Assembly (NCBI GenBank): GCA_949130485.1
Contig: OX422184.1
Coordinates: forward strand, 10,299,996 to 10,363,995
Length of the DNA stretch: 64,000 nucleotides
Direction: 5' to 3'
Source: Agelas oroides
Taxonomy: Eukaryota; Porifera; Demospongiae; Agelasida; Agelasidae
Made by a program: the position numbers and the translations under genes. The number at the start of each line of letters is the position of its first letter. The first letter of the stretch is position 1. Under the pieces are notes generated by a model, which made no database searches, had not been told where the DNA came from, and was given only the letters and a program-made list of their open reading frames with translations. Positions 1 to 64,000 of the stretch are shown here, one piece after another.

Positions 1-398
1 TCCTCCAATTGAACTGAAATCATAGTTTTGGTGTACCTTTCTACCTCTACATTCACAGTCAACACTGAAAGAAACCAGTGGATGTAGTTGCCCAGGTTAC
101 ATAATCGTAATCATATCCACCTCGGACGTTCTGGTGACCAGTGCTGATAAACCACGACCGTGAAAGCTCTTCCCACGAACTGAAAGGCTACAAATCTTAA
201 GTTTAAGCTCACTAAAAGCTTGCCCACATCTAGATGATGGAAAAATACCTGTGAATGAAATTGGGGACTAACCGATTATACACAAGATCAAATGGAATGC
301 AATTAACCTCATTTGCCAAAATAGATACTTCACGTGATGTCAATTTTCACAGGACAGGACTAAAACACGGAACGGATTAGGAAACAGATCGAAAAACT
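1..398. other. Gene-free start of window
   Basis: I see no coding similarity, RNA gene or clear repeat boundary here. The sequence is AT-rich and unremarkable. Confidence 0.4.
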
Positions 399-625
399 GA
401 TCACTTTTGGTTTAGCTCCATCGTGGAGTGAGTTCGGAAACACACACGATACAAGATATTTTTCCCTCATGTAAACGCCCTGTAACGTGTGTCTTCTAGA
501 TTTGGGCAAGCTTTTAGCGAGCTTTTGGTTTAGCTCCATCGTCAAGTGTGTTTGTTAAACACATACACACAGACACAAGGTATTTTTCCCTCATGTAAAC
601 ACCCCGTAGTAAGTGTCTTCTAGTT
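399..625. repeat. Two-copy tandem duplication, ~120-bp unit
   Basis: The block containing TTTGGTTTAGCTCCATCGT, then TATTTTTCCCTCATGTAAAC and GTGTCTTCTAG, occurs at about 399-500 and again at 521-622. The copies differ by scattered substitutions and small indels. No coding content is evident. Confidence 0.7.
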
Positions 626-795
626 ACACGCTGTCTATGCAAATCAGCCTACTGGCACTGCTCAGGGCCTTGCTAGGCAACGCTTGCCACTTTGACCTCA
701 GACTGATAACATTAATTTCCACGTTAATAAACGGTAATGTACAAACCATTTCCGCGTGTAAAGTGTTAAAAGTAACTAACAATGTAACACGAGTG

Positions 796-860
796 TACAG
801 GGTTTTGCAGAATCTTTACACATTCTAAGTAGCGTTGCAAAGATTCTGCAAAACCCTGTA
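796..860. repeat. Perfect hairpin (22-bp arms)
   Basis: TACAGGGTTTTGCAGAATCT(TT) at 796-817 is followed after 21 nt by its exact reverse complement at 839-860. This is a small foldback repeat, probably a MITE or the centre of one. Confidence 0.85.
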
Positions 861-950
861 TATAACCTAGGAAGTGTACCATTTGCATATAGCTGAATTA
901 TAATGTCAGCTTCATCTGTTTCATATTTCTGTTTAGACTACAATTTTGTT

Positions 951-1060
951 ATCCTCGCTCCCAGGCTCTGCTCTCCCTGCGCATATGGAAAAAATCGAAA
1001 GGAAAGGGGAGAGCCTGGTAAAATTTATCATGTGAGAAACGTCATAGGTAGAGAGAACTT
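951..1060. repeat. MITE-like sequence, CTCGNTCCCAGGC end
   Basis: The left part CTCGCTCCCAGGCTCT is echoed in inverse by GAGAGCCTGG near 1010-1018, with about 50 bp between. The adjoining segment (AATTTATCATGTGAGAAACG, then AGGTAGAGAG) recurs in similar form near 25,205-25,265. It therefore belongs to a dispersed repeat family that also appears at 19.6, 28.1, 58.3, 59.9 and 63.6 kb. Confidence 0.55.
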
Positions 1061-1540
1061 AATTACAAGTGGGTGAACGAATGAACTCTCACAGGATACT
1101 CAAAATTCTTCTCAATCCCAACATCAAAAGGAGAAGGGTTTGCCACAAGCGACCAATTAACGTCTCTGTGTTGTCGACACTTGTACTTGACTCGAATTCA
1201 TTGCAAGCACCGCACCAATGCACTGTGTCAGCGAGTTTTGGCTTTTGTTACAGGTACACATTTAAAGGCATATGTGACGTTTGTGTTGTGCTTGTTTGCT
1301 CAATGATGTTTTTTTTTTTTTACAAAATTACCAATGTGAGATGCAATGTTTCCATGTAGTCGGTTACCTAGACAATTTTACTTTACAGTTTTGGCTAATT
1401 TCCCAAGCCTTTTTTGCCCCTAATTTCATATTGTTTGACAGTTGAGAAATTAGCTTTTCGTGATTGTATTTATATGGCACAAGTGCTAAGTCCTCCCTCA
1501 CCTGTCCAGTTAAAAGTCTACCAGCTAGCTGTTGATGTCA
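1061..1540. other. Gene-free stretch
   Basis: Only short chance ORFs and a T-run near 1310-1321 are visible. No domain, repeat boundary or RNA gene could be supported. Confidence 0.35.
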
Positions 1541-1542
1541 AC

Positions 1543-1770
1543 TCAGTTGCTGATGCTGTTACAGTTCCTGCTCTTTGTCTTCAAAGCATATGGCAAAAGG
1601 CTGAAGAGTTGATCAATTCCTCGGGTAGCATGTAAACTTTTGTTCAACTCTGCCACAGCTACGTGTGAACAAATGCCAAGTGACTTGAAATTAGCACACT
1701 CAGAATCACATTTATATCGCCCACTTTTGCAAGGTAAAACCAGCTTCCACACGTATTGATCGTTCGTCAT
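1543..1770 (-). pseudogene. SWIM-type zinc-finger fragment
   Basis: The minus-strand frame contains YKCDSECANFKSLGICSHVA, a C-x3-C then C-x-H arrangement like the SWIM zinc finger found near the C-terminus of MULE-type transposases and related uncharacterised invertebrate proteins. The reading frame is only about 75 residues long and begins without a convincing methionine. The rest of the parent protein is not seen on either side. I read it as an isolated 3' remnant of a transposase-like gene. It could also be a lone exon of a host gene. Confidence 0.5.
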
Positions 1771-2880
1771 GTGCTAGTGCCATAGTGACTTCAACAGCGC
1801 CATCCTATACAGTATCAGTAACTCAAACAGACACCAGTGGATCATCAGTGAACTGTGCCTTCAGCATGTACATGGTGTCATCGCAGACTATGTAGGCATA
1901 GATTATGTCTGGGGAACACACACCAGCTAGCCAGTCGGATATTAATCACTAGCGGATTGCATCCACCCTGACTAGCAGAAAGTGCCCAGATTCATTAATT
2001 CTGTTCAATTAACTGTCCAGCGAAGAGAGCTCGTACTATTTTAGCTCTGATTGCATGGATAGTAAGCTATTCGCCAAAGCAAGCAACAGTAAGGGATAAC
2101 AGTGTGCATGCCAACAGGAAGCGGAAAATCAACATTGTACAAACATATCTACAACCTCCTTCAGTGTAACAGAGAGCTTAGTGGTTATGTCTGCATTGTT
2201 TGTTAGTAGGTTATATGATACTGGTGAGGGAAGTGGGGTAGAATCCCAGCCTCCAACCGACTGTGGGATACCATGCAAACACAGGCCAGTACACAATGAA
2301 CTGTTAAGTCTTGCACTGTGTGTTTCCTATGACAGTGACTGGTGAGACCAACTTTGCTATGCCATACACTCGGCTAACTGTTGGAGGTTTCACACAGCCA
2401 GGTGTGGCTAGATCGCCAAGTAATGCTGAGAAGGGTTTGTCTCATCGATTTTTGTCGCAATTTTTGCGGACAGACCTGCTTCCGTGAACATAACCACGAA
2501 AAAATTAACTAAGACGGATTTCATGATGTCATCATATGCGTACATCGATATCGCGATACGAACTAGTGCCCGTGTGAACGAAATGGTTCTCTAGAGGCCT
2601 TCAATTACGAAAGTATCAGGACTGCCGTCGTGGGTGAGAATCTGGCTGGTCGAACTGAAGGATTCAGCACTGCTGATGTCGGTGGCCATCAACTGGTAGG
2701 GGTGTGGTCAGAGTTCACGCATTCATTCCACAAAAATAAAAAAACAAGCCTGGCTTCTACTTTTGCTACACCTTCTGTTCCACTTTGGTGAAGAAGGCAG
2801 CCTCTCAGATGATGTCAGTGATGCTGCGATGAATGCTGCAATCAACTTTACAAGAGTGTCATGCAAAAAGACAGCAACTT
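1771..2880. other. Gene-free stretch
   Basis: No supported gene. The segment near 2,225-2,410 has the look of an old dispersed repeat, but I found no partner copy in the window. Confidence 0.35.
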
Positions 2881-2881
2881 C

Positions 2882-2936
2882 CTCCAAAAGGAAAACAAAC
2901 GTCAGATTATGAGAGTGTAAGTCGTATGATAAACAG
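2882..2936. repeat. Solo foldback arm
   Basis: CTCCAAAAGGAAAACAAACG followed by TCAGATTATGA resembles one arm of the palindrome at 4,425-4,526, so it is a single arm of the same small repeat family. Confidence 0.5.
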
Positions 2937-3773
2937 TTGTCTTAAGAAACTTATTGAGTTGTAAGCTCACAGTAGATAGCAGGTCTGGGGATTTCTTGTT
3001 GAACTGTTTTTCATATGATCACTGCAATCATGCGATGTTTTGACTTCCAATTGAATGATCACAGGGAAGGGAAGTGTGGAGGAGGTGTGGAGGTGTCAAT
3101 CAGGTGAATTACTTGTGCACATTCAAGCACCTACTCCATGCAACCACTCATCCCCCCATTTTTGGTGCTTGAGCTGCGAGTCTCCATGGGCACTTGCCTG
3201 GCACAATATGGTACATGTTATATATATACCATAGTAAGGAGGTATATATGGCAAATATACTACTTGAGACCGAAGTCGGAGGAAGTTTGCAGTAGATATA
3301 CCCTGAACCGAACGGTTTCCATTGCATTATTGAATTTTGAATTCCTTTGTCTGGTTAGCACTGTATGAGAAATGCAGGGAAAATGAGTTTGAGTACACTT
3401 AGGCAACTACAGCATGCCCAAAATATCCCTGTAGTCAAGGCGGAGTCAGACCCCATGATGAAGGGCCTACAAAATGGTCCTAGTGCTAGCTCTGGTTCCA
3501 GTACCTGGCCAGTGAGACTGTCAGCAGCATCCATCAGGTTAGTGGCCAGCTGCCAGGATCTGTCTCTGCTGTTTTGTAGCGCACGAAAAATCTCGAAAAT
3601 TCATGTGACACTTTGGCTGTTGTGCTACTGCAGTTGCCTGGAACTTATGGCGAGTGGTGCACAAGACCTTCCTTCATTCTATTCCAATGGTAAAACTGCA
3701 GGCCTGAGTGAACAGTGCAGTCCATGTATGAACCACTCAATGGAGTATTATCATCGAAAAATTCTGGAGTAAT
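2937..3773. other. Gene-free stretch
   Basis: A 135-codon frame at 3,365-3,772 shows no recognisable domain and has irregular composition. I do not call it a gene. No other feature was seen. Confidence 0.35.
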
Positions 3774-3842
3774 GTTGTAACTAACAATTTCATCCCTGAA
3801 ACAGGCAATATTTGACCAAACCAGACAAATTAGGTATCAAAC
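3774..3842. repeat. Solo arm of 4.2-kb foldback
   Basis: ATTTCATCCCTGAAACAGGC through ACAAATTAGGTATCAAA matches the arms of the palindrome at 4,231-4,363, here without its inverted partner. Confidence 0.75.
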
Positions 3843-4230
3843 AGTCTGCCATCAAAACAAGTCTGGTTGCAGCTATGCGACTTCGTTCATGGAGGACCAG
3901 CACGGAACGTGTGCGTAAGCTGTTTACGCCGCTGCGATGAAAGCATGCGCACAAATATGTGTGTACATAAATCGCTATTTCAGGCGCTCAAGAGTTCACC
4001 AGTTGTCTTCCTTGTGATGTCACCCCACTTGCTGTTCTTCCAGCCTTATTACCTTCTCTCTTGGAAATTCGAAGTCAGCTGGCTTAGGAAATGCATACGT
4101 GACAGCCAAAAATTGGATGCAATACTCCGTGAGCCATGTAGCTACTATGGCTCTTCTTCTGTCCCAAAATGGCCTCAGAAGCAATCTCAGAACATCTAAA
4201 AATTTCCACTAATTATCAACTGTAACACCT
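3843..4230. other. Gene-free stretch
   Basis: A 110-codon frame covers 3,867-4,199 but shows no recognisable motif. Nothing else was seen. Confidence 0.35.
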
Positions 4231-4363
4231 TTTGTAACAACCTCATCCCTGAAACAGGCAAAACTTGACCAAACCAGACAAATTAGGTATCAAAGAGTTG
4301 ATACCTAATTTGTCTGGTTTGGTCAAGTATTGCCTGTTTCAGGGATGAAATTGTTAGTTACAA
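4231..4363. repeat. Near-perfect palindrome (~62-bp arms)
   Basis: The left arm (TTTGTAACAACCTCATCCCT to GGTATCAA) and the right arm (TTGATACCTAATTTGTCTGG to AGTTACAA) are almost exact inverse copies separated by about 5 nt. This is a foldback/MITE insertion. A solo arm lies 400 bp upstream. Confidence 0.85.
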
Positions 4364-4424
4364 GTAACCCATACATTGAAGTGGTAAAATCACAACCGCA
4401 CATGGACCATTTTCAGAATACTTA

Positions 4425-4526
4425 CTCCAAAAATAAAAACAAACATCAGATTATGAATGTACACACCAAATGCAAACAGTTCCATTTAGTGTGTATATTC
4501 ATAATCTGATGTTTTTCATTTTGGAG
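4425..4526. repeat. Palindromic MITE (~40-bp arms)
   Basis: AACATCAGATTATGAATGTA with flanking TCCAAAAATAAA is inverted as TATTCATAATCTGATGTTTT...TTTTGGA. The loop is about 20 bp. A related solo arm occurs at 2,882-2,936. Confidence 0.75.
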
Positions 4527-4591
4527 AAAGTTTTCTGAAACTAGCTAGTCCATCATAATTTCTAAGGTGTTGGAACTCTTTTTTCATTGTC

Positions 4592-4834
4592 ATTGGTTAA
4601 AATGTTTTTTGTTACTATAGTACACTGTTAAAAATTGGGTGTTATGTAACACCCCACCATTTGCAATTCATTTAATGGGGTGTTTACTATAACACTGACA
4701 GGAGTGAAGGGTGTTACAAAAGGTGTTACAGTTGATAGTGGTTTATTGCACCTTTAACACTACATAGCAAGCAGTATTGAGCATCCGCGCATAGCGCCAC
4801 GTAATACTATAGTAACCAACATTTTAACCAATCC
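4592..4834. repeat. MITE with GGTTAAAATGTT...ACTATAGTA ends
   Basis: TTGGTTAAAATGTT(TTTT)GTTACTATAGTA at about 4,593-4,622 is inverted as TACTATAGTAACCAACATTT TAACCAA at 4,804-4,832. The interior holds repeated GGGTGTTAYAW blocks. This is a short non-autonomous DNA element about 240 bp long. Confidence 0.7.
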
Positions 4835-5265
4835 ACACACTGAAAATATGTATACATACAAAGTATTTTGCGTACGCATGATACTATAGTAACATGAACT
4901 TTAACCATCAAAATAAGCAAAGAAATCAGTATCGTAGCAGCAACTTCACGTTGCACATTGAGGTTCTATAGTCAGTTCATATTAGGCCCTTGCTTAGTGT
5001 TGTTTTGTTTTGTGCTTCTTTGAGAGTTTCTTACGAGTCGGTGCAGTGCAAATCTGTGACGGATCTCATACCATTCTCCGTGCTTGCTTGGGTTTCATTG
5101 GCGGTTGCATACTGTCAGTTGTGGTTCCTCACGTATACCCATACCCCTACTTTGTCAGCACGTACGTAAGCCACACACTTGCATAACAGTTTAATACATA
5201 GTAACCCATAGTTAGGAGGATGTCAATGTGGTTAACATGATGCTGTATGCAAAGGATAGGTTTCA
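4835..5265. other. Stretch 5' of transposase copy 1
   Basis: No recognisable exon. The N-terminal portion of the transposase seen in the second copy (49.0-50.1 kb) is not detectable here, so copy 1 appears 5'-truncated or highly diverged. Confidence 0.35.
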
Positions 5266-6335
5266 AGTTTCTGGTTGAGCATACCACGAAATGTCAAAAA
5301 TTTGTAGGCAGATGCCTCGGAATTATAAAGTAAAGCAGAGGATTGCGGAATTGAAGAGTATGTGGAACATTCGTCCTACACCTAAGGTGTGGGGTACAGC
5401 AGTCGCTCGAAGAACGTTTGGTTCGACTGAAGCATCTTGTGCAAGTAACACCACCAGGTGCCTCCTTGGTTACTCAGACAGTAAGGGTAAATTTGGCTGG
5501 CGATGGAACCAGAATTGGAAAACACCTGCATGTTGTAAATTTTCACTTTTGCTCTACTAGATGAAGGGTCAAAGGCATGCACATATGAGGGAAACCATGT
5601 TTTAGCTATCTTCAAAGAGCCTGAAAACTACGAATCGCTAAGAAACTCCCTGCAGGATATCATTGCCGAAGTGGAGAGATTGACGGCTATTGAACTGGAT
5701 AGTACCAAGTACTCCATACAGTACTACCTGGGTGGTGATTGGAAGTTCCTAGCATTGGTAACAGGTGAGTCAATCCATTGAGAAGCCATAAGTAGGTTGT
5801 GTAAGAGCTCCTGGTGTAGTGGATAGGGAGTCATGATTGAGTTCAGTCCCTCCTGAGAAAAATTTTTTCTCCTTCCTTTAATTAGAAGCTATGACCCTCT
5901 AACAATTTTATTCCTCACAACATGTCTTCTTTTTTTTCTTCAAATTATAGGAATTGATAGTGCTACAAGTGAATATTCATGTATCTCCCACGTAATGAGC
6001 GCTATAATCCAGAGAAGGTGTGGTCGCTCAGTGACATCACTAGGAGCTTGCACGATAGATGAAAATGTGGTGAATGCCGAGAGGCGAGGGAAGAAGAAAT
6101 TCAATGTGAGTCACAGACCGTTCCCAATGATCCCTCTTTCCCGAGTTGTAATTGACAACTTGCACCTTTTCTTGCGGGTAGCTGATGTTCTTATTGACTT
6201 ACTGATTGTTGAACTGAAACGAGATGATGCAATCGAAAAAGTAAAGAAGTTTCAATCCTTTAATCCCGAAAAGTACAAGCACTTGGACAAGTACCAGAAC
6301 TTCGTTTCAAGCCTAGGCATACCAGATGCAAGTAA
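5266..6335 (+). pseudogene. Unclassified DDE transposase, copy 1 (partial)
   Basis: This is a partial relative of the transposase at 49.0-51.1 kb. It begins at AYHEMSKICRQMPRNYKVKQ, aligning with FYHELSMLNEGLPRSYLIKQ of copy 2. It then shows a likely first catalytic aspartate (NLAGDGTRIGK, ~5,490), a second (YLGGDWKFLALVTG, ~5,735-5,770) and the D-x2-H block VVIDNLHLFLRV (~6,140-6,180). The last two blocks are joined across a clean GT-AG intron (5,765-5,949, phase 1). The Cys pair expected after the second Asp is degraded, and reading frames change between the PTP block and the first Asp block. The third acidic residue and the C-terminus are absent because a dispersed repeat cuts the gene near 6,335. 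This is a non-functional DNA-transposon gene. Confidence 0.7.
5808..5880 (+). repeat. SINE-like, tRNA-related sequence inside intron
   Basis: Inside the intron of transposase copy 1, TGGTGTAGTGG fits a pol III A box. GAGTTCAGTCC, about 35 nt further on, is a degraded B box, followed by CTCC and T-rich DNA. The spacing is too short and the fold too poor for a real tRNA gene, so I infer a tRNA-derived SINE fragment. Confidence 0.35.
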
Positions 6336-7260
6336 CACCACCTTTATCCATCTCGCAACCCCGTCCACAGGGGATCTCCACCTAGCTACTACAGTGTATT
6401 TAATTGCGAGAGGAAGGACAGCTGTAGTTAAAAAGACCCCGTCTTTATCCATCTCCACATAGATACATGTGTATAAAGTATAAAGCCCTTATCCTAAACA
6501 CAGCCCCTGACCCAGCCCGTAGAGAAACCTACAGCATGCACACAGAGAGGTTTTAGTATCTGAGCTTACTGTTGTAACTAGGTCACAAGCAAGCCTTCCA
6601 CAGCTTAGTCGAATACATCTTTACAACCCCCAGCCCCATTCCCATTTCCCAAAGTCAACCATAGGATACCCCCTTGGTGAAGAGATAATTGAGCCGGAGG
6701 CTGAGGTGGTGGATAATGAGAGTATCCGCTCAGGCAATGTGCTTGTACAGCAACCCACCCAGGCCCGCAACCCCGTCCGCAGGGGATCTCCACTTAGCTA
6801 CAACAGTGCATTCAATTGCGAGAGGAAGGACAACTGTTATCAAAAAGACCCTGTCTTTATCCATCTCCACATAGATGCACATGTATAAAGTATAAAGCCG
6901 TTATCCTAACACACTCACACTCGTAATTTAAAATGTGAATGAGCTTCACACCCATAACGTAACAGTAGTAACTCAAGTGTGAATGAGCTTCACACTCGTA
7001 ACGTTGAATGAGCCTCACAGTAGCACATGTAACTGAAGTGTGAATGAGCTTCACACTCACAATTTAAAATGTGAATGAACTTCACCCCTTACCTTAGCAT
7101 AACAGTATACATAGTAACTCAAGTGTGAATGAGCTTCACACCTGTAGCGTAACTGTGAGTGAGCGTAAAGCACACGCCATAACTAGCATAACAATGCCGT
7201 TACTAGGATAGGTACGCCGTTACTAAGAGAAGCACGCTCCCATTTAAAGCCCGTCGACCG
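6335..7260. repeat. Dispersed composite repeat, copy A
   Basis: This insertion truncates transposase copy 1. Two related segments sit in tandem (about 6,350-6,480 and 6,765-6,905). Each contains GGGGATCTCCACYTAGCTAC, an ATTGCGAGAGGAAGGACA core and a TTTATCCATCTCCACATAGA tail. The 6,905-7,150 part is a short array of GTGTGAATGAGCTTCACAC units. The 6,330-6,720 sequence recurs in inverse orientation at about 40,360-40,760, and the GCACACGCCATAACTAGC motif recurs at 39,813. No open frame of note. Confidence 0.75.
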
Positions 7261-7467
7261 AGTATCACACACAAACAACTAATGCGCTTATCAATGCAAT
7301 GCCCCACCTAACCAGTGTAGGGACATGGGTGGGGATCGTAGGGAGTTTGCCGCCAGTTTGGTCCCCCACTAGAGGGGGATTAGAAGGGATTTGTGCAGAC
7401 CATAATGCGCATGAGTCAAAGCCACGTTGCTGAATTGAGGCCGTCGCCATATTCTCAATGCGATATA

Positions 7468-7560
7468 AAAGCGCAATGGCTAACAAAATGGTGATCGTAG
7501 AGTTCCAGGGGCACTCTAGAATCGTAACCTTTCAAGAAAGCGAACTATGCACCAAAATGC
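7468..7560 (+). other. Possible 5' exon before the satellite
   Basis: ATG at 7,465-7,467 opens a frame reading MANKMVIVEFQGHSRIVTFQ and then ESELC before the satellite unit begins. The composition looks protein-like, but I recognise no family. It may be the first exon of a gene whose later exon lies beyond the satellite at 9,465-9,711. That link is inference only. Confidence 0.25.
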
Positions 7561-9480
7561 CAATATCGGAGGTACATGCATGTTGGCCACCCAAGTATTT
7601 GTATGGACTGCTTCATTTGAGTGTTGATCATGAACGTAGAGGTAGATTTTTGCATTCCCTTCAACATCTACGATCATGATCAACACTCAAATCTAGAAGG
7701 CCATACACATACTTGGGTGGACAACATGCATGTACCTCCGATACTGCCATTTTGGTGCATAGTTTGATATTCGATTAGCTTTATTTGCTCATACCATCAC
7801 CAATCCAATCCATGAATAAACTAAAAATCTTGGTTTTAGCATTCCCTTCAACCTCTACGTTCACGATTAACACTCAAATCAAGCAGTCCATACACATACT
7901 TGAGTGGCCAAGATAGATGTACCTCCGATATTGGCATTTTGGTGCATAGTTTGATATTCGGTTAGCTTTGTTTGGCTTATACCATCACCAATCGATGAAC
8001 AAACTCAAAATCTTGGTTTTAGCATTCCCTTCCACCTCTACGTTCACGATCAACACTCAAATCAGGCAGTGCATACACATACTTGGGTGGCCAACATGCA
8101 TGTACCTCCAATATTAGCATTTTGGTGCATAGTTTGATATTCGGTTAGCTTTATTTGGCTCATATCGCCACCAATCCATGAACAAACTCAAAATCTTGGT
8201 TTTAGCATTCTCTTCCACCTCTACGTTCATGATCAACACTCAAATCAAGCAGCCCATACACATACTTGGGTGGCCAACATGCATGTACCTCCGTTGTTAT
8301 ATTCGGTTAGCCGTCACCAAACCATGAACAAACTGAAAATCTAGGTTTTAGCATTTTACGTTCACGATCAACACTCAAATCTAGAAGGCCATACACATAC
8401 TTGAGTGGACAACATGCATATACCTCCGATACTGCCATCTTGGTGCACAGTTTGATATTCGATTAGCTTTATTTCCTCATACCGTCACCAATCCAATCCA
8501 TGAACAAACTAAAAATCTTGGTTTTAGCATTCCCTTCAACCTCTACGTCCACGATCAACACTCAAATCAAGCAGGCCATACACATACTTGGGTGGACAAC
8601 ATGCATGTACCTCCGATACTGCCATTTTTGTGCATAGTTTGATATTCGGTTAGCTTTATTTGCCTTATACCGTCACCAACCCAATCCATCAACAAACTAA
8701 AAATCTTGGTTTTAGCATTCCCTTCAACCTCTACGTCCACGATCAACACTCAAATCAAGCAGGCCATACACATACTTGGGTGGCCAACATGCATGTACCT
8801 CCATATTGGCATTTTGGTGCATAGTTTGATATTCAGTTAGCTTTAGTTGGCTCATACCGTCAGCAATCCATGAACAAACTCAAAATCTTGGTTTTGGTTT
8901 TAACATTCCCTTCCACCTCTACGTTCATGATCAACCCTCTACGTTCATCATCATACACAAACTTGGGTGGCCAAAATGGTGCATTGCTATATTCGGTTAG
9001 CCGTCACCAAACCATGAACAAACTAAAAATCTAGGTTTTAGCATTTTACGTTCACGATCAACACTCAAATCTAGAAGGCCATACACATACTTGAGTGGAC
9101 AACATGCATGTACCTCCGATACTGCCATTTTGGTGCATAGTTTGATATTTGGTTAGCTTTGTTTGGCTCATACCGTCACTAATCCAATCCATGAACAAAC
9201 TAAAAATCTTGGTTTTAGCATTCCCTTCAACCTCTACGTTCACGATCAACACTCAAATCAAGCCGGCCATACACATACTTGGGTGGCCAACATGCATGTA
9301 CCTCCGATATTGGCATTTTGGTGCATAGTTTGGTATTCGGTTAGCTTTATTTGGCTCATATCGTCACCAATCCCTGGTGTTGGTTTTAGCATTCCCTTCC
9401 ACCCTCTACAATCATGATCATACACAAACTTGGGTGGCCAAAATGGTGCATTGTTATATTCAGTTAGCCGTCACCAAACC
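7540..9480. repeat. ~185-bp satellite array, first unit inverted
   Basis: About ten units share GCATTCCCTTCAACCTCTACG, GATCAACACTCAAATCAAGC, ACATACTTGGGTGGCCAACA, TGCATGTACCTCCGATA and TTGGTGCATAGTTTGATATT. Typical spacing is about 185-190 bp, with shorter internally deleted units near 8,290-8,345 and 8,920-9,045. The block at about 7,540-7,650 carries the same motifs in the opposite orientation, so the array starts head-to-head. Minus-strand frames inside it are repeats of one another, not genes. Confidence 0.9.
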
Positions 9481-9711
9481 ATGACAATGTTACCCTACAT
9501 GTTCGGGTTGCTGAAACCATCAGATTTGATGAACACCACCACTCATATGTACTCAAGGCTACCAAATCATATGAAACTATGGCTGCTAAGAAACTATACA
9601 ACCCTTGGCCTCTACACTGCCGCAAATTGGAGGTCGATTGGAAGATTCACCAAGTGATTATACTTAAACACCATATCCTTGGAACTGTGGTGCCTGACTC
9701 AGAATTTTGAT
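9465..9711 (+). CDS. Possible C-terminal exon of an unknown host protein
   Basis: A plus-strand frame runs from the end of the satellite to a TGA at 9,709-9,711. It includes VRVAETIRFDEHHHSYVLKA and HCRKLEVDWKIHQVIILKHH. The alternation of charged and hydrophobic residues and the lack of repeat character suggest real coding sequence, probably a terminal exon because it ends without a donor. The upstream edge is cut by the satellite and the start is unknown. I cannot name the family. A shifted frame across the same bases (MFGLLKPSDL...) looks less protein-like. Confidence 0.35.
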
Positions 9712-10262
9712 GTACTGCATGCTTGGAACATACTCGTAACTTTATTATTTGAAACTGTAATGTTCTTGTATATTCTTGTATCAGTATAACCATTCACTGC
9801 TATTTAATTATACATTACATGCCACTTGCCAATATTGAATTTCTGTTAAGACTTTGCCTCCTCTGGTATTTTCCTATATCGAATGTGAAAAATCAGGTAG
9901 AGAATATACTGTGAAAAAAACAACAAAAAACACGGGATGTGACACACGAGAAGCAAAGCAATGCTGAGATACCACCTCACAGCAGACAGGTTAATAATCT
10001 GACCACATGCTGTACAAAACCCTTACATGTCAAATTGCTGTACACTCGTTGCCACACCTTCCCACTACCTTACAAGTAAACTACTAGGTGGCACTATCAA
10101 CACAATTAAGTGGAAATTATCAGGTTTTCCCACTTCAAAGCGACATGAATATACTAACTCTTGGGCAATCCAACAACTTGAACAGGTGACTAAGATATAT
10201 TTGCATAGAAACCCTAAATCTAGTTTTGATTCTTGCAGATATAGTGGGAGGGTAGTGGTGGT
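9712..10262. other. Gene-free stretch
   Basis: AT-rich DNA with no supported gene. It may include the 3' UTR of the exon ending at 9,711. Confidence 0.3.
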
Positions 10263-10598
10263 ATGACAAAATGTGAGGGTACCACAAGGAAGCCCTATGC
10301 AACAGCAAGAAGAGCACTCGTTAAAGATGAGAGGGTCATGAAATTATTTTGCGAGTACACTTTGGAGACTAGACAGAGGGGAAAAGGCGTAGTGTTGCTT
10401 GACTACAACCATGCAGTTGACCATGTGAGGCACTGCTTAAACTCGATGAAGAAATTTGGTTCTTTTGCTACCATCAAGGTTGAGCAGGAGGTAAACGCAT
10501 GCTGTGTATACTGTACAAACTTGGTTGACCTGGCCTTATTGCACATTGCATTCGTTGGTACACTCAGGCTCGCCCCACTCGGGCTTGCCCCACAATGA
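10263..10598 (+). CDS. Unidentified open frame, 111 codons
   Basis: This open frame begins at an ATG and reads through TTRKPYATARRALVKDERVM and GVVLLDYNHAVDHVRHCLNS. The composition up to about 10,490 is plausible for protein, and GAG|GTAAAC there could be a splice donor. After that the translation becomes rich in Ala/Leu/Gly and ends in a segment (CAGGCTCGCCCCACTCGGG) that resembles repeat ends near 30.4 and 30.65 kb. I recognise no domain. It could be a host exon running into a repeat. Confidence 0.25.
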   Translation: MTKCEGTTRKPYATARRALVKDERVMKLFCEYTLETRQRGKGVVLLDYNHAVDHVRHCLNSMKKFGSFATIKVEQEVNACCVYCTNLVDLALLHIAFVGTLRLAPLGLAPQ

Positions 10599-10599
10599 G

Positions 10600-11520
10600 G
10601 AATCATTACACTAGTTAGATTAGCTTTGTTCATATTTATTGTGGCCCATGGATTTATTTACTATCACTTTTCGACACCCAGTGAGTCAATCTCACTGCTA
10701 TACATTTTATACATACCTGATGGAATTCATATTCTTATGAATGTCTAAATTATCATTATGAATACAGTTGCCATTAGGTCACTGTCATCTTTGTCTTGCA
10801 GGTCTACAGTTAAGAGTTGCAGCAAAGAATCGGCGTACCGTGATGGCAGTTCCAGCCTATAGCTATTCAATCAACAGCGTTCACTTACATCTATGTTCCC
10901 CACAGTGCCTCTTACATGATTAGTTTCAAATTTTGTTATCTGTACATAAAAGTTCAATGTTACATATAACTAGACAAACTGCACTCTCAATATCACAAGG
11001 GTGATACAAGTAGAAATGTGATCTTTCAAAATGACAGCCTTTTCACCAGGTCTAGTCAAAATCAGTAACAGAACGTATATTGTAGTGGTTTGTGTGACAA
11101 GAGTTGGGTATGAATGAAGGTATTCCTTTCTAGTGACAAATATGTGCGCACGATAATGCTCGGAACTTGACACGAAAATAGAGTTCATCATCAACTACCA
11201 AGATGTCTTTTACAAATTCAGTGCCTGTATCACCTTTAAGGGTGTGACTCATACACAATGCGTTGATGTGTCAGGTATCCACATACCATGTATGAGTCTT
11301 GTCCTGATAGCACATGCACATACATATTGCTTATCTGTTTACATAGGGCGAAGCAGATGAAGGTACACGGAACTATGTACAAAAGGCATTGTGCTCTGTT
11401 GGTGGGCATTCAGATCCCTGCAAATATGAAAATGTAATCAATGTAACAACATCCTACCTGTAGAGATTATGATGGGTTGTGAGGACTGACAACACCTCTC
11501 CACTTTCGCTACTGCCGGTT
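10600..11520. other. Gene-free stretch
   Basis: No exon, repeat unit or RNA gene could be supported. Confidence 0.3.
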
Positions 11521-11522
11521 CT

Positions 11523-11525
11523 TCA

Positions 11526-11587
<62 letters not shown>

Positions 11588-11610
11588 TGTGTGTGTGTGT
11601 GTGTGTGTGG
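11523..11610. repeat. (TG)n microsatellite
   Basis: An almost uninterrupted TG run of about 85 bp. A short second TG tract lies at 11,711-11,735. Long frames rich in His/Thr here are microsatellite artefacts. Confidence 0.95.
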
Positions 11611-11739
11611 GTAAATACACAAATATTTGGGCTATTATTGAAAGCAAGAACACATAAGAACGGGCGGCTAGAGTAAGAGTGTGTAACTCCAATAGAAGCA
11701 CACAGTCCGGTGTGTATGTGTGTGTGTGAGTGTGTGAAA

Positions 11740-12420
11740 TGAAAATAAGGGTTTGGTAGGCCAGGGTACTTGTCCAATGGCGTACGAACCACAGGGGCTC
11801 CGGGTTGGTGCCCCCCTTTATATTCTGGTGGAAATTTGCATAAAACTTACCTTCTTATACTTGTCACAGCGAGCGTTAAATAGATATTGCCAACATGTTG
11901 CATTGTGCATTTAATAGAAACAAATCCTACTATGTGTTGAGCCAATGTGATATATATTTAGCTAATCTATCAGCAAGAACTTAATTTTAACTTTTTAAGC
12001 TTGACTGATACTATGTGGGTGTGCATGGTTTATTAGCTGAACTTCAGTCATCAAAATCATAATAAATATAGGTGATGGATGGATTAAAATTATTTTCCAT
12101 TGCTTACTCGCTAAACCAGGCAAATCAGTATTATATTGGTTACCAATTAAATTGGGATCCCCTACTTGTAGATCCCCTCTTTAACATCTTCCTACGCCAC
12201 TGTCGTCCATCCTCCCACAGGTGTGTCAGACCAAAATGTCCTTTTATGCTTGTATGACCCCTTTCTATTGCCAGATGATCCCATCCTCTTATCTATGCAA
12301 GCATTATCCTAGAGGCTGTCTGCTTGCATTTCGGTCCCTTTTTTAGTATAAGTATCACACAATTAATTTTGTACAGTGTATATATACATGCTAGCTGCAT
12401 CTGTTTTACTCAGAGGTAGC
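11740..12420. other. Stretch upstream of HECT exons
   Basis: No further HECT exon could be recognised between the TG tract and 12,434. Earlier exons of the HECT gene may lie here unrecognised, or may be lost. Confidence 0.3.
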
Positions 12421-12812
12421 CATATTTATTTAGGTGGTTCGGATGCTGGTCATCATGGGAGTTCCCTTTCCGATCATCGTAAGACCTTGGGTTTCGGTAC
12501 TTACATTTTTAATCACTGAAGCTGTGATCAAGCAGCATAGAGCCAACTTTCTTTATGAGGATGATTTCAATGTTCATCGCATCACTGTGAGGCGTGGCCA
12601 CATTTTGGATGACACTCTTGTTGCACTTCGTTCAAGCTTTGATGAGAAGAAGCATATTCGTGTCCGTTTTCTCGGAGAACCTGCCATGGATGAGGGAGGG
12701 CCAAGGAGGGAGTTTTTTATGCTGCTAATGGGCGCCATCGCAAACAGCAGTTCCCTTCTAGATGGTCCACCCAATCGCAGAGTGCTTAGACACAATACAA
12801 GTGCTTTTCAGG

Positions 12813-12912
12813 TTACACACACACACCGCACCCTCACCCATATATACCCACACATACACACCCACACCCATACCCACACATACACACCCACATTACCCAC
12901 ACACACAAATAG
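12813..12912. repeat. CA-rich microsatellite in HECT intron
   Basis: The first HECT intron is filled largely by interrupted ACACAC/ACCCAC repeats. Confidence 0.85.
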
Positions 12913-13399
12913 GTTTTAATATTTGTGTTTGTGTTTGCTCAGGATGAGCTGTACCTGTATGTTCGAAGAATGATCGCACTTTCCATCCTCCATGGTGGCC
13001 CTGGACCTGTGTTTTTTGCCCCGGTTATTGTAGACTACCTCTTTGGTGGTATCTCTGCAGTAAAGCCGAGTGTGGATGATGTCCCTTATGACGACCTCCA
13101 GTTGAAGATTAGAAAGGTATGTTGTTCATAACAGTCATTTCATGTATTTTCTTGCTGCTTGTGGTGTTTTGGTTTTTTCATTTCATATCCCAGCTTGGTA
13201 ACCTTTTGCTTAGGTATCACATAAGAATATTACTAATATTTGCTTCTGTAGTACCGGCAGTAGAAGAGAGATAAATGTATGTTACTGCGTCTTTTTGACA
13301 TTTATGATTGTTATTGTTACACAGCTTGCTGACACCAACAACGATGAGCAGTTCAAAAATGTCATAACCAGTGATGAGTGCACTGTGATGGCTGAAAGG

Positions 13400-13590
13400 C
13401 TTTCCGGAGGAGTTGAGGGTATAACTCCATGAGGGAGTCAAACTTCTGTACAGCCAGTCCACGGCGTAGCTGCTCTAACTCTGTAGACTGACTAGTACAG
13501 AGTAGTGTAGGCACATGGCGTTCACAACCTGTTGCTTCTCTGAAAAGCGAATGGCTGGCTTGGTGATGCCACAGGAAAAGCGAAAATCGT
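13400..13590 (-). pseudogene. Inverted segment of HECT exon 3
   Basis: The minus strand reads CGITKPAIRFSEKQQVVNAM, then CLHYSVLVSL and, one frame over, ELEQLRRGLAVQKFDSLMEL. This is the middle of the HECT domain, between AERLSGG upstream and IQDLFVAGFSPVG downstream, both of which read on the plus strand. So about 190 bp of exon appears flipped in place. GGCTTTCC near the left edge and GGAAAAGC near the right edge are short inverse matches at the break points. An independent minus-strand gene is a less economical reading. Confidence 0.6.
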
Positions 13591-13778
13591 ACAGATAACA
13601 AGTGAGTATATACAAGATCTTTTTGTTGCTGGGTTTTCTCCTGTGGGAAGCAACAAAAGGCTAGTGGAGGAGGCGATTATGATGATGTGGATACATTACC
13701 TGCAGTATCTGGAAGGTAGGATTCTTGATTGAAATTTGTTTTGTATGATAGTACTGTAATTTTTGTACTTTATCTTAA

Positions 13779-14598
13779 GGTGGCACAGTACCCTGGATTT
13801 TTAAGTTCAACAAACCTGGAATCCAAGCTGATAGACTTCTTTGTCTTGTTAAAATTTTAGCGCACAGTCCGTTTTGAGTCTCAAACCGTTCACGGTCCGT
13901 AAAATTGGGGATTTTCCCCGTTTCCTGTCAGCATTGCCATCCAATAATCAGTTTATAATTAAGTTAGTTAAGATGTGGCCTGGCGGCACCCTTCATGTGG
14001 TGGTCGGAACTTTGAAAATAAGCTTAGATTGACTTAAAAAAAAAAAAAGGAGTTTAGTAGAGTGCTGTAGTGTCAGTAGCTGTGAGTAGTGCGTAATGTC
14101 TGCTTGTGAAAGCAAGCTTGCATCTAGAAGAAGCAGAAAGGCCACAGTGGCCAAGACTGTGTTTGTTGAGTAGGCCCAGGTCTCGTGGCCGTATGCCTAG
14201 CCTAGTTGGTGACCGTGGCCAGGTGCTTCAAGTGCTGGGATGGGCTTTAACTAGAATACGCAATTTATCGTTGGTGCTACAGTCTGACAGCCAAGGGAGC
14301 TGAACGGTGGCTGTGTGTGGAACAGAGCCGTGAGTTGTTTAGCGACATAAGGGAGAGAGGTGGGGCTAGTAATGCTTGCTTCCACTCGTGAATGAGCCCC
14401 TCCTGTAGACAACCTGTGAATTTTTTAAAATGTGCATTCATTTTGGTGCAGTCAAAGTTGTCCATTCCAAGAGTAGTGACAAACATGAGTCTAGCCTGAC
14501 TTTGAGAGTAGCTTTGAACAAAAGCTGGCATCCCTGGTCCTGACTGTAACCCAGGTTTATGTTTTCGTTAACCTCCGCCGAGTGACGACCGTGCCACC
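13779..14598. mobile_element. TTAA-flanked non-autonomous DNA transposon
   Basis: The 820-bp insertion is bounded by TTAA on both sides (13,775-13,778 and 14,599-14,602). It has inverted ends GGTGGCACAGT and GGTGGCACGGT. TTAA duplication is the signature of piggyBac and Kolobok elements. The interior has no transposase. The segment at about 14,145-14,455 is shared with 44,530-44,750. The insertion lies in the HECT intron, immediately before the terminal CAG of the acceptor, and removing it leaves a 66-bp intron of normal size. A decayed piggyBac transposase lies at 38 kb, but any link is unproven. Confidence 0.8.
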
Positions 14599-14834
14599 TT
14601 AACAGGTCAGGGTGATCAAGGCTCCCCTACTCTGCAAGATGTTATGGTGTTCCTTACAGGGTGTGATAGTGTCCCACCATTGGGATTTGGAGATGTCAAG
14701 CCAGGCATATTGTTCACTGATTTTGCCAACCGTCTCAACGTGCTCACTGACACTTCGTTTCCCACGTAACTTTCCCACAGACTTTCAGCAGTTTAAGGAC
14801 AAGATGGATCTTGTAATCCTTGGGTCTCAGGTAA

Positions 14835-15250
14835 AAAAAATCACTGCACTATCCAGGTCAACACTGAATGTAGGTATTTCATTCGAGGACACTAAGATAA
14901 AACAGCATGTAAAGAACCCAATGTTGTGTACCGACAACTAGCAATATACTTAGTGAAATGTGAACAGCATTGTCAAGTCATACTGTACCGAAAAAGCCCT
15001 GTTGTGTGTACACTTCAGTCAGTGGTTTCTCATGATCAAGAGTTTTTGAGTAATAATTCTATATAAATATACTGAATGCATGTGCATGTAAACTGATGAT
15101 CAAGTTCAATAGTAATAGATCTTAGACTCACAGTAGTTGGCGAATGCCTGAAACTTCATTATACCAACTGCTAGTGCTATGATGGTCCAAGATGTTTAGG
15201 TGTGATGGTGTTAAGGTGTAATCTTTGCACTCTTGGAAAACTAGGGTCAT
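14835..15250. other. Gene-free stretch between HECT relic and integrase-like gene
   Basis: Nothing recognisable. A final HECT exon encoding the short GFG tail would be expected here but was not identified. Confidence 0.35.
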
Positions 15251-15253
15251 GAC

Positions 15254-16756
15254 TTACAGAGTATACCCAACTTTCTGTGATACAAACAGTAGAGCTCTGT
15301 CATACAAGTCTATTCCATAGTGCACACTTGGTGCTAGGGGTGAAACAATTGCCTGTAGCTCTTCCATATCAGCCCTGCTAAGAGGATTAGGTGTCTCTGG
15401 TACACATATGGTTTCGTCTGCACCCTCATAAGGAACAGGGCCCCCCCAGTCAACGCCAAACTGTTCAACTTCATCCTGGAGTAGTAAGTTAATGTGTTAT
15501 AAGGTAATGAAATTCAAATGCCATAAAGATAACTTACCTCTTCAATGTCCTCAAACACTTCATTGGCAATATGGCTATTAGAAGTAGCAATTCTTTGTAG
15601 GCCACTAGTCCACAGCTGTTCTGGAGAAAGGTTATGCTCTGATCTCATGGGGTGTTTAGCCCATGCTTCTCTCCAGGACTGGAGATGTCTATTGATTCGA
15701 GGAATATAAACTGTATGGAGACAGAAGAGGTGTAGCTCATTGTTTGGGTCAAGTAGGCTGACTGATTCCAAGTGGTAGAATAGCCCATGATAGAAGCCAA
15801 GGACCCCCTCATAGACGTCCCTCCACATCCTCGTGCAAATAAACAGGCATCCTTGAGTATCCATCTACTCCTCCGTGGACAACAAGTCGCCACCTGTGAA
15901 CCAAAAGCTGGCAATATACCAATTGTACATGTGTAATCCCTAGATGCACAGTATTGAGTTTACCTGATCAGTTTGTGGTTCCCATCAAGATGCCAGAGCG
16001 ATAAAGGTGAAGAAACAGTGTACTTGCGCCGCACCACAGCAGAAGACCATCATATTGCAACCCCCTCAGGGTCAACCCTGTGTAGGGCTTCCCTAATGCG
16101 TGCCTGTGAAATTCGGTGGCCTCGGGACAGCAAATGTCCTTGCATTAAACGAGACCCACAATTTGGGAATTCATCTTTAATCCAGGAAACAAGCGAGTCC
16201 AGCTCTTCGTCTGTGATACCGGAATACAAAGCTGTTATACTCAACCCAAAGTCACTCATTCTTCTTATGGTGCTTAAGCTAACACCAAGAACTTCTGCAA
16301 CCTTAGGACAATTGAATCCCAAAAGCAGAAGGTACTCGAGCTGCTCTTGCTTAACATCCAACCTTGGACGTCCTCTACGGTTTTCAAGCTCTGTTGTCAA
16401 TCCTTTGGAGAGAGTTTGTCCCACTACTGTCCTTGATGATTGGCTAGCCGCTTTTATTTTAGAAGCTTGATGTGCTGATAGAGATTTTACCAAGGTTCAA
16501 CACTGAAGAACATCTTAGGGTGATGAAGGGGAATTTAGGAGCAAAAAACATTGTTTCCTTCATAGAAAAATCTTCACACTAAAGACAGGAGTACTTGGGT
16601 TGTGTACCCGTGCTCATTCTCCATGCTTTGAGCCCTGTTGAGTTCTTCAAGCGAAGTCAAACTCATACCAACTGATTCCAGAACGTTGTTGCTGCAAGCA
16701 TTGATGGCCAGCAAAATACAATGCAGTTTGTCGACGTGATAAACAAGTTCACACAT
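15254..16756 (-). pseudogene. HTH plus integrase-core gene (rva_4-like)
   Basis: This minus-strand gene has the layout of an uncharacterised animal family with a helix-turn-helix and an integrase-like core (rva_4 type). The N-terminal exon (from 16,756) carries HVDKLHCILLAINACSNNVL and MENEHGYT. The next part (16,493-15,964) carries RGRPRLDVKQEQLEYLL and VAEVLGVSLSTIRR (HTH), SRLMQGHLLSRGHRISQARI and LWHLDGNHKLIR with the first core Asp. Exons at 15,893-15,538 and 15,475-15,254 carry VVHGGVDGYSR, MWRDVYEGV, LDPNNELHLFCLH, FGVDWGGPVP and the C-terminus. Introns are short (15,963-15,894 and 15,537-15,476). Part of the catalytic core seems missing and the frame is broken in a few places, so I treat it as a fossil. 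Whether the family is a domesticated host gene or a transposon is unclear. Confidence 0.7.
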
Positions 16757-16789
16757 ACATAAAGTGTGAAGTTAAAACATAAAGGGAGA

Positions 16790-16925
16790 TGGGGATGGGG
16801 CATTTATGGCTTAAATGGACGGGGCATTTATGGCTTAAATGGGTGGGGCATTTTATGGCTTAAATGGGTGGGGCATTTATGGCTTAAATTGGTGTGGCAT
16901 TTATGGCTCAAATGGATGGGGCGGT
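16790..16925. repeat. 24-bp minisatellite, about 6 copies
   Basis: The unit is GGGCATTTATGGCTTAAATG plus GGTG, with small variations. A degenerate relative is at 19,425-19,490. In both places it is followed by a similar segment containing CTGGTCTTCAGG and GCATGACCACG (16,970-17,015 and 19,525-19,565), so the two loci share a duplicated block. Confidence 0.85.
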
Positions 16926-17280
16926 TAGTTACTGTTTTGGAGATATGCTCAAAAAAAATAATAAAAAATGCTGGTCTTCAGGGGAGTACCCTTTCTGGTC
17001 CTCGCATGACCACGGGTTTCGGTCCCTTTGAACTCCCGACCCGTGGCCCACTACAGAAAGGGCGGGACCACTCCCCGCCTAAGGTTTGTTTGAGGAGCAG
17101 AGAATAAGAACAGCCATTCCTATAATAATACAGTGCCCCAAGTCCATACGAATTATACTGTATACATGCATTAAGTTGTGAACATGCATCAGGAGAGTTA
17201 CCACCTGACATCCACCAGCCTCAAATGCCTGTAGCAGTTCGCATGCTTCTTTGCTTTCTTTTACTGTGGCAATTTCTCTT

Positions 17281-17613
17281 TCATGTCTCTGATGCAGAAA
17301 ATTTTACGGTGTAGGTTGCTACAGTCACCGAGCATGCACGCAAAATTGTGGTGATTGAGCAACATGTCATCTTACTGCTTACCGTATAACCTTTGAGGGG
17401 GCTTATTTGAATCACTGAGCCTATGCCAGCTTGATTACTGGTAGATTCACTCAGTGACAAGTGGTCAGGAGTTGCCATCTGGTTGATGTCGTCCTCTATA
17501 GGAAGTTCTTCAGATTCAGATCCACTATGTTCAGTGTTGAGCTCGAGGTCAGTTTCCCTCATCCACACACCTTCATTCCGGTTGAAATACTTGGACAAAT
17601 GCTGATAAAACAC
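17281..17613 (-). CDS. Possible host exon, acidic, unknown
   Basis: This minus-strand frame contains NVFYQHLSKYFNRNEGVW followed by an acidic, Ser-rich part (HSGSESEELPIEDDINQMAT). It reads like a regulatory or disordered protein segment. No domain is recognised, there are no clear neighbouring exons, and the start is uncertain. A repeat with the CCGTATAACC end motif lies inside its 3' half. Low confidence. Confidence 0.25.
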   Translation of the reverse strand: MFYQHLSKYFNRNEGVWMRETDLELNTEHSGSESEELPIEDDINQMATPDHLSLSESTSNQAGIGSVIQISPLKGYTVSSKMTCCSITTILRACSVTVATYTVKFSASET

Positions 17614-17710
17614 ATTCTCAAAAAGGTCCGGAATTTTTTGATTCCGGATTACAAGATTTCCACTAAATTTCGAGTGAGTTTTTGAGTCAAAACATCAAAA
17701 CGCCTCAGGA

Positions 17711-18150
17711 TATAAGTGCCCCAGGGTGTTTAGGACCTAAACGTGGCAGGGTGTTTAGGACCTGAACATTGTGGGGTGTTTAGGACCTAAACGTGGCGGG
17801 GTGTTTAGGACCTAAACGTGGCAGGGTGTTTAGGACCAAAACATGACAGGGTCTTTAGGACCTAAACGTGGCAGGGTGTTTAGGACCTAAACGTTGCAGG
17901 GTGTTTAGGTCCTAAACGTGGCGGGGTGTTTAGGACCTAAACATGGCAGGGTGTTTAGGACCTAAACGTGGTGGGGTGTTTAGTACCTAAACATGGCATG
18001 GTGTTTAGGACCTGAACGTGGTGGGGTGTTTAGGACCTAAACGTGGCGGGGTGTTTAGGACCTAAACGTGGCAGGGTCTTTAGGACCTAAACGTGGCAGG
18101 GTGTTTAGGTCCTAAACGTGGCGGGGTGTTTAGGACCTAAACATGCCATT
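17711..18150 (+). repeat. 25-bp minisatellite, ~17 copies, forward
   Basis: The unit is GGTGTTTAGGACCTAAACGT followed by GGCAG, repeated head-to-tail with point variants (GTGG/GCGG/ATGG). Each unit contains the 13-nt near-palindrome TTTAGGWCCTAAA. Units directly abut with no unique spacers, so this is not CRISPR. An array of the same unit in the opposite orientation lies at 18,714-18,932. Confidence 0.95.
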
Positions 18151-18713
18151 TAGCTACCAGTGATTGCTCAGCCCTGTTTGCATACTCATCCACTAGCTGG
18201 GTAAAAATCACTGCCACCAAATGCACTACTAGTGATTGTGAGCTTCACTATGTCCTCCCTGATTACCTGTGGGTACAAATCCCAGTTTACATCAAGTGAC
18301 CAGCATTGTTTAAGCCTTCCAGACAACTGAACACGGCAGCATGTCTATGTAAAGTACAGTACATTGGTACCTTGTAAAAATGCTTACACATGATGCTAAA
18401 GTCACCAAAACTCACTTACTATAATACATTTCCATAAACAGTTATGATGACATAAGTTACATGTGGATCTCTGTTGTCTTTCTTATGCTAGCATGTTGCC
18501 AGTTGTAAATTTCAAACTTATGGCTTTGTTCAAGTACCTCAAGCTTCTTGATAAACGGAACTGAGGCGCCACTGCCAAATTTAATTTCCGCCAATATTTT
18601 TTTACAGTCAGTTTGGGCATAGATAATAGAGTCGTAGATACTCACCATCATGTGTCTTCAGATCCTTGACTTGCTTATACATAGTTTAAGCATAACATTG
18701 TCAGTTTGCATGG
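18151..18713. other. Spacer between opposed minisatellite arrays
   Basis: No gene was supported. Around 18,578-18,600 is a sequence (CCAAATTTAATTTCCGCCAA) related to the inner part of the 24.1-24.56 kb element, so at least one repeat fragment lies here. Confidence 0.4.
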
Positions 18714-18932
18714 CTAAACACCCTGCCACGTTTAGGTCCTAAACACCCCGCCACGTTCAGGTCCTAAACACCCTGCCACGTTTAGGTCCTAAACACCCCG
18801 CCACATTTAGGTCCTAAACACCCTACCATGTTTAGGTCCTAAACACCCCACCACGTTCAGGTCCTAAACACCATGCCATGTTTAGGTACTAAACACCCCA
18901 CCACGTTTAGGTCCTAAACACCCTGCCACGCA
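18714..18932 (-). repeat. 25-bp minisatellite, ~9 copies, reverse
   Basis: The unit is CCACGTTTAGGTCCTAAACA plus CCCTG, the reverse complement of the 17.7-18.15 kb unit. The two arrays could pair over about 220 bp across a 560-bp spacer. Confidence 0.95.
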
Positions 18933-19575
18933 AATTTATAGAAAGCTAACGAGGCCCTGGACAGGCAGCCGAAATGCCAGGATGAGTATTAGAGAAGCAG
19001 GAGAGATGACGAATTAGCTAACAAAAAGTGTAGTACGTAACTTCATGGTTTTCAGTCGTTAACCTGAAGCTGTTAACTACATAGCTGGTGCAGACCCAAT
19101 CACAAACTGCCTTGTTTATAATATTGTTGCTACCATGGGGTACGTACAACGCATTTGCTATCCTAATAAATTGTCAAGAATTTAGGGGAGACACTCAACT
19201 AGTGAAATTACATTCACGATGTTATCTGATAATACTGGTACCTCTTTTCTCTTTTGTGTGATGAACTGGTGAAATCGCGATCACAACCTTGTTGAAGTTG
19301 TGCGTTTACTGGGGGAGCACCAACACCGGCTGGGACATCACTGCTCCTATGCAGGGAAATTTCCGCACACAAAGTGAGTGTGAAGCTATAAACAACATGG
19401 AAGTGGGGCAGTCATGATCAACTGGATGGGCTACTTATGGCTTGAATGGGTGGGGTAGTTAAAGGTTAGATGGGAGGGACAGTTATGTCAAAGTGGGTTA
19501 ATTTTGGGATATGCTCTAAAACACTGGTCTTCAGGTGTTCGCTTTCTGATCACTGCATGACCACGAAAACATTTA
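18933..19575. other. Gene-free stretch with minisatellite relic
   Basis: No gene seen. 19,425-19,565 is the diverged duplicate of the block at 16,790-17,015. A short TG tract follows at 19,578-19,622. Confidence 0.4.
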
Positions 19576-19623
19576 GTGTGTGTGTGTGCATGTGTGTGTT
19601 GTGTGTGTGTGTGTGTGTGCATG

Positions 19624-19975
19624 TAGCCTCGTTCCTAGGCCCCGCCAAGCTCTCCGTCACTTGTAGTATGGAAAAGCAGGAGACGGCCTGGTATCTTTTC
19701 TCACGTGACATCAGGATAGAAAGGATGGTAGAAAGGGTTTAATTGTGTGTGGGTGCACTAGACCCAGAACAGCAAAAAGAGCCAAGGTACCAGGTAACTT
19801 ACCACACGTATCCAGCTAGCAGGGGCCAACTGTCATACACACCAAGCGTTGAGCATGTAGTTGGTAGAAAATACGCGAAACGCAGCTGTTCTGCAAATTT
19901 TCACCATTTACCGATTATGTCATGCTCAAGTGAGAAAAGATACCAGGTTCTCCCCGCTTTTCCGTAGTACAAGCA
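19624..19975. repeat. MITE with ~45-bp inverted repeats
   Basis: The sequence starts TAGCCTCGTTCCTAGGCC. Internal arms CTTGTAGTATGGAAAAGCAG...GGTATCTTTTCTCAC (19,661-19,706) are inverted at 19,930-19,973 (GTGAGAAAAGATACCAGG...CTTTTCCGTAGTACAAG). No coding content. It belongs to the TAGNCTCGTTCCCAG-ended family. Confidence 0.75.
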
Positions 19976-20955
19976 ATTGTATTTACCAGAACTATATACA
20001 TAAGTTGTCGCATGGGGAAGGTGACAAAGTTATAATTGGGAATGATTTCAATTAAATTATATCAACTATTCGCACGAGGAAATTTCGATGATAACAAAGT
20101 TCTGTTCATTCTATGCTGCTCTATGTATATAGAATCTTCTATAGTTGTATTCTTCCTAAGATGCCACACATTAGAGAGAGAAGTTAATTCACTGAGATAG
20201 CAACCAAATCGTTTACACAACAAACTTTACAGTTCTGCATAAATCTCATGCCCATTTGGAATACTCTGATATTGCCCTCAGGCTTTGTACTTATATAGTG
20301 CGTATAATATCAAAGGAGTAACATACTGATGAGCTTACCTGTGTAAGTAGTTATATCCCACAGTTGTCTAAACATGTTCACCGGAGTTGCTCCTGTGGGA
20401 GGGTAATAGACTCTCCATTATTACATAACAATGAATGAGTGTTGGAGACAAGACCATGCACCGTTTGTGTGTTGATGGTTTCCCGTTATTTTGTGCATGG
20501 GCAGGAATCTTAGGGCACTCCAACAAAAGTTTGTGTTCCTGGTCAGCTGAAAATGAAGGTTATTATCATTATTTGCGGACAGCCACGTCCCTATTGTTTG
20601 GGACCACAACTGTACGCATAAATTGTGTACGCACTTTTCAGAAGGGACTTAAAGTAATCATTGTTTGCCATGGCGTCCGCTCTTGGAAATACCACTGAAT
20701 ATCATTGTGTCAACTTGTGCTGCAGCAAAATTCAAAGTATTACACTACTGCCCAATTGCAGAATAAGAATAATATTTAGGTTAGAACCTCAAGGAAATGA
20801 TGTCATTGATGACAGAAACATGAACATAATTTGTGGAGTGGCTTTATAGCTGACCTACGTAAGGCCGGGTATGTAGGCCCTTCTACTAGTATACCAATTA
20901 TTACCTATCAGTATGAATGGCACACAACTCCACTTTGCCAACAAAGCAGGATGGA
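19976..20955. other. Gene-free stretch
   Basis: Short frames on both strands near 20,420-20,850 lack recognisable motifs. Nothing could be supported. Confidence 0.35.
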
Positions 20956-20957
20956 AG

Positions 20958-21240
20958 TAGTCTCACAAGCCAGACCCTTTCCTCACTATTGAGACATGTC
21001 GGATAAGGCCGTCTGGCTTGTGAGACTATAGGATGGAGTAGTCTCGTGTACTCTGGCCCCCGCGAGACTAAGGATGGAGTCAGTGCCACAAAGTGACGTG
21101 GATGAATCATACAATTACAGTTTAGTTTCGCGAGTCAGACCTATTTTAGTCTGGACCCCATATCCTTCCGACCGGGCGAGGAATAGGTCCAGACTACAGA
21201 CTAGGCCAGAATCCGGCACGCGAGACTGATTCCAGTTTGA
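20958..21240. repeat. Foldback repeat cluster
   Basis: TAGTCTCACAAGCCAGAC (20,958-20,975) is exactly inverted at 21,011-21,028. The following 200 bp contains further CGAGACT/AGTCTCG and TAGTCTGGACC/GGTCCAGACTA pairs, suggesting two or three small foldback elements side by side. Confidence 0.65.
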
Positions 21241-22590
21241 GCTCCAAAACGGTTAGGCTTGTAACCGAGAATAGTCAGCACGGTACACATAATTATACTT
21301 ACCAGGTCAAGTCAGTCACGACCATCTAGTCTGCCACTCTCCAGTTTGCAAGGTTATACAGACATACTGAACAGCTGCATCAAAAAACTGGCATGTGCCC
21401 TATTCCAGTACTAGTCTACATACCAGTACCGGTTACCAGGAAGTGGTATCCTTTGATGAGTTTGATTCCTGGCACAGTGATTCCGGAATTAGCTACTAGC
21501 CTACTGATGTGGTAAGGATATCATATAGAGTACAGTAGCTAAAAAATGTGATGTTAAACTGTTGTTTTTGTTCTATGAGTTTGACACGAAGTGGTACAGG
21601 GGATCGTATGAGGGTCCATGGTACCCTGACAGAAGGTACCACCCAACAAAGCTGCACTTCTCTTCAGTGATCTCTTGGGGGTTGAGCTCACAGGAAACAA
21701 AACCCTAAGAGAGAACACAATACAGATACTGAAAGCCCTCCTGAAAGAACATAAGCTCGAATCACTTTTGGGGTCATAGTTCGTACATTTGCCAATCCAT
21801 GGTGTACTTGCAAGAAAACAACAGTATTTGAATGTGTGCTATATGGATTTGATTCATCCTCTTATTGAGACTTCTCAGGCAGCACAGCCACCATTACTCC
21901 TTTCTGAAACCTCTGCACCTACAGTGATGATGAATCACAGTATGAAAATAAATATATGAAATACGGTTATTAGCAACTATCCATTACCTGATCCCTTTTG
22001 GGTTGTACTTTCTCTTTCTTTCCCCCCATGATGCTGTGTATTTTCTCATCTACCCACTGCTGCACTTGCATGGTACAACGATGGATATTTGTTGCAATAA
22101 TTATGTTGAAGCAACGCTCAGCTTATAACACTACAATGTTGCAACTAATCGTGCGATATCTCTGTAACTCACGTCCTCGTGGATACAATGCCTTTTGTGC
22201 ATTGAGGTGCCTTCACTTTGCTGAACAGAGTAATATGGTAAACAATAGTGTATTAAGTGCTTATGTTATGCAAGAGGAAAAGTTTATAGAGTCCAGGAAT
22301 ACTAGAAAGGGTATGAGAATGATGTGGTAGGTTAGAGTAGCAACGCATGACATGTTAACAATGGTTGATTCACATAATAGCCTGGTGACTTACAGTGTCA
22401 TTCTTTCTTTTCCGTTTTTGATCTGTTACTGATATGATCTGTGGCCATTTATATGCAAATAATTAATTACTGAATGATCGATTCCACTACATGTTTTGAG
22501 TGATAGACCAAGAACAGAATAGAAAATATACTGCCATTATATGCTTACATCTTTGTGCTTGCTTGCTGAATTTTCTGTTGTCTTCTTTTT
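21241..22590. other. Gene-free stretch
   Basis: No exon was recognised. A 110-codon frame at 21,998-22,330 is Cys-rich but has no known motif and is probably chance. Confidence 0.3.
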
Positions 22591-22593
22591 AGG

Positions 22594-23040
22594 CACAACC
22601 TGTTGTGAATGCAATAGAAACCTTTTCAGGGTCTAATCCTGTCAGTTGTGAATGGATCCTACATTTACTTGCAAAATCATAGAGTGACACCTCTGTTCAG
22701 TGCGAGGGCCTGATGAGCTATGTGAGAACAAGAATCACCAGCTGCTTTGAGTCTGCAGTGACAGTGGTAGTGTTGTGCTCCCCCCATCAAATTGGACAAC
22801 TAATGAGAGGCCAGTGGGGGGCAACAGCTACTTGCTGTTTTACACTACAACTGACTCCTGTCAAGGTATACCTCTGCTGCCAGGCAGTGCAAGTAATAAA
22901 TATTCCTATACCTACTAACACCAACTGGCATACCCTCTTCCACATACTTAATATAAATTCAGAAACCTGCAAGGAGGTACTGAAACACAGAAACATACTG
23001 GCAGTCACTGAAGACCCACAAAGAGTGTTGCATCAGGTAA
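22594..23040 (+). other. Possible decayed exons
   Basis: TTTTTAG|GCACAACCTG at 22,594 resembles an acceptor. The frame ending WHTLFHILNINSETCKEVLK...EDPQRVLHQ at 23,037 is followed by GTAAAA, which resembles a donor. The composition is mildly protein-like, but no family is recognisable. Confidence 0.2.
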
Positions 23041-23499
23041 AATATAACTTTACCAGCTGCTAAGGTTTGTTTCTTTTTATCACAAATTCCTTACGAATGG
23101 ACAAGAGAAAATTTTCTTCTACACCAATGCTTCATTACACCAGGTGCTAGTTATGGTCATGCACCTGTACTGAATATTCATTGCATAATGATAGGTATAT
23201 TGTTTGATCCAAGCATTTTGGTAAGGAAGTGAACACAATATTCTCATGCCTACAGGTGGATGCTATGCAAGATGTTAGAGCACTGAGCAACACCTAACCA
23301 TCAGATCAGCACACTTGAGGCATCAGACTGAAACATTGATGACCTACTGCAACTACGTGTTAAAGTCGCTTATGTCAAAAAACAATCGGCAGAACATCCG
23401 AAAACTAAAGACATGTTTGTAACACTCTCCAATGAACTCGCCAGCGCCATGTCTCCCTAACCGGATGTTACCACCCATGTAATTAAAACTTGGACGTGT

Positions 23500-23710
23500 C
23501 TGCGCACACTTTTGCGTTTAGCTGTCTTCCGTGTGGATGAGTCTTGCTGATCACAAAGGCACTCAAATAGGACGCGTCTGTGCGCTTAAATAAGCTTTTA
23601 ACGTATTTGTGGCAAAGTTATACGGCTTTTGCTTAAGTATGCATATATTGCGCGTCGGCGCCATCCCTACATAGAGAGTCTACAGACTCTCTGATATATC
23701 TATAGATGAA
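23500..23710. repeat. Dispersed repeat, copy 1
   Basis: CACTTTTGCGTTTAGCTGTC followed by TTCCGTGTG, GAGTCTTGCTGATCACAAAG, GTTATACGGCTTTTGCTTAA and ATATTGCGCGTC recurs in the same orientation at 36,832-37,005. Both copies end near a change to unrelated sequence. Confidence 0.8.
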
Positions 23711-24076
23711 GACTCCCAAGCTCCTCTTTTGAAACCAACGTGAGAAACGGTATGATTAGAAATAATACTATGTGCATTTATGGTTGAGTTACTAGTATAT
23801 TGAGTCAGTGTGTTGTAAAATTGCACTAACAATTCAGGCGAACAGTATAGCTATTAGGTGTTGCACACAAGCAATTACCTCCCCAATTTTTATACTATTT
23901 CACAATGCTTGCAGGCTGTGATGGTGACAGAACGAAAGAATCCAGGCAGGGAAGTAGCCACCTGCAGTCCAGTGTGGAAAAGTATGCATGTGATTATTTA
24001 TTGTAAACAATATTGCAGACCAGCATGTCTGGAAATAAACCCAAGTCTCCCTTATGATGTTTACAAAATGTTATTA

Positions 24077-24563
24077 CCGTATGGCTGGAAATTTTTGCGA
24101 GGATTTTCATTTGGCGAATTTCTTATTAAATCGCCAAATTTAATTCCGCCAAATGTTTTTACTTAATGATCTTTACCTGCTCGCGATGTGATCTTGATAT
24201 AATCACGTGTGCTTTTGAGGTTTGTTCTACGCTTCACAGCAACAGCGAACGGATCCTTGGTGTTTTCTATTTCACTGGAGCAAGTCAATTCTTCTCCATT
24301 ATAGATGTGATGGCCTCTAACACAGCTTTCAATCTGAAACATTTCCAATACGCTTGCAGTCGAGTCTAGTTTAATACCTTGGCTCACACGTTCTGAATAA
24401 CGCACACTCTTCTTGATGATCTGAATAACGCACACTCTTCTTGATGATGTCATGTGTAATACTTGCGCGGGGAACGTGCATTCGCCAAATATAAATTCGC
24501 CAATAACGTTTTTGGACCAATTCTCGCCAAATTTAATGCCCGCCAAAATAACCGACTATACGG
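24077..24563. mobile_element. DNA element with TACCGTAT ends
   Basis: TACCGTATGGCTGG at 24,077 is matched in inverse by GACTATACGGTA at the right end. Next to each end are inverse blocks rich in TTTGGCGAATT/AATTCTCGCCAAA and CCGCCAAAT. I infer a MITE-like non-autonomous element. Its interior carries a HIRAN-like coding fragment on the minus strand. Confidence 0.6.
24163..24546 (-). pseudogene. HIRAN-like domain fragment
   Basis: The minus-strand frame contains MFQIESCVRGHHIY, GEELTCSSEIENTKDPFAVA and VKRR. The pattern C-x-RGHH...W/GE-L-C--E--N--D-(F/Y)AVAV is like the small HIRAN-like domain that is abundant in sponge and coral genomes. HIRAN domains in helicases bind DNA ends. Only about 60 residues match, and the flanking codons are repeat sequence. 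The fragment sits within the inverted ends of the 24,077-24,563 element, so it looks captured. Domain assignment is moderate. Confidence 0.45.
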
Positions 24564-25158
24564 TATACTGTAAATGTACAGGCAGTGTCAACACCCCACC
24601 TTTAACTGCAGCCAAAGCCAAGTCTGCAAAATGCAACGAAGGTACAAGCAAGTATTAAAGAATCTCACTATAATATGTAGGGTTGAGGGACAATTAAATT
24701 CTTTGGCAATATTATTGCATCCAAAAATGTACAAGTGTCTAAACAGAACTATTTATGCAGAGCTATGTTGCCCTTTTATGTACATTGCTGTTCCCATTGG
24801 CAGGATTGAGGACCAATGTATGTATAGAAAGCCACTTCAGTGATTTACGTATGAGCAGTGGAACACTACTCTCATGATATTACCGTCATCTCAAGATAGT
24901 GCTGTCACATGCCTCTAATTTCAGGTGCTGGTACAAAGAGCTCAAAGCATCCAACCCGCTGCCCGGAATATCATTGAGAGCAAGCGTCTAGGTAATGCTC
25001 ATAGTCATGCATGCATTGTTTTGTATACTTAATGTAGAAATTGAAGAACATAAGGACCACAATGCTCTAACAATATGGACCTTTGTTTCATTTTGCAGAC
25101 TTGGCTTTGGCTGCAGTTGAAGGTGGGGTGTTGACACTGCCTGTACATTTACAGTATA
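24564..25158. mobile_element. Non-autonomous element with ~70-bp inverted repeats
   Basis: TATACTGTAAATGTACAGGC and the next ~50 bp (to TCTGCAAAATG at about 24,634) are repeated in inverse at 25,092-25,158 with about one mismatch. The element is about 595 bp, starts directly at the right end of the preceding element, and has no open frame of note. TA dinucleotides at both ends would fit a Tc1/mariner-type target. Confidence 0.85.
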
Positions 25159-25448
25159 TAACATTTTGTAAACATCATAAATAAATAATCACATGTGAGA
25201 CTATAGAGGGCCTGGAATAATTTATCACGTGAGTGACGTAGGGGTAGAGAGAAGGGTAGAGAGGACATAATTGAGCGTAGGCAGATTGTCGATGAGCCCA
25301 CGCACATAATTGCAGATCGAGCGATAATCGACAGTACACGGTAACGGGTCTCATTACTTTCACGCCGTTTCATGTCCCCTGTCACATGACCCAGGTGCAG
25401 GGTGAAAGCCTTTTTCACACTGGACTGCAGTATTTTAGGCAGTAATTA
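25159..25448. repeat. MITE fragment of 1-kb family
   Basis: GGGCCTGGAATAATTTATCA and GTAGAGAGAAGGGTAGAGAG resemble 1,010-1,060. No coding content. Confidence 0.45.
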
Positions 25449-26260
25449 TAACACACCACTAGCTTGTCTGATCACTGTCGGATCAGTGGCTGAGCTGTCA
25501 AACAGGTCTTGCGAGCCAGGATCAGACATATCTGGAAGTTGGAAAAGTAAAAGCTTATAATTAAATTGGTGAGTAGTGTAGCATCTGAGATAATATGCAT
25601 GGTCAGTGACTTAAATGCTCATGCAGCTGTACTTATGCATTGCGCAGAATCAAATTGGTGCATGCACGATGTTGAGTATATAACCGTATATCTACTCCGC
25701 ACCTTGAAATTACTAACTTACCGTCTTCGCTGTGAGATTTGACACGGCATCGATGTTCGAACCAACGCTTGCAGAAGCTCTCTCCATCGTGGACACCGGC
25801 AAAAGTGGCGCTCAACTGGTTTACACTGGAGTCGAACTTCAGAATAGACAAGACGAGCACCTCATCAGCTATGACCTGTATGCATGAATCAACGAACCAC
25901 ATCTCCCTTATAAAATAGGCCTAGATACTATGCGAAGTCACCCACTGTACAGGACGTGTTGGGGCCAATACCAGGCGCATGCATGCATCTGTATATGGAC
26001 GTATGCAATATATGCATATTCACTCGGCAAGCCATACGTATTTCCACCCAATTTACTTCACCTTCAATCTCTGGGCAACGTTCTCAGAGGGAGCCAGCAA
26101 GTCAATTGGCCCAAAACGTCGAGTGGAATCCTCATGCCAACGAATGAAAATCTCATTTTTAGTTTCGTGCCTCTCGAACCACCACTTTCCAGCTTCATTT
26201 GTCATCCTTGGTTCTCCGTATACAACAAACGATCTTTCCAGGTACAACTGCAATCTTACA
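25449..26260 (-). CDS. Three-exon host-like gene, unknown function
   Basis: Three minus-strand segments join in frame across good splice sites. Exon a (ending about 26,064) reads RSFVVYGEPRMTNEAGKWWF, ERHETKNEIFIRWHEDSTRR and LLAPSENVAQRLK|GTGAAG. Exon b (about 25,877-25,719) begins after ATACAG and reads VIADEVLVLSILKFDSSVNQ, FAGVHDGESFCKRWFEHRCR and SED|GTAAGT. Exon c (about 25,531-25,449) follows TTCCAG and reads DMSDPGSQDLFDSSATDPTV up to a TAA. Phases agree at both joins, which supports a real gene. The N-terminus is uncertain: MTNEAGKWWF offers a Met, while a GATTGCAG acceptor upstream would add a further exon. I recognise no family. The product would be about 120-150 residues. It is divergent from the DUF7869-like gene. 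Confidence 0.5.
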
Positions 26261-26593
26261 CTACGTACCGCTGTCCCGTTCGCTGCGGCGACGCAGTTTA
26301 GCGCGCTATTATTTCCAGCCAATGAAGCTGATTGGTCAGGCACTTCGTCCAGGGTGCGCGGGAAGTACAAACTGTATGCTGTGTGTATGCATGCACACGC
26401 AGCTGCATGCACGACGTCGAACTGAAGTTTTGAAGTGACATGTGAAGTGTATAGAAGCTAGTGGAGTTGAACTGTTGATGCCCCAATACTGATTTGTTTT
26501 AGGGGGTATTCTCTGTTGACTGGCCTCTTGCAGGCTGCTCTCTTGACTGGAGACTGAAACAACCACGAGCTTCAATACTTCACTGGGTATGTT

Positions 26594-29166
26594 TTGACTC
26601 ATGGAGTCGTGCTAGCCTGTGGGTATGTGCTCATAGCCTATAGTATAATAGTGCAAGTGAAATTGCATTTCATATCTTGCGATTATCTTAATTGGCATGC
26701 AGATTCAGCTATTGCTATTTGCTGCAAAAATGCCTGTGTTCATGGCCTGTCTGAAAGTGAGATTGTGACTACCAGGGATACTGTTTGGGCAATGAACCAC
26801 AAGCAGCAGAGAAAATGGCTCCTTGCTCATTTTGCGGCCATCTACAGTCACAACACCCGCCAGTTCACTCACACAGTTTGTGGCAAGCCTGTCTGCCTTA
26901 GAGCATGGCTGTTTGCAACAAACATTTCAAAGAGCAAGTACTATGAGATCAGGGGCCAATTTTTGAATGGCTACTTGGGAGACGATAGCCCACTTCACAC
27001 CCGCTTTATTGTGGCTACTGAAATGGCAATGCAGTGGTTGCAGGTGTATGCAAATGAAAATGGGGACAAGCTCCCTAATGCTAAGAAGGTCCTACTTCCA
27101 TCATGCATGACCAAATCCTTTGTATACAATCAGTATGCAGAGGAGTACAAGGGATCGGGGTATGCCGTGTCACAGTCAACCTTTTTCAAGCACTGGGAGA
27201 CAACCTGTCAACATATCATTCCAAAGGTGTTCACATTTACCATTGCAAAAACAAGAAAAAAAAAAGATAATCATGACACTTTCACATATTATGTATTTCT
27301 AACAATATATTGTCTTCATGACTGTTATAATACTATGATATGCTAGCTGCTGTGAATCAATATGATAATGTCCTCATTATGACACTTCTTTCCTAATAGA
27401 CTCGAGAGGGAGAAGTACTATAGCCATTGTGTCAAGTCACGCCACAACCCAGATGGTTACATCACAATAATAGTTGATGGGATGGACCAACCAAAAACAT
27501 GCATTCCACATTTCATCAGCCAATCAAAGGTACCAAGTATCCAACTGCATGCTGTTGTTCTATAGAAGTCAGTAGAAAGAGTGGACTGGCAACCATTTCT
27601 ATACTCAAGCATGAGTATGTGTAAATAATCGTGGCATTTCAAAAAAAATAGTATAGCTAGTAGAATCACGCATTTAGTGTCCATAGACCAGTAAGTGGCT
27701 TAGGGTAATTGCCCACGTTGTTTTATGACAGCAGCTTTTTGCTAACCCTTAATAGCAATCAGCTTCGCCTCATGTTATTTAGGGCATTACTCATGTTATT
27801 AATCCCAAATAGCACAGTAAACTCTGCTATTATCTATACAAATTCTGTTTTCCTTTAGGCCACAAGCAACAGCTGAAAGTGCACATTGTGGGAGCACTGA
27901 CACATGGCCATGGAGCATATGTTTACATGGGTTATGGTCAGTTTCCCGAGGACTCTAGCCTGACGGCTACAGTCCTCATGAAGTGCCTTGAAAACATCAC
28001 AAAGGAAAAGGGTCACATGCCACCAGTTCTGTACGTCCAAATGGATAACTGCAGTGGACAAAACAAAAACAAGTTTATACTGGCACTGCTCAGCTATCTG
28101 GTAAAACACAAGTTGTTCAGAAAGGTAATTAGCTCAATTCAATATATCTAGCCTCGTTCCCAGTCCTCCATCCACCACAGCTATTGTCGCTTGCAGTATG
28201 AATAACGCGTTATTCGTACTGCAAGTGACAATAGCTGTGGTGGAGGACTGGGAATGAGACTACAATATATCCTCCAAATTTTTATAAGTAGCGTTAAGTG
28301 AAGTACTAGTGAGGGTACTACTAAGAGGTCAAAAATCATGCAGATCCCCACTGCTTGAGGTGTCTAACATATTAATTTTAGAGTGTAGAAACTATAGATC
28401 ATACACACTATAACTAGCATTATACCCATTACATCACTTTCTACATATATTTCATTGGACAAACAGCGGAGTATAAGGAGTCATATACTCCTATTATGTA
28501 AAAATTGTAAATAATAGTTTGCACAAAACTTACATATTGTAACAGAACAGTTTACATATTGTACCAGAATAGTTTACATGTTGTACAGGAATAATTTACA
28601 CAAAATTGAGTGACAGTTTACTGTCTTAATATGGAGATAGTGCCCATACTCTACACACAGACATACTCTGCTAGATGGTTACCTGAGGTGCAGCCGAGGG
28701 TAATCAATCTAGCGGAGTATATCTCCTCATATAGGTAGAATATGTATATACAACTAACCAAAACTGGTCTGAGGGATGTATGTGATTTGCAAACCCAACG
28801 TGATCGAGGCCCTTTTTTCAACTGAAAAAGAGAGAATACACATGCACAGTGAAAAATTTCAACAAGAGTACATAAATGTTTCAAGCATGTTACTTCCATT
28901 ACTGCAAAATTGATCTATCTCTCTACAAAATTTGGCAGATCAAACTATCATTTTTGCCTGTTGGACACACACATGAGGATGTTGACCAAATGTTTTCACG
29001 CTTCTCGCTATATTTGGAGAAACATGATGCAGTTACTCCACAAGAGCTGGTTACAGCAATTGAAGCAAGCTACACTCCAACTCCCAAAGTACATGAGATC
29101 AAGGAAACATACAACATCAAAGATTTGTTTCAGCCATACCTGAGGAATTGGGATTGGAGAAACTGA
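26594..29166 (+). CDS. DUF7869-like gene with DDE-like core
   Basis: The layout resembles the DUF7869 family, common in sponges, cnidarians and fish, whose function is unknown. Exon 1 (to 27,226) has CCKNACVHGLSESEIVTTRD, CGKPVCLRAWLFATNISKSK and WETTCQHIIPK. Exon 2 (27,400-27,529) has LEREKYYSHC and TIIVDGMDQPKT. Exon 3 (about 27,867-28,124) has VHIVGALTHGHGAYVYMGYG and VLYVQMDNCSGQNKNKF. Exon 4 (28,939-29,166) has LPVGHTHEDVDQMFSRFSLY, EASYTPTPKVHEIKETYNIK and a TGA stop. DG, DN-x5-N and HTHEDVDQ look like an RNase H/DDE metal-binding set (inference). Weak points are that the linker usually found between exons 1 and 2 (a Cys-containing FSKC-type block) is not visible, the exon 1-2 phase does not match, and the exon 3 acceptor is unclear. 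The copy may be decaying. Confidence 0.65.
28149..28262. repeat. Perfect-type foldback MITE in DUF7869-like intron
   Basis: TAGCCTCGTTCCCAGTCCTC to GAATAACGCG is followed at once by its inverse ending GAGGACTGGGAATGAGACTA. Arms are about 55 bp with essentially no loop and only a few mismatches. It lies in the last intron (28,125-28,938). Confidence 0.9.
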
Positions 29167-29905
29167 TGAAAGACATCAAACACCAATCATAGTACATTTC
29201 TCCAGCCCAGTGCTCTGAATGGGAAGCATTAGTGGACAGACTGTCACACCAAGAAGCGAGTTGTGCTTCCAGCATACCAGTTTGAGAAGACCTTAAAAGA
29301 AAGTCTTCAAGATTACTAACGTTTGCATATTTTTCTCTTCACTCACTAATCAGTAGTCTTGTCTTGGTTCTCTATCACAACAACAGATTTCCTTGCTGCA
29401 TGTATTTGGCGTAGCCGCAGAGTAGCCACAGGTTATAAAGACGAAGTTGGACGCTACGGATAATTCAGCCTTATCCCTCTGTCCCTTCTGGTTCCTTCTC
29501 TAACATCTATACACAGTCATGACGGCAGCGGCGGTGTGCACTCTTTTTGAAGTACACCTGCAAGCACCGTTGCAAGGAAGCCATTCAGTGCAGCTGCATG
29601 TCCGTTATACGGGGAACGTGTCAGGCCACAGCAAGTTGCACGTGGCGAGCCACGTCCACTGCTACAAGTCTGAGGTAAGACGCTTGTACATGTAAGAACA
29701 TTTATAGAAGGAAGTCATATGAGCACATGAGAAAAAAGGAGGGGGGAAGAGCATGTAAGTTCGATTTTTTTTTTTGAAACCAGCAAAATGTGTACCAAAA
29801 ATAGAATGTTGGTAGTCCAGAAGCATTTTAAAGTATGCTTTACATGTGCATTCAGCCATTGTGCATTCTCGTTTCCAGACCTTCCGTATGCATGATTATG
29901 GTACA
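29167..29905. other. Stretch 3' of DUF7869-like gene
   Basis: No further exon was supported. Likely 3' UTR and intergenic DNA. Confidence 0.35.
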
Positions 29906-29910
29906 TACAA

Positions 29911-29970
29911 CCTAGTCTCGTTCCCAGACCACACGTTTTCGCACCCACCGGAAAAATGGGTCCGGTCAAC
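29911..29970. repeat. Solo end of the TAGTCTCGTTCCCAG family
   Basis: CTAGTCTCGTTCCCAGACCA starts a segment like the ends of the foldbacks at 28.15 and 59.9 kb. An inverse partner was not found nearby. Confidence 0.5.
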
Positions 29971-30335
29971 TTCCAATTCCATTTTCGTTCAAGTGCGCCA
30001 GAATGCTGGTGCATTGTTTTTTTCTAATTTAACGCTTGACATCATCAAATATTGCATTCCACATTGTGTGCCAACAATCTACTACCGAAATGGACAATGA
30101 TTGGGCAACCCTAGTTGGCGCGTATAGATTGTTTCTTTCGAAAGGAGCATGAGTAGGCTGTCTCGGAGTTTGCTGTTTACTAGAGTGTTTTTGAATTCAC
30201 AATCCAGTTGACGTAACGTCACAGTAATTTGGAATCAAAAGTGTATAGGCAGTTTCCATGGTAAATTGACTATAAGTATCGTTCTGCAAGTTGATATGAT
30301 CTTTGTATTCATTTAGGACCCATAGGGATATATAT

Positions 30336-30692
30336 TGTAATTATTAAACCCTTTAACTAGAAGGATGCTGAATTATCATGGGGCGAGCCTGAGCGAGTGG
30401 AAAATTGCATTCGGAATGCCCACAAAGACATGCAGCTTTTTGTCTAGCAGGACCTCTTTCACACCGGCCATGCAGTCTGGCAGTAGCCCTTCACGCTCGT
30501 TCTCACGACTTAGCTGAAGTACACGTCAGTGTGAACAATCATCGTGAAATATTTGAATGCGCTTATTTAAAATTTACGGTAAGTGGTCAGTCCAAACAAA
30601 CCAACAAACCAACAAGCATGCACACACACGTGCGCAATGCAGTCATGCTAGTGTGGGGCTTGCTCAGGCTCACCCCAATTAAAGGGTTAATA
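30336..30692. repeat. MITE with TTAACCCTTTAA-like ends
   Basis: ATTATTAAACCCTTTAA at the left is inverted as TTAAAGGGTTAATAAT at the right. Just inside are inverse blocks GGGGCGAGCCTGAGC and GCTCAGGCTCACCCC. About 357 bp, non-coding. Confidence 0.7.
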
Positions 30693-30764
30693 ATGTGTGG
30701 ATTAGCTATACACATTCACACACATTACACAAACCTGATTCAGCAGAATCACAAACAGATGCTT

Positions 30765-30939
30765 CTGAATAGCTTATGCTGCCTTCTGCCATGCACCAGG
30801 GTGCCATAACTCTCATTCCGAGTTCAATATCTTCATAATTTTGGAAAGGAACTTCATCCATAGTTAGAAGCTCTGTCCACACCAAATGGTACAGTTTTCT
30901 GTCACCATCAAAACGAATGGGAACCTCCACATCTTCCAC
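30765..30939 (-). other. Possible Tudor-like exon
   Basis: The minus-strand frame reads VEVPIRFDGDRKLYHLVWTE, VPFQNYEDIELGMRVMAPWC and GSISYSEASVCDSAES, followed by GGTTTGTG that may be a donor. The I-x-(I/L)GMRVMAPW...(Y)SEA pattern is like small beta-barrel (Tudor/agenet-like) modules. No neighbouring exons were found, so it may be a stray exon or a relic. Confidence 0.35.
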
Positions 30940-31269
30940 TACATGAGGTAAAGAAAGTACTGTATAAGTAAATGGGGCAGGCTGGACTCTGGACTAATGG
31001 ACTGTGAGAGGGGGTCACTCCCATATGCTCTGCAATCACAACTGCAACCACAGTCAAAGTGTGGTCAACAGTCAAGATGAATTTCTAGCAATTGGTCAAC
31101 AGTCAAAGTACTATAAAACCGTCGCTTTAACTGTCAAAAATGAGCAAAACTCTGAAACGAAAGTGGATGGAAATCTGGATACTGCTGCCATTTTGAGTGG
31201 CAAAAAGGCCGCACTCAATGCATATTAAAAATGCTGTTTTTGCTACTCAAAATGGCGGTGTAGTATCTG

Positions 31270-31560
31270 AATGTCCCTCCAAGGCTCACAGTTTACCAAG
31301 GGAGGATCCCGGGATGTCCAAGGGATCATCCGGACAGCATGGAGTCCTGTGTCTGAGGGGACACCAAGGGAGGACCCCGGGATGTCCAAGGGATGCATGT
31401 AGAAAGTATAATTATAGCTTCATACTGTGGGCCAGGAGTTAGCCCATATATTTGAGGGATGTCCAGTGTTGCCTACAGGTGTCCAGACAGTCCAAAGGAT
31501 CCCTTTGACATCCCGGGATCCTCAAAAGATAAATTCTCAATTCAAAGAATGTAATGCACG
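31270..31560. repeat. Foldback-type repeat with CCCGGGATGTCC blocks
   Basis: GGGAGGATCCCGGGATGTCC and AAGGGATC occur at about 31,298-31,327 and again (GGGAGGACCCCGGGATGTCC) at 31,369-31,395. They are inverted as GGATCCCTTTGACATCCCGG at 31,497-31,516. A further partial copy (GTGTCTGAGGGGACACCAAG) is at 31,687. Confidence 0.6.
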
Positions 31561-31564
31561 AGTC

Positions 31565-32135
31565 ATTGAATAGGAAAAGTCATTCATAATTATGGAGAAA
31601 TGAGGACGTTCACACCTATTCACACCTGTGTGATAATCAACAAAATGGTTCAAAAGTGTTCATCCTCCAGACAGCTTGGGGGCCTGTGTCTGAGGGGACA
31701 CCAAGGGAGTGCTGTGCGTAAACTATATAAATCTGAAGTCAGCCAATTGTGGGTGTGCTGTATTTAGAATAATAGACCACCATTGCAGACCTTCCAACCT
31801 TGGTTGCCTGAAAATCTGGGGATTTTCTAATCAACAGGAAAAAACCCTGGAGATTGATACTTGAAACCTGGAGATCTAATTTAAGAAACATTAATTATAT
31901 TTCCAAAAATATTTAAAAAAAAAAACAGAGCACAAGCATTACAAATGGCATGAGATGCATGATACATGCATGAGCCTCTCCCTTCCACTACTGTCTACAG
32001 CTAAGTAGCCTAAGATTCCTTTTCAGTGAAGGTATAGCATTAAAGTACAAGTGTCTATAGTTACATGCAGCTACCTGCAACTGCAAAGCTTGGACTCACC
32101 ATATCTCTGGCTGTATAGGGAGCTATATATAACCC
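31565..32135. other. Gene-free stretch
   Basis: AT-rich, with an A-run near 31,915-31,925. Nothing supported. Confidence 0.35.
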
Positions 32136-32139
32136 TCAG

Positions 32140-32815
32140 GTATATGCATGTGTCATGCATGGAAGGGAGAACCATGCATGTATCATGCATGAGTTTTTTT
32201 TCTAGTTCTAAGTCAAATTTAGCTGGGCTACAGGGTAGCTAGTACAGTGTGTATACATAGCACTATGATTTTGCTAGCTAGCTGCTTTTGTGTAGCGCTG
32301 TCGATTTGCTGGCTAACTAGTGCTTATGTAGCATGTATAGTGCTATGGATTCACTGGCTAGCTAGCTAACCAGCTACTGTTTTAGCACAGTGAATTTACT
32401 GGCTACCTACTGTTGCATAGTGCTTTAGATTTGCTGGCTACCTCGTGGCTATTGTGGATTTGCTGGCTACCTAGTACAATTTTCAACTTGTGCTCACATG
32501 CAGGCTTCTATACAAGAAACTTGAACACAGGAGAATGCTTTTTCAACAGCCAGACCATGCATGCATGGCTCATGCATGGTACATTCATGGCATTGCATGG
32601 TTCATTCATGGCATGAATGCCATTCATGTAGCATGCATGGTTCATGCATGTCACATGCATGAAAAACGTCCCAATTTCTGACATGTTCCATGCATGTTTC
32701 ATGCATGGAACATGAAACATGCATGTACATTGTATGTGGGGCATGCATGAAACATGCATGGTGAAGCACGCATGAAATTTGCTGTGACATGCATGAAACA
32801 TGCATGTTTCTTGTG
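32140..32815. repeat. ATGCATG-rich low-complexity region
   Basis: Dense copies of the palindromic octamer CATGCATG and of GTTCATGCATG/CATGAAACATGCATG, densest at 32,560-32,815. A looser array of GCTAGCTAGC and TTTGCTGGCTACCTA words lies at 32,270-32,475. Met/His/Cys-rich frames on either strand come from this repetition. Confidence 0.8.
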
Positions 32816-32819
32816 TAGT

Positions 32820-34690
32820 TTTTCCAGCAGGGTGGTTGTAATAGCGGGGTATTGCAACTTCATTGCAAGTAGGTTGGAAAGGGTGCCATCCAATCTAAGG
32901 GATGATCTATTCCATTATAGGGTGGACACATGGTCATCCCTGAATCAGCTGCCAAGAGATTTTGTCACCTGCTGAAAGTAGCTGAACTTGTACTGGTTCT
33001 GCCACATAGCAAATAAAGAATTCAATGCTTCGCAGCTTCTGCAATAAAAACTTTGTCGTACCCATATCAGAAAGTTAGCGGACATTAGCCCAATTAATAC
33101 ACCACTTTCTCACCAATTAGAATCTTATAACTCATTAAAACATCAAAGAAATATTTATATTTTTGGCCATAAAATGATTTTGAGTGCTCAATTCTAAAAA
33201 GGTACCCTGGAACTGGAATCTACATGTTGAAATGCACATAGTCATGTATAGTTTGTGCTGCTACGTGGTGATTTAGGTCCGTCATTTTGCTGCTATATCA
33301 ACTCAGAAGCCTCATAGAACAATGTATGGCAAAATTCATAACTTGAGATGTAGATCACTGTCAAAACTACTTTAAAAAAGGTACCCTGGAGTTGAATTAG
33401 ACAAGGTTTGAACTAACAAACCATCCCTACTACATCAAATTACACAGCTGTTTAAGTCCGTCATTTTAGCATTAAAAATGGAAGGCTTATTGCTTTGAAC
33501 CCATGAAAAGTTGGCAGGTGTTAGTCACACCTTCTTTGATGGTCAACTTGTGACAACTTGTGACAACAAGTGAAAATTATTACATCCTTTGATGATTTAA
33601 CCGGATTGAATGTCCGTTTTTGGGCTAAACTTCTTGATATGACCAATGTGTATTGACTGTCTTGGTGAGTAAATCTCTGAGTCATCCAAGTCTATCTCTG
33701 TTATATCCGTTTGTTTGACTACACAGCTTTAATTATACGATTTGCCAGAGTTTTAGCAAGTTTCATGACTGAGTCATGAACTACATGAATTGCAGGCTCA
33801 TCTGACTGTAGCAACCTGTTGAAATTAGTAAACACTGGAATAGAAGCATCTTGATTGCGAAAGTCCATGTACTCTGCTAGTACTCCCTCTTCGTACTTCT
33901 ATCAAACCAATAGTATAGGTCAATGAGTAGGTCTTCAACATGTACCCCTGACATCTGATGGTCACAAGCTGTCAGCCTGAGTGTTGATAGTACTAACTCA
34001 ATGATTGGAGTCTCCTACTGTCATAGTTGGGGCATGCTTTACATCCCCACAAGGAAAATGCCTTGAACAAACGCGACGATCAATTCGCCTGATTCAAAAT
34101 TCCGCGTGTTCGCCGGGGTCTCTAGTTTTACGCTAGACTCGCTTAAATAGCATATACTGTATAGTTGTGGAGTGGCGCGAAGTTTAAACGTTGGCATCGC
34201 GATTTTCCCATACATGCCAATACATTTCTGCGGGCCACCAAGGACCCCAAACGTGACGTCACGTTCAATTAGTAAGTAATGAATTCCTAAGGCCTTACAT
34301 GCAACTGGCCTATTTGTAAAAATGCTCCTGGCATGAGCAAAAAAATGCATGAGAATAATCCAGTAGTGTGTGTGAGCCAACATGGTACAAGATCCAGCAC
34401 AAGACTAGTTGGTAAGTGCATGTGTTACTCCCATGTTATGTACAGTTAGTATCTGATATATCCACTGTGCTCATACCAATTGTAACAATCAGTTGCTGTA
34501 ACAGATGCAAAGAACCGTCTTCAAAAATCAAAGGTTTCTTGAGACCAAATGACCCTTATAATTCTTCGTCTTGTTAAACATCTGTATATACTTGTGTAGA
34601 CGATGGGAACTGGCATTGATTCAGCATGATCTTTATGTGATAGAATTCCTACCACTGCACCATCTTGTTCCTATGTAAACAAAGTGCATA
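32820..34690. other. Gene-free stretch
   Basis: No coding similarity was recognised. AAAAAGGTACCCTGGARYTG occurs at 33,197 and 33,375 with different flanks, a weak internal duplication. A 114-codon minus frame at 34,039-34,383 lacks motifs. Confidence 0.35.
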
Positions 34691-34699
34691 ACACTGAAC

Positions 34700-35640
34700 T
34701 AGCCTGGGGCACTGTAATGTAATGCACCCTGCTGGGGATAGGTCGGGTGACCATAATGGCGCGATTGAACTTCATTGGCTTGTTTATACTTTCCCATGGC
34801 GGCAACCGGAATCAACAAGGGGGCGTGTCCCTTTGATGTGGCGTGTGGCCCTTTGTAGTGGTCTGGCGGCACTTTCATGTGGCTGGGTGGAACTTTGAAA
34901 AAATCCTCCAACACTTTTAAATAGGGGGTGAGTTGAGCTTTCTGAAACTGGGCTCAGTTTTGGTTGGAGGTGTGTCGAATTTTTCTTCAAAGCCAGCACA
35001 GCCAAAATGACTTTTTGAGGTCAAATGTGTGTTTCCCCTGTAGACTGGAATTGAAGTGGTCCCAGGACAAATCTAGACGTAAAGTTTTTACTTGTTTTGT
35101 GTGTGTGTTGATGATGTGGTCAGACTAGGGGTGGAGCCTTGGAGAGAGTTTATTTTAGCTGAGGGACTAAAAATTGAGTTTTTTGGCATTGTCAGGTAGA
35201 GAAAGCAGTTTGGTACACTGACATTACCCATCCATCCGTCCACATTACTCGGAGATCTGTGATTCAAGGTTGTCCTACCTTAAATATTATTTGTGCTAAA
35301 GCTGATGGGAATCTGTCCCAGAGTGAACATGATAGACTGTGTATTCACTTGACAGGTCTTCCAAATCATTTGATATTTTGGATAATTTCAATTTTAGACA
35401 GCTCCTCCCAAGATGCTCATGAAGCATTGGTCTGCCTCCTCTACTCACATGCTGTCTACCCATCCTTTGAACCTATGTCCCCTTCAAGAACGGCGATGGA
35501 AACAAAAGGCTATACAATTCTCAGAGGTTGTTCTGTTATACCTTCCTCTCACTTCACTCTTCATCCTCATCCAACGACTTGAGGAGTTCAGGAAAAATAA
35601 AATTGTCACCGCTTTGCTGGTAATCGTCAAAGAGCCAAGG
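34700..35640. other. Repeat-like, no supported gene
   Basis: Short phrases such as GTGGCGTGTGGCCCTTTGTA recur in varied form at 34,790-34,890, suggesting an old repeat. Frames at 35,259-35,655 have no recognised domain. Confidence 0.3.
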
Positions 35641-35649
35641 GCTCCCAAA

Positions 35650-35760
35650 GACTAAGCTTAGGCACAGGCACAGGGACAGGAACAGGGACAAGGACAGGGA
35701 CAAGGACAGGGACAAGGACAAGGAGAGGGACAGGGACAGGGACAGCCACAGTCCCAACAA
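35650..35760. repeat. GGGACA/AGGACA minisatellite
   Basis: Twelve-base units of the type GGGACAAGGACA repeated nine or so times. Leu/Ser frames on the minus strand are artefacts. Confidence 0.9.
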
Positions 35761-36010
35761 ATCGGCCGACTTCAAGTTATTTAAAAGAATTACTCCTACC
35801 TAAACTATAATATGGAGCAACACTTGCTCCCTGTGTTCAATGAAGAAGATTTAGCGTCAAATTCCATCTTTCAAAGGAAGTGCTTCCCACGTACCACGCT
35901 GCACTTCTTTGTAGGCAAAAATAACGAGGAGGCACATCATCTAGCAAGTGCTGCCTCTTCCCTAGTGTGCACACCGCACGTTATTTTTTAACCGCAAATT
36001 TACGGTGTTT

Positions 36011-36553
36011 TCATAAATCACTGTCGAAAATTATTCGTGAGCTTAGTTTTTGTTGGCTGAACAAATCAAAATATTTATTTTTAACACAATGTTGGAACAT
36101 TGCCAGCTGATAATGTGTAACATTGCCAACTAGAATCTGATGAAGTCGTACCACTCTCCATACCAAACTTTGTGAAACCAATCTGCTTCCCAACTTACAA
36201 AGCCCCTGCACTTGACAGTTCCTGAAAACACAGGCTTAGCTGATGTCACCTGCCGGGCCCAATCCATAAACGTACAGAAGACCTCACATGCTTTCTCTCT
36301 AATGACAGTGAGCAGAGTTGCCACTAGAACACTAGCTGACAAGTACCAGCTGGTGTTTTAACCATCAAGTATACCTCGTATCTAGGTGGGTTATATGACT
36401 AGCAAAGTTGACGGTCCCGTTGCTTATGGAAGCACTCGATAATGCCACAACATAAAGGCAATGCCCCATCCCTACATCTTTTTCACACTGCAGTTTAATA
36501 AAGAGCATGGCATACGATAGTACGCCATATGTAGGGATGACCCCGAAAAACAA
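36011..36553 (-). other. Possible distal piggyBac-like remnants
   Basis: Minus frames here (for example GTVKCRGFVSWEADWFHKVW and MLFIKLQCEKDVGMGHCLYV) lie downstream of the piggyBac relic at 38 kb on the same strand. They have a faint look of its later part, but similarity is too weak to be sure. Confidence 0.2.
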
Positions 36554-36831
36554 TTGGTCACATTAGAAGTGCACAAATGACATGCTCGAAATGTCTACGC
36601 TAGTCAAAGGCCTCCTCCATGAGCCACATCACCATTGCTTTTATGCTATCATCAGCATAAATTTGATAGCTTAACAGTGGTTCCAAGCATGTGGTTAGCT
36701 CACAGATGGACAGGAAATCTCATCTTCCAACATGAAGACGTGCCCTTTTCCCTGAGTCGTTTTCGAGTTATCGTCGTTTGACAAGTGGTGTGAACAAAGA
36801 AAGAACAATACAAAAAATGGCACTTTTGCTA

Positions 36832-37005
36832 CCGCACACTTTTGCATTTAGCTGTCTTCCGTGTGGCTTTTGGGCAACTATATGAGTCTTGCTGATCACA
36901 AAGGCACTCAAAGAGGAAGGCCTGGGCCTCTAATAAGCTTTTAGTGTGTGGTAAAGTTATACGGCTTTTGCTTAAGTATTTGCATATATTGCGCGTCACA
37001 CCATT
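36832..37005. repeat. Dispersed repeat, copy 2
   Basis: Second copy of the 23,500-23,710 repeat (CACTTTTGCATTTAGCTGTC through CATATATTGCGCGTC), with an extra TTTTGGGCAACTA and other small differences. Confidence 0.8.
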
Positions 37006-37009
37006 GAAG

Positions 37010-37860
37010 AACATCTGATGCAGTTCAGTATTCTTGAAGAACTAACCACCAATGTATCTCAAATCAGTCTGTGCCAGAGACAAGTGCTTACTGATGAGTA
37101 TCTTGAAATGCCCTGTCCACTTAGTATTTATGATCCACAAAATATGCTACCTCACCTCCACACACTTACCCCCCCCCCCCCACACACACATACACACGTC
37201 CATTCTGAGGACCAGAACGACATTAGTCTCCAGTTTCCTGAGACGCAGTACAATGCTACCATTCCTGAAGACATTCTCTGTCGCCGACTTCCATGCGCTT
37301 GCCCTCATCCTGCTGCTTCCTCAGTTGACGTACACACATAACGCCTTCCACTTACTTCTACACATCCTTCTTTAGCGACTTGGTACTTGCGAAGTCCATA
37401 TCTCTTGGCAAAATGTCTAGGCAAACTTAACTGTTCGATTGCTTGCTATGCTATTCACGTGAACCGTTGATCGTGATATTAGTACACGCCCCTAATTCTA
37501 CCACGTGGTTTTTGCTATAAATACGTGCAAATGCAAACAGTGTGTACCAAGCGCTCTTTCTCCTTCCGTGCTTGGGAACGAGGCTAAGCTAAATGAGTGC
37601 GAGGTAGCGAAAGTGCCATTTTCTCATTCCTATGTTGAAGAAATGTCAAGTTGTGTTGGAAATTCCAACACAGGAAATGTTAGTGAAGATAAACATTCCT
37701 GACAAAGGAATCCTTTGGAAATATCAACATGCAGAGGGGTTTCATGTAGTATGAATGTTACACATTCCTAAGTTTCTGAACACCAGGAAATATAACCTTT
37801 CATGGTCCAAGGAAACGGTAGGAAACAAGATTCCTTCAAGGACATTTTGGTGCCAAACAG
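37010..37860. other. Gene-free stretch
   Basis: C-run and CACA tract at 37,170-37,200. Nothing else recognised. Confidence 0.35.
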
Positions 37861-37861
37861 T

Positions 37862-38404
37862 ACATGCCAAATAAGCCCGTGAAGTACGGGAACAAAGCCT
37901 TCACCATGGCTACTACATCATTCACTGGGACATCAATGCGGAATCGTGCTGAGCTTCCTGATCCCATTCGCCTATGGGCCACTTTATCCATACAATACAA
38001 ATTGAAGACGAGTCAGTTCAGTATTCTGAAGCCCACCATTGTCTCGTCTACTGCAATATCCTGTGATGGCTTGTAACAAGACTGAAAATTTGGGATGAGG
38101 ATGTCAATCAGCGACTTCACCTTGTCAATCCTCTCCTGTTGCCCCTCTTCCACATTACTTGTGTGCAGAACCCAAAGATTTGCTCGAATCAATCTTGGCG
38201 CATAACTGAGGTGAAGAATGGTACCTCTGAACTCCAACTCGTCTTCCAGTAATCCTTAATCTCAGGTAGCTCAATGATCCCCATGTTGAGGGTTATGGCA
38301 AGAAAGCCGTTCTGGATTCCATGGGAATTGCTGTGGAAGGTTGGTCCAGTGATGGTATAAGCGATAGTACACCCGACAACCACTGGAAGAATTTTAAACA
38401 TCAA
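37862..38404 (-). pseudogene. Decayed piggyBac-type transposase
   Basis: Reading down the minus strand, GFLAITLNMGIIELPEIKDY and WSSEVPFFTSVMRQD (about 38,315-38,190) match the piggyBac block that precedes the catalytic core. SLIDILIPNFQSCYKPSQDI followed by AVDETMVGF (about 38,130-38,020) contains the conserved first Asp (VDE). The two blocks are in different frames, and below 38,010 the sequence resembles the following piggyBac block only faintly, with stops. This is a DNA-transposon relic with no inverted ends identified. The neighbouring TTAA element at 13.8 kb might once have used such an enzyme, but that is speculation. Confidence 0.7.
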
Positions 38405-38584
38405 TCGTGATGATGCTGCCGGTTTCGCCTAGATACTCTGAGCACCTATCGCCGTTCACAATCCCAGCACACATCTCACCAGTCGTTTTTGTTGCTGACA
38501 TGTTGTAGCATTGAATGTATTAGGGTGGATGGGCTTCTGATGAGGGCCCAGGACACGTTGAGGTCCAGTTTTGGTGGACTATGA

Positions 38585-38720
38585 GGCACCTGAAGAAACC
38601 CATACTAGACATGTATGATGTATTCTGGTAGCCACCTATAAAAATATGCGTGTATGCCATCATTTTATACACCTGAAGAAGACCGTACAGGTCGAAATGT
38701 TGTGTATTTAAAATTTGTTG
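38585..38720 (+). other. CTGAAGAAG-hairpin-CGAAATG motif
   Basis: At 38,672 the sequence ATACAC-CTGAAGAA-GACC-GTACA-GGTC-GAAAT-GTT-GTGTAT has a GACC/GGTC stem and outer ATACAC/GTGTAT pairing. This resembles the hammerhead-like motif known from Penelope-like retroelements and related repeats, although one extra A sits between the core and stem II. A partial echo (CACCTGAAGAAACCC) lies at 38,588. No reverse transcriptase is seen nearby. Confidence 0.3.
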
Positions 38721-38759
38721 CCCTGAGACATCTACAGCAAAGTTTGAACTACAACTACT

Positions 38760-39780
38760 TTATACTTTTCTGCTGAATAAACAGTAGTCCAGAACCCAGC
38801 AAGCCAGTCGTTGTAGGACTCCATCCACCCTCCTCCAAGTCCTGTTGTATAGCGTTAGATCTGCATGCCCACTGTCTATGCTAAATGCATTTTCTGTCTG
38901 AGAAAAGATGTGTGCTTTGTTTGGTGAAAACCACATTCATTTTGAGTGCATGGTTCACGAGTTACAGTGAGAAAAATTTCTGGCAAAAAAAAAAAAAGGG
39001 AATTTTATCCCCAGTCCTTCCAACTTCTGCTTTCAAATAAAACCTTCCATATAAGGACTTATGCTATGCTAGGTGAACCACGGCATCTAGAATTGGGTTT
39101 TGGTATTCCTTTAACAGTTCAGAAATACCCCTTCATGAAGCTGCAACTTGCTCACACTTCTGAACTCAAGTCCAACTTAAATCCAGCAAATATATTTGGT
39201 GGGCTTAGTTCTAACCGACCATCACCAGAATTAGTCTTGTCCCCAGACCCCACTCTCTGACGAGGAGAAACCGTCTGGTGAACCAAGTGAAATCTGCTGG
39301 GCTAGCGCACACTTTTGTGAGTGTCACCCAGCAACATTCAAAACATTTTACGCCAAACCCACTCAAAAAAGGTATCTCTAGTTTTCTTGGATGCTGATTG
39401 TCCTTCCTTACAAGCCAGTGTTCGTAGTTCTTCCCTCCAATTAGGTGTGTCCTCAAAAGTCATAATTTCCATGTGGAAATACAATAAACTAAGCTTCTCC
39501 AAAGTACGAAGGTACGTTTCAACTGTCTCTGACACGATTAGATAGTATATAGATGATAGAACAAGTAGCGTGTGGATAGTCACAACTGGCTAGGAGGTGT
39601 GGCTTAACCAAAGCAAATGGCGGGCAGGTTATGTATGAAGGAGTACCTGGCAGAACGTGGAATTCTTGCAGCTCAGACTAATCAGCATGCAAGAGTCAAG
39701 TGTGAGAGAGCCTCACAGATAACACCGAACAAGACCCAGCCCAACCCTAGCCATAGCTCAGCCTTACGGAACGGACTATA
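38760..39780. other. Gene-free stretch
   Basis: Several 70-100-codon frames on both strands (38,946-39,583) lack recognisable motifs. Confidence 0.3.
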
Positions 39781-39789
39781 CCCCTAGGC

Positions 39790-40880
39790 ATACTGTTACT
39801 ATAGCAAAGCACACGCCATAACTAGCGTAAAGATGCTGTTACTAGTACACCGTTACTAAGAGATACTACTGTGAGGCTCACTCACAGTTACGGTATGGGT
39901 CTAACGCTCACTCAAATTAACGAGTGTGAGGTTCTCTCACACTTGACTGCACGAGATCCACAGCACCTCCCCATTGGTGAAAACAGCTTTCACGATCTTT
40001 CATGCCACCTATACAGGCCCCCATGACCTTCACAGGTAGTCCACGGTGGTTAAAACAGCTTTCTCGATGTTTCCTACCACATAAACAGGCCTGCACCACC
40101 TCCCCAGTGGTAACTCTGAGTGAGCCTCACAGTAGTAAGTCATGCAATTGAAGGACAAAGCCGAGGGTTCTTCACATTGCGTATGAGTAGCTGGTGACAT
40201 TGAAGTTCCTTTGGATCGTTACTGCTGTGAGGCTCACTCACAGTTACGGTATGGGTCTGAGGCTAACTCAAATTAACATTACGAGTGTGAGCCTCTCTCA
40301 TACTTGACTTACTGCTGTGAGGCTCACTCACAGCAAGTTGTGTTACATTATAAGACATTACTGGTTGTAAAGATGTTTTTGAGTTTTGGAAGGCTCACTT
40401 GTGACTAAGTTGCAACAGTAAGCTCAGATACTGGGAACCACTCTATGTGCATGCTGTAGGTTTGTCTATGGGCTGGGTCAGGGGCTGTGTTAGGATAAGG
40501 GCTTTATACTTTATACACGTGTATATGTGTGGAGATGGATAAAGATGGTGTCTTTTGACTACAGCTGTCCTTCCTCTCGCAACTGAATACACTGTGGTAG
40601 CTAAGTGGAGATCCCCTGCGGACGGGGTCGCGGGCCTGGGTGGGTTGACTGTACAAGCACATTGCCTGAGTGGATACTCTCACTATCCACCACCTCAGCG
40701 TCCGGCTCAATTATCTCAAACTGAGGGGCTATCCTATGGTTAACTTTGGAAAATGGGAATGGGGCGGGGACAAGGAATTATTATGGAGAGATATTCCTAC
40801 ATGCACAGTGAGAAGGGCTAGCCTGGTGCTTAATGTTATGCTGTTTAGGTCTAGGGTGTGCCTAAGGTGTTATGGTTGTT
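39790..40880. repeat. Dispersed composite repeat, copy B
   Basis: The right part (40,360-40,760) is the reverse complement of 6,330-6,720 (GGGCTTTATACTTTATACAC, GGAGATGGATAAAGA, GGAGATCCCCTGCGGACGGG). The left part (39,800-40,340) has GTGAGGCTCACTCACAGTTA units and the GCACACGCCATAACTAGC motif also seen at 7,168. Non-coding. Confidence 0.75.
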
Positions 40881-41149
40881 AGATAAAGTTTTGTTTCAAG
40901 TAGTTTTCTTAGAATCTTTAGCAGGAACCTAACCCCTCCCCCTCTCATCCCACTCAATCTAACCGTGGTCTTAGCCACGCGTTGTGGTTGAGGTAGTTGG
41001 TGGTATGATTCCCATTGTTGGAATCCCTACAGGGGAGAAGGGAAATAGGAGGGGTGGGGGGTTATGAAGATTGGAAATTGCAGCTCAGTTGTCACCACAG
41101 CAGATACTAGTGGTGCTGCATGTGGGATTCTGATCAGCTGTGCTGGCTA

Positions 41150-42130
41150 TTACTGTCCTGATCCTAGATGCTAGTACTTGTTGTGGGTAGCTGTTCTGCC
41201 AGCCAGTCATGCCACTTAGTCCTGCCAATTCTTACAGCTGATTCGTCATGCATCCCCGTTATTAGTGCCGATTCGTCATGTTGCCAATCGTATGTGCTGC
41301 TGGGCTAGCCCTGCTGCCTATTATTTGTGCCAATTAGTCAATTTTCCAACATTTGTGCTGCTGGCTAGTCTGCTGCCACTTATTAGTGACAGTTAGCCAT
41401 GTCGCCAGCCATATGTGCTGCTGGCTAGCCAGACTGCCGATTATTGATGCTGAGTAGTCATACTGCCAATTATAATTATGTCCCACTAGTTGCTACCGAT
41501 TCTTATTGCCAATTGGTTATGGCACCAATCACTTGCACTGCTGGCTAGTCGTGCTGCCAGTTATTAGTGCCAGTTAGCCGTGTTGCCAATCATATGTGCT
41601 GCTGGCTAGCCATGCTGCCGGTTGCTGATTTGTCCTGCTGCCAATTATTAACTGTGCAACTAGCTTATTAGTGCAGATTAGTCATGTTGCCGATCATTTG
41701 CTGCTGGCTAGTCATGCTGCCGATTATTAGGGCTGATTAGCCATACTGCCAAGCATGATTATGTCCTGCTGGCTGTTGCCGATTATCAGTGCCAATTAGT
41801 TGTGCTGCCAGTTATTAGCGCCAATTAGCCACGATGCCAATCCTATATGCTGGTGGCTAGCAGTGCCGCTGATTATTAGTGCCAATTAGTCATGTTGTCA
41901 ATCCTAATTATGTCCTGCTGGTTGCTGTCAATTACTAGTGCCAATTCTTCATGCTGCCAATTTTTAGCGCCAAACGGTCATGCTGCCAATTCTTAATGCC
42001 AATTAGTCATGCTGCCAATTATTAGTGCCGATTAGTCATGCTGCCAATCGTGCATGCTGCTGGCTAGCCTTGCTGCCGCTTATTACTGCTGTTGGCGAGT
42101 TGTGCTGACAGCTGAGCCTATCATTAAAGT
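41150..42130. repeat. Degenerate minisatellite, ~1 kb
   Basis: Loose tandem repetition of TGCTGCTGGCTAGC, TTATTAGTGCCAATTAGTCA and TGCTGCCAATCATATG words with variable spacing (about 45-60 bp). Probably an old expanded minisatellite. Confidence 0.8.
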
Positions 42131-42134
42131 TGCT

Positions 42135-42525
42135 GACTAAACGGGTTGTTTACTTCTAGTTACTCAGGGTTGTGGCTGAGCGCCAAAACTAGTCCTGCAG
42201 TGAGCGAGAGCAGCAAAAGAGCAGTCAAGGCCCCCCGAGCTCCCAGGCAGGACTGTCCGGGACCTCCGCCCCACCCTCAAGCACCCCCAACCCCAGTGGT
42301 GACAGCAGTGAGTATGGATTGCCCCAGCTTGCCGCCAATGTCGGCAAGACCTCTTACGCAAGCCTTCTGTGCATGCGTTATGGCGTATGCGTTACATAGC
42401 TGCTCTGACCCTCCCACCGTTAACTTCAATTAAATAACATTAATTGGTATATATGTCTGAGCAAGTGTCTATAATGAAATTCATACCCTTTGGAAAATCT
42501 GATCATTTCTGAACAATTTTACCAC
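42135..42525. other. Gene-free stretch, GC-richer
   Basis: The 42,200-42,330 part is GC-rich and Pro/Ala-coding in one frame, but I see no domain. Confidence 0.3.
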
Positions 42526-42529
42526 TGAC

Positions 42530-42856
42530 TTATACGTCCCCCAATATTACACATGCATATGACCCATCATACATTTTAGTTAAGTTACATTTGTGTGGAC
42601 CGTCATCTGGATACGCTTGTACCATTTTCCACATGGAGTCCTGAGTGTACTGTGGAAGAGATGTAGAATGTAGTGGATTGTCTTTGAAAGGAAGCGGACA
42701 TTCCCTGCAACACGACCCCCCATCTTGTGGACTACAAGGCGCTGTCAACGCTGCCTCGTGTGATTCAACAGATTCTACTAGCTTCGCAGTCATGAACTTC
42801 GCTATAGCTCTCTTTCGTTGAGCTTCAGTTTTCAGCAACCAACGCTTTGTCTCCAC
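42530..42856 (-). CDS. Unidentified Cys-containing frame, 108 codons
   Basis: The minus-strand frame reads AQRKRAIAKFMTAKLVESVE, GGSCCRECPLPFKDNPLH and GPHKCNLTKMYDGSYACVIL, then a stop. Composition suggests possible protein, maybe a terminal exon. Family unknown. Confidence 0.25.
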   Translation of the reverse strand: METKRWLLKTEAQRKRAIAKFMTAKLVESVESHEAALTAPCSPQDGGSCCRECPLPFKDNPLHSTSLPQYTQDSMWKMVQAYPDDGPHKCNLTKMYDGSYACVILGDV

Positions 42857-42859
42857 AAC

Positions 42860-44525
42860 CCAGGTTTTGGTATGCCAAACTCAGGTTGTACTCACCAAGC
42901 CCTCCAACAGCCATCTATGCCTGCTTTCTTTGCGTCAACAAGTTGATCTTGATAACCCAACATATATATATGGCCACCAAACAAGTGAAAATGTTAAACA
43001 GGGAACCGAAACATTTTTGGATCTGCAATTCTGGTATCGCAGCCATCCATCAGTAATGGCTTCAAGATGTAAAGCTTATTTCATTGGTTTTAGAATCTGC
43101 ACATAACATCCGTTGCAAGCATATACTTTGTAATCAAATTCTCCTTTTCGATTGGCTCACATAGTTGACAGTACAGCAAGCATCTGGTCTAAAAGAAAGC
43201 TGTATAAATGAAAAGTACTCGCCAAAGAGGTCAAATCTTCGCCATACAACAGCTAACTCATTACGATCAAAGCCACAGTACCCCACTAACAGTCCAACCT
43301 CTTTCCATAAACACTAGCCCCCAGCATGAAGAATCCCTATCTGGATCCATTGAACTATTCAGCCCCACCCCCAGCATAATCAAGAACAAGTGGCCATCAC
43401 CCCCCCTCTCCTTCAACGATCCCCACGCATTAGGACAGGACATAATTTACACAATTATGCGAGCCTTGCCTCAACAAACGGTAGCTACGATGTGCATAGC
43501 AGTGTTGGCACTCCCCCACCTGACACCCCAACTTCTGACAATTCAGGTACAGTGCAAGAGCCTGTCAGCCTGACAAATGGGGAACCCACAGCATCCACCC
43601 ATGGATCCACCAACACGCACACTAGTTCCCACACGCAAGACTCAGTAAGCCCCACCCAGAGTTTGGAAAGCCTCAGTTCTAACCCTACAGGCTAACCAAC
43701 ACTCTTTTCCAAAAGGATTTAGGGTAAAATTGCCACAGAAGCCTCAAGCCTTTCAAAGACAAACAAAGGCTGACAAAGATCATTGAAAACAAAATAACTC
43801 ACAATATAAAAACCATGCAAACAAATTAAGAAATCAACTTAAAAATAAACATGCAAATGATCTATAAATAAGACATGTTATGTGTGACTTTGTCCTCATT
43901 TGCAGGCAATACCAAGCTTACAGTACAAACACTTTCAACTAACCAAGCAACAATCTAAAATGAAACATAACGAGCAAATCAGTACAACCGTAAGTTCTCC
44001 TTCCTATAGTTGACATGTTGGTGGAAAGATGCATAAACTGATTTACGATATGCAGTGTCCAATACAAAATAAATGCAGATGAGATCCTCTAACGGATCAC
44101 CCAGAGTGTGTGCTGAAAGAAGGCAGTCAGATTCTTATGTATACGTGGTACTGCATGGTCTCGTCTGTCTCTGTAGCAACTATGTAGGGCTCTTGCTGTG
44201 CTTATCTTTTTTCAGCATTTTGTCTTGGGACTAAAGGACAATCAAAAGATTCCACCATCTGTTTCTTCTCTGTGTTCTTTGTCTGGCTAACTTTTGTATA
44301 TCACCTTCTTGTCTCCAGTGTTGTTTTTACATTACACTGTGCACACAGTTCTTTATTTTGTGCATTTAAAGGCTAAACCCTATGAATTACATTAAATGAA
44401 ACTACTTTACTAGTTACACTAACTTCACATAAGAGTAACCAGTTTACTCCTTTTAGTACTTATCATAATTCCATACGGGAGTAAAATATTACTCCTTTGG
44501 GCGTTAAATTTGCCCGGCTGTCAGA
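42860..44525. other. No supported gene
   Basis: Overlapping Pro/Thr/Ser-rich frames at 43,208-43,695 could be disordered coding sequence, but nothing recognisable is present. 43,700-44,520 is AT-rich and featureless. Confidence 0.3.
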
Positions 44526-44529
44526 ACTC

Positions 44530-44750
44530 CTTCAGTGGCCAAAACTGTATTTGTTGAGTAGTCCCATGTCTCGTGGCCTTATGCGTAGCCTAGTTGGTAA
44601 CCATGGCTAGGTGCTTCGAGCGCTGAGCTGGGCTTTAACTAGAACACGCAATAGTGTCTGTGTGTGGAACAGACACTATTGTGATGAGCCCCTCCCATAG
44701 GCAAGCTGTGAATTTTGAAATGTGCATTCATTTTGGTGCAAACCTGATTT
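44530..44750. repeat. Fragment shared with the 13.8-kb TTAA element
   Basis: TTTGTTGAGTAGTCCCATGT and TAGCCTAGTTGGTAACC through AATGTGCATTCATTTTGGTG match 14,148-14,455 with substitutions and an internal deletion. Confidence 0.8.
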
Positions 44751-44914
44751 AAAATTAGGGAAAGCAACTGATAGTGTTTACAGTCGATTTCAGTCGCGTT
44801 TGAACATCTCGTTGATTCCGTTCCGTATCTTCCAGATTCTGTTCCGTTTCCGTGGCGCCACAAACCTGGCAGTAAATTAGAAGTGGAAACCGGCTGAGCA
44901 GATTGTAGACTGCC

Positions 44915-46123
44915 ATGGAGAACTGGAATATCTACAAATACAATTACTATGCTTGTGGTGGCCCTTCCACTGAGGACTCTAACAAAGCTACCCGTACCGC
45001 CTGCGCCCCAACCCCAGATCCGGCCACCGACTACTCCGGTAGAATGTGGTCTTTTAGAGAGGTAGGCCACGAATAGTCATAGTTATTGACCAGGCATACT
45101 AGTTTCGCTAGCCAGACCATCGATAAGGAATGGCCAGACCAAATTGTGTGGTTGAGTGGGTTGACCTTCGGATAATTACATCTGACAATTGAGTGGTGCA
45201 ATGTCATTTCTTATCTCCAGGATGAGGAGCCATCTCAGGGCAGTTGTCTTGCTGATGCTATTACACTTGAAGACTCCAGGCTACAAGATCCGTTGGGAGA
45301 TTCCTGTGTCACAGTTGTGGAAGATTCATGCTCCCCTGTACCATCAGGCCATGCACCATTTGAATATTCTTTGAAGGTGATTAACCCTATAAAAATGAGT
45401 GATTTCAAAAGTTTCAGTATTCATGGTCGGCGACAGTGTAGGTCTTTTGCAGACCTGAAAGATTTCATGGAGAAAAACATACCTACTGGTGCAGTTGAAA
45501 TGCCTAACTTGCATGATGTAGAAATAGGGTACATTGAACCTGGGCACGGCATTAAGGGAAGAAAGTTTTGGCTCCACACCGATACAGATGTTAAAGAAAT
45601 GTATGCCAAGCATCGAGGAAAAAAGAAGATTAACTTATGGTGCTATACCCGATCCAAAGAAGTAGCTGCTCCAAAGAAGGGAATAAGATCGAAATCGCCT
45701 GTTGCAGCAGGTGGTGGACGTAGCTCAAAATATAGCTCACATTTGGAAAATATAGAGAAGGTGGATGAAGTCTATGACCAACTACGAGAGAAACACAAGG
45801 GAAAGTTCACAGCTGAGCAGCTGCGAACCTGGGCCCATCTTGTCCAAATGGGGAAGCATAGTTCTCTGGAAGATCCACCAGATAAACCATTCTTTCGTGG
45901 ACATAAACGCTCAGCAGACAGCCGTCCAAGCGCTGCAGGAGGTACACCAGAGAGCAAGAAGCGTGCAACAACAGCCATTTCTCCCTGCCGAAAAGTGAAT
46001 TTGCGCAGTGAACTTATTGAGCAACTTGACAAGTGGCATAAGCTCCTGGACAGTGGTGCTATCAACCAGCAACAATACGATGAACTACAGCAGACTATTT
46101 TATCTGACATTAAACAGCTTTAA
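44915..46123 (+). CDS. Second gene of the IS630-type element, SHOCT-like C-terminus
   Basis: Exon 1 is 44,915-45,061 (ATG in GCCATGG, 49 codons) and exon 2 is 45,221-46,123, with a 159-bp GT-AG intron in phase 0. The product is about 349 residues. Residues ~95-180 form a compact basic/aromatic domain (SFSIHGRRQCRSFADLKDFM, IGYIEPGHGIKGRKFWLHTD, KKINLWCY), perhaps PB1- or ubiquitin-like. Residues ~205-265 are helical (ENIEKVDEVYDQLREKHKGK, RTWAHLVQMGKHSSLEDPPD). A basic linker follows. The end, LIEQLDKWHKLLDSGAINQQ and QYDELQQTIL, fits the SHOCT pattern, a short oligomerisation module. No signal peptide or membrane segment. It may assist or regulate the transposase; function is inferred only from position. 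Confidence 0.75.
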
Positions 46124-46333
46124 AGTATCAAGAAACTACCATTTACAGGTTTGGAATACTAAATTTGACTCGCCTATGTATCCAAGTACTAGGCAATTGA
46201 TTATCCTCAACCTTCTGATAAACATTTTACACTTGATGTTGGCTTGATAAGCATTTTATTCATATTTATGTCAGTACAATGCAGTGAGTAATAATTATGC
46301 AGGCAATACTGGAATTCATGCATACAAAAAAAA

Positions 46334-47317
46334 TCAATCATTGTAACCACTGTGCATGATCCAGCCTAAACATTTTTCATGGGTAACACTTTCAAAAGCA
46401 CTTTTAAGGAGGGGTATAGGATCGTCCATTATTTGAAGAATCTCATCATGATCCTTCAGATAGTACTTAATGTAACTGAACATCTCTTCTGCTGGATTCA
46501 GATCTGGGCTGTAGGGTGGTAAAAAAAGAACCAAAATCCCAGCTTCCCTGAACAAATCTACTGCAAGTTCTACGTGATGTATGGAACAGTTATCTAGAAT
46601 TGCAATCGACTTGGCATTCTGCCCATCAAATGGTAGCATTTCTGGTATTAATGATCCCCGTATGAAGTCCATGAATTTTTCACCATCTACTGTTCCTTTA
46701 GTAAGGTCCAATGCTACCAAACCACTAGATGCCAGTGCAGCAATTGCAGAGATACGCTGCCCTCGGTGAAGTAGACGGTGATACACTGGCCGCTCTCCCT
46801 TTAATGCATAGCCGAATTTTCGTACTTGGTCCCTTCTGTCACAGCCGGTTTCATCTATCCATACCAACTGTTCTTTGTTGTATAACTGTACTTCAGCTAA
46901 AAATTTTCCACGAAACTCCACTGACCTTTGCAGAGCGACCTGCTGCACTTTCTTTCTTGTCAACCCATGCCTGTGAATAATCCGGCAGGCAGTAGATACA
47001 GACACTTCAATACCAATAATGTCAATGACTTTCTGACAGATCTCACTGAGGTACAGGCTTGGGTTGTCAAAGAGCAGTCCAATGACAATTAGCTCTTCAT
47101 GACCATTGAGAGACCTTGTTTCTTCTCTAGATGGTGTTGTAGAGTCCACTTCTCCAGTAGCCTCAAAGAGCTTGCAGATATTGTACACTGTACCAACAGA
47201 AATACTTAAATTGGTAGCAATAGCGCGGAAGGACAGTTGCATGCCAACTCTTTGCCACACTATCCGCCAGCGGATATCATGAGAGTAGGGGGCCTTTCGT
47301 CCTGGCTCTGCAGACAT
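46334..47317 (-). CDS. Tc1/IS630-type DD34E transposase, intact
   Basis: A 327-residue single-exon protein. The N-terminal part has two HTH segments (YSHDIRWRIVWQRVGMQLSF and IATNLSISVGTVYNICKLFE, then VSTACRIIHRHGLTRKK) that would bind the inverted ends. The catalytic core is complete: Asp in QLVWIDETGCDRRD (~172), Asp in SIAILDNCSIHH (~243) and Glu in YSPDLNPAEEMFSYIK. There are 34 residues between the last two, the DD34E spacing of Tc1-like enzymes. It performs cut-and-paste transposition at TA. No stop or frame break is seen, and the length is normal for the family. The start at 47,317 (MSAEPGRKAPYSHD) lies about 65 bp inside the right inverted end. It converges on the second gene, with 210 bp between stop codons. 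Confidence 0.95.
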   Translation of the reverse strand: MSAEPGRKAPYSHDIRWRIVWQRVGMQLSFRAIATNLSISVGTVYNICKLFEATGEVDSTTPSREETRSLNGHEELIVIGLLFDNPSLYLSEICQKVIDIIGIEVSVSTACRIIHRHGLTRKKVQQVALQRSVEFRGKFLAEVQLYNKEQLVWIDETGCDRRDQVRKFGYALKGERPVYHRLLHRGQRISAIAALASSGLVALDLTKGTVDGEKFMDFIRGSLIPEMLPFDGQNAKSIAILDNCSIHHVELAVDLFREAGILVLFLPPYSPDLNPAEEMFSYIKYYLKDHDEILQIMDDPIPLLKSAFESVTHEKCLGWIMHSGYND

Positions 47318-47429
47318 CCTTCTAACTGCTTACTGAGACACTTGTATTTCCCGCCCAATATCATAGTCCATGTCACGGAAACGGAACGGAATCAACGGGA
47401 TGTTCAAACGCAACTGAAATCGACTGTAA

Positions 47430-48155
47430 CAGTCGTCACCGTATCGCTTGTACGTACCTTATCCAGCTGTCATTGATGTCAGTGGGCTTTCCAATGAAAT
47501 AAATGCCAACCTCGAATAGTAACTGCAAAAAACCAGCAGGAAAAAAATATCCGCGGCATTTGATTGAAGAGATTCAGTAATTTGAAAATGGTGAAAATTT
47601 TCAGAACAGGTGGTGTTTTGCATACTGTTCATAGATCCACAAAAGCCTCTTAAGTGAAGATGAGCTATTGTCAGTGCAGAACGGAGAACAACTCACTTGA
47701 TGCATTGGAAAGTCATGCTGCAGTTTACTGTGGAGATCAAGCTGCCATAGACCACTATCAGCTAGTTCAACCCAAATGGATGAAAGAGAAAATGGAGGAC
47801 TGACATGACATCACAGTCAACAAATGATGCTGGGCATCAACCTGTCTGTAGTCCAACCTACGATTATTGCACAAAGCGACAGTGCACTTTATTTTCATCT
47901 AGATCATCGGTATCATCTTTGGAAAATTGGTCCTAAACGAGGACACACAAAATGTTGGACAACAATATAGAAGCACAATTCGTACAGTCCAAGCAACTAC
48001 AGATACCCACAAATGCCACACCAAAACAGAGCCTATATTACACTCAATGAATCCCAGGCAGAATGTATGCTTCAAAACTGTCCACAATATTCTCAGAATA
48101 CAGTGAAACCACTATGGGAATTTTTTACAGCGAAAGTCAAACCAGCATCGAGCTC
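47430..48155. other. Gene-free stretch
   Basis: No gene or repeat recognised. Confidence 0.35.
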
Positions 48156-48157
48156 AT

Positions 48158-48198
48158 GTCACCTGGGAAAACCAAGAGTCTTGGTTTTCCCAGGTGAC
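48158..48198. repeat. Perfect 20-bp hairpin
   Basis: GTCACCTGGGAAAACCAAGA is followed after 1 nt by its exact inverse, TCTTGGTTTTCCCAGGTGAC. Confidence 0.9.
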
Positions 48199-48199
48199 T

Positions 48200-48925
48200 G
48201 GCATATCCTCAAACTGACGACAAGGTATTGATGAAGGTATATTACAGCTGTGGACTAAAAGAGCTGGCAAAGACCTCAGGGTTTCGAGCTGGGAACAATT
48301 CGTGCTTGAGAACTGCTTTCCATATATATTTGATGGGTGACATCACGAGAAATTGCATGACATCGCATGCACTCGTGCGCGTTAATTAGAGTAGCAACCG
48401 GCTATAGTCGGAGTACAGAACTCGACTTCTCCGTTGGTTATGTAGCTGGTCTGTTACTCTAAGGCCATTGTTCCATAACCATTTCAAAAACTAGAGTGAA
48501 CTGTCATGGAAACTACGGTAAACTTAGCTAATCTTAGCGATTCGAAGGTTCCTTTTAGCTCCAAAAGTACTCGTTTAATCTGTATCCACTCACAATAATA
48601 ACTGTACATAATGAACACACCTGTTAGTCCGTAGTACAATCAGCTACTGTAGCCCTCTTCTTGCATCCAGACTTCTCTCTTGATAGTTCTAGAGCTGTCT
48701 TATTCATGGAATATTTGATGGTGGGTTCTTGCTGGTCATCTTCAGTAGCTTAGCAAGTACCTGGTACTAGTCTTAGTCTAGTAGTACTAACAGTCCATAT
48801 ACGAAGCTCCACCCATCCAGCAGTCACAAGACAGTCACGTGACACAGCATACCAACTGCAGCTGCCATTATAATAACAGTTATCACAGTGATGAAGACCC
48901 TTCAAGGTACAAGTTACGCTGAATG
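48200..48925. other. Gene-free stretch upstream of transposase copy 2
   Basis: No exon recognised. Confidence 0.35.
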
Positions 48926-48928
48926 AAA

Positions 48929-49017
48929 GTAAAAATTAGTAGCTATTTTGCAACTGCAATAATTGCAGTTGCAAAATAGCTACTAATTGCAGTTGCAAAA
49001 TAGCTACTAATTTTTAC
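48929..49017. repeat. Three-armed foldback
   Basis: ATTAGTAGCTATTTTGCAACTGC (interrupted here only for quoting) at 48,935 is inverted twice in a row, at 48,961-48,987 and 48,986-49,010, as TTGCAGTTGCAAAATAGCTA. So one arm faces a duplicated partner. Confidence 0.85.
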
Positions 49018-49063
49018 TTATTGATTTGACAAATACATGTACACAAACATAAATCATTTTCAG

Positions 49064-51149
49064 TCTTGTTCTGTCGAACAGATGTCAGACACACTTGAGA
49101 ACCTGGCAAAGAAAGAAAAATGGATAGTAACTGTCACAGCACCAGAATTTGGATACATATACAAAGGGCTTGGTACAAGCACAGCAGACCTACTATTTGC
49201 ACTAAACTCATTACTAAGAAGGTGGAGTGAGGTCATAAAAAGTACACCAGGAGCTACAGTTAACTACACTGACCTACTCAACATAAGCATTTCTGGTGGG
49301 GCATTTTATGTCAAAACAACCACATGCACCTGCAAGACTTCAGGAGAAAGCAACTGCCTAAATCGTGTAGAACACAGGCTAGCAACACAGGCAAGGATTA
49401 TCGCATCTAATCTACGTAATCCAAAATATGGAAAAGGTCAAAGGCGGAAAATCTACCTTGACAAAATGTACCAACTAGCAATTAAGTCAAGTGAAGTGGT
49501 CTCTATACAATCGCTCTTGGGAACAAATGTCACTGAAGTAGTACAAAATGTTGAAAACATGCTACAGTGGAAACAAAAGTACACAGACCTCGTTGGTGCC
49601 ATTAGAGTGCTTCATGCAGATGTCTGTAGCAATATGCAAACAAAGCATGACAGCAACACATCAGAACCTACTGATTTATTGCAGGATATACAGTACTGTA
49701 ATGACGAACTCAGAAACTTTGTTCTTGGGTGCACTTCCCGTTCCAAACACAAATTCACAGAGCTTTCAAAGCGCCAGCAACAACGAAGGCTTAAACAACT
49801 AAAAAACAAATGTGAAATAGTGTCTTGGTTTGCAAATACTTTAGATCTTGACATCACTACGCTGAAAGTAAAGCCTAGTGACAGTGATCAAGAACATGTT
49901 CTCATTGACAGCAAAGCATCGACTTCAAAAGGTGATTCCCAAACATCCAGGACACAAAATGAAAAAGCTACTAAACTTTTAGAGAGCATTCTCTACATTC
50001 TGGACAAATTTTCTGTTGGAGATGCTTTTTATCATGAGCTATCAATGTTAAACGAAGGTTTGCCACGCTCATACCTAATTAAACAATGCCGGAATCAGAC
50101 AAATTGAACTAGAGTTTTTTTTGGGTGGAGACTACAAATTTCTATTATTAGTATGTGGGCTTAGTGGTGCAACCTCTAATTATGCCTGTCTATATTGTAA
50201 AGTTCACAAAGATCAACGATGGGACACCTCTAAGGATCGAGCTTACTATAATCAACCTCCCCTGGCCAGATCACTTCACGAGCTAAGGAATCCCCCAAAG
50301 ATGAACTACTGTGCTGTAAACAAGCCCCTTTTTGATATTCCACTAACTCACATTGTGGTAGATGAATTGCACTTGCTTCTTAGGATCACTGACATCCTAA
50401 CTCGAAACTTGGTTGAAGAGTGCCTAGAGTGGGATGAACATGAAACAATAACCAAAGGAGCAATAGCTCCTACAAGACGATATCATGTGAAAGAGTTGAC
50501 AGACACTATCTCGAGTTGTGGTGTTACATTCAATGTATGGGAGAAACTAAATGAAAATCGTCAAGGAACTGGAAAATATGAATACACTAGTCTTATGGGC
50601 AGAGACTAGAAAAGGGTACTTGAAAGACTACCAGAGAAATTATCCAACATTCTCCATGCAGAGACAGAATCAACTGTCCAAAAGCTATGGGTTGACTTCA
50701 AAAAGCTTTATTCATTTCAAACAAATGCCCATCCCGACACCACAAAGCTTGAGGAATACTTTCAGGATGCCAAAAAATGGATTGATACATTTGTCTCCCT
50801 TTCACACTCTCGTCGTTTGTACAAACGATCAAACATCACTCCATACATGCATATTATGGTTTATCACGTACCGGAATTTATAGAGAAGTACAAAAGTTTG
50901 AAGGTGTTTAGTGGACAATCTCTTGAAAAGACAATGGACCTAACACGGCGAGCTTTCATGCTCAAATCTAACAAACATGATCCTGAAGCAGATGTACTCA
51001 AATATGACAGACGCCAAAGTATGCTTTCAAAACGGGAGCGAAAGCCACGAAGTTATGTGAAGCATGACACTGAGTACTGGAACACCAAAAAATGCAAAAC
51101 AGTGAATGAAGAAACACATACCTCTTCAATCACGCAGCAGTCTTCGTGA
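49064..51149 (+). pseudogene. Unclassified C/D(2)H-type DDE transposase, copy 2
   Basis: This is the fuller copy of the family also seen at 5.3-6.3 kb. Coding probably starts after a TTTTCAG acceptor at 49,063. The first 347 codons (to 50,107) include a helical basic region (LSKRQQQRRLKQLKNKCEIV, SWFANTLDLDITTLKVKPSD) and end at FYHELSMLNEGLPRSYLIKQ. In the next frame follow LEFFLGGDYKFLLLVCG (second Asp), YACLYCKVHKD (Cys pair), IPLTHIVVDELHLLLRITD (D-x2-H) and, after one in-frame TAG near 50,607, ITPYMHIMVYHVPEFIEKY and VFSGQSLEKTMDLTRRAF (likely Glu). It ends RKPRSYVKHDTEYWNTKK. The block with the first Asp (GDGT in copy 1) is missing at the 50,105 junction, so this copy cannot be active. 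The Cys pair plus D-x2-H arrangement is that described for P, hAT, Transib and related cut-and-paste transposases. Confidence 0.75.
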
Positions 51150-51530
51150 ACACCAGTGAAACTTTGTGCTCATAATGGTTGCAAAAAACTTCTGAAGGAA
51201 GCTGTGGATCAAGTTTCTCAGGTTAACTCCTGGCAGAAGTGGAAATACAGGTGAAAGAAGGTGGGACTAGTCTACACAAGACCTTTAGGGGAATTAATTT
51301 AGCATTTAAAGGGCTAATGGTGGGTAAAGGCTTAAACAGTGAAGTCGTTTTGTCACTCTCAATATTCGTGCACCTAGCATGCATGGGATGCAAGTGAGTG
51401 GAAGAGAGCTTCGCCACCTTGGCTGGCCCGACGGCGATCTGAGGCATTGCCAGAAATTCGAATAGCGCGGCGGTCACGACGTTGATTTCTGTAGTATACG
51501 GAGTTTAAATCGAAACGCGGAATTTACAGG
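51150..51530. other. Intergenic, upstream of chromodomain gene
   Basis: Becomes CpG-richer after 51,420, consistent with a promoter region, but no defined motif could be assigned. Confidence 0.3.
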
Positions 51531-51532
51531 AT

Positions 51533-51937
51533 ATGACGTCCTTAGATTTAATAGTTTGTCATGGCGTTTATACAGTCGCGCGAAAAGCTGTAAAGCCTCC
51601 AGGTTTCTATCGAAGGCTTAACACTCTCAGTACCGCTGACTTTGAGTGCGCGGGTAGGTCCACTCGTAGTTCGAGGCTGGAAGTTGGGGAAGATGAATTA
51701 CCTGATGGCTGTTTCAAAGTTGACCGCGTTGTTGCAAAGCAGGCTTCTGTGGTAAGTGCTTGCACGGCTGTGGTTAAGTGCTTGCATGGTCAGTAACCAA
51801 TGAATAGGCTTTGTTTTTATAACTTGTGGTTCTGTCTGGCTGTAGAGATGTGATGAATATTTAGTTTTATGGGCCGGCTATCCAAAGGAGGATGCATCTT
51901 GGCAGAAGGGGGAAGACTTGACTGAAGCAGCAGTCAA
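51533..51937 (+). CDS. Chromodomain protein, 5' exons
   Basis: Exon 1 (51,533-51,751, 73 codons from ATG) and exon 2 (51,846-51,937) are joined by a 94-bp GT-AG intron with a strong GTAAGT donor after exon 2. The joined reading gives CFKVDRVVAKQASV|RCDEYLVLWAGYPKEDASWQ followed by KGEDLTEAAVK. This is a typical chromodomain: FKVDRVV strand, aromatic W in LVLWAGY and W in ASWQ. Chromodomains bind methylated histone tails through an aromatic cage. The N-terminal 55 residues are basic and Ser/Thr-rich without a known domain. Exons after 51,937 were not found; the MULE lies 1.2 kb downstream. A related decayed segment is at 61.98-62.22 kb. Confidence 0.75.
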
Positions 51938-51939
51938 GT

Positions 51940-52770
51940 AAGTCATAAATTTTGTGAAACATGGTACTCAGTCCAATGAATATTAGTTCAGGTACATAGG
52001 CTGTCGTGTTTTACATGGGTTCACTTGGATTTATTCAGAACACCAAGAGAGAGATATGTACAGAGAGGACATGAGGACACACTGACTCTATTGCACATGC
52101 GCACAAAACTAAAAATATGCATGACATAAGAATGACATCATGCACGCCATGATAGAACTCAATATCTGTAACTACACCACATAGGCAATCTTCATTTTCA
52201 TGTCCTAAGTCCCAGACTCTTTCCTCCCTACATTTTTCAGACAGCCTGGCTGTTGTGTAGTCTCGTTCTCAAGTCATTCCATTCTTCATGATGTTGACAT
52301 GCATTTGTTGGCAGTAACCGTAGCCCAAACTTGAGTTTCAGCAATGTTACATGTAAATACAGGTTGGACACTGTTGCTGATACATTAGAATCCAAAAGTA
52401 GAAGTATGACATTATTATTTGACTCTGACAGGTTGAAGATCGATTTCTCTAAAAACCCGTGTGCATTAAAACAAGTTTGCATAAAATTTTATTGCTAGGC
52501 AAAAGGTATCAGACCACCATTGAACTGGATTGTAATTTTATAACACTCGAAAACCTTTGAGTTGGTTTGGCTTGTGAAACGAAAAGTACATATAAGTTAC
52601 AGGGGATGGTTGTAGGGTATGTTAGAGACACAAGTGGAAACTTAGTACTCAAACCTAGGACATTTACTGAGATGGTTTATGTAAGATTGGTTAAGTGTAG
52701 GTGCTATTTTTGTTGCTTCTTCATGTAAATATTTATTATATAATTTAGACATCTACCAGTAATAAGTCAG
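51940..52770. other. Gene-free stretch, possible intron
   Basis: May be the next intron of the chromodomain gene. No exon recognised. Confidence 0.3.
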
Positions 52771-52771
52771 C

Positions 52772-52772
52772 A

Positions 52773-52827
<55 letters not shown>
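52772..52827. repeat. (TG)28 microsatellite
   Basis: Uninterrupted TG tract of about 55 bp. Confidence 0.97.
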
Positions 52828-52828
<1 letters not shown>

Positions 52829-52840
52829 ATGCAAACACTT

Positions 52841-52990
52841 TTAACTTGAAATAGTTTCATTCAGTCTCTGCTTCTTACGAACTTCTTGAATGCCACCACC
52901 TTCCCAATACTGGTCGTCTCTCTTTGTGTAGGGTCGCTTTTCACGTGCAGTGTCAGCCAGCTCTTCTATTCGAGCCTCAGTCACAAGAAT
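52841..52990 (-). pseudogene. C-terminal fragment like the unclassified transposase
   Basis: The minus frame reads EARIEELADTAREKRPYTKR and DDQYWEGGGIQEVRKKQR. This parallels the tail of copy 2 (RKPRSYVKHDTEYWNTKK), so it may be a third remnant of that family. It is short, and the similarity rests on a basic run plus (D/E)(Q/E)YW. Confidence 0.3.
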
Positions 52991-53122
52991 GTCACTGAAC
53001 ATGCAATGATTTGTGTAACTCAAGTGGACAGTGCATGGGATTGTGACATAACGAAATTCGACTATCAACAAGGGGACCGTTTCGAGCCTGGCGCCCGTTG
53101 AATTGAACCGAACGACCCGTGG

Positions 53123-53132
53123 CTATGTAAAA
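53123..53132. repeat. MULE target-site duplication, left
   Basis: CTATGTAAAA immediately outside the left inverted end. The same ten bases occur at 58,109-58,118. Confidence 0.95.
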
Positions 53133-53173
53133 GGGATTCGCTTTTTTCACAGCGGTTCATGTGGTCACGTGCG
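53133..53173. repeat. MULE left terminal inverted repeat
   Basis: Forty-one bases, identical to the reverse complement of 58,068-58,108. Confidence 0.97.
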
Positions 53174-53312
53174 AAGAATAACCCCTACAGCACTACGCTA
53201 ACGCTAGAAATAAACAGGATCTGAGTGCGAATTTACAATGACTGAAAGAGTGGTCACGCAGGACGACGGTGGTAGGAATACCTTGAATGCCAATAGTAAG
53301 GTACAAATAAGT

Positions 53313-53410
53313 CTTTTTATAACACAAACAATATAAAAGTCTATAACACAAACAATATAACAGTCTATAACACAAACAATATAACAGTCTATAACACAAA
53401 CAATATAAAA
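53313..53410. repeat. 24-bp tandem repeat in MULE 3' region
   Basis: About four copies of TCTATAACACAAACAATATA plus ACAG, just downstream of the MULE gene's stop codon. Confidence 0.9.
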
Positions 53411-53424
53411 GATGTACAGACAAA

Positions 53425-53977
53425 CTATATAATACAGTAGTGATGAACACTTTGGTTGAGAGGAGGCTCATCTAATGGATAATCTCCATGTTGTGATAAA
53501 ATACAGTCATAGTGGCATCCTCTGACATTAAGAAGCTCAATGTGGTTTAGACGAGACAGCTGTTTGGGTGGTGGATCTTGGGATGGAAAAGTAAGCCTAT
53601 CCCCACGGAGAGGATTATAACGGAACCATTTGTAGGTATTCACATTGGGAATTAGGGTGAATACAGGAATTTGAAGGAGCGACGCTGTTGCTAGTATCTC
53701 AACTGCTGTGCCCCACACCCTTGTACATCTCATATTAGACAAGTATCTTTCAAAGTCACCATCAATGTACGGTCTGAAGCTATCTCGGTTCTGCGAGACA
53801 AACTGGACCAATAGCTCACGTACTTTCTCATGGCACATTTCATTGCCATACAACACAAAAGCAAGGGCACGGAACAAGCAATTTCCATCTCCAGAGATAG
53901 GTTTGACTTTGCAATCCCTTGCAGATAGAGAAGCTATTGCTTGCTGAAGAGGATCCTGTGGATGAATTGAGATCACT
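53425..53977 (-). other. OTU cysteine-protease domain of MULE protein
   Basis: The last exon encodes VKPISGDGNCLFRALAFVLY, with the Asp and nucleophile Cys of OTU proteases. It continues with HEKVRELLVQFVSQNRDSFR, WGTAVEILATASLLQIPVFT and VRGCHYDCILSQ with the catalytic His. Length (~165 residues) and block order are those of OTU deubiquitinases. It could remove ubiquitin from the transposase or from host proteins (inference). Confidence 0.9.
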
Positions 53978-56900
53978 CTGTATAATATTAGATCCCATGT
54001 TTACTGTATGTTTTACACACCTTATCTCCTATCTGCTGTGTAGCTGGAGCAGGCCCTGAGGTTACAGCAGGCTTCATCTGATGAGATCCTAAGAAGACGA
54101 TGTATTCAACACAAAAGTGATTCAGTCAGGTATGTTATATCCTTACCTTGTGATTCTTCCACAGATGTTAACCCAAGACATCTACGTTTAGCACAGCACT
54201 GCTTCAGTGTACCATGTCCCCCAAACTTTGGCTTGTCGAGGCAATATTTGCATTTGCTACAGTCTGTACAAAGGCATCCTTCACAGGTGCCACAGCGCTT
54301 CCTCTTCATCCCTATGATCATAGTTACAGAAGTACGTATGATAATTTGTTGTCTGCTGTCTCTGCTTGCATAAATCATACCTGTGTGTGGTTTAGTGGGC
54401 TCACTCTTCCCTTGTACATTGTCACAGGGGCTTGGCAGACAACCAGTGTCAGACAGAGAGGTTGATTTGCTGGAGACTGCAAGTGCCTATACAAAGGTAT
54501 GAACAGATATCTTCATGTTGGATGTGAGTGAATCCTTGTTGTTTGTTGCTTAGCAACTAAAACAAGTGAGTAGATGTGATACTGAACTAGCAAGATACTG
54601 GCATGAAATACCAGGCCTAGCAAAAAAAGATTTCACTGTAGATGTAAGGAAGACTTTAGCCACAAGCATGCACCCAGTGTAGATATACGCATACCTTCCG
54701 CAGCTTGCTGGCTCGAATCCCAACACGATTCCTGAACTTGGAGTTCATTCTTTTTCGTCCATGTCTCTTGGGATTTGGTAGGGAACCATATCCAAGTTTC
54801 AGCTTTGAAGAGATTGACTTGTATTTCTTCTTTGTGCGAAGTGCTTGTTTTTGTGTTTGGGTAGCTGTCAAAAGGAGTCCATCCTGAGAAGGAAGTTTCT
54901 CTTGGAACATCTCAGTGATGTCATGTATCGATGACTGCAAGTTCATCAACATTTCTGCATCTGTACACACATATGACAATGTTTCGAGTCTTTTGAGCGC
55001 AATGCGAACCTTCTGACCGGCTTTCTCCACACTAACAGACCTTGCCTGGGGTGAAAGGTGAGCACCATACAGACATGTTATCAGCAACATTTTTATGTCA
55101 TAATAATCATCAAACTATCATAAAGATGGCATTTTCAATCAAACATGTAAAAGGACATACCTGAACATGACCGGCAATACCAACAATTAAATGTTTGTAC
55201 TGTTTGCCCACACAAATTACTACCTCCAGCCAGCCCAATTTTAACATACACAAAATCATAATGATGTACATGTACATTATAACACATACTTTAACTTGCA
55301 GATTTTGTGTAGACTGTTGTATCAGTTCAGCATTATGGACATCGTTGTCATCATTCAGATTGAGAACAGGAGATCCATCAAAATGCTTCTTCAGAGCCTC
55401 AACATCAGTTGATAAGTATGGGCTGTGAAGATAGCTCGGTGGTAGGTTACTCCACTGCCATGCTGACCTGTGCTTGAAGATGGCGAAAAAGTGTTTACAC
55501 GGTATGTGCCAATTTGTCCAGTCTTGACATGTGCATGAGGGCATAGAATCTGGGTTGTCATTGCCAAAGCTGACTCTGTATTTAGCACCAGATGATTTCA
55601 TAATTTCAAATATTCCCTTCTCCTGATCATTGTCAATAATGTTACTGGCTGTGAGCTTGTGGCTTCTTGCCATCCTGTCAAGACAATGCAGAATGATGTT
55701 TCTGGGTCTGTCCCGGAGGTAATCAGGCACAAAGTCATTGTAGGTTCGGTACATAGATGTTTGTTTATAGTTTTGCAGCAAGTACTTTTGATAGGCTGTT
55801 GGCAAGTAGTCTTCAACAAGTAGAGTTGTGATGGCAGAGACAGTTGCCCTCTGTTTGTTGCGAGGAAGTTGTACTTGAAGAGCTTATTCTGAGCTTCTAT
55901 GCCGTTGTTTGTATTGACGGCAGCATGGTACACAGAATCACGATAGGCATGTGCCCATCTCTGCAACATGAATGGATACAATCAAGGTAGAATTTGGTTT
56001 ACACTAATGACCATGCATGTCCCTGGGTTTTGTCCACCTATAAGTAAACCCAAGGAGAGCCCATAGAACCTTGTGCTCTAACACATAACACTAGATATGG
56101 AGCTTTTGTCTCCATGGTAACATGTTTACATTGCTACTGGGTTGCTAATTGGTATGTGGTCAAGAAGCCAGCCACATAATTACATTCATATGCACATCAT
56201 GTAGGTACCTGTGATATGGAAGCCATGTTGTTGATAACCACTGCTGGACACATGGGTGATCTTTCCACACCTTTGAATGTTTGAGGTGCCGTACTGATTC
56301 TTCGTAGCAGATGCCAATATTTTCACCCTCTTTTCCATGCACAAGCCCGCAGCTCAGCCAGGAGTTGGTCCGCTTCCTCTGATGTCAGGCCATGTTTCCC
56401 ATCTTTGACCCACCTTTCCCATGCCTGTTCACGATGGAAGTCACAGAGGTAAACGATTGTGTCTGGAAAACAGCATTCAAGAGCAGATATCTCAGCATCT
56501 GAGTAATCACACATCCAAAACTTTGGATTCCATTCTGGATTCCAGCAATGTAGAATATGCAGTGCCTCAGAGATGCTTTCTGTACTTTCTGATTCCAGAA
56601 TAAATTCTGCAACAACAGAGTAGCCAACATTGGTACGAACGCACACAAAGAATAGTGGAAGCTCATATCTTGTGGTTTTATGTGTAGCATCAATTAGGGA
56701 AATGGTGTTCCCATACTTCAAAATTAGGTCTTTTTGCCATTTTTGCTGGTGAATCCAGAGAAACGAGTTTTCCTGTGACTGTTTAGCTGTAGGGCCATCA
56801 ACTTCACCTTTTTTACTTTCAGCAGCAGTGCTGTTGCAGTCACTGTCAATGCAGCGTGGACGGAAGAAGAAGTTTGCATCAGGATGAGTTTTCTTCCAGT

Positions 56901-57842
56901 TGAGGACCTTTAGTCTGAGGTTTTCTTGGTCGTATTTTGAATGTTGTAGAGCTTGTTTTGCTCTGTATATATGATTCCTCAAGTCATCATGTGTTGGGAA
57001 GTATGCTCGATCATTTGGGTCTGGTGGGGAATCTTTGCAGAGGTAGTGGTTGATGCGATGTCGAAGTGACTTTTTCACATCATCAATTTCAGTAATACCA
57101 TCTGCAACTAACTCAGCTATCATTTGAGCTACAGCTGGGTTAACCTTCTGTGAGAAAACTGCAGCCTGTTTCACTGGGTGTGCTTTCTCATGTGCCTCTA
57201 CTGTTGGCAAAGATAACCAGTATCTTGTCGTCTGCTTGATGCATCCAGATTCGATTTCATTCTGCAATTTCTTCAGTGTTTGTTCCTTTAGGAGTCGCAG
57301 GTTGTATTTGCTCTTCCCCTCAATATCATCAGGGTGTATAGCATACTCTGGGAATAGAGTGTAGTGTTTGACGACAACATGTGCAGGGCATCCAATTTTA
57401 CGTGTGCTTTGCAAACGTAATTGTTTTCCTTTCTTTGGTTTGGATTTATAGTACTGAGGACCATACTGGCATTGGAGATGCTGGCTGTCTCCTACAATAA
57501 AGGGTGTATTTCCAAACTCCACTGTAGTATTCCCTTGTTTGTAACTCCAGTATATTCTGGGCTGAGGTTTCTGTAAAAAATTAACACCATATGTACTGGC
57601 TAGTATTCAATCTACATGTACAACTGTACCTTTCTGCCATCTTGAGTTTCATCATTCTCCTTGTGCTCTAGCTGTGAGTGACATCTCCTGCTGGAATTAC
57701 GCACACCGAAAGATGTGACTGTCTCCTTGTAGTATTCCTCCAAGACTGCTGGTGCATCATTGACAAAGCCTTCAAAGTACAGTCCAACTTGATGCAAACC
57801 TGCAGCCCACCTTGGAGCCATCTCTGATACTTGTGCACACAT
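53425..57842 (-). CDS. MULE transposase-SWIM-CXXC-OTU fusion gene
   Basis: Exons on the minus strand are 57,842-57,630, 57,570-56,209, ~55,958-55,290, 55,045-54,695, 54,486-54,381, 54,311-54,147, 54,088-~54,021 and 53,977-53,425. Phases match at nearly all joins and introns can be as short as 59 bp. The product is about 1,160 residues. The MULE core has Asp in ISLIDATHKTTRYELPLFF (~360), Asp in FWMCDYSDAEISALE with CDFHREQAW, and Glu in NTNNGIEAQNKLFK. A SWIM finger CTCQDWTNWHIPCKHFF follows, then a basic helical linker, a CXXC finger (~900-945) and an OTU protease domain (~985-1,150). Start choice is the first in-frame ATG after a CAG acceptor near 57,854; a 5' non-coding exon is likely. Two single-base frame changes, near 56,340 and 55,870, interrupt the transposase part and cancel each other in phase. 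Everything else is open. Confidence 0.85.
54147..54311 (-). other. CXXC zinc finger of MULE protein
   Basis: The exon encodes KRCGTCEGCLCTDCSKCKYC, then LDKPKFGGHGTLKQCCAKRR and C. The eight zinc-binding cysteines (CxxCxxC, CxxCxxC and the distal C..C), the KFGG motif and KQ before the distal Cys match the CXXC fingers of CFP1, MLL and DNMT1 that bind unmethylated CpG. One extra Cys lies in the first half and one beside the seventh. Confidence 0.9.
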
Positions 57843-58067
57843 GCCACTGCATACCAAAGAATTTTAATCAATTGTATGCCCAGACGAATGTTTGCATTAC
57901 ATGTTATAGTGTCATTGATGCTATTTACGTTCCACATGTAAGAGAATGATTTCTAGTCTGTCCATCAATACATACCTGGTGGTCAACTTAACAGTCAGCG
58001 AGCACACCGGATCTGTTGGAACTTGCCGCCAGTGCAGTGTTACATACCGGGTTAAACTTGGTAAGTG

Positions 58068-58108
58068 CGCACGTGACCACATGAACCGCTGTGAAAAAAG
58101 CGAATCCC
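58068..58108. repeat. MULE right terminal inverted repeat
   Basis: Exact inverse of the left end. Confidence 0.97.
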
Positions 58109-58118
58109 CTATGTAAAA
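58109..58118. repeat. MULE target-site duplication, right
   Basis: CTATGTAAAA, identical to 53,123-53,132. Confidence 0.95.
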
Positions 58119-58995
58119 GCCTCGGTAGAAGCCACACTTATTGTAGCTTACAAGCTAGCTCGTGAACAGTAAAACAGCGGATCCGTAAGTCCCAGCAACA
58201 TCCACAACTCAACAATGACAGTTTAGCATTTTACAATGCTGGGCAGTATTTCGAGTCAAAGTGCGTGGGCAATAATTCGATTATCAAAACCACGCACGGT
58301 ACGTCACGGGGCACTTGATCAAATCTTCCAGGTTCTCTCCCCGTTTTTCTACATGGGGAGGAGCCTGGGTACGAGGCTACGAATAGCGTACAGTCAAAGT
58401 GATAAAGAACGTGTACAGAAATTTACGGAGTTTTTCGACGTTCTGCCCCTATTTGTACAAATAATTGAAAATCGCTCACCGCTGAAAGGAGTCTCGAGGG
58501 CACTCGCAAAAGCGCTCGTATCTGGGAGAGTATAATAGGTATGAAAATTGGACCTTTTGTAAGCTATATTAAATGGCTAGGAGAGCTAGGCAGCGTTGGC
58601 TGCGTGTTCATAGCGTGTTCTTTACTGTTTGTAGGTTGGATCCCGCGAGGCCATTTTTTCCAAAATGGTACGCTTCATATTTCCCGTGGAATTTGAGCTT
58701 TTTTCTTCTAGCTCGAGTATGTTATACTGCTGATTGTAATGTACTCACGCTGCGACGGTCGTCTTGTAGCTCCACTTTGCCCCTATTTGTACAACAAACC
58801 ACAAAGATAGCCCATATCTGAACCTGAATCTTGCGAGCAAGCGCTACCTCTACCACCATACGAAGCACCCAGCAGTAATAAAAGCACCATGAACTTACAA
58901 TAGACAGATCTCTCAACACGTCGCGAAAGTTCACCGTGCGTTGAGTTATTACTTATTCATACCATGGTTGATGACGTCACGCGGTCACGCGGGTG
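58119..58995. other. Repeat fragments, no supported gene
   Basis: 58,325-58,378 (CAGGTTCTCTCCCCGTTTTT and GGGTACGAGGCTA) is a member of the TAGCCTCGTTCCCAG family. The 99-codon frame over it (58,236-58,535) is therefore doubtful. Confidence 0.4.
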
Positions 58996-59410
58996 GAATA
59001 AATTTCGGGGTTCACTAAGTTCACCCAACTCCATGTGGTGACGTCATAAACTGTAATGTGCGCATTGCGCGCGCAGAGCGCCATGGAACTGGATCCAGAC
59101 ATGTAGCACATTAGTCTCGCAAGCCACACCTCTCTGCGAAGGGCTAGATCCTCGAGTCGAGTTTGTGTTGCTGGAGGGCATGCAGCAACAAAACACCAGT
59201 TGAACAAGACATCAGGTAGTCTGTATTGTATTCAAAGAGATTGTGCAACTTAATTTTATAGCAAGAAAATTATGTAGCTAATACTGGACTCGTGTAAAAA
59301 ACCCCAACAGGTTCAGTCAGTATTTTAATATTGAGTACTGTGATCATGTTCGTCCCTAGCTTGTGATCTAACCTGTTACCTACTAAAACTAAGACTTTCC
59401 TACTAAGACC

Positions 59411-59643
59411 AAGGGGTAGTCACATGCCGTGTGTTCAAGCGTTTGCGACTGGGATCAAGGTTTTTGATTGGCAAAAAGTGTGCTTAATTGCTTGATCGTT
59501 CCCTTCTGAGTTCTTGATCCATTGATTTGAGCAGTTCAGAGGTCACCTTGATCAGCCCCCAAAAAGGGCTTTGATCACTTGATTCAATTTTGATCCCGGT
59601 CGCAAATGCTTCTACATGGGACATATAAGTGACTACCCCTTGT
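59411..59643. repeat. MITE with AAGGGGTAGTCAC ends, copy 1
   Basis: CCAAGGGGTAGTCACATG at the left and ATAAGTGACTACCCCTTG at the right are inverse. The inside shares TTGATCGTTCCCTTC and AAATGCTTC with the copy at 62,217-62,442. Confidence 0.85.
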
Positions 59644-59896
59644 AAGACTAAGGTCCCAGTTAGACAGGATTCCTCATGTTTTTGCAGGTTGCTATGACAA
59701 AGTGTAGCCTCCTTCCCAGACTCTCAGTGTATCCTCACTTGATTTATTGCAAGCTTATTAGTGGAGCCCGGAAATGAGTTAGGCCATGTAGTCATGTACC
59801 CATCGTTGGTTGCTTGCTGTTTCCAGAGCAGAAACTGCAAGCAGCATATTAAAGTTGGATAGAAACCAGGATAAGTGTCTTAGCATCAGGCTTATG

Positions 59897-60097
59897 TAGC
59901 CTCGTTCCCAGGCCTTCCCCATTTTTACCTTCCGTTTGCGTTCACAATAATACACGGGAGCGGAAGACCAGTGTTTTTACCTTCCGTTTGTGTTCACAAT
60001 AATACAAGGGAGCGGAAGACCAGCTGGTCTTCCGCTACCGTGTATTATTGTGAATGCAAACGGAAGGTAAAAACGGGGGAGGCTGGGAATGAGGCTA
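59897..60097. repeat. Foldback of TAGCCTCGTTCCCAG family with duplicated arm
   Basis: TAGCCTCGTTCCCAGGCC at the left is inverted as GGCTGGGAATGAGGCTA at the right. The left arm block (TTTACCTTCCGTTTGCGTTC to GCGGAAGACCAG) is present twice in tandem, the right arm once. Confidence 0.9.
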
Positions 60098-61114
60098 AGG
60101 CTTATGCTAGTTTAAACGTCTATGGAGCAATTTGACACACACTGTACCCCAAATGAGAACATTGTCATGGAAACTGGGGGCAGAGAGGCTTTTGTGATAG
60201 GGAGGAGCAAGGTAAAATTAAAGAAGATGTAAATGTTCTTCAGCACTAAACTGTCGGCATTATGAGATCAAGATTTTAAATGCAATTATGACATTCTTTG
60301 TGTAGTAAGCAACCATTACATATGACAAGACATGTCCCTCAAAACATGAGACATTTGTGAGAGTATGGCAATGAGACTACTTTGGGAGTACACTTCAACA
60401 GATTGCACTGTGCATGATTCAGTTTGCAAGAGCAGTTTTCTCTGAAAATAGTGTATGTACACTATAGAGTTCAGTATTCTTGTTAAAAAGTTGCACATCT
60501 TTGGACACAATACAGACTCTGTGATTTTTCTGGTGTTTTGTTTTGCTGCATGCCTTCCAGCAACTGTTTTGCATGACTTGCTGAGGGACAAGTTTTTAGT
60601 ATCTTAAATAATGCAGTCAAGTGAAACCGTACCCCAAGATGCTCACACAAAATTTGTTCTTGTACTCAGATTGTAGTAAACATTTAGGTCATCACATGCA
60701 AACTAGAACTTACTATAAAAAATCTGCACATGGCTCATGATCATTAGTATAGACTGGTGAAGCTAGACCTGAGCATGAAAGACTAGGCTAGTAAGTCACA
60801 CAGCATGTTACTGAGCTAGCTGTTGCACTCACAAAGGCATGAGAAAAGTACTGAAGCTCTTCAGGTCCGGAAATTATGCTGAATTTAGTTCACAGAGTTA
60901 CTGTAAGTATAAAAAAGTACGACCCGTAAAACTATAGCAAGCTGTAAGTGAAAGTTTACCTCACAAGGGACTTTATACTGAGCTTCTTCCAATTAACATG
61001 TCTGGATCCAGTTCCATCTTCGATCCGCGCGCGCAATGCGCAAGGAATAAACATTACAAATTGTGATGTCACCACATGGAGTTGGGTGAACTTAGTGAAC
61101 CCCTAAATTTCGAG

Positions 61115-61690
61115 GTCTGCGTGTAGACTGAAAACACCATTATTCAGTGTGGACAGTCACTTGACGGGATGATGACCATCACAAAAAATTATGATAGGGA
61201 AAACAATGTCCAAGATTAATTATTCTGTACGCTAACATTCTTATGTCACAATATTAATATCACATTATTATCAGCTATGGCATCTTGCGTGAACATAGTC
61301 AAACACTCTTCACCTTTCATTCAATTCCTGGAGAATTAGGTCCTCATCTTTATTCTGACTCTTCTTTGTGTGTTTACTTGATGTGGGGTGGAAGAATGGC
61401 TTCGGCTTGAGCTATAGATGTTATACCTAAAGAAAGAAGTTGTGAAACAGAATGCAGAGAATGACTTTCAATTATAACTTTCTCAATGAAATTGTCCGTA
61501 AGTCCTGTGGCTATCTCAACTCCAAACAAAAGTGGGATAGCCTGCCCCGATCTGTCTGTTGCTTCTTGATACATTCCACACTGCATACCAACAATCTGCT
61601 ATGTAGCAATATGGACATTGAATTTATGAGCAATCTTAGTTGCCTCACACGGACTATTGTATACATATAGCGTTACCAGAAATTAATACT
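61115..61690. other. Gene-free stretch
   Basis: No exon recognised. Short frames at 61,374-61,670 lack motifs. Confidence 0.35.
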
Positions 61691-61974
61691 GTACGAGCGG
61701 ACATGACACGGACTTCCCTGGTCGACGGAATAACTCCGTTTTGTTTTACGTGTGCCGATAATATACGGTTAGTTTGCGGAAAATGCAAAGAGACAGAAAA
61801 TGAGAGTAAATTCTACCTCAGCGAAGCGAGCACGCCAGTCGCCACCCTCCAGGGTTTTACCGCGCTCTGCATAACCACGGCTCTGCGGACGTCCTGGGTG
61901 TTGGGCTTGGCCATCGCAACCGCGAACACGGCAAGCTCCGAGTGAGCGCCGATCGCGACCTCCCAGAAAGTTGC

Positions 61975-62222
61975 TCTATGAGGTGGAGAGCGTCTTGTGG
62001 CCAAGAGAAGGAAGGTAATTAACCACTGTAGTCTTTATGTGTGCTTTAGAATTCAGTGGTGGAGATTATAAAGCCATAAGCACGTTGACGTGCAAGCACT
62101 AGCTGTACAATTACGTGTATAATCGTAGATAGCTAGCCTGAGGGCAGCCAGTCTGTACATTTCTGTGCTGTGATACTGCAGGAACTGATGAGTACTTAGT
62201 CCTCTGGAGTGACTACCCCAAG
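61975..62222 (+). pseudogene. Decayed chromodomain exons
   Basis: KLLYEVESVL followed one frame over by VAKRRK|GTAATT (to about 62,014), and after GATACTGCAG the exon TDEYLVLWSDYPK (62,183-62,220), parallel the two chromodomain exons at 51.5-51.9 kb (FKVDRVVAKQ... / CDEYLVLWAGYPKE). The second exon is cut by the AAGGGGTAGTCAC MITE exactly after YPK. A CpG-rich block precedes it (61,800-62,000). I read it as a broken paralogue. Confidence 0.5.
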
Positions 62223-62442
62223 GGGTAGTCATTTATTTGTTGACTGTTGAACTAGGATCACAATTTTTGATCAGTGGAAATAGTGCTTGATCAGTTGATC
62301 GTTCCCTTCCGAAGCTCTTGATGGCTTGATTTACAATGGTTCAAAGGACAAAATGGCAACCATGCCTCCCTAGTGTCGTTGATCTGTTGTTTTTTCCTGG
62401 TCACAAATGCTTCAACAGGTGACATATAAGTGACCACCTCTT
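62217..62442. repeat. MITE with AAGGGGTAGTCAC ends, copy 2
   Basis: CCAAGGGGTAGTCATTTATT to ATATAAGTGACCACCTCTTG. Second copy of the 59,411-59,643 family, inserted into the decayed chromodomain exon. Confidence 0.8.
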
Positions 62443-63125
62443 GCTACCCAAAAGAATCACTCACATGGGAAGCATTTGTGAACGGCTGCTACTCCATTAA
62501 AACCATGCAGTACATGTTATTGGCATGGCTATAGCCTCCACCAAAAGTACAACTGGTAAATGCATGACAGTGCGATACTATAGAACAATGATCTTATCAT
62601 TTGGGCAGCTGTTTTGGTGTAACAATGAATTGTATTATATCTTTTACAGTGCTTTTGAAGCTCCCTGCCCAGCCTATCGCCTGGTATATATAGCAGATAG
62701 TATCAGCAATTTCATTGCTGAAGTACATCGAAGTCTGCTGAACTGATGCTAATAAGCCTTTACTGAGATGATTTGTTGGCAAGATGCTAACATCCCTATA
62801 ACAATTTATCAATGTTGAATTGGCAAAGATTATTATGAATTTTTTTTATGATAGAAGTGTACACATGAAGCACCTTATTAGTTGTTACAGCACACGCTTG
62901 TCTACCTGAACTCATTCACCACAAGATTACCAGAATACATGTATATTGCCATAGCAACATGCAGACAGGTATGGACAAAGCTCTAGTAGTATAACACACA
63001 TGTATGAGTCAATTTCAGTACTGTTTTGGCCTTGTTAGGCCTTATCAGCAGAGTACAACACAACATAACCACAAACTTAAAAATCAGTGATTTGCTGCTG
63101 CATAACCCTAGACAGTACTGTTTTC
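62443..63125. other. Gene-free stretch
   Basis: No supported exon; nothing recognised. Confidence 0.35.
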
Positions 63126-63129
63126 TTGC

Positions 63130-63545
63130 AACCCTACAGGCATGTTTTGTGCATGCATGTGTGTGCATGTGTGCTTTGTGTGGGTGTGCGTTTGCATGTG
63201 TGTGTATGTGTACTGCGTGTGTGCGTGTGTGACTGTGTGTACTGCATGTGCGTACTGCGTGTGCATGTGTGTGTGTGTGTGCATGTGTGCTTTGTGTGGG
63301 TGTGCATGTGTGTAGGTGTGCGCTTGCATCTGCGTGTGTGTGTGTGGGTGTGCACTTGCATGTGTCTGTGTGTGTAGGTGTGTGCCTGTCTGTGTGTGTG
63401 CGTGTGTGTGTGTGTGCACTGTATGTGTGTGTGCGTGTGTGTGTGTGCATGTGTGCTCTGTGTGGGTGTACGCTTGCACGTGTGTGTATGTGTGTGTGTG
63501 CATGTGTGCTCTATGTGAGTGTGCACTTGCATGTGTGTACATGAC
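63130..63545. repeat. TG/TGCA-rich microsatellite, ~415 bp
   Basis: Imperfect GTGTGTGCATGTGTGC repeats. All long Cys/Val or His/Thr frames in both strands here are artefacts. Confidence 0.95.
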
Positions 63546-63627
63546 CAAGTGTGTGGGTGTGTTTGTGCATGCATGAGAGAGAGAGGTAGAGAGACGATTA
63601 CGTAAAGCACATACTTTCAAGTGTGTG

Positions 63628-63674
63628 TAGCCTCATTCCCAGGTGCAAACGGGCCTGGCAACAAGGCTAGGTGT
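63628..63674. repeat. Small foldback of TAGCCTCRTTCCCAG family
   Basis: TAGCCTCATTCCCAGGTGC is inverted as GGCCTGGCAACAAGGCTA with a very short loop. Confidence 0.65.
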
Positions 63675-63685
63675 GTGTACACATA

Positions 63686-64000
63686 CAGTGGAACCTCGCT
63701 TAATGAACACCCCTCAATAGCAGACATCTACTATATGACAGACATTTTTTACAAAAATCCCAACGTCCCTCCATTCACTATGCAACCCCTGAGTAACAGA
63801 CATCTCACTACTCCATATAACGGACACTTTTCACACTCCTAGCTGTACACAAACAATACTTAATGACCCTGAATAAGCAAACACTCATTGACCTTTCTGC
63901 AAGATTTCCACCATCGCTGCTGAAGTTAACAACTTGACATTAGATTAGCGCTGTTGCTCATAGTACTAGCCTCTGGTTAGCCTTCCCTGCCAGCGTACAG
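63686..64000. mobile_element. pogo/Tigger-like element end (runs off window)
   Basis: TACAGTGGAACCTCGCTTAA at 63,684 has the CAGTNGAACCTC..TTAA terminus typical of pogo/Tigger elements, with TA before it. The following AGACATCT/GGACACTT-type repeats are also usual for this group. The other end lies outside the window or is lost. Confidence 0.55.

Follow-up and report, generated by a model that had tools for sequence, protein, structure and literature searches.

The Cnidaria MULE MuDR-6_HM (Repbase) is tabulated with an Ovarian Tumour Gene entry (PMC6446971) and is thus, like the family that we describe here from the sponge Agelas oroides, an animal MULE with an OTU gene; the table lists neither a zinc finger nor inverted ends for it, and our comparison is with that table entry rather than with the sequence. 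Phantom and Muta elements of animals are likewise MULE transposases, with target-site duplications of 8-10 bp and in some cases SWIM or FLYWCH domains, but unlike the present family they have no OTU or CXXC in the same table (PMC6446971). Fungal DNA transposons with TET/JBP dioxygenases likewise bear a domain of epigenetic type, although they represent other superfamilies, another enzyme, and other organisms, and are described as acting on methylcytosine, not as reading CpG (PMC12730594). VANDAL MULEs with VANC also carry a protein acting on silencing marks (PMC10398659, PMC5735166); VANC is reported to bind element-specific noncoding regions (PMC10398659), whereas in the present family the transposase itself bears a fused CXXC finger. 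The original prediction had presented an animal MULE combining CXXC and OTU as novel, which overstates the novelty, since an OTU-bearing animal MULE was already tabulated; our literature search found no MULE with a CXXC domain. VANC and the VANDAL transposase are, moreover, distinct proteins.

Our window, the whole stretch of 64,000 nucleotides of A. oroides DNA that was analyzed, contains one such element, with the following features:

53133-58108, gene on minus strand: whole element (MULE), from its ends and duplication
53123..53132: left target-site duplication copy, 10 bp, CTATGTAAAA, from the sequence
58109..58118: right target-site duplication copy, 10 bp, from the sequence
53133..53173, plus strand: left 41-bp terminal inverted repeat, 4 CpG, from end comparison
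58068..58108, minus strand: right 41-bp terminal inverted repeat, 4 CpG, from end comparison
53318..53413: 24-bp minisatellite past the stop codon, from comparison of copies, among which its repeat number differs
53425..53955, minus strand: coding exon 8 including stop, OTU (Pfam match 53659-53892; DGNC and HxD motifs)
54021..54088, minus strand: coding exon 7, linker
54147..54311, minus strand: coding exon 6, zf-CXXC (Pfam match 54178-54312, on the unspliced frame)
54381..54486, minus strand: coding exon 5, linker
54695..55045, minus strand: coding exon 4, basic linker, with no Pfam family above cut-off
55290..55960, minus strand: coding exon 3, motif NTNNGIEAQNK with the third acidic residue; SWIM at 55491-55580, a weak Pfam match
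56209..57570, minus strand: coding exon 2, ALS2CR8/CARF (56950-57573, unspliced-frame match) and MULE RNase H (56434-56697)
57630..57842, minus strand: coding exon 1 with the proposed start codon

The two inverted ends are 100% complementary and the 10-bp duplication has no mismatch, just as had been described from the sequence. Between them lies one minus-strand gene with eight modelled coding exons that encode CARF/ALS2CR8, MULE RNase H, SWIM, CXXC, and OTU domains; the longest plus-strand ORF overlapping the element has 109 aa. The zf-CXXC (E-value, 6.5e-13) and OTU (8.1e-15) matches in the window are both well above Pfam cut-offs, MULE is found at 4.9e-10, and the strongest domain, ALS2CR8/CARF (2.8e-29), was absent from the original prediction. 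In the sister copy L014, PF15299 (CARF) spans the N-terminal part of an open 1161-aa protein and the MULE RNase H transposase domain (PF10551) scores 39.7 bits against a cut-off of 27.6. SWIM is below its Pfam threshold (17.1 versus 19.6 bits), but its CxC...CxH motif is there nonetheless. Two Asp residues (D295 and D356) are invariant in eight aligned rows, and exon 3 of the families holds an NTNNGxE motif, whose acidic residue may complete a putative DDE triad with them. A structure model of exon 2 (pTM 0.42) was left unused.

The window copy itself is inactivated and cannot make the full protein. Alignment to its sister copies shows that exon 2 has lost 11 bp near 56338 and 1 bp near 56222 and that exon 3 has lost 4 bp near 55869, each loss shifting the frame; its frame ends ahead of the third acidic motif, and the joined frame meets a stop at residue 487 of 1155, which contradicts the phase-consistent exons ascribed to it. 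Phase consistency is present instead in the sister copies L013, L014, and L017 (1161, 1162, and 1162 codons, stop included). Nine two-ended copies have the same ends and structure, a recurrence that places the window structure beyond chance. These copies are ~98-99% identical, their 10-bp duplications are perfect in five cases and have one or two differences in the other four, and an open frame of 1160-1161 residues through all eight exons is found in 3 of 11 copies checked. All nine two-ended copies retain CXXC and OTU sequence, although the OTU exon is interrupted in L020 and L009 is without exon 7. With six further families showing the same domain order, the reading of the locus as a young MULE in which a single gene includes both CXXC and OTU is supported.

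Those six families of the A. oroides genome have the order CARF-MULE-SWIM-CXXC-OTU on one strand, with transposase exons 46-49% identical to that of the window family and 44-56% identical among all families; the CXXC fingers are 51-70% identical between families. The ends of all seven have GGG...TTCAC in common, and the 10-bp duplication is perfect in five of the other six, read in L058 at the GGG boundary from the flanks, and absent in L053. Around L053, an array of CpG-rich repeats was initially read as long inverted ends, a reading rejected on comparison with L041 and L043, which places the ends further in, at GGGAGACAATTTATTCAC; the array is therefore not counted as element. CXXC stands just upstream of OTU at 56 of 83 OTU loci genome-wide, copies of one family being counted separately, as against at most 2 in 1000 shuffles. 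From this linkage and the shared order, the domain architecture indicates that CXXC-OTU has long belonged to the element and been maintained in it. Linkage within the ends and in other families disfavors a separate host gene for CXXC-OTU. Neither domain lies downstream at 20 of 63 CARF-type loci, and at four C8 loci, perhaps a two-gene form, CXXC-OTU and CARF lie on opposite strands. Between families, the MULE and OTU distances show a weak correlation (Mantel r 0.44, 45/720 permutations; Spearman 0.12), so we claim no congruence of their trees. Viral contigs scanned with the alignment of the transposase yielded 94 matches to its pattern but no relative.

Both domains retain most of their characteristic residues. 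D23 of the OTU domain is invariant in 11 rows and C26 and H148 are nearly so (L050 has Tyr instead of Cys, and L058 ends ahead of the His); we take the three to be the catalytic triad. The OTU structure model (pLDDT 82.4, pTM 0.82) has OTUD3, OTUD1, and OTUD5/DUBA as its best Foldseek matches (E, 6.6e-11 to 3e-10; TM, 0.63-0.67 by query length), and OTUD5 is first among the closest solved sequences. These deubiquitinases are, however, host enzymes, 22-24% identical to the element OTU in the best fold alignments. The ubiquitin editing originally proposed thus has the OTU fold and D-C-H residues behind it and is itself a prediction from them. The cysteine pattern and KFGG-type motif mark the finger as a zf-CXXC domain of the CpG-binding type, with CpG binding predicted. 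In the window family, it shares KFGG and KQ motifs with its best solved matches, KMT2B, KMT2A, and DNMT1 (the KFGG of L014 aligns to KMT2B and KMT2A), which are host chromatin proteins not known to have a MULE or OTU domain. The KFGG position varies in other families (VFGG, RFGG, KFSG, and KYGG), and L049 is without some of the Cys.

The DNA into which these elements have inserted is unusually rich in CpG. Over the 250 bp beside insertions, CpG observed/expected (o/e) is 0.98 in the window family (22 ends), 0.97 in the other families (15 ends), and 1.11 at 16 sites with the same 32-bp end, compared with 0.50 in a control MITE (20 copies) and 0.37 in arbitrary pieces (n = 80); all three element sets exceed the control (P of 5.5e-5, 2.8e-4, and 3.3e-6, respectively), which is a single MITE family and itself a little higher than the arbitrary pieces (P = 0.02). 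Values above 0.6 are found at 36 of 37 insertions, 7 of 20 MITE copies, and 16 of 80 arbitrary pieces. Flank GC is somewhat raised too (0.46-0.48 for elements, 0.45 for the control, and 0.43 for arbitrary pieces), which counts against the proposal of CXXC steering. The CpG signal peaks adjoining the element and declines outward. The target core is AT-rich (36% GC in 30 ten-mers), so the CpG signal is separate from the core target sequence. Given ~98-99% identity among copies, the window-family flanks were probably CpG-rich already before insertion.

These sets were delimited as follows. The 32-bp-end set comprised 17 sites, presumed to be mostly non-autonomous, with one end read per site and L086 dropped for overlapping ends; at one of them (C1:12665192), a CARF match follows on the same strand after 3.6 kb. 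The MITE set was 20 of 40 listed copies, excluding the defining copy at L055, and one copy (L103) has a second MITE copy inside its flank. Twenty arbitrary 1-kb pieces were chosen at round-number places rather than by random draw, L021 was omitted from flank counts, and substitution counts exclude positions 4 or fewer bases from a gap. Inverted repeats at window positions 3789-4349 and 7548-8129 were rejected as controls because they are satellite-like, and a third candidate was rejected with only 5 matches. The comparison is with one MITE family and arbitrary pieces, so that CXXC is a candidate cause of the bias. As far as we are aware, maize Mu and Pack-MULEs have no CXXC; that maize Mu nonetheless favors gene starts bears against CXXC steering.

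Within the elements, CpG is distributed unevenly. The terminal 100 bp have a CpG o/e of at least 0.76 at 13 of 14 ends, the exception being one L058 end, and the bodies are depleted (0.26-0.47; L014 introns, 0.09). This depletion and the share of CpG transitions in element copies (22 of 63 transitions) point to methylation of the element once it has inserted. The self-targeting put forward in the original prediction agrees with CpG-rich ends in the seven families, but the insertion DNA is CpG-rich too, which makes host-site choice at least as likely. Copy number was searched for three flanks: two are high-copy repeats (431 and 399 candidates at first look; 40 were scored and all matched), and the window flank is low-copy. 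The targets may therefore be CpG-rich repeats rather than promoters, and we hold promoter targeting with lower confidence.

We propose, at a probability of about 0.5, that this is a recently active MULE family whose single gene encodes a CXXC finger that steers integration to CpG-dense non-methylated DNA and an OTU domain that removes ubiquitin. Generic MULE behavior would also place insertions in accessible CpG-rich DNA, as maize Mu and Pack-MULEs prefer gene 5' ends and cluster near gene starts (PMC7337890), with CXXC binding the element's own ends or keeping it unmethylated in the manner of the VANC proteins of Arabidopsis VANDAL elements, which reportedly bind the sequence of these elements and clear silencing marks (PMC10398659). 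CpG-rich ends on depleted bodies accord with the former role, while CpG transitions suggesting methylation after insertion would make any protection incomplete, and two of the three searched targets are high-copy repeats rather than obvious promoters. We regard this explanation as a serious contender, if one that we would not expect to prevail.

Insertions might instead simply persist in young CpG-rich repeats without any aiming, a bias that is compatible with the other readings and fits both the two high-copy flanks and the repeat matches within the examined DNA in 14 of 53 element flanks versus 1 of 40 arbitrary pieces. The control MITE, however, is found in repeats at a similar rate (5 of 20) and has lower CpG, and flanks without a detected repeat are equally CpG-rich (0.98, n = 27; 1.16, n = 12), although that test is weak, having missed a repeat at L081; we think survival bias improbable as the explanation. 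Far less credible still is that CXXC and OTU are captured host-gene passengers of the Pack-MULE kind with no element function. MULEs are indeed described as prone to acquiring host gene fragments (PMC6446971), but one-strand order is the same across seven families so divergent in their transposase exon, and catalytic and zinc-type residues are mostly retained.

Under the steering model that we favor, the CARF-type N terminus would probably bind the element's ends, and the DDE/RNase H core with the SWIM finger would cut and join. The CXXC finger would dock the complex of transposase and element on CpG-dense DNA that is not methylated, choosing the landing site, and may additionally hold the CpG-rich ends. 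OTU, at a guess, could strip ubiquitin from the transposase or from site proteins, leaving the complex stable or the chromatin open; CpG targeting by CXXC is the more likely half of the proposal. More tentatively, we advance the general claim that a transposase-fused reader of non-methylated CpG aims integration and an attached OTU edits ubiquitin, in a module kept across at least seven families of one genome.

CARF (ALS2CR8), a host transcription factor in vertebrates, has PF15299 in common with the N-terminal part of the transposase, and its regular presence in these transposases may bear on the origin of host CARF genes. Even without steering, one MULE lineage has retained its CXXC-OTU tail while diversifying deeply within a single genome. 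The proposal, if true, would describe a natural CpG-directed, ubiquitin-editing fusion. Because its copies lie in unusually CpG-rich DNA, the element may read the host methylation landscape to choose where it lands, and if CXXC does steer integration, it would be a transposon-encoded link between that landscape and the landing place of mobile DNA.

The element at 53133-58108 is a new variant of MULE, and the window copy of it is broken. Its two 41-bp ends are 100% complementary and the 10-bp duplication CTATGTAAAA flanks it on either side, so that the identical inverted ends and perfect target duplication of the original prediction were borne out. A search of the genome (259 Mb, 141 contigs; the window is C2:10299996-10363995) with the element's first 121 bases gave 42 matches from the 40 of 51 candidates scored; 11 span the full 121 bases at an identity of at least 98%, and in 17 the exact match is limited to the first 32 bases. 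From 14 stretches retrieved around the stronger matches came nine copies, the window's counted in, in which the two ends and a 10-bp duplication can be recognised. The duplication is intact in the window, L009, L010, L013, and L020, whereas in L012, L014, L015/16, and L017 its two sides differ at one or two positions. Because these copies are ~98 to 99% identical to the window copy and each aligned row of the family carries 5 to 23 substitutions against the column majority, we infer that the family is young, as had been proposed. L021 is more divergent (92 to 95% identity to the window copy), and L011, L018/19, and L022 are partial or interrupted. In L013 (5431-5552), the element end is present as an 81-bp tandem duplicate, which looks like a piece of another copy joined on. 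At the 17 sites with the shorter match (L079-L095), the outer 32 bp of the family's ends are followed by divergent sequence that mostly goes on as CGGTTACG; a single end was read per site, except at L086, and these are presumed to be non-autonomous elements.

The gene model is a predicted one, its exon borders taken from reading frames and splice signals alone. In the copy L014, on the minus strand, it comprises eight coding exons, seven GT-AG introns, and 1161 residues, with the following Pfam matches:

Residues 70-278, minus strand: ALS2CR8/CARF (1.3e-28)
Residues 346-443, minus strand: ZSWIM1-3 RNase H-like
Residues 364-451, minus strand: MULE (7e-10)
Residues 908-952, minus strand: zf-CXXC (1.2e-11)
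Residues 1007-1084, minus strand: OTU (5.2e-14)

SWIM falls under the Pfam cut-off in the window and is absent from the L014 matches at E ≤0.1, but its motif, CxC-x(n)-CxH, is present despite the low score. Phase-consistent exons had been predicted to link the MULE core, SWIM, CXXC, and OTU; these exons do exist, but the reading frame of the window copy is no longer intact across them. It ends at residue 487 of 1155, beyond an 11-bp deletion near 56338, and two more deletions, one of 1 bp near 56222 and one of 4 bp near 55869, also shift the frame. The frame was checked in L014 and 11 other aligned rows (the window, L009, L010, L012, L013, L016, L017, L018b, L019, L020, and L021; L018b and L019 are pieces of a single copy). 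It is also open to the end in L013 and L017, L018b is an open fragment, and all remaining rows have earlier stops.

Elsewhere in the window, three adjacent open reading frames lie at 49025-51146 on the plus strand, the last of which (50610-51146) shows a weak similarity to the C-terminal region of RAG1 (Pfam 7e-4, short of the cut-off; E 0.16 to RAG1 in the PDB); the stretch may be a disrupted element of RAG1-like or Transib-like type. An open 331-aa DDE_3 transposase (46337-47329, minus strand; Pfam 1.3e-27) has 125 genome matches, the best other full-length one at 67% identity. One satellite-like repeat occurs at 7548-8129 and in both orientations over C2:8.1-10.6 Mb, with all of the matches listed on contig C2; another, at 3789-4349 with a period of ~180 bp, is dispersed over many contigs.

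The CXXC-OTU tail is old and maintained. Genome searches gave 86 matches for OTU, 69 for ALS2CR8, and 106 for CXXC (E ≤0.01). Counting copies of one family separately, 56 of 83 merged OTU loci have a same-strand CXXC within 2.5 kb upstream (1000 shuffles averaged 0.15 and never exceeded 2), and 36 of 63 CARF-type loci have both domains within 9 kb downstream (CXXC only, 4; OTU only, 3; neither, 20, which may be fragments or CXXC-less elements). All six further families (L053 to L058) keep the order CARF-MULE, SWIM, CXXC, OTU, as read from segments, ten of which were run against Pfam; L057 has a single stop within the OTU part, and L058 has one within the MULE exon and an incomplete OTU. Identity between families is 44 to 56% in the transposase exon, 51 to 70% in CXXC, and 34 to 49% in OTU (six families). 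Their ends have GGG...TTCAC in common, and the 10-bp duplication is perfect in all of the six but L053; for L058, it was read with GGG taken as the element's boundary. On contig C8 (4896852-5262722), four places carry CXXC-OTU on the plus strand and CARF on the minus strand, separated by 5 to 9 kb; they may represent a form of the element with two genes, or a locus that was duplicated.

The CXXC finger matched 23 distinct solved sequences, the best being KMT2B, KMT2A, and DNMT1; its KFGG and KQ motifs are common to KMT2B and KMT2A in the alignments, and the KFGG position varies in other families. Sequence matches to the OTU part include OTUD5, OTUD1, and OTUD3, and a model built on 11 sequences (pLDDT 82.4, pTM 0.82) has OTUD3, OTUD1, and OTUD5/DUBA as its closest solved folds. 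The Asp-Gly-Asn-Cys and His-x-Asp motifs are conserved across families, with the Cys missing in L050. PMC6446971 lists an Ovarian Tumour Gene entry for the cnidarian MuDR-6_HM, and the main text of that paper makes no mention of CXXC. OTU, CXXC, and ALS2CR8 are absent from the main text on arthropod MULEs (PMC13359780), as are OTU, CXXC, and CARF from PMC10027918. Among the open-access papers listed that concern MULEs or transposases together with any of OTU, CXXC, and ALS2CR8, or CXXC in relation to transposons or integration, no title or abstract opening describes the fusion. Nearest in spirit are VANC (PMC10398659) and the fungal TET/JBP transposons (PMC12730594).

Insertions lie beside CpG-rich DNA. 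In 500-bp flanks, mean CpG observed/expected is 0.80 for the window family (12 insertions), 0.81 for other families (6), and 1.00 for 16 of the 17 sites with 32-bp ends, against 0.38 in 20 arbitrary 1-kb pieces (P 8.6e-5, 7.3e-4, and 1.1e-6). A 363-bp MITE at L055:7790-8152, which ends in TAGTCTCGG and is flanked there by a 9-bp duplication (452 first-look genome candidates, 40 scored), served as control through 20 of its 40 listed copies. At 250 bp, the three element sets reach 0.98, 0.97, and 1.11, each above the control's 0.50 (P 5.5e-5, 2.8e-4, and 3.3e-6), which slightly exceeds the 0.37 of 80 pieces from 20 arbitrary stretches (P 0.02). Per insertion, averaging two ends wherever both were retrieved and taking one for each control copy, 36 of 37 elements exceed 0.6, versus 7 of 20 control copies (P 4.6e-7) and 16 of 80 arbitrary pieces. 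Flank GC is somewhat higher at elements (0.46 to 0.48; control, 0.45; arbitrary, 0.43). Across the 37 insertions, the window, L018, and L058 have a 74- to 95-bp flanking piece in common and one pair shares 39 bp, and no further similarity was found among these flanks. Of the ten-mers at target sites, 14 come from elements with two ends and 16 were read on one side; they are AT-rich and weakly palindromic.

Some targets are themselves repeats. The flanks of L014 and L081 are high-copy, since they drew 431 and 399 first-look candidates, of which all 40 scored in each case matched (at 96 to 100% and 87 to 100%); the window element's flank is low-copy. Against 360 kb of retrieved sequence, repeat matches turned up for 14 of the 53 flanks of elements, 5 of the 20 flanks of the control, and one of the 40 arbitrary pieces. 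In this test, which missed the L081 repeat, element flanks free of a match are equally CpG-rich (0.98, n = 27; 1.16, n = 12), and such control flanks stay low (0.43, n = 15). The targets are therefore CpG-dense DNA, in part repeats; promoters are not proven. A preference for the starts of genes is described for maize Mu and Pack-MULEs (PMC7337890).

Within the elements, bodies are CpG-poor (0.26 to 0.47; in L014, introns 0.09 and coding parts 0.34). Copies look to have been methylated after insertion, because 25 of the 102 substitutions counted over ten rows fall at CpG positions (22 of the 25 being transitions), with just 81 CpG among 4951 alignment columns. The terminal 100 bp are CpG-rich, at least 0.76 at 13 of 14 ends and 0.27 at one L058 end. 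The main rival for the finger's role is that it binds the element's own ends, or that plain accessibility explains the insertion sites. Most likely, the CXXC finger serves in choosing targets, and would select CpG-dense, non-methylated DNA as the landing site.
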